A stretch of 14,593 nt of DNA, from the NCBI GenBank assembly GCA_030691295.1, contig JAUYEQ010000622.1:1-14593 (forward strand), written 5' to 3'. This document shows positions 1 to 14,593 of the stretch, piece by piece (within the stretch, counting starts at the first letter, position 1; each line of letters opens with the position of its first letter). The translations under genes were made by a program, and so were the position numbers. Source of the DNA: Bacteroidota bacterium. Lineage in GTDB: Bacteria > Bacteroidota > Bacteroidia > Bacteroidales > Prolixibacteraceae. The notes below the pieces were generated by a model. That model ran no database searches. It was not told where the DNA came from and saw only the letters and a list, made by a program, of their open reading frames with translations.

Positions 1-329
1 ATGTGACGGCCAATTTCACGGGCAACACCCAACACATATTTCAAATCTGCGCTGCCATCTTCGTCGGGTGGAGTTCCTACGGCAATAAATACAGCTTCTG
101 CATCAGCGAGGCTGTCTTTCAAGTTTGTCGTAAACGTAAGGCGTCCCTTCTCAACATTGTACTTGAATATATCTTCGAGACCAGGCTCGTAAATGGGTAT
201 CTGACCATTGTTCAGCATATTGATTTTTCGTTCATCAACATCAACGCAGACAACGTCAATCCCCGTTTGTGAAAAACAAGTGCCGGAAACTAATCCGACA
301 TAACCAGTACCAACTACTACTATTTTCAT
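1..329 (-). CDS. UDP-glucose 6-dehydrogenase family protein, N-terminal part (runs off the window)
   Basis: This is the first 109 codons of a nucleotide-sugar dehydrogenase, cut by the window edge. The protein starts MKIVVVGTGYVGLVSGTCF, the Rossmann NAD-binding loop GxGYVG of the UDP-glucose/GDP-mannose dehydrogenase family. It continues with an acidic end of beta-2 (CVDVDERK), the family motif IPIYEPGLE near residue 45, and the AVFIAVGTPP segment near residue 83. Family members oxidise the sugar C6 hydroxyl of UDP-glucose (or a related nucleotide sugar) to the uronic acid in the cytosol, using two NAD+, for capsule, exopolysaccharide or O-antigen synthesis. The YEPGL wording fits the UDP-glucose 6-dehydrogenase (Ugd/TuaD) branch best, but the substrate-specific region is missing. 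The start ATG at 329-327 is the only sensible one because the Rossmann fold begins at residue 2. It is separated from the upstream kinase by 216 bp of stem-loops and is probably transcribed independently. Confidence 0.9.
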   Translation of the reverse strand, partial: MKIVVVGTGYVGLVSGTCFSQTGIDVVCVDVDERKINMLNNGQIPIYEPGLEDIFKYNVEKGRLTFTTNLKDSLADAEAVFIAVGTPPDEDGSADLKYVLGVAREIGRH

Positions 330-370
330 ATCAATTAATTTTGTGTTTAGGCAATGAAACGACTTAAAGA

Positions 371-544
371 AACCAGAATTGTTTCAGTTTTTAAAATAAG
401 ACATTTCTGGTTAATAATAACGATAAGAACAGCATTTTTTTTTGAATGCTATGGGCTTTCCCAAAGTTTTTTTCAGTTTAAAATAAACTTATGCTATTAG
501 ATTTCCCAAAGTGTATTTCAGTTTAAAATAAACTTTGGGAAAGC
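371..544. repeat. Run of four small stem-loops with a recurring loop core
   Basis: The gap between kinase HK1 and the sugar dehydrogenase holds four inverted repeats at about 45-bp steps: 371-378/405-412 (AACCAGAA/TTCTGGTT), 431-436/445-450 (AGCATT/AATGCT with a T-rich loop), 464-469/485-490, and 502-512/532-542 (TTTCCCAAAGT/ACTTTGGGAAA). An outer perfect 13-bp pair, 455-467 with 532-544, encloses the last two. The segment 457-490 is a direct repeat of 502-535 with 32 of 34 bases identical. The core TTTCAGTTT(TT)AAAATAA occurs three times, starting at 382, 471 and 516, each time as a loop, although the first has unrelated arms. The distal arm begins 2 bp after the HK1 stop codon, so transcription termination or mRNA 3'-end protection is the simplest role. 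Confidence 0.7.
502..544 (-). terminator. Probable transcript-end hairpin after the HK1 kinase gene
   Basis: Read on the minus strand, a perfect 11-bp stem (532-542 with 502-512, loop 19 nt) starts just after the HK1 stop codon at 546-548. Only a short A/T-rich stretch follows, not a canonical U-tract, and the alternative 13-bp pairing with 455-467 competes with it. I regard it as a terminator or RNA-stabilising hairpin rather than a textbook intrinsic terminator. Confidence 0.45.
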
Positions 545-545
545 T

Positions 546-3191
546 TTAACACACCGGCATCGTAAAATAAAACGCACTTCCTTTGCCTTCGTTGCTATCT
601 ACCCATATTTTTCCACCCATTAACTCAACCAGTTTTTTTGTAATGGCTAAGCCAAGTCCATTTCCTCCGTATTTGCGGTTTTTTTCATCTTCCACCTGCC
701 TGAAACGGTCAAATATTTTATCGTGATATTCTGGCGGAATGCCGATGCCGGTATCTTTAACGAAAAATTCCACCATTTTGCCTTTGTGTTGATATCCAAT
801 TTCGATTTTGCCTTCCGGTGTGAATTTAAAGGCATTGCCAATCAGATTGTTAAATATTTGCATAAGCCTTTCGGCATCAGCTATAAATACTGTTTCTACA
901 TCATCGTCGGGCAGGTTTAGTTGCAGTTCGAGTTTGTAAGTTCCGGCCTGAAAATAAAATTGTTCATAAACGTCTGAAATATATTTCTGAGCATTGAGGT
1001 GTTTCTTTCGAATGGTAATTTCACCTGATTCCATCTTTGAAATATCCATTATGTCGCTGATAATTGATAAAAGGTTATTTCCACTGGAGATGATGTGCTG
1101 AATAAATTCATTTTTCTGATCCTCTTCAAAATCCGGATCGGTAAGCAATTCAGAAAACCCGATAATGCTGTTTAACGGTGTGCGGACTTCGTGCGACATA
1201 AAGGCCAGAAAAGCCGATTTTAAACGGTCGCTTTCCTGGGCTTTTTCTTTGGCTATAATTAGTTCATTTTCTTCAAGTTTTCGTTGAGTAATATCGTTTG
1301 AAATTCCTATAATTCCTGCTAATTCCTCTTTTGAATTGAAAAATGGGGCATCGGTTACCATGGAAGTAAAGCTACTGCCGTCTTTTCTTTTAACCAAAAA
1401 TTCTCCGGTCCACGAGTTGCCACAACTTAATTCTTTCATGATCTCTAAGGCTTGCTCCCGGGTTGATTGAGTCGGTGTTAAACTTATAATATTTTGTCCA
1501 ATTGCTTCTGCCGAAGACCACCCGTATATCTTTTCAGCCGCATTGTTCCAATAAATTATATTGCCATGTAAATCAGTAGCGATAACTGCCTGACCAACAT
1601 TGTTTAACAAGTTGGCCTGCAATTTTAATTCATTCTGAATTTTCTTAGGCTCTGTGATATCCCGAATGATTATACTGGATTGTCGAAGACCCAGGTGATT
1701 TTTGAAAATAGCCATTGAAATTTCAGCAGAAAATTGTGTTCTGTCTTTCCTGAGAAATGTTACTTCACCCCGTGCCTTTCCTTTTGAATTCCGTTCGTTC
1801 AGCAAAATAGAGAACCTGGAGTCAGAACCATCAACGACAGCTGATTTGCCCAAACGGATAAGTTCATCTTCCGAATATCCAAACATATCACATGATGCCT
1901 GGTTGGCTGATAGTATTTGTCCATCAGGACTTGTTAAAAGTATTGCATCCATGCTGTTTTCAAAAAATGCCCGGTATTTTATTTCGCTTTCAAGCATTGC
2001 ATCTTCAGCTTTCTTCCGCTCCGTAATGTCCTCAACCATTCCTATAATTTCCTGTGGCAAACCATTATTATCGTTTAGTGTTGTGACAAAAAGATTGGCC
2101 CAGATCAAAGTACCATCCTTATGGATGTACCTTTTTTCCATGCTATAACCGGATATTTTTCCAGCTATCAGATCAGCGAACTGATTCAAATCCTTGTCAA
2201 CATCTTCCGTATAAGTAAATTCAGTAAACTTCATTTTAGCCAATTCATCACTGCTGTAACCAATCATTTTTGTCAAACGTAAATTTGATATGATTGGAAA
2301 GCCTTGTAAATCAATCAGTGCAATCGCAATTGGCGCCTGGTCAAAAATGGCCCGAAAACGTTTTTCACTGGCCTGAAGTACTTGCCCTGCAAGCTTCCGT
2401 TCGGTAATGTCACGCCCAATACCCAGAATGCCAAGCACTGTTCCGTCTGAATCGTAGATCGGGGCTTTTATGGTTTCCAGAAAGGCGCGATGTTCATCGT
2501 CGGCAAAGGTAACCCACTCTTCGTTGATGGTAGGTTTACCTGCATCCACGGCTTTTTTGTCATTTCCGCGGAAAAAGTCGGCCAATTCCCGGTCAACAAA
2601 GTCATAATTGGTTTTACCAACGATGTCAGCTTCCCTGGCTCCGAAAAATCGTTCGAACATTGGATTGCAAGAGAGGTATATCCCATTCGTGTCTTTTAGC
2701 CAAATTAAGTCGGGGATAGTTTTCACAAGTGTGCGTAGGTGAGATTCACTTTTTTGCAGTGCCAACTCCGATCGTTTTCGAACGGTTGTTTCCCGTATGT
2801 TGCACTGAATTACCTTTTTTTTGTCTTCAAAATAGCAATTGCTGATGAACTCAACACTGATTTTCCGTCCATCAGCCGTTTCAAGCGGCAGGTCGTCATA
2901 ACGCACATATTCCTTCTGCTGTAATTCCGAAAATTTATCAAGATTAGCAACGATATCTTTTAAAAAACCAATTTCCCATATTGCTTTATCCAGAAATTGA
3001 TCTTCAGAATAGCCCAGCATTTCAATCAAAAATGGGTTCACATCTGTAATCATACCGGTTTCGGCATCGAGAATCAAAATACCGTCTTTGGCCGATTCAA
3101 AAAGTCTTCGGTAGCGGTTTTCTGATGCTTTCAGTAATTGTTCTGCCTTTTGCCGAAAATCAGCATTTTCTGATTTGTTATATTTTCCCAT
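546..3191 (-). CDS. Soluble multi-PAS sensor histidine kinase (HK1)
   Basis: This 881-residue kinase has no membrane segment or signal peptide and should sense signals in the cytoplasm. Five PAS domains follow one another at about residues 24-139, 148-266, 275-395, 402-516 and 524-638. Several end in the DITERK-type linker typical of PAS/PAC units. The dimerisation/phosphoacceptor helix has FMSHEVRTPLNSIIGFSELL with His667. The ATPase domain shows the N box (NNLIGNAFKF, 781-790), G1 box DTGIGIP (813-819) and G2 box GNGLGLAITKKLVELMGG (843-860), all intact. It ends with the standard GSAFYFTMP strand, and there is no receiver domain, so it is not a hybrid kinase. It autophosphorylates on His and must pass phosphate to a separate regulator. 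The PAS ligands are not recognisable. It lies 179 bp downstream of kinase HK2 and is followed by the stem-loop run, so it probably ends a transcript. Confidence 0.93.
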   Translation of the reverse strand: MGKYNKSENADFRQKAEQLLKASENRYRRLFESAKDGILILDAETGMITDVNPFLIEMLGYSEDQFLDKAIWEIGFLKDIVANLDKFSELQQKEYVRYDDLPLETADGRKISVEFISNCYFEDKKKVIQCNIRETTVRKRSELALQKSESHLRTLVKTIPDLIWLKDTNGIYLSCNPMFERFFGAREADIVGKTNYDFVDRELADFFRGNDKKAVDAGKPTINEEWVTFADDEHRAFLETIKAPIYDSDGTVLGILGIGRDITERKLAGQVLQASEKRFRAIFDQAPIAIALIDLQGFPIISNLRLTKMIGYSSDELAKMKFTEFTYTEDVDKDLNQFADLIAGKISGYSMEKRYIHKDGTLIWANLFVTTLNDNNGLPQEIIGMVEDITERKKAEDAMLESEIKYRAFFENSMDAILLTSPDGQILSANQASCDMFGYSEDELIRLGKSAVVDGSDSRFSILLNERNSKGKARGEVTFLRKDRTQFSAEISMAIFKNHLGLRQSSIIIRDITEPKKIQNELKLQANLLNNVGQAVIATDLHGNIIYWNNAAEKIYGWSSAEAIGQNIISLTPTQSTREQALEIMKELSCGNSWTGEFLVKRKDGSSFTSMVTDAPFFNSKEELAGIIGISNDITQRKLEENELIIAKEKAQESDRLKSAFLAFMSHEVRTPLNSIIGFSELLTDPDFEEDQKNEFIQHIISSGNNLLSIISDIMDISKMESGEITIRKKHLNAQKYISDVYEQFYFQAGTYKLELQLNLPDDDVETVFIADAERLMQIFNNLIGNAFKFTPEGKIEIGYQHKGKMVEFFVKDTGIGIPPEYHDKIFDRFRQVEDEKNRKYGGNGLGLAITKKLVELMGGKIWVDSNEGKGSAFYFTMPVC

Positions 3192-3370
3192 TGGTGATTA
3201 TTTTACGAGCATATTACCACTCGTCCATTGATAAATTCTGAATGTGGCAAGTTATGCAAGCGCAAAACCTAAAGTGTTATATAACTTTGGAAAAGAGTTG
3301 CAAGATTCACAGATATCGCAGAATTCTGATTAGATACAGCGATAAGAATCACAATAAATGGTTTTTGAAG
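3192..3370. other. Intergenic region between the two PAS kinases, with an imperfect inverted repeat
   Basis: These 179 bp presumably contain the promoter of HK1. The one structure I see is an inverted repeat at 3268-3290, CC(T)AAAGT / ACTTTGG around an 8-nt AT-rich loop. Its arms resemble those of the hairpin just after HK1 (502-542). No convincing TTTG/TAnnTTTG Bacteroidota promoter and no small gene could be supported. Confidence 0.4.
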
Positions 3371-5374
3371 TTACCAATGACTTGGAAAAGTAAAATAAAA
3401 TGTGCTGCCTTTGCCTTCGCAGCTTTCTACCCAAATTTTACCGCCGTGTTTTTCAACAAATTCTTTGCAAAGCAGCAGTCCCAATCCGGTGCTGGGTTCG
3501 CCTTCGGTTCCTTTTCTGTTGGCATTGGTATCAATCCTGAACAGGTTGTCAACCATCTCCCTGCTCATTCCAATACCTGTATCCTGAATGGCTATTACGA
3601 TGTTTTTATCGCTGGATGACTTGACCGACAGACTTATGCGTCCACCTTTGTTTGTGTATTTTATGGCATTTGAAACAAGGTTCCTGATAATCGTTTGAAG
3701 CATGTTGCTATCGGCAAAAACCACCAGGCCATCAGGAATTTCAGTTGTTATTTTAATTTTCTTATTTTTAGCTTGTTCCTGAATCATTTCGATAATTTCA
3801 CCTGTCACTAAACCAATTTGAATTTCTTCAGGATTAAATGGGATGGTACCTTTTTGTATCTGTGACCAATTCAACAGGTTTTCGAGCAACCGGTATAGGT
3901 TCGTCGCCGATTTGTTCATCCCCGCTATCATTTCCTGTAACTGCGGCATCGTCAGGTTGGGCAAATCCTCGGACATTATCTCGGTAAGTCCTAAAAAACT
4001 GTTGAATGGGCTGCGAAGGTCGTGGGCAATGATGGAGAAAAACTTGTCTTTGGTTGCATTCAGATTAATAAGTTCCTCATTTTTAAGTTGAATTTCTGCT
4101 TCGTTCTGCATTTGTTTGGTAATATCAACGATTAGTCCATGCCACAAAATATCTCCGCTTTCCAATTGCTGGGGCAACGATGTGATGTGTAGCCACCTGA
4201 CTTCTCCCTTCACAATAACACGCCCTTTCCAGTCGAATGGTCGTTTTAAATATATCCCTTCCTGATTTAATGTGGCAAAACCATCCAAATCATCGGGGTG
4301 AATTGCTTTGAAGATGGTTTCTTTATCTGTAAGCAGACTCTCAACACTCAAATCGAGCATTTCTGCCATTCTCGGACTGACATATTCAAGGGCAAAAGTA
4401 CCCTCAGGTTTGGTTTTCAGGATATAAACACCAACAGGAATTTTTGAAACCAAGTTGTCTTTCTTCTGCTTGCTGTTGAGTATTGCGTCTTCCGCCTGTT
4501 TGCGTGAACTTATATTTCTGGCCAAACCGGTTGCGCCTATAATTTCATTGTTTTCATTGAAGATTGGATTAAAAAAACTCTCATAATGGGCCAGTTCAAT
4601 ATCGCCGTATATCCTTATATTCGAATGAGTTTCGCCCTTCAGTGCGCGGTCGTAATTCTCTTTTGCCGCTTTTCGGTCTGCTCCGGAAGTAATACAATCC
4701 AGAATATTCATTCCCAATGAAATATCCGTATTGTATGCAAATTTCATGGCATCCGAATGGGCTTTGTTGAAATACAAATATTTGTATTCCTGATCAATGG
4801 AGAAAAGTATGGTGTTTCTCTGGCTCTCTATGCTGGACTTCAGCAGTAACTGCGATTTCTTAAGTGCTTCCTCTGCCTGTTTGCGTTCGGTGAGATCAAT
4901 ATCGATGCAAAACAATTCCTGAGGATGACCCGGAATACTGATGAGGGTATGGCTGGAAAACACTGACACGCGGGAGCCATCTTTACGCATCAGCGACAAT
5001 TCAGAAGAGGGGATAGGTTGCCCCGTTTCGGCCATATTTTTCATCGCATGTGCAACATCTTCCCGCATTTCAGACGGAATAATCAGATCCAGAAGGTTTT
5101 GGCCTATTGCTTCCTGTGCAGTATAACCATATAGCTGTTCGGAGGCCAGGTTCCAGTATTTGGTAGTCCCATCTGTGCCATACCCCTGAACTGAAACCGA
5201 TTGGACTTCCTGGAACAAATTTCTGAACCGTGCTTCGCTCTCGCGTAAGGCGTCCACTGATTGTTTGCGATCGGTGATATCCTTTCCGTATGATTTTCTG
5301 AACTTATTATTGTCCTCCCGTAATTGCTGCAACTCTTTTATGAGTTCTGATTTGGTTTTGTCCTGATCGTTCAT
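3371..5374 (-). CDS. Soluble multi-PAS sensor histidine kinase (HK2)
   Basis: This 667-residue cytoplasmic kinase begins with a short charged coiled-coil-like helix (residues 1-45, with a KDITDRKQ linker that looks like the remnant of a PAS end). Three PAS domains follow at about 45-166, 176-292 and 302-420. The third carries the IHPDDLDGF and WKGRVIVKGEVRWL pattern of the PAS_3 type. The HisKA helix has FFSIIAHDLRSPFNSFLGL with His451. The ATPase domain has an N box (RNLVSNAIKYT, 564-574), DTGIGMS (598-604) and STGLGLLLCKEFVEKHGG (628-645). No receiver or membrane segment is present. It is a different HisKA subtype (HDLRSP) from HK1 (HEVRTP), so the two are not a recent duplication. The start lies 27 bp after the stop of the nagB-like gene on the same strand, which suggests co-transcription with the sugar operon and possibly sensing of its products. 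That link is inference. Confidence 0.93.
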   Translation of the reverse strand: MNDQDKTKSELIKELQQLREDNNKFRKSYGKDITDRKQSVDALRESEARFRNLFQEVQSVSVQGYGTDGTTKYWNLASEQLYGYTAQEAIGQNLLDLIIPSEMREDVAHAMKNMAETGQPIPSSELSLMRKDGSRVSVFSSHTLISIPGHPQELFCIDIDLTERKQAEEALKKSQLLLKSSIESQRNTILFSIDQEYKYLYFNKAHSDAMKFAYNTDISLGMNILDCITSGADRKAAKENYDRALKGETHSNIRIYGDIELAHYESFFNPIFNENNEIIGATGLARNISSRKQAEDAILNSKQKKDNLVSKIPVGVYILKTKPEGTFALEYVSPRMAEMLDLSVESLLTDKETIFKAIHPDDLDGFATLNQEGIYLKRPFDWKGRVIVKGEVRWLHITSLPQQLESGDILWHGLIVDITKQMQNEAEIQLKNEELINLNATKDKFFSIIAHDLRSPFNSFLGLTEIMSEDLPNLTMPQLQEMIAGMNKSATNLYRLLENLLNWSQIQKGTIPFNPEEIQIGLVTGEIIEMIQEQAKNKKIKITTEIPDGLVVFADSNMLQTIIRNLVSNAIKYTNKGGRISLSVKSSSDKNIVIAIQDTGIGMSREMVDNLFRIDTNANRKGTEGEPSTGLGLLLCKEFVEKHGGKIWVESCEGKGSTFYFTFPSHW

Positions 5375-5401
5375 GCAAGCGTTATAAATTCATGGATAAT
5401 T

Positions 5402-6127
5402 TTAAATCAATGATGCGGCTGCCTGATCTAAAAATAACGTGACATTTGGATGTTCGCGTAATATGCTTGCCGGACATACTGGTGAAATTTCACTGTTCAG
5501 GGTCTGGTAAACAGCTTTTGCTTTCCGCAGATCTGGAACACTGCAAATAATCGATTTCGATTTCATAATCTGATTGATGGACATGCTGATGGCTTGTTTC
5601 GGTACATCTTCGAAAGTGGGAAACCACCCTTCGCCCAATTGCTGTTGGCGGCATGCATCATCGAGATTGACCACCAAATAAGCATCTTCTGTTTCGAAAT
5701 CAGCAGGCGGATCGTTAAATGCCAAATGTCCGTTTTCGCCTATACCGGCAAAAGCCACGTCGATTGGATGGTGGAGAATAATATGCTCTAACCGTTTACA
5801 TTCCACCACCGGATCATCTTCTCCGTTTACATAGTGAAATGCTTTCAGACCCACCAGATTAACAAAGCGTTCTTTCAGGTATTTGCGGAACGATGCCGGA
5901 TGTGAATCAGACAGGCCAATGTATTCGTCGAGATGAAAAGCGGTCACTTTCGACCAGTCAACATCCTCTCTGACCAATGCATTCAGCATTTCGAACTGTG
6001 AGGCGCCGGTAGCGACAATAATGTTGGCCGTTCCATTGTCGGCAATGGCTTTCCTGATTAGCTCTGCTCCAGTGATAGCGGCTTTTCTGCCAAGTTGCTC
6101 TTTCGTTTCTAAGATTATTGTTTCCAT
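5402..6127 (-). CDS. NagB-like glucosamine-6-phosphate deaminase/isomerase family protein with altered catalytic Asp
   Basis: This 241-residue cytosolic protein of the NagB/6-phosphogluconolactonase (glucosamine_iso) fold has about the usual family length. Characterised NagB converts glucosamine-6-phosphate to fructose-6-phosphate plus ammonia. The family phosphate-binding loop is [15 protein letters not shown] (residues 37-51). The HLDEYIGL segment carries the active-site Asp67, and the signature [14 protein letters not shown] spans 128-141. Against E. coli NagB (D141, H143, E148), His134 is kept, E148 is replaced by Asp139 and the catalytic D141 by Asn132. The codon is AAC, so this is not a reading error on my part. 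The same GENGH variant is, to my knowledge, found in a NagB-like paralogue group of Bacteroidota and Planctomycetes of uncertain activity. It follows the Nramp-like gene by 11 bp and belongs to the operon with the NagA-like gene, so an amino-sugar substrate is likely, but deaminase activity should not be assumed. Confidence 0.85.
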
Positions 6128-6138
6128 GTTCGTTTCAT

Positions 6139-7380
6139 TTATAAAAAGCCGGCAATGGCGAAATACGAAGTTATAAAACTAAAAAGTATTACGGCTATCA
6201 GGCTGAAATTCATTTTTGTTCCGGCAGTTTGTTGGTTCATTAACGATTTTCGGTTAATCAGAATCATAATCGGGATGGCTACTGCCGGGAGTATCAGTGC
6301 CTGAAAAGCCTGCGAAAAAATCATCAGGAGTGGTGGTGTCGTGCTTATAAACTGCATACCGAAACCGAAGAGGATGCCAATTAGTCCCAGTATCCGGTAC
6401 ATAGGCGATTTGATATTTCTTTCTTTTCCGGTGTAGTCGCTGATCAGCCAGGGGGCAATCAAAACTATCGGAAAAACTGTTGAAATCCCGGCACCCACAA
6501 TTCCCAATATCAGGATAAAAGCAGCTACTTTGCCGCCGATGGGTTCAAACAGACTGATCATCTCAATAGTAGTGTTAAGTTTCAGCCCCATTACATGCAA
6601 CGTTCCTGCAGATACAGCCATGATTACCAAACTAAGAAAAAACATCATGGAAGCCGAAACCGCGGCATCCCTTTTTTCTTCTTTCAGGTGATTAATGTTC
6701 CAGCCTTTTTCGGCAACAACAGTACTCCGCATGATAAATACTGCCGCAGAGCAGGTCGTTCCGGCCATTGCAGCTATTAACTGAAGCGAGCCGGGAGTCT
6801 TGGGAATGCTGGGAACAAGTCCGCCCAACAGTTCTGAAATACTTGGTTTCACCATAATGAACACAGTAATAAAAGAAATTCCCATCAGAATGACCAGAAA
6901 AACTAGCACTTTTTCGAATGATTTGTAACGACCAAACCACAACAATGCATACAACGCAACAACCAAAACAATGGTGATATTCAAGGTGCTAAATCCTTCA
7001 CCACCCCACAAAATCAGCGAGGCTTCCCGAATCAGGTCGGAGACAATTCCGAAGATACCCATTAGAGCCAGTAATTCACCCACAACCAAAGCAATTAAAA
7101 TATAGATGGCCAGTACTTTACCATATTTGAAATTGGTTTTGATATTGAAAAGGGCAGTCTTACCGGTTACCAGTGTGGTTTTTCCATAAGCAACCATTAA
7201 AACGTAGGTGAAAATACACGAAAGAACCAGTGCCCATGTTAAGGTCATGCCATGTTCGGCGCCACTTTTTGCCATTGTTGTAACGCTTCCCGTACCAATG
7301 TTGTAACCGATCAGAAATAAGCCCGGACCAATGGCAGTCAGGCCAAGAAATATTTTCCGGAGAAGTTTGTTTTCGCTCAT
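6139..7380 (-). CDS. Divergent Nramp-fold membrane transporter lacking the metal-binding motifs
   Basis: This 413-residue, very hydrophobic protein has about 11 predicted membrane helices and the layout of the Nramp (SLC11/MntH) family within the LeuT-fold superfamily. The start [35 protein letters not shown] matches Nramp helix 1 in position, but the invariant metal-binding DPGN is replaced by IGTG (about residues 28-31). The helix-6 segment [27 protein letters not shown] (201-227) aligns with the Nramp GTTVMPHN..LHSSLV region, but the metal-ligand Met and the Pro-His are replaced by Ser-Ala-Ala. Both sites that bind Mn2+/Fe2+ in characterised family members are therefore absent. It sits between the NagA-like and NagB-like genes with 11-bp gaps on each side. 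A role as importer of an amino sugar or related organic solute is my inference. Automated pipelines would probably call it a divalent metal transporter. Confidence 0.82.
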
Positions 7381-7391
7381 ACCTGCCGTTG

Positions 7392-8609
7392 TTATTTTTC
7401 GTAAACCACTTTCCCGCCAAGGATGGTTTTTTGAATCACCATTTTCCCATTTTCGATCGTAAACAAAATCATATCAGCACGTTTGCCCGGACTGATTTCT
7501 CCACGATCATTCAGTTGAAGAATTTTTGCCGGGTTGGTGCTGGCCATTTGAATGGCATCGCCCAGGCTGCATCCGGTAAATTTCATGATGTTTGAAATGC
7601 CTGTGTTTATTGGAGCTGCAGCGCCTGCCAGAACATTTTCAGCCGGAAATTTTACTACATCAGGTGTCAGCAGCACCGTTCTTTCCCATCGCGTGTATTC
7701 TCCGGGTTCGAGCCCGGCCAAATCGAGTGCATCCGAAACCAAAATAGTCCGGTCGATTCCTTTGGCCTTGTAAAAAGTCCGTACTTCCTGTTTATTCAGG
7801 TGAAAGCCGTCGGCAATGATGGTTACCGAAAGCCGATCTTCTGACAGTTGCGGCCAGATCGGATTGTTGTGCCGGTCGATCATATTGGCGCAGCCATTGC
7901 CTAAATGTGTTGAAAGTGTTGCTCCGGCGTCAACTGCCTTTTCAATCTGTTCCGCATTTCCGTTGTGATGCCCCAGCGAAACGATTACTCCCTCGCGGCT
8001 GCAATTCTGAATAAAAGGAACTGCTCCATCGATTTCGGGCGCAACGGTAATCAGTTTTATCTTATTTTTTGCAGCTAGCTGTAATTCAGCGAATTCGTTC
8101 CATTCAGGTTTCCGGATGTATTTTTCGAGATGTGCCCCACGAAAACCTTTTTCAGGCGAAATAAAGGGGCCTTCCAGATGAAAACCGGGAATTGAAGGGC
8201 CAATTTCCGCATCGGCCAATGCATGTGAAAGGATTGAAAAGCTATTTTTCAGGCTTTTCCGGTCGGCGGTGATTAAAGTTGGCAGATAGGTTGTTACTCC
8301 TTCTTTCCACAATGCGCGGGTTGCTTTCCTGATTCCTTCCAGGGTCAAATCCTGATCAGCAAAATCAACGCCCATGTAACCGTTGATCTGAATGTCGATT
8401 AATCCGGGGGCAACATACATTTGAGGGGTTTTTGCATTGCTTTTCAGTGCGGTTACTTTACTTATTTTGTCTCCTGAAATTTTTACAGAAACTGGCTTTC
8501 CATTGCTATAAAGCAGTGCATCAATAGTATTGGTGTTTTTGTCTTCCGCAACTCCGGAAAATACAACCAGCAAAACCAAACCCGACAGAACCATCTTTTT
8601 TGCTCGCAT
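7392..8609 (-). CDS. nagA: N-acetylglucosamine-6-phosphate deacetylase (NagA)-like amidohydrolase with an apparent signal peptide
   Basis: This 405-residue protein belongs to the COG1820 amidohydrolases. It shows VAPGLIDIQINGYMGVDF (66-83), HLEGPF (144-149, metal-ligand Glu146), SLGHHNGN (His214), THLGNGC (His235), IADGFHL (265-271) and LVSDALDLAG with catalytic-type Asp293. The full metal-site and catalytic set looks intact. Classical NagA removes the acetyl group from GlcNAc-6-phosphate in the cytosol. Here the first 22 residues (MRAKKMVLSGLVLLVVFSGVA|ED) form a positively charged, hydrophobic, small-residue-ended segment placed before the usual N-terminal beta domain, which begins near residue 28. 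This looks like a Sec signal peptide, so the enzyme may act in the periplasm, where a phosphorylated substrate is unlikely. The THLGNGC...RHNNPIW wording also differs from the classical THLFNAM. It starts 4 bp after the oxidoreductase gene and 11 bp before the transporter, so operon membership is firm. Confidence 0.88.
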   Translation of the reverse strand: MRAKKMVLSGLVLLVVFSGVAEDKNTNTIDALLYSNGKPVSVKISGDKISKVTALKSNAKTPQMYVAPGLIDIQINGYMGVDFADQDLTLEGIRKATRALWKEGVTTYLPTLITADRKSLKNSFSILSHALADAEIGPSIPGFHLEGPFISPEKGFRGAHLEKYIRKPEWNEFAELQLAAKNKIKLITVAPEIDGAVPFIQNCSREGVIVSLGHHNGNAEQIEKAVDAGATLSTHLGNGCANMIDRHNNPIWPQLSEDRLSVTIIADGFHLNKQEVRTFYKAKGIDRTILVSDALDLAGLEPGEYTRWERTVLLTPDVVKFPAENVLAGAAAPINTGISNIMKFTGCSLGDAIQMASTNPAKILQLNDRGEISPGKRADMILFTIENGKMVIQKTILGGKVVYEK

Positions 8610-8613
8610 TTTC

Positions 8614-9957
8614 TTAGAGTTTTATTTCCCAACCTTTTTCGTAAGTGCGCGACCAGTATTTTTCTGCCTCCTGATCAGCAACAATATGGCCGGTTTTGGG
8701 ATCAATATTTAACGACCGGCCCACACGTTGCGAGATATTTCCCAGTTGAACCAGCAAGGTGCTTTTGTGTCCGGAGTCAACGTCCGAATTAAGTTTGCTG
8801 CCATTTTTAATTCCGTCAAACATATTTTGAATATGAATGGCATCGAGCTGTTCAGCCGGGTTGGAAAGGTTTCTTGAATCAATCTTCTGGTCATCTTTCA
8901 CTTCCTTTACCACTTTGTTTTGCAAGTCGAAAATGGTGTAGCTGTTTCCGGCCGGAATAAGCAGACTTCCTTTTTCTCCGTAAAACATCACTCCCACAGA
9001 GCTGCCTTCAATGTATTTTCCGTTGCAGCTCCGTCCTTCCCACGACATCGCCAGTCCTCTGTCAAATTCGAGGTTGATTACCTGCGTGTCGGGGGTTTCC
9101 CAGTCGTCCTGATACCTGTACCTGCCACCGTTTGAACTGACTTTTACAGGAAAGTCAACATCCATTCCCCAGCGGAGAAGGTCGATCATATGGGTTCCGT
9201 TGTTCAGGGCTTCGCCGGTTCCCCAATGCCAGAACCAGTGCCAGTTATAGTGAATCAGGTTGTCTTTGAATTCTTTCCGGGGAGCTGGCCCCTGCCATAA
9301 ATCCCAATTCAGCCATTCCGGAACCGGTACAATTTTTCCTATGCCAATCGGACCACGATTATTGGTGTACCATCCTTTTCCAAAATAGACATTTCCGATT
9401 GCCCCGTTTTTTAGTTCCTGAATAGCGTTTGCCACATTGGGCCACGAGCGGCGCTGGTTGCCCATTTGAACAATCTTATTATACCGGATTGCCGCCTCCA
9501 CCAGCATTTCGCCTTCGCGGGGGTTGTGGCTGCATGGTTTTTCAACATAAACATGTTTGCCAGCCTGCATGGCCAGTACAGATGCCGGAGCATGCCAATG
9601 GTCGGGAGCGGCAATCACGAGAGCATCAATATCTTTGCTTTCAAGCGACTGCCGGAAATCAACAAAGCCTTTGGGCACCATTGTTTGCCGATCTTTAATT
9701 GCTTTTGTGCAATTCACAATTGCCCTTGAGTCAACATCGCAAATATGAGCCACTTCGCAATTTTCCTGAAGTGCGAAATTCCTTGCCAATGCCTGTCCCC
9801 GAGAGTTAACGCCCATTATCGACACCACTATTCTATTGTTCGCGCCAACGATCCGGCCATAACTTTTCGAACTTAATCCCGGAAGAATTCCACCAACAGA
9901 TAATGCGGCAGTTCCAAGCGTAGCATTCCGGATAAAATTTCTTCTTGAATTTTTCAT
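8614..9957 (-). CDS. Tat-exported Gfo/Idh/MocA family oxidoreductase, 447 aa
   Basis: The N-terminus MKNSRRNFIRNATLGTAALSVGGIL is a twin-arginine signal (SRRNFI) followed by a hydrophobic stretch, so a folded, cofactor-loaded enzyme should be exported. The Rossmann domain follows, with IVVSIMGVNSRGQA near 43-56 and CDVDSR near 73. The EKP motif at 139-141 (HVYVEKPCSHNP) is the family hallmark with the catalytic-type Lys. QMGNQRRSWPNV (164-175) and HWFWHWGTGEALNNGTHMIDLLRWG (239-263, with His256 as the likely active-site His) characterise the large exported subgroup common in Bacteroidota and Planctomycetes. Members use NAD(P) to oxidise a sugar-type hydroxyl. In the exported GH109 relatives, a tightly bound NAD takes part in glycoside cleavage. 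The substrate here is unknown. It is the first gene after the 304-bp repeat-filled gap and heads the tight run into the NagA-like, transporter and NagB-like genes. Confidence 0.88.
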   Translation of the reverse strand: MKNSRRNFIRNATLGTAALSVGGILPGLSSKSYGRIVGANNRIVVSIMGVNSRGQALARNFALQENCEVAHICDVDSRAIVNCTKAIKDRQTMVPKGFVDFRQSLESKDIDALVIAAPDHWHAPASVLAMQAGKHVYVEKPCSHNPREGEMLVEAAIRYNKIVQMGNQRRSWPNVANAIQELKNGAIGNVYFGKGWYTNNRGPIGIGKIVPVPEWLNWDLWQGPAPRKEFKDNLIHYNWHWFWHWGTGEALNNGTHMIDLLRWGMDVDFPVKVSSNGGRYRYQDDWETPDTQVINLEFDRGLAMSWEGRSCNGKYIEGSSVGVMFYGEKGSLLIPAGNSYTIFDLQNKVVKEVKDDQKIDSRNLSNPAEQLDAIHIQNMFDGIKNGSKLNSDVDSGHKSTLLVQLGNISQRVGRSLNIDPKTGHIVADQEAEKYWSRTYEKGWEIKL

Positions 9958-10261
9958 ATTGTTCAGGTTTATTAGGTACTACAAAATTTCTAAATTAATG
10001 ATTTCAGTTGATCAGTTATCAAATGTTTTTTTGAAATCCTGAAGGGATTTAATATCAATAGCCCCGGATGGAATCCGGGGTAAAATAATGATAAAGAACA
10101 ACAACCCTGCAAAGGGTTGAATATCAAATTCGAACAAATTCAACCCTTTGCAGGGTTTCAAAACCTATCTTTCCCGTACCCCTGAGTTTCACTCAGGGGT
10201 ATTCATATTCAACCACGTTGTGGTTATTTTGTCTTACACCAATTTTATTAGGTTTTTTCTT
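9958..10261. other. 304-bp intergenic region: leader of the downstream operon plus palindromic repeat cluster
   Basis: No gene is visible. The part next to the downstream start (9958-10030) is AT-rich and should hold the promoter and leader of the oxidoreductase-nagA-transporter-nagB operon. I found only a weak AAATTTTG-like match to the Bacteroidota -7 element and do not call it. The rest, 10034-10225, is a set of stem-loops listed separately. Confidence 0.6.
10034..10225. repeat. Two-fold symmetric cluster of palindromic elements
   Basis: Five local stem-loops lie in 192 bp: 10034-10039/10045-10050 (AAATCC/GGATTT), 10062-10069/10073-10080 (CCCCGGAT/ATCCGGGG), the large pair 10103-10122/10138-10157 (20 bp, perfect, 15-nt spacer), 10178-10187/10191-10200 (ACCCCTGAGT/ACTCAGGGGT) and 10211-10216/10220-10225 (AACCAC/GTGGTT). 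A linker close to TTGAATATCAA or its complement joins them. On the plus strand the unit is hairpin, TAATATCAATA, then CCCC..GGGG hairpin. The same unit reads on the minus strand at 10225-10178 with GAATATGAATA as linker. Between these two opposed units sit a hairpin-plus-linker half unit and its exact inverted copy. The style resembles dispersed REP-like intergenic elements of Bacteroidota. No transposase is adjacent. Confidence 0.85.
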
Positions 10262-11302
10262 TTAAAACGTCAGTTTTGCAACCTTTTTTGCGGCTTTTTC
10301 CATCACTGCTTTTATTTTAACCGCTTTTCCACCTTTGGCTTTGCTAAGGTCGGCAGCTTCCATAAAAGCAAGGATTTCCAGCGTTTCTTCTTCCTTTACA
10401 GGTGCTATGCCTGTTTTAAAGAATTGTATGATCTGAACCAGCAATGGGTTGTACCCGGCATAACTGCCCAGCACTTTGATGCCTTTTTCGCCAAATACGG
10501 TTCCTCCGTAATCTTCTTTTCCTTTCCTGATGCCGCGGAATGCTCCAATCCTGCCATCTTCCCACGTTCCGGTGACCAAATCTGTATCCGCATTTGAAAC
10601 CCTGACGACACTTTTGCAGCCGGTTCCCATTGCTGTAAACAGCGTTTCAACACCGTGTATTCCATACCAAAACAGATCGGGATGAGTCTTTTCAAGTTTT
10701 GCCGGACTGTAAGTTTCTGCACCGAGTACTTTTCCAATTTTTCCTGAAATCACCTCGTCCATACCGGTAATATACCTAAGCGACGAACTTGAAAAAACCG
10801 GGACTTTGTATTTTTTTGATGCTTCGAAAATGGCAATTGCGTCGGCCAGTGATGCAGCCATCGGTTTGTCGATAAACATTCGTTTACCGGCTTTCAAAAC
10901 TGGCAAAGCCTGTTCCAGATGCAACCGTCCGTCATTGGTTTCCAAAAGAACCATATCAACTTTGGTGAGCAAAAGGTCGATGGAATCGACAATTTCGACA
11001 CTGTACTTTTGAATTTCAGTAATGTAGCCGGGAATTCTGGATACGCTGCTCTCAATATCGTTGCTGCCCTTTGGATAGGCCGCAACTACTTTAAACCCGG
11101 CAAACTCCGCGCCTGCTTCCGGATTGTTGAGCGATTTGGTAAATGCAATGCTGTGCGAAGTATCCAGTCCGATGATGCCAATCCGGTTGCCTGCATTATT
11201 GCTCAAAAAGTTGTTTGATTTGAGAACTGAGCCGGTCAGACTCAATCCTATTCCCGACAAAGTCGTCGTCAGTATAAATTCCCTGCGTCCGGTCTTCTTC
11301 AT
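10262..11302 (-). CDS. Tat-exported Gfo/Idh/MocA family oxidoreductase, 346 aa
   Basis: The N-terminus MKKTGRREFILTTTLSGIGLSLTG is a twin-arginine signal (GRREFI), so the protein should be exported folded. After it comes the Rossmann strand RIGIIGLDTSHSIAFTKSLN (40-59). Here the usual GxGxxG loop is replaced by GLDTSH, a variant I associate with a poorly characterised branch of the family. The EKP hallmark appears as FIDKPMA (143-149) with Lys146. A single GIHGVET segment (214-220) sits where the family's C-terminal domain normally carries its active-site His. At 346 residues it is about 100 shorter than the other oxidoreductase in the locus and shares little beyond the fold, so the two are not tandem duplicates. 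It begins 20 bp after the GH172-like gene, suggesting co-transcription with it. The stem-loop cluster follows directly after its stop. The substrate is unknown, presumably a sugar or sugar derivative. Confidence 0.85.
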   Translation of the reverse strand: MKKTGRREFILTTTLSGIGLSLTGSVLKSNNFLSNNAGNRIGIIGLDTSHSIAFTKSLNNPEAGAEFAGFKVVAAYPKGSNDIESSVSRIPGYITEIQKYSVEIVDSIDLLLTKVDMVLLETNDGRLHLEQALPVLKAGKRMFIDKPMAASLADAIAIFEASKKYKVPVFSSSSLRYITGMDEVISGKIGKVLGAETYSPAKLEKTHPDLFWYGIHGVETLFTAMGTGCKSVVRVSNADTDLVTGTWEDGRIGAFRGIRKGKEDYGGTVFGEKGIKVLGSYAGYNPLLVQIIQFFKTGIAPVKEEETLEILAFMEAADLSKAKGGKAVKIKAVMEKAAKKVAKLTF

Positions 11303-11322
11303 AGTTAGTTGGTTTAGAAATA

Positions 11323-12483
11323 CTAATTTACTTCAAGTCCCTGCCAGTTTAGCATTTTAGGAAATTTTCCGTGCGGGTCGGTCTGGTACCAGAAACAGAC
11401 GGATGAAATATCAGATTGCTGTGCAAGATATCTGCCGCCCTGTCTCCATCCCAAATCCTGAATAGTAATCTTCAGATCTTTTTCGAAGCGCACCGGATCC
11501 ATAATGTGCCAGCGGTAAAGTCCAAATCGCTGCTGCGATTTATAGGCACCGTCGGGGCGGATAACCTGATGGAGTCCTGCATAAGGAGTGCAAAATTCTT
11601 TGTATTGACCATCCCTGTCAAAATTGTAAGAACCGCAGAAATAATCTTCGGTACCGGTTCCGCAAATGGTCGGAAACTTGCCATCGCCGTCGATGAAGAA
11701 CTTGATTTCCCCTTCGCCCCACCAGCCATTGTTGTTGACTCCCCAGGCCATGTAAACCCCCACAAACTGACCTTTCCCTTTGATGTTGTCAACAATCGTA
11801 TAATCCGAAGTTGTGTTGGTGTTCAGCCGTCTGAATTGCGCATGGAAATAGGCAGCATCGGCCGGAACGTCGGTTAAAGTGTAGTCAATCTGGTAGTACA
11901 AAGTCATTTGGTCTTTGTCGTTTATATTTTCCATAGTGATTTTGCATTTTTTGTGGAAAGGCATCATCCAGTAGCAATTAAAAGCGCTTCCCGGATTTAC
12001 ACAAACGGCCAGAGAGTTGAGCGGCGCGTATTGGTTCCATCCCATTCCGAAGAAATCGCCCACCGGACATTCGACTGATGGTTCGGTTTCATCGTCCCAA
12101 TAAATGCGAAGGATGGAGAACCGCCAATTTCCGGTTGGAGTCATCCAGATATGCTGGATAGCGCCCGGACCTTCAATTTCGGCAAGTGTAAAGGTTTCGC
12201 CCGGATTGATCCGCACGTATGGATTCACTTTCCAGCCTTGACCAAGATCACGGGCTGCATTCGTGGCGTTTGCCGTGTTTGGGGCAGCTTTGTCGTCAGG
12301 AGTCGCCATGCCGCCTTTGCCCTTTTCACCTGTAAAATTTTCAGGACTAATGGAACGGGTTTTTGCATCTGATAACCGATACAGGTTGCCCATATTCATG
12401 TCAAGGCCATTGAATCCCTTTTGTGAAAATCCGTCGATTTTAAGTAGACAGATTAATGCTAAAAAAAGAAGTGAATTTTTCAT
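11323..12483 (-). CDS. Secreted DUF2961 / GH172-type glycoside hydrolase
   Basis: This 386-residue protein has a signal peptide (MKNSLLFLALICLLKIDGFSQ) with cleavage likely near residue 20. It therefore acts in the periplasm or outside the cell. Recognisable family segments are GPGAIQHIWMT (105-115), LRIYWDDETEPSVECPVGDFFG (125-146), the GEGEIKFFIDGDGKFPTICGTGTEDYF stretch (256-282) and YRWHIMDPVRFEKDLKITIQDLGW (323-346). DUF2961 was reclassified as GH172 after members were shown to act on alpha-D-fructofuranosides and D-arabinofuranosides. The Glu residues at 257/259 and 279 are spaced about as I recall for the two catalytic glutamates, so the active site looks intact. The exact furanoside cannot be read from the sequence. 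It starts 30 bp after the response regulator stop and is followed 20 bp later by an exported oxidoreductase. The leader motif AATAAACCT lies 7 bp before the ATG. Confidence 0.88.
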   Translation of the reverse strand: MKNSLLFLALICLLKIDGFSQKGFNGLDMNMGNLYRLSDAKTRSISPENFTGEKGKGGMATPDDKAAPNTANATNAARDLGQGWKVNPYVRINPGETFTLAEIEGPGAIQHIWMTPTGNWRFSILRIYWDDETEPSVECPVGDFFGMGWNQYAPLNSLAVCVNPGSAFNCYWMMPFHKKCKITMENINDKDQMTLYYQIDYTLTDVPADAAYFHAQFRRLNTNTTSDYTIVDNIKGKGQFVGVYMAWGVNNNGWWGEGEIKFFIDGDGKFPTICGTGTEDYFCGSYNFDRDGQYKEFCTPYAGLHQVIRPDGAYKSQQRFGLYRWHIMDPVRFEKDLKITIQDLGWRQGGRYLAQQSDISSVCFWYQTDPHGKFPKMLNWQGLEVN

Positions 12484-12498
12484 AGTTTTAGGTTTATT
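12484..12498 (-). promoter_or_regulatory. Shared start-proximal leader motif AATAAACCT
   Basis: On the minus strand AATAAACCTAAAACT precedes the ATG of the GH172-like gene. A near-identical AATAAACCTGAACAAT (9973-9958) precedes the ATG of the 447-aa oxidoreductase, and a weaker CTAAACCAACTAACT precedes the 346-aa oxidoreductase. No Shine-Dalgarno is visible at these starts, so this may be the translation-initiation context used by the exported proteins here. The role is inference. Confidence 0.35.
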
Positions 12499-12513
12499 GG
12501 TTTGAATTATTTG

Positions 12514-12891
12514 TTATACTGCCAGTGTTTTAATTTTTTCCTTCAGCATTATAAAATCCACAGGTTTTGTCAGGAAATCATCTGCACCCAGTTCCATTGC
12601 CCGTTTGTAATTTTCGGAATCACCGTACGCGGTTATCATCATAACCACAGGTGGGGGAGTGTGAATTTTTTGTTTAATCCTGTTGAGCAATTCCAACCCG
12701 CTCATTCCCGGCATATTGATGTCCGAAAGGATTAGAACTGCTTCGTGAGTGTATTTATCAATGCGGTTCAAGGCCTCTTCCCCTGAGAATGCAAATTCAA
12801 AGATCATCACCTTTTCCCTGATTTCTTTTCGGAACCGTTGTTCAAACAATGTTTGAATGTCTCTTTCGTCGTCAACTACTAGGATTTTCAT
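12514..12891 (-). CDS. Single-domain CheY-like response regulator
   Basis: This 125-residue protein consists only of a receiver domain. The acidic pair Asp7-Asp8 (ILVVDDE), the phospho-acceptor Asp57 (LILSDINMPGMSG), the switch Thr87 (VMMITAYG) and the conserved Lys109 (FLTKPVD) are all present, so it should be phosphorylatable. There is no DNA-binding or enzymatic output domain. It must therefore act by protein-protein contact or as a phosphorelay intermediate. Its nearest kinase is HK3, 193 bp upstream on the same strand, which is its likely partner, although the two receiver-less PAS kinases downstream also lack partners here. It lies 30 bp before the GH172-like gene, so the two could be co-transcribed. 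The gap before it holds the phased GTCATT array and a 12-bp palindrome. Confidence 0.93.
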   Translation of the reverse strand: MKILVVDDERDIQTLFEQRFRKEIREKVMIFEFAFSGEEALNRIDKYTHEAVLILSDINMPGMSGLELLNRIKQKIHTPPPVVMMITAYGDSENYKRAMELGADDFLTKPVDFIMLKEKIKTLAV

Positions 12892-12909
12892 CTGAATGTT
12901 TTTTTATAT

Positions 12910-12921
12910 ATGAATATTCAT
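12910..12921. promoter_or_regulatory. 12-bp palindrome upstream of the response regulator
   Basis: ATGAATATTCAT is a perfect palindrome 18 bp before the response regulator start codon. It could be an operator or only part of an AT-rich leader. AT-rich palindromes of this size do occur by chance. Confidence 0.3.
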
Positions 12922-12967
12922 AATTATTACCCAATGTCATAAAAGTAGCTCCCTGAGCCTACTGAAG

Positions 12968-13034
12968 GGCATTTGATTGTCATTTGGTAGTCATTAAGTT
13001 GCCAGGAAATGACAATCGAATGACAACTAATGAC
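12968..13034. promoter_or_regulatory. Operator-like array of helically phased GTCATT/AATGAC half-sites
   Basis: Left half-sites are GGCATT (12968-12973), GTCATT (12979-12984) and GTCATT (12990-12995). Right half-sites are AATGAC at 13008-13013, 13019-13024 and 13029-13034. Steps are 11, 11, then 11 and 10 bp, about one helical turn. The inner four are exactly symmetric about 13001.5, and TTGTCATT (12977-12984) pairs with AATGACAA (13019-13026). An alternative 11-bp perfect inverted repeat joins 12975-12985 with 13007-13017. It lies between the HK3 stop and the response regulator start, 77 bp upstream of the latter. A cooperative regulator-binding site is the natural reading; a structured RNA is the alternative. 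Confidence 0.6.
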
Positions 13035-13084
13035 CACAATTGACTGACACAAAATGTAAAAATAGGTATGTAAACGGTCAATCA

Positions 13085-14464
13085 TTATTTTTTATGCGCG
13101 AGAAGCGGAAGAACTACAGTGAATCTGGCGCCTCCTCCCGGATTGTTCTCAACTTTCAACTCTCCTCCGTGGCCTTTGGTGACGATTTCGTAACTCATAC
13201 TCAATCCCAGACCTGTTCCCTGTCCGGCTGGTTTTGTAGTGAAGAACGGCTGAAATATTTTATCCAACACCTCTTTATGAATGCCGGGGCCGTTGTCACG
13301 AACTAAAATGAAAACTTTATCTCCTTCTTTTTTAGTACTCAACCAAACCGTAGGATTACTAATAGTTTGGGAGTTCTTAATCCCCCCTTTGGGGGGTGGG
13401 GGGGCTATAGCATAGAATGCGTTGGTAATTAAATTCAGAATCACCCGGCCGATGTCCTGTGGAATGACGTTGATTTTTCCAATGCTTTCATCAAAATCGG
13501 TTTTCATGGTTGCGTTGAACGATTTGTCTTTTGCCCTTAAACCGTGATACGCCAACCGTAAATATTCATCTGCCAGGGCATTGATATCGGTCAGTTCTTT
13601 TTTTCCTGTCGAAGAACGCGAATGTTGCAACATTCCTTTCACGATGGCTTCCGCCCGTTTGCCGTGATGGTTTATTTTTTCGAGGTTTTGTTTTATATCA
13701 TCTGCAATTTCCAAAGCAGACTGCAAGCTACCAGTTGCCAACTCCTGCTTCATTTCATCAATTAGCTCATTACTTATTTCTGAAAAATTGTTGACGAAAT
13801 TGAGCGGGTTCTGTATTTCGTGGGCAATGCCGGCGGTAAGTTCGCCCAGCGAAGCCATTTTTTCGGATTGGATAAGCTGTGCCTGGGTGGCACGTAACTC
13901 GTCCAAAGTATGCTCTAATTCTTCTTTCTGCTGGGTAAGTTCAGCCGTACGTTCGGCAACTAATCCTTCCAGTTCAACCTTTCGGATAGCTATTGCTCTG
14001 TTGATCTCATCCTCTTTCTGCCGCTGTATCCGTTCCTTTTCGGCTGCCTTGTTCTGTCGGTGCTGGCTAAACAGAATTGCTGCGAGCCAGATTACAGATA
14101 ACATTATGGCAGTATCGAAATAAGGATTCATGCGATCATAAAAATCCTTTGCGATAATTTCTGTTAAATTGTTTATGAGAGCTACCGCAACATAAGGTAC
14201 AAAAGCCATAAAAAACATGCGCAAGGGACGCATTTCGTTTTGTCGCAAAGCAAAAAGAAGGCATGAAATCAGAAAAATGTTCCAAATCCACTGGGTGCTA
14301 AATGAATTGGCAAGTACAAACCCGGAAAAAAACAGAAAAATGGAGAAAAACTTTGCATAACTAAACCACTTCACCCACTGTTGATTGTCGCTTATTTTTG
14401 AAAAACGAATTAATCGTTGTGTAAGTAAAAGACTAAATATAAAAGGGAAAATAGATTGTTGCAT
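13085..14464 (-). CDS. Membrane-anchored sensor histidine kinase (HK3)
   Basis: This 459-residue kinase has an N-terminal membrane region with roughly four to five hydrophobic segments (about 1-17, 36-54, 58-74, 82-100, 117-134) and no recognisable extracellular domain. A long coiled coil follows (about 138-203, rich in Glu/Gln/Arg). The HisKA helix has MASLGELTAGIAHEIQNPLNFVNNFSEI with His215. The ATPase domain shows an N box (LNLITNAFYA, 343-352), RDNGPGI (389-395), FQPFFTTK (405-412) and GTGLGLSMSYEIV (416-428). Between the N box and G1 box, residues 354-367 (APPPPKGGIKNSQT) are encoded by a GC-rich palindromic stretch that looks inserted. No receiver domain is present. It starts 24 bp after the stop of a STAS-domain gene, so these two are probably co-transcribed, and the single-domain response regulator lies 193 bp downstream. 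The multi-helix membrane sensor is not a family I recognise. Confidence 0.93.
   Translation of the reverse strand: MQQSIFPFIFSLLLTQRLIRFSKISDNQQWVKWFSYAKFFSIFLFFSGFVLANSFSTQWIWNIFLISCLLFALRQNEMRPLRMFFMAFVPYVAVALINNLTEIIAKDFYDRMNPYFDTAIMLSVIWLAAILFSQHRQNKAAEKERIQRQKEDEINRAIAIRKVELEGLVAERTAELTQQKEELEHTLDELRATQAQLIQSEKMASLGELTAGIAHEIQNPLNFVNNFSEISNELIDEMKQELATGSLQSALEIADDIKQNLEKINHHGKRAEAIVKGMLQHSRSSTGKKELTDINALADEYLRLAYHGLRAKDKSFNATMKTDFDESIGKINVIPQDIGRVILNLITNAFYAIAPPPPKGGIKNSQTISNPTVWLSTKKEGDKVFILVRDNGPGIHKEVLDKIFQPFFTTKPAGQGTGLGLSMSYEIVTKGHGGELKVENNPGGGARFTVVLPLLAHKK
13364..13405. repeat. In-frame GC-rich palindromic insertion in the HK3 ATPase domain
   Basis: The plus strand has C6-TTT-G6 (13382-13396), then T and G7 (13398-13404), preceded by TTCTTAAT. 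This base composition is unlike the surrounding gene. It encodes the APPPPKGG run in the loop between the N and G1 boxes, and the frame is kept. Short C-run/G-run palindromes of this kind are, as I recall, dispersed in Bacteroidota genomes and can be tolerated inside genes at surface loops. Confidence 0.55.
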
Positions 14465-14488
14465 GGTCTTTTATGTTTTCTTTTAAAA

Positions 14489-14593
14489 TCACTGGTTTTC
14501 AAGAGCTTCTTCTTGTGTGTCGAAAATTCTGAATAAATTCGAAAACCCGGATATTCTGAAAATTTCCTGAATGGCGGGTTGCATATTACACAG
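14489..14593 (-). CDS. STAS-domain protein (anti-sigma-factor-antagonist-like), C-terminal fragment
   Basis: Only the last 34 codons are in the window, reading PAIQEIFRISGFSNLFRIFDTQEEALENQ before the stop. The pattern I(R/Q)E(I/V)F.ISGF..(I/L)F.IFD..EEAL is typical of the final helix and strand of STAS domains such as SpoIIAA/RsbV-like anti-sigma-factor antagonists. The phosphorylatable Ser/Thr region lies outside the window, so activity cannot be judged. It is followed 24 bp later by the membrane kinase HK3, which suggests one signalling operon. The call rests on a short stretch and is moderate. Confidence 0.65.
   Translation of the reverse strand: MCNMQPAIQEIFRISGFSNLFRIFDTQEEALENQ

Follow-up and report, generated by a model that had tools for sequence, protein, structure and literature searches.

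What does a transporter of the Nramp fold carry when its gene lies between two genes of the amino-sugar type and other residues stand at its metal-binding positions? The question arises from a stretch of DNA of 14,593 nucleotides (the window), in which the gene of an Nramp-related protein, here called the carrier, is separated by 11 bp from a nagB-like gene (ending at 6127, with the carrier from 6139) and by another 11 bp from a nagA-like gene (the carrier to 7380, nagA-like from 7392). The five genes from 5402 to 11302 are all on the minus strand (Table 1). The original prediction for this locus had noted both gaps, which we confirmed, and had proposed that the transporter moved from metal ions to an organic solute. 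The reading that we favor, with a probability of roughly 0.6, is that the carrier is an inner-membrane, Nramp-related secondary carrier of an organic, sugar-type solute, which in its own (nag-type) branch is most likely an amino sugar or a derivative of one. This importer reading draws on the predicted fold, the missing metal ligands, the clade and the conserved neighbors; the cargo, the direction of transport, the compartments of the enzymes and the coupling ion are what we infer from them.

Table 1. Features of the window, with the basis of each assignment.
Feature	Position	Strand	Basis or remark
Nramp-related transporter (carrier), 413 aa	6139..7380	minus	ATG start; "GTGS clade", nag-type branch (names coined here)
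TM1 break, residues 29-32 G-T-G-S replacing metal-binding D-P-G-N	7285..7296	minus	alignment to E. coli MntH and model break; coordinates computed from the ORF
TM6 break, residues 211-213 S-A-A replacing M-P-H	6742..6750	minus	alignment to E. coli MntH and model break; coordinates computed from the ORF
Arg218, column of E. coli MntH His216	6727..6729	minus	invariant in 49/49 GTGS rows; coordinates computed from the ORF
NagB-like protein, altered active site	5402..6127	minus	PF01182 62 bits; under the NCBIfam nagB cut-offs
NagA-like deacetylase, putative N-terminal export signal	7392..8609	minus	TIGR00221 253 bits, above the cut-off of 225.65; catalytic residues kept
Gfo/Idh/MocA oxidoreductase (GfoA), N-terminal twin-arginine stretch SRRNFI	8614..9957	minus	PF19051/PF01408; nearest solved chains 8tdf/8tdh dehydrogenases
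Second Gfo/Idh/MocA-type protein, twin-arginine N-terminus GRREFI	10262..11302	minus	PF01408
DUF2961 protein, possibly part of the operon	11323..12483	minus	PF11175 330 bits

The carrier matched the Pfam Nramp profile (PF01566) with 183.8 bits against a cut-off of 29.8, and the match ran from residue 33 to 386 and over positions 1 to 355 of the 357 in the profile, so that it belongs to the family along the whole domain. Two sequence relatives were found in the PDB at E ≤ 1, EleNRMT (7qia, 5.3e-19) and a chain of 10ky (4.8e-9), which is the Nramp of Bacteroides fragilis. The predicted model of the carrier (pLDDT 89.7) has the Nramp fold, its best Foldseek match being EleNRMT 7qia with a TM score of 0.84, and it shows a LeuT-type arrangement with TM1 broken at 28-29 and TM6 at 210-211. 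No added domain was detected in a Pfam search. The profile score and the predicted fold bear out the original prediction of Nramp likeness along the length of the protein. A chance resemblance is ruled out by the profile score, the fold and the clade described below, and a pseudogene is ruled out as well, since neither the ORF in the window nor two relatives of 97-98% identity contain a stop or a break of frame.

Statements on the pocket in what follows are based on the alignment and on the limits of the helices. In the alignment to E. coli MntH, D34-P35-G36-N37 correspond to G29-T30-G31-S32 of the carrier, and M209-P210-H211 correspond to S211-A212-A213, so that the canonical SLC11/Nramp signature (DPGN in TM1, MPH in TM6) gives way to GTGS and SAA. 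The absence of DPGN and the Ser-Ala-Ala in TM6 had been predicted correctly, but the TM1 motif is GTGS at residues 29-32, from which the predicted IGTG is shifted by one residue. G29, T30, G31 and S32 are kept in all 49 non-redundant rows of what we call the GTGS clade, at identities down to 35%. In each of these rows, Gly stands for D34 and Ser for N37, and none of the 49 has Asp, Asn, Met or His at the canonical ligand columns in the alignment to MntH. The column of the TM3 glutamate (E112 in E. coli) is a gap in 49/49 rows. Residue 102 nearby, however, is Glu in 37/49 and Gln in 10/49 rows (47/49 together), which means that TM3 as a whole is not free of acids; this residue could join ion coupling or binding. 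Positions invariant across the 49 rows are G29, T30, S32, T208, T209, R218, W227, D238, S300 and D315, among which R218 stands where MntH has H216. The 29 nag-type rows are set apart from the other GTGS rows at C210 (28/29) and S211 (29/29), among other positions. One row outside the 49 (L089), in which the N-terminus is cut, reads GTDS.

The nearest relatives of solved structure, the Mg2+ transporters of the EleNRMT/NRMT type, have the Pfam family and the fold in common with the carrier and, like it, carry GTT in TM6 and lack a Met in the site. They differ in that NRMT rows keep an Asp in TM1 (DAGG) as well as the TM3 Glu and adjoin MgtE-CBS genes, whereas the carrier has GTGS/SAA and adjoins nagA-like and nagB-like genes. 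The NRMT signature, given as DxxG in TM1 with TxxA/T in TM6 in the available text of PMC8806188, does not describe the carrier, whose TM1 has no Asp. A class with GPGT/VPY, which we call PxpT-like from its neighbors, branches separately; its rows have His or Gly where the carrier has Arg218, and Asn in the column of the TM3 Glu. From canonical Nramp/MntH proteins (DraNramp, BfraNramp, E. coli MntH) the carrier differs at the four TM1/TM6 ligand columns and at the columns of the TM3 glutamate and of H216.

These residues bear on an alternative that we consider unlikely, namely that the carrier is a divalent-metal importer with a non-canonical site, supplying a metal cofactor to the NagA-like amidohydrolase or to sugar enzymes generally. 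The absence of Asp, Asn, Met and His from the ligand columns of 49 rows, and of any acid from the TM3 glutamate column, argues against it, particularly as the NRMT rows keep both the Asp and the Glu. On the other side stand the Nramp fold and family themselves, the Glu or Gln retained at position 102, and YcsG, a relative of PxpT in B. subtilis, which the accessible portion of PMC10448178 reports to be a Mn2+ importer that raises cellular Mn; missing DPGN and MPH motifs alone do not, therefore, exclude a metal. Nramp-related proteins with varied residues at DPGN and MPH are known, as far as can be seen from parts of PMC12873925 and PMC8806188 and from the outgroups of PMC10606218 and PMC9606685.

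From the fetched loci we gathered 132 Nramp-type proteins with distinct cores, which fall into five classes by their TM1/TM6 motifs: GTGS with a variable TM6 triplet, which includes the carrier of the window; GPGT/VPY, with pxpABC neighbors; GPGS, with VLN, VLH or ALA in TM6; DAGG/APW, as in EleNRMT; and the canonical DPGN/MPH. A first, unrooted tree was built from 71 rows of at least 380 residues and with pairwise identities below 78%. In this tree each motif class occupied one side of a branch, the 49 GTGS rows formed one branch with a support of 100/100, and the 29 nag-type rows, defined here by at least 55% identity to the window carrier, formed another within it, also at 100/100. A second tree, likewise unrooted, left out the TM1 and TM6 regions and included E. 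coli MntH; the GTGS branch held at 100/99 and the nag-type branch at 100/100. In both trees the carrier was in a different branch from the DAGG (NRMT) rows, and it was also apart from the GPGT rows, which make up a separate 12-row branch; the name PxpT-like for that branch refers to its pxpABC neighbors, as the sequences of PxpT and YcsG were not among the rows of the trees. The order of the classes is unsure because several branches are long (L069, L071, L031, L077 and E. coli MntH) and long-branch joins between classes were flagged. The original prediction described the carrier as having lost the metal motifs. Our trees are unrooted, however, and in the available text of PMC12873925, a 2026 preprint, a rooted family tree places Nramp-related proteins as paraphyletic to the canonical Nramps, so that the metal site of the canonical Nramps may instead be a later invention. 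Organic cargo remains the best reading of the carrier; the loss is one of two possible histories of the site.

A scan of genome contigs gave 73 loci, in which the best segments were 57-98% identical to the carrier, and many of which have the order gfoA-gfoB-nagA-nramp-nagB, in whole or in part. Neighbors of the nagA and/or nagB type were found in records labeled Bacteroidota, KSB1, Neomarinimicrobiota (where nagA comes after nramp) and Planctomycetota. In 71 nag-type loci, the window included, the gene directly upstream is nagA-like in 44/67 and the gene directly downstream is nagB-like in 36/70; the family of GfoA (cluster 3) is present on the same strand in 37/71 and that of the second Gfo protein (cluster 4) in 28/71, while the DUF2961 family (cluster 36) is present in 3/71, all close kin of the window. 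Because GTGS is kept in 49/49 rows down to 35% identity and the gene order recurs in other phyla, neither the motif nor the gene order can be put down to chance.

We then counted neighbors on the same strand within five genes, dropping loci with identical cores (residues 61-300) and taking as nag-type those at 400 bits and above. Among 76 nag-type loci, 52 have a nagA-like gene, 51 a nagB-like gene, 40 both, 45 a Gfo gene and 67 any sugar gene. The prediction that such proteins would form a clade with nagA/nagB-like neighbors was thus upheld, with proteins of the GTGS/SA[AV] pattern in one branch (100/100) and mostly beside such genes. Some nag-type loci lack both a nagA-like and a nagB-like gene. 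Nine have no counted sugar gene; eight of these contain at most ten genes, and L130, with 17 genes, is the clear exception. No pxp genes were counted near nag-type genes within the same limits. Of the 26 loci of other GTGS branches, 24 have any sugar gene, 4 a nagB-like gene and none a nagA-like gene; a glycoside hydrolase, a lyase or a BNR gene is present in 16/26, and a kinase, an aldolase, an isomerase or an SDR gene in 18/26. These loci variously contain GH2, GH20, GH84, GH88, GH28, BNR-repeat and fucosidase genes, genes of PL7-type alginate lyase, chondroitinase B/PL6-type and heparinase II/III-type lyases, and genes of a kinase-like/6PGD fusion, PfkB kinase, KDPG aldolase and SDR proteins. 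The frequency of glycan and sugar genes in loci devoid of NagA-like genes (24/26 against 0/26) speaks against a metal importer that serves the NagA-like enzyme. Two of these loci are without a counted sugar gene on that strand: L173, which encodes the most divergent GTGS row (L071), and L170, where a sulfatase gene is present.

Sugar genes were found near none of ten GPGT loci (pxp genes, that is 5-oxoprolinase and pxpABC, near six), one of three GPGS loci (a Gfo gene), none of four NRMT loci (MgtE-CBS near all four, and CorA also in L181) and none of six canonical loci, in one of which (L191) the DPGN gene is two genes from feoB. The list of sugar clusters was compiled after the GTGS loci had been viewed and was drawn from their neighbors, which makes the zeros of these controls softer than they look. 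We annotated the control neighbors in part, covering 20 genes of five NRMT and canonical loci and two more. Around the canonical genes these were YebC, DEAD helicase, integrase, histidine kinase, thioredoxin-like, FeoB, TonB-type and PurK-type genes, and around the NRMT genes they were MgtE-CBS, CorA, efflux genes, GARS, amidase, an OprB-type porin and a polysaccharide deacetylase on the other strand. Among all these, the porin (L183) and the deacetylase (L181, on the opposite strand) are linked to carbohydrates. The location of NRMT-type genes beside Mg2+ genes suggests that the neighborhood reports the cargo in the Nramp family; still, gene context by itself names no cargo.

In ordinary nag operons the amino-sugar transport step is taken by NagE, NagP and other permeases, which belong to families unrelated to Nramp (PTS, MFS); here a protein of the Nramp fold occupies that position. 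We nonetheless rejected an ordinary nagAB operon with a swapped permease, on the putative signal of the one enzyme and the altered residues of the other. The textbook NagA is a cytoplasmic enzyme and a metalloenzyme. A simple hydropathy rule that scanned 40 N-terminal residues detected a hydrophobic N-terminal segment in 50/54 NagA-like proteins of the loci, in several of them followed by a lipoprotein-like Cys, whereas by the same rule 1/57 NagB-like proteins was positive and E. coli NagA was negative. Of the four NagA-like proteins that were missed (L086, L111, L112, L155), L086 and L112 have no true N-terminus and the segment of L111 lies beyond 40 residues. If NagA-like is exported as predicted, metal import into the cytoplasm would not serve it directly, which weighs further against the metal importer. 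The NagA-like protein of the window satisfies the curated NagA profile (Table 1), and the catalytic residues E131, H195, H216 and D273, as well as R227 and H251, are kept in 54/54 NagA-like proteins. The NagB-like protein scored 138.1 bits with TIGR00502, under the cut-off of 236.9; D72, H143 and K208 are kept in its family, while Asn, Asp and Gln stand at E. coli D141, E148 and R172 in 56/57 rows, the remaining row being gapped. These altered residues suggest that the substrate of the NagB-like subfamily is probably other than plain GlcN-6-P. The original prediction of an amino-sugar operon therefore stands as far as the nagA/nagB-like neighbors go, and fails insofar as it implied an ordinary nagAB pair. 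Elsewhere in the genome of the window we found no second protein that exceeds the NagA cut-off, and a single PF01182 protein with a better score.

The two enzymes also differ in what they say of phosphate. R227 and H251 of NagA-like, presumably the contacts of the 6-phosphate, are kept, but R172, which we take to be part of the phosphate-binding site of NagB, is lost from NagB-like. On these residues the cargo may be phosphorylated, sulfated or neutral. No sugar kinase was recognized in the window operon by Pfam, and a PFK-like cluster adjoins 4/71 nag-type loci. A twin-arginine motif near the N-terminus was found in 48/62 and 29/33 proteins of two Gfo clusters. GfoA as a plain GH109 enzyme was rejected, since it matched dehydrogenase chains with 106.7 bits and two GH109-type chains with 34.6 and 22.5 bits.

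A pathway consistent with these observations can be proposed. Exported Gfo/Idh oxidoreductases and the NagA-like deacetylase, assigned to the periplasm from their N-terminal signals, would process an N-acetylated amino-sugar compound there. The GTGS carrier would then move the deacetylated product over the inner membrane by rocking-bundle alternating access, as the modeled fold would permit, through a putative site made of the unwound segments of TM1 (GTGS) and TM6 (the GTT that precedes SAA), perhaps together with Arg218. In the cytoplasm, the NagB-like enzyme would deaminate or isomerize the imported product. Given the putative export signal in 50 of the 54 NagA-like proteins, a plausible role of the carrier is to connect deacetylation in the periplasm with a NagB-like enzyme in the cytoplasm.

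Arg218 and the other GTGS loci raise a further possibility, that the carrier imports an organic solute other than a plain amino sugar, for example acetate or some other acid that the deacetylase releases, or a uronate-like or sulfated anion that would match the invariant arginine. Several GTGS branches are found in loci for uronates and alginate, which yield acids, a sulfatase cluster (PF00884) adjoins 3/74 nag-type loci, and PxpT offers a precedent with an anionic cargo (available text of PMC13274462). The arginine, invariant in 49/49 rows of the clade, is shared by the nag-type branch, which has no uronate enzymes adjoining, so that the residue may be structural or gating, and nothing was observed that links acetate to the other GTGS loci. 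We regard such a cargo as rather improbable. One of the other GTGS carriers (L169, G163) lies in an apparent alginate locus with a PL7-type lyase, a heparinase II/III-type lyase, a chondroitinase B/PL6-type cluster and a kinase-like/6PGD fusion.

Two large multi-PAS histidine kinases are encoded at 546-5374, directly downstream of the nagB-like gene. Their position is what could suggest that the carrier is no longer a transporter and has become a sensor or an accessory subunit of the sugar operon, an idea that we find scarcely credible: the kinase family (cluster 17) is present in only 2/71 nag-type loci, the model retains the complete transporter fold with its two helix breaks, and there is no added domain.

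We also looked at the distribution of Nramp genes in whole genomes. A match in the GTGS range (at least 237 bits to the window carrier) was found in 21/395 genomes of a phylum sample, its own genome included. A canonical-scoring Nramp, called by score (PF01566 of at least 345 bits) rather than by motif, is present in 147/395 genomes of the sample but in 0/21 GTGS genomes (P about 4e-5, with kinship ignored), and none was found in 29 GTGS genomes scanned in full, where the best score was 333.5 bits. Within the genus, where canonical genes score in this range, 18/20 other genomes have one, compared with 0/3 nag-type genomes; the two others without it are 66% and 76% complete. The carrier is the only PF01566 match found in its genome, which is 93% complete. 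Such scarcity is the pattern expected if GTGS proteins had replaced the canonical Nramps as metal importers. The argument is weakened because genomes with other non-canonical Nramp-related classes have a canonical-scoring gene in only 3/37 cases, because kinship is uncorrected, and because the three nag-type members of the genus are near-identical in the carrier gene (97-98%). The lack of co-occurrence therefore resembles a pattern of lineages; even so, no other point speaks as strongly for the metal importer. The genome of the window has its own FeoB and a ZIP-family protein, which counts against that alternative. FeoB is present in 21/23 genomes of the genus and was not found in G007, a nag-type genome, and in G001. 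Canonical-scoring and non-canonical genes of the Nramp family seldom occur together in genomes of the phylum sample.

The sugar-type reading of the carrier has a precedent within its family. Corynebacterium glutamicum needs PxpT to grow on 5-oxoproline, and the nearest relatives of PxpT are in the NRAMP family, the authors leaving metal transport possible (available text of PMC13274462). Organic cargo has thus been proposed before in the fold family, contrary to the original prediction. The sugar link may be new: no report of an Nramp branch tied to sugar catabolism was found among the matches listed from the open-access literature, the words sugar and organic are absent from the available portion of PMC10606218, as are carbohydrate, organic and amino sugar from that of PMC9606685. 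The new element here, as far as the search reached, is the conserved, sugar-linked branch of Nramp-related proteins. Whether the whole GTGS clade consists of Nramp-fold carbohydrate importers, for amino sugars, uronates and glycan breakdown products across glycan-degrading bacteria, is in our judgment an even bet; they would be, as far as we searched, the first sugar transporters related to SLC11, with an invariant TM6 arginine at the place of the histidine of the metal carriers.

Source labels on these proteins, among the matches listed, are "Mn2+/Fe2+ NRAMP family transporter", "manganese transport protein" and "Nramp family divalent metal transporter". Of 7999 candidates scored, 2448 proteins matched at E ≤ 0.001, other classes included, and the best 120 of these 2448 have at least 78% identity. 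If our reading is correct, such metal-transporter labels mislead for a large set of proteins, an inner-membrane importer has been identified for several kinds of glycan loci, and one fold has switched between inorganic and organic cargo, which bears on the origin of the metal site of Nramp.

Some loci held further Nramp-family genes of other classes. A sixth motif class, GSGE/GGD, is represented by a single gene (L189, G030:C20, ORF near 8100-9500), which adjoins glucuronate isomerase UxaC, a PfkB-kinase cluster and a KDPG-aldolase cluster. In two loci (L125, 3197-5764, and L150, 5884-9706), a nag-type GTGS gene lies near a gene of the GPGS class on the same strand. The GPGS genes of L043, L045 and L046 are followed by a common trio, which encodes a 345-aa protein without a Pfam match, a DHDPS-like protein and a GNAT-like protein.
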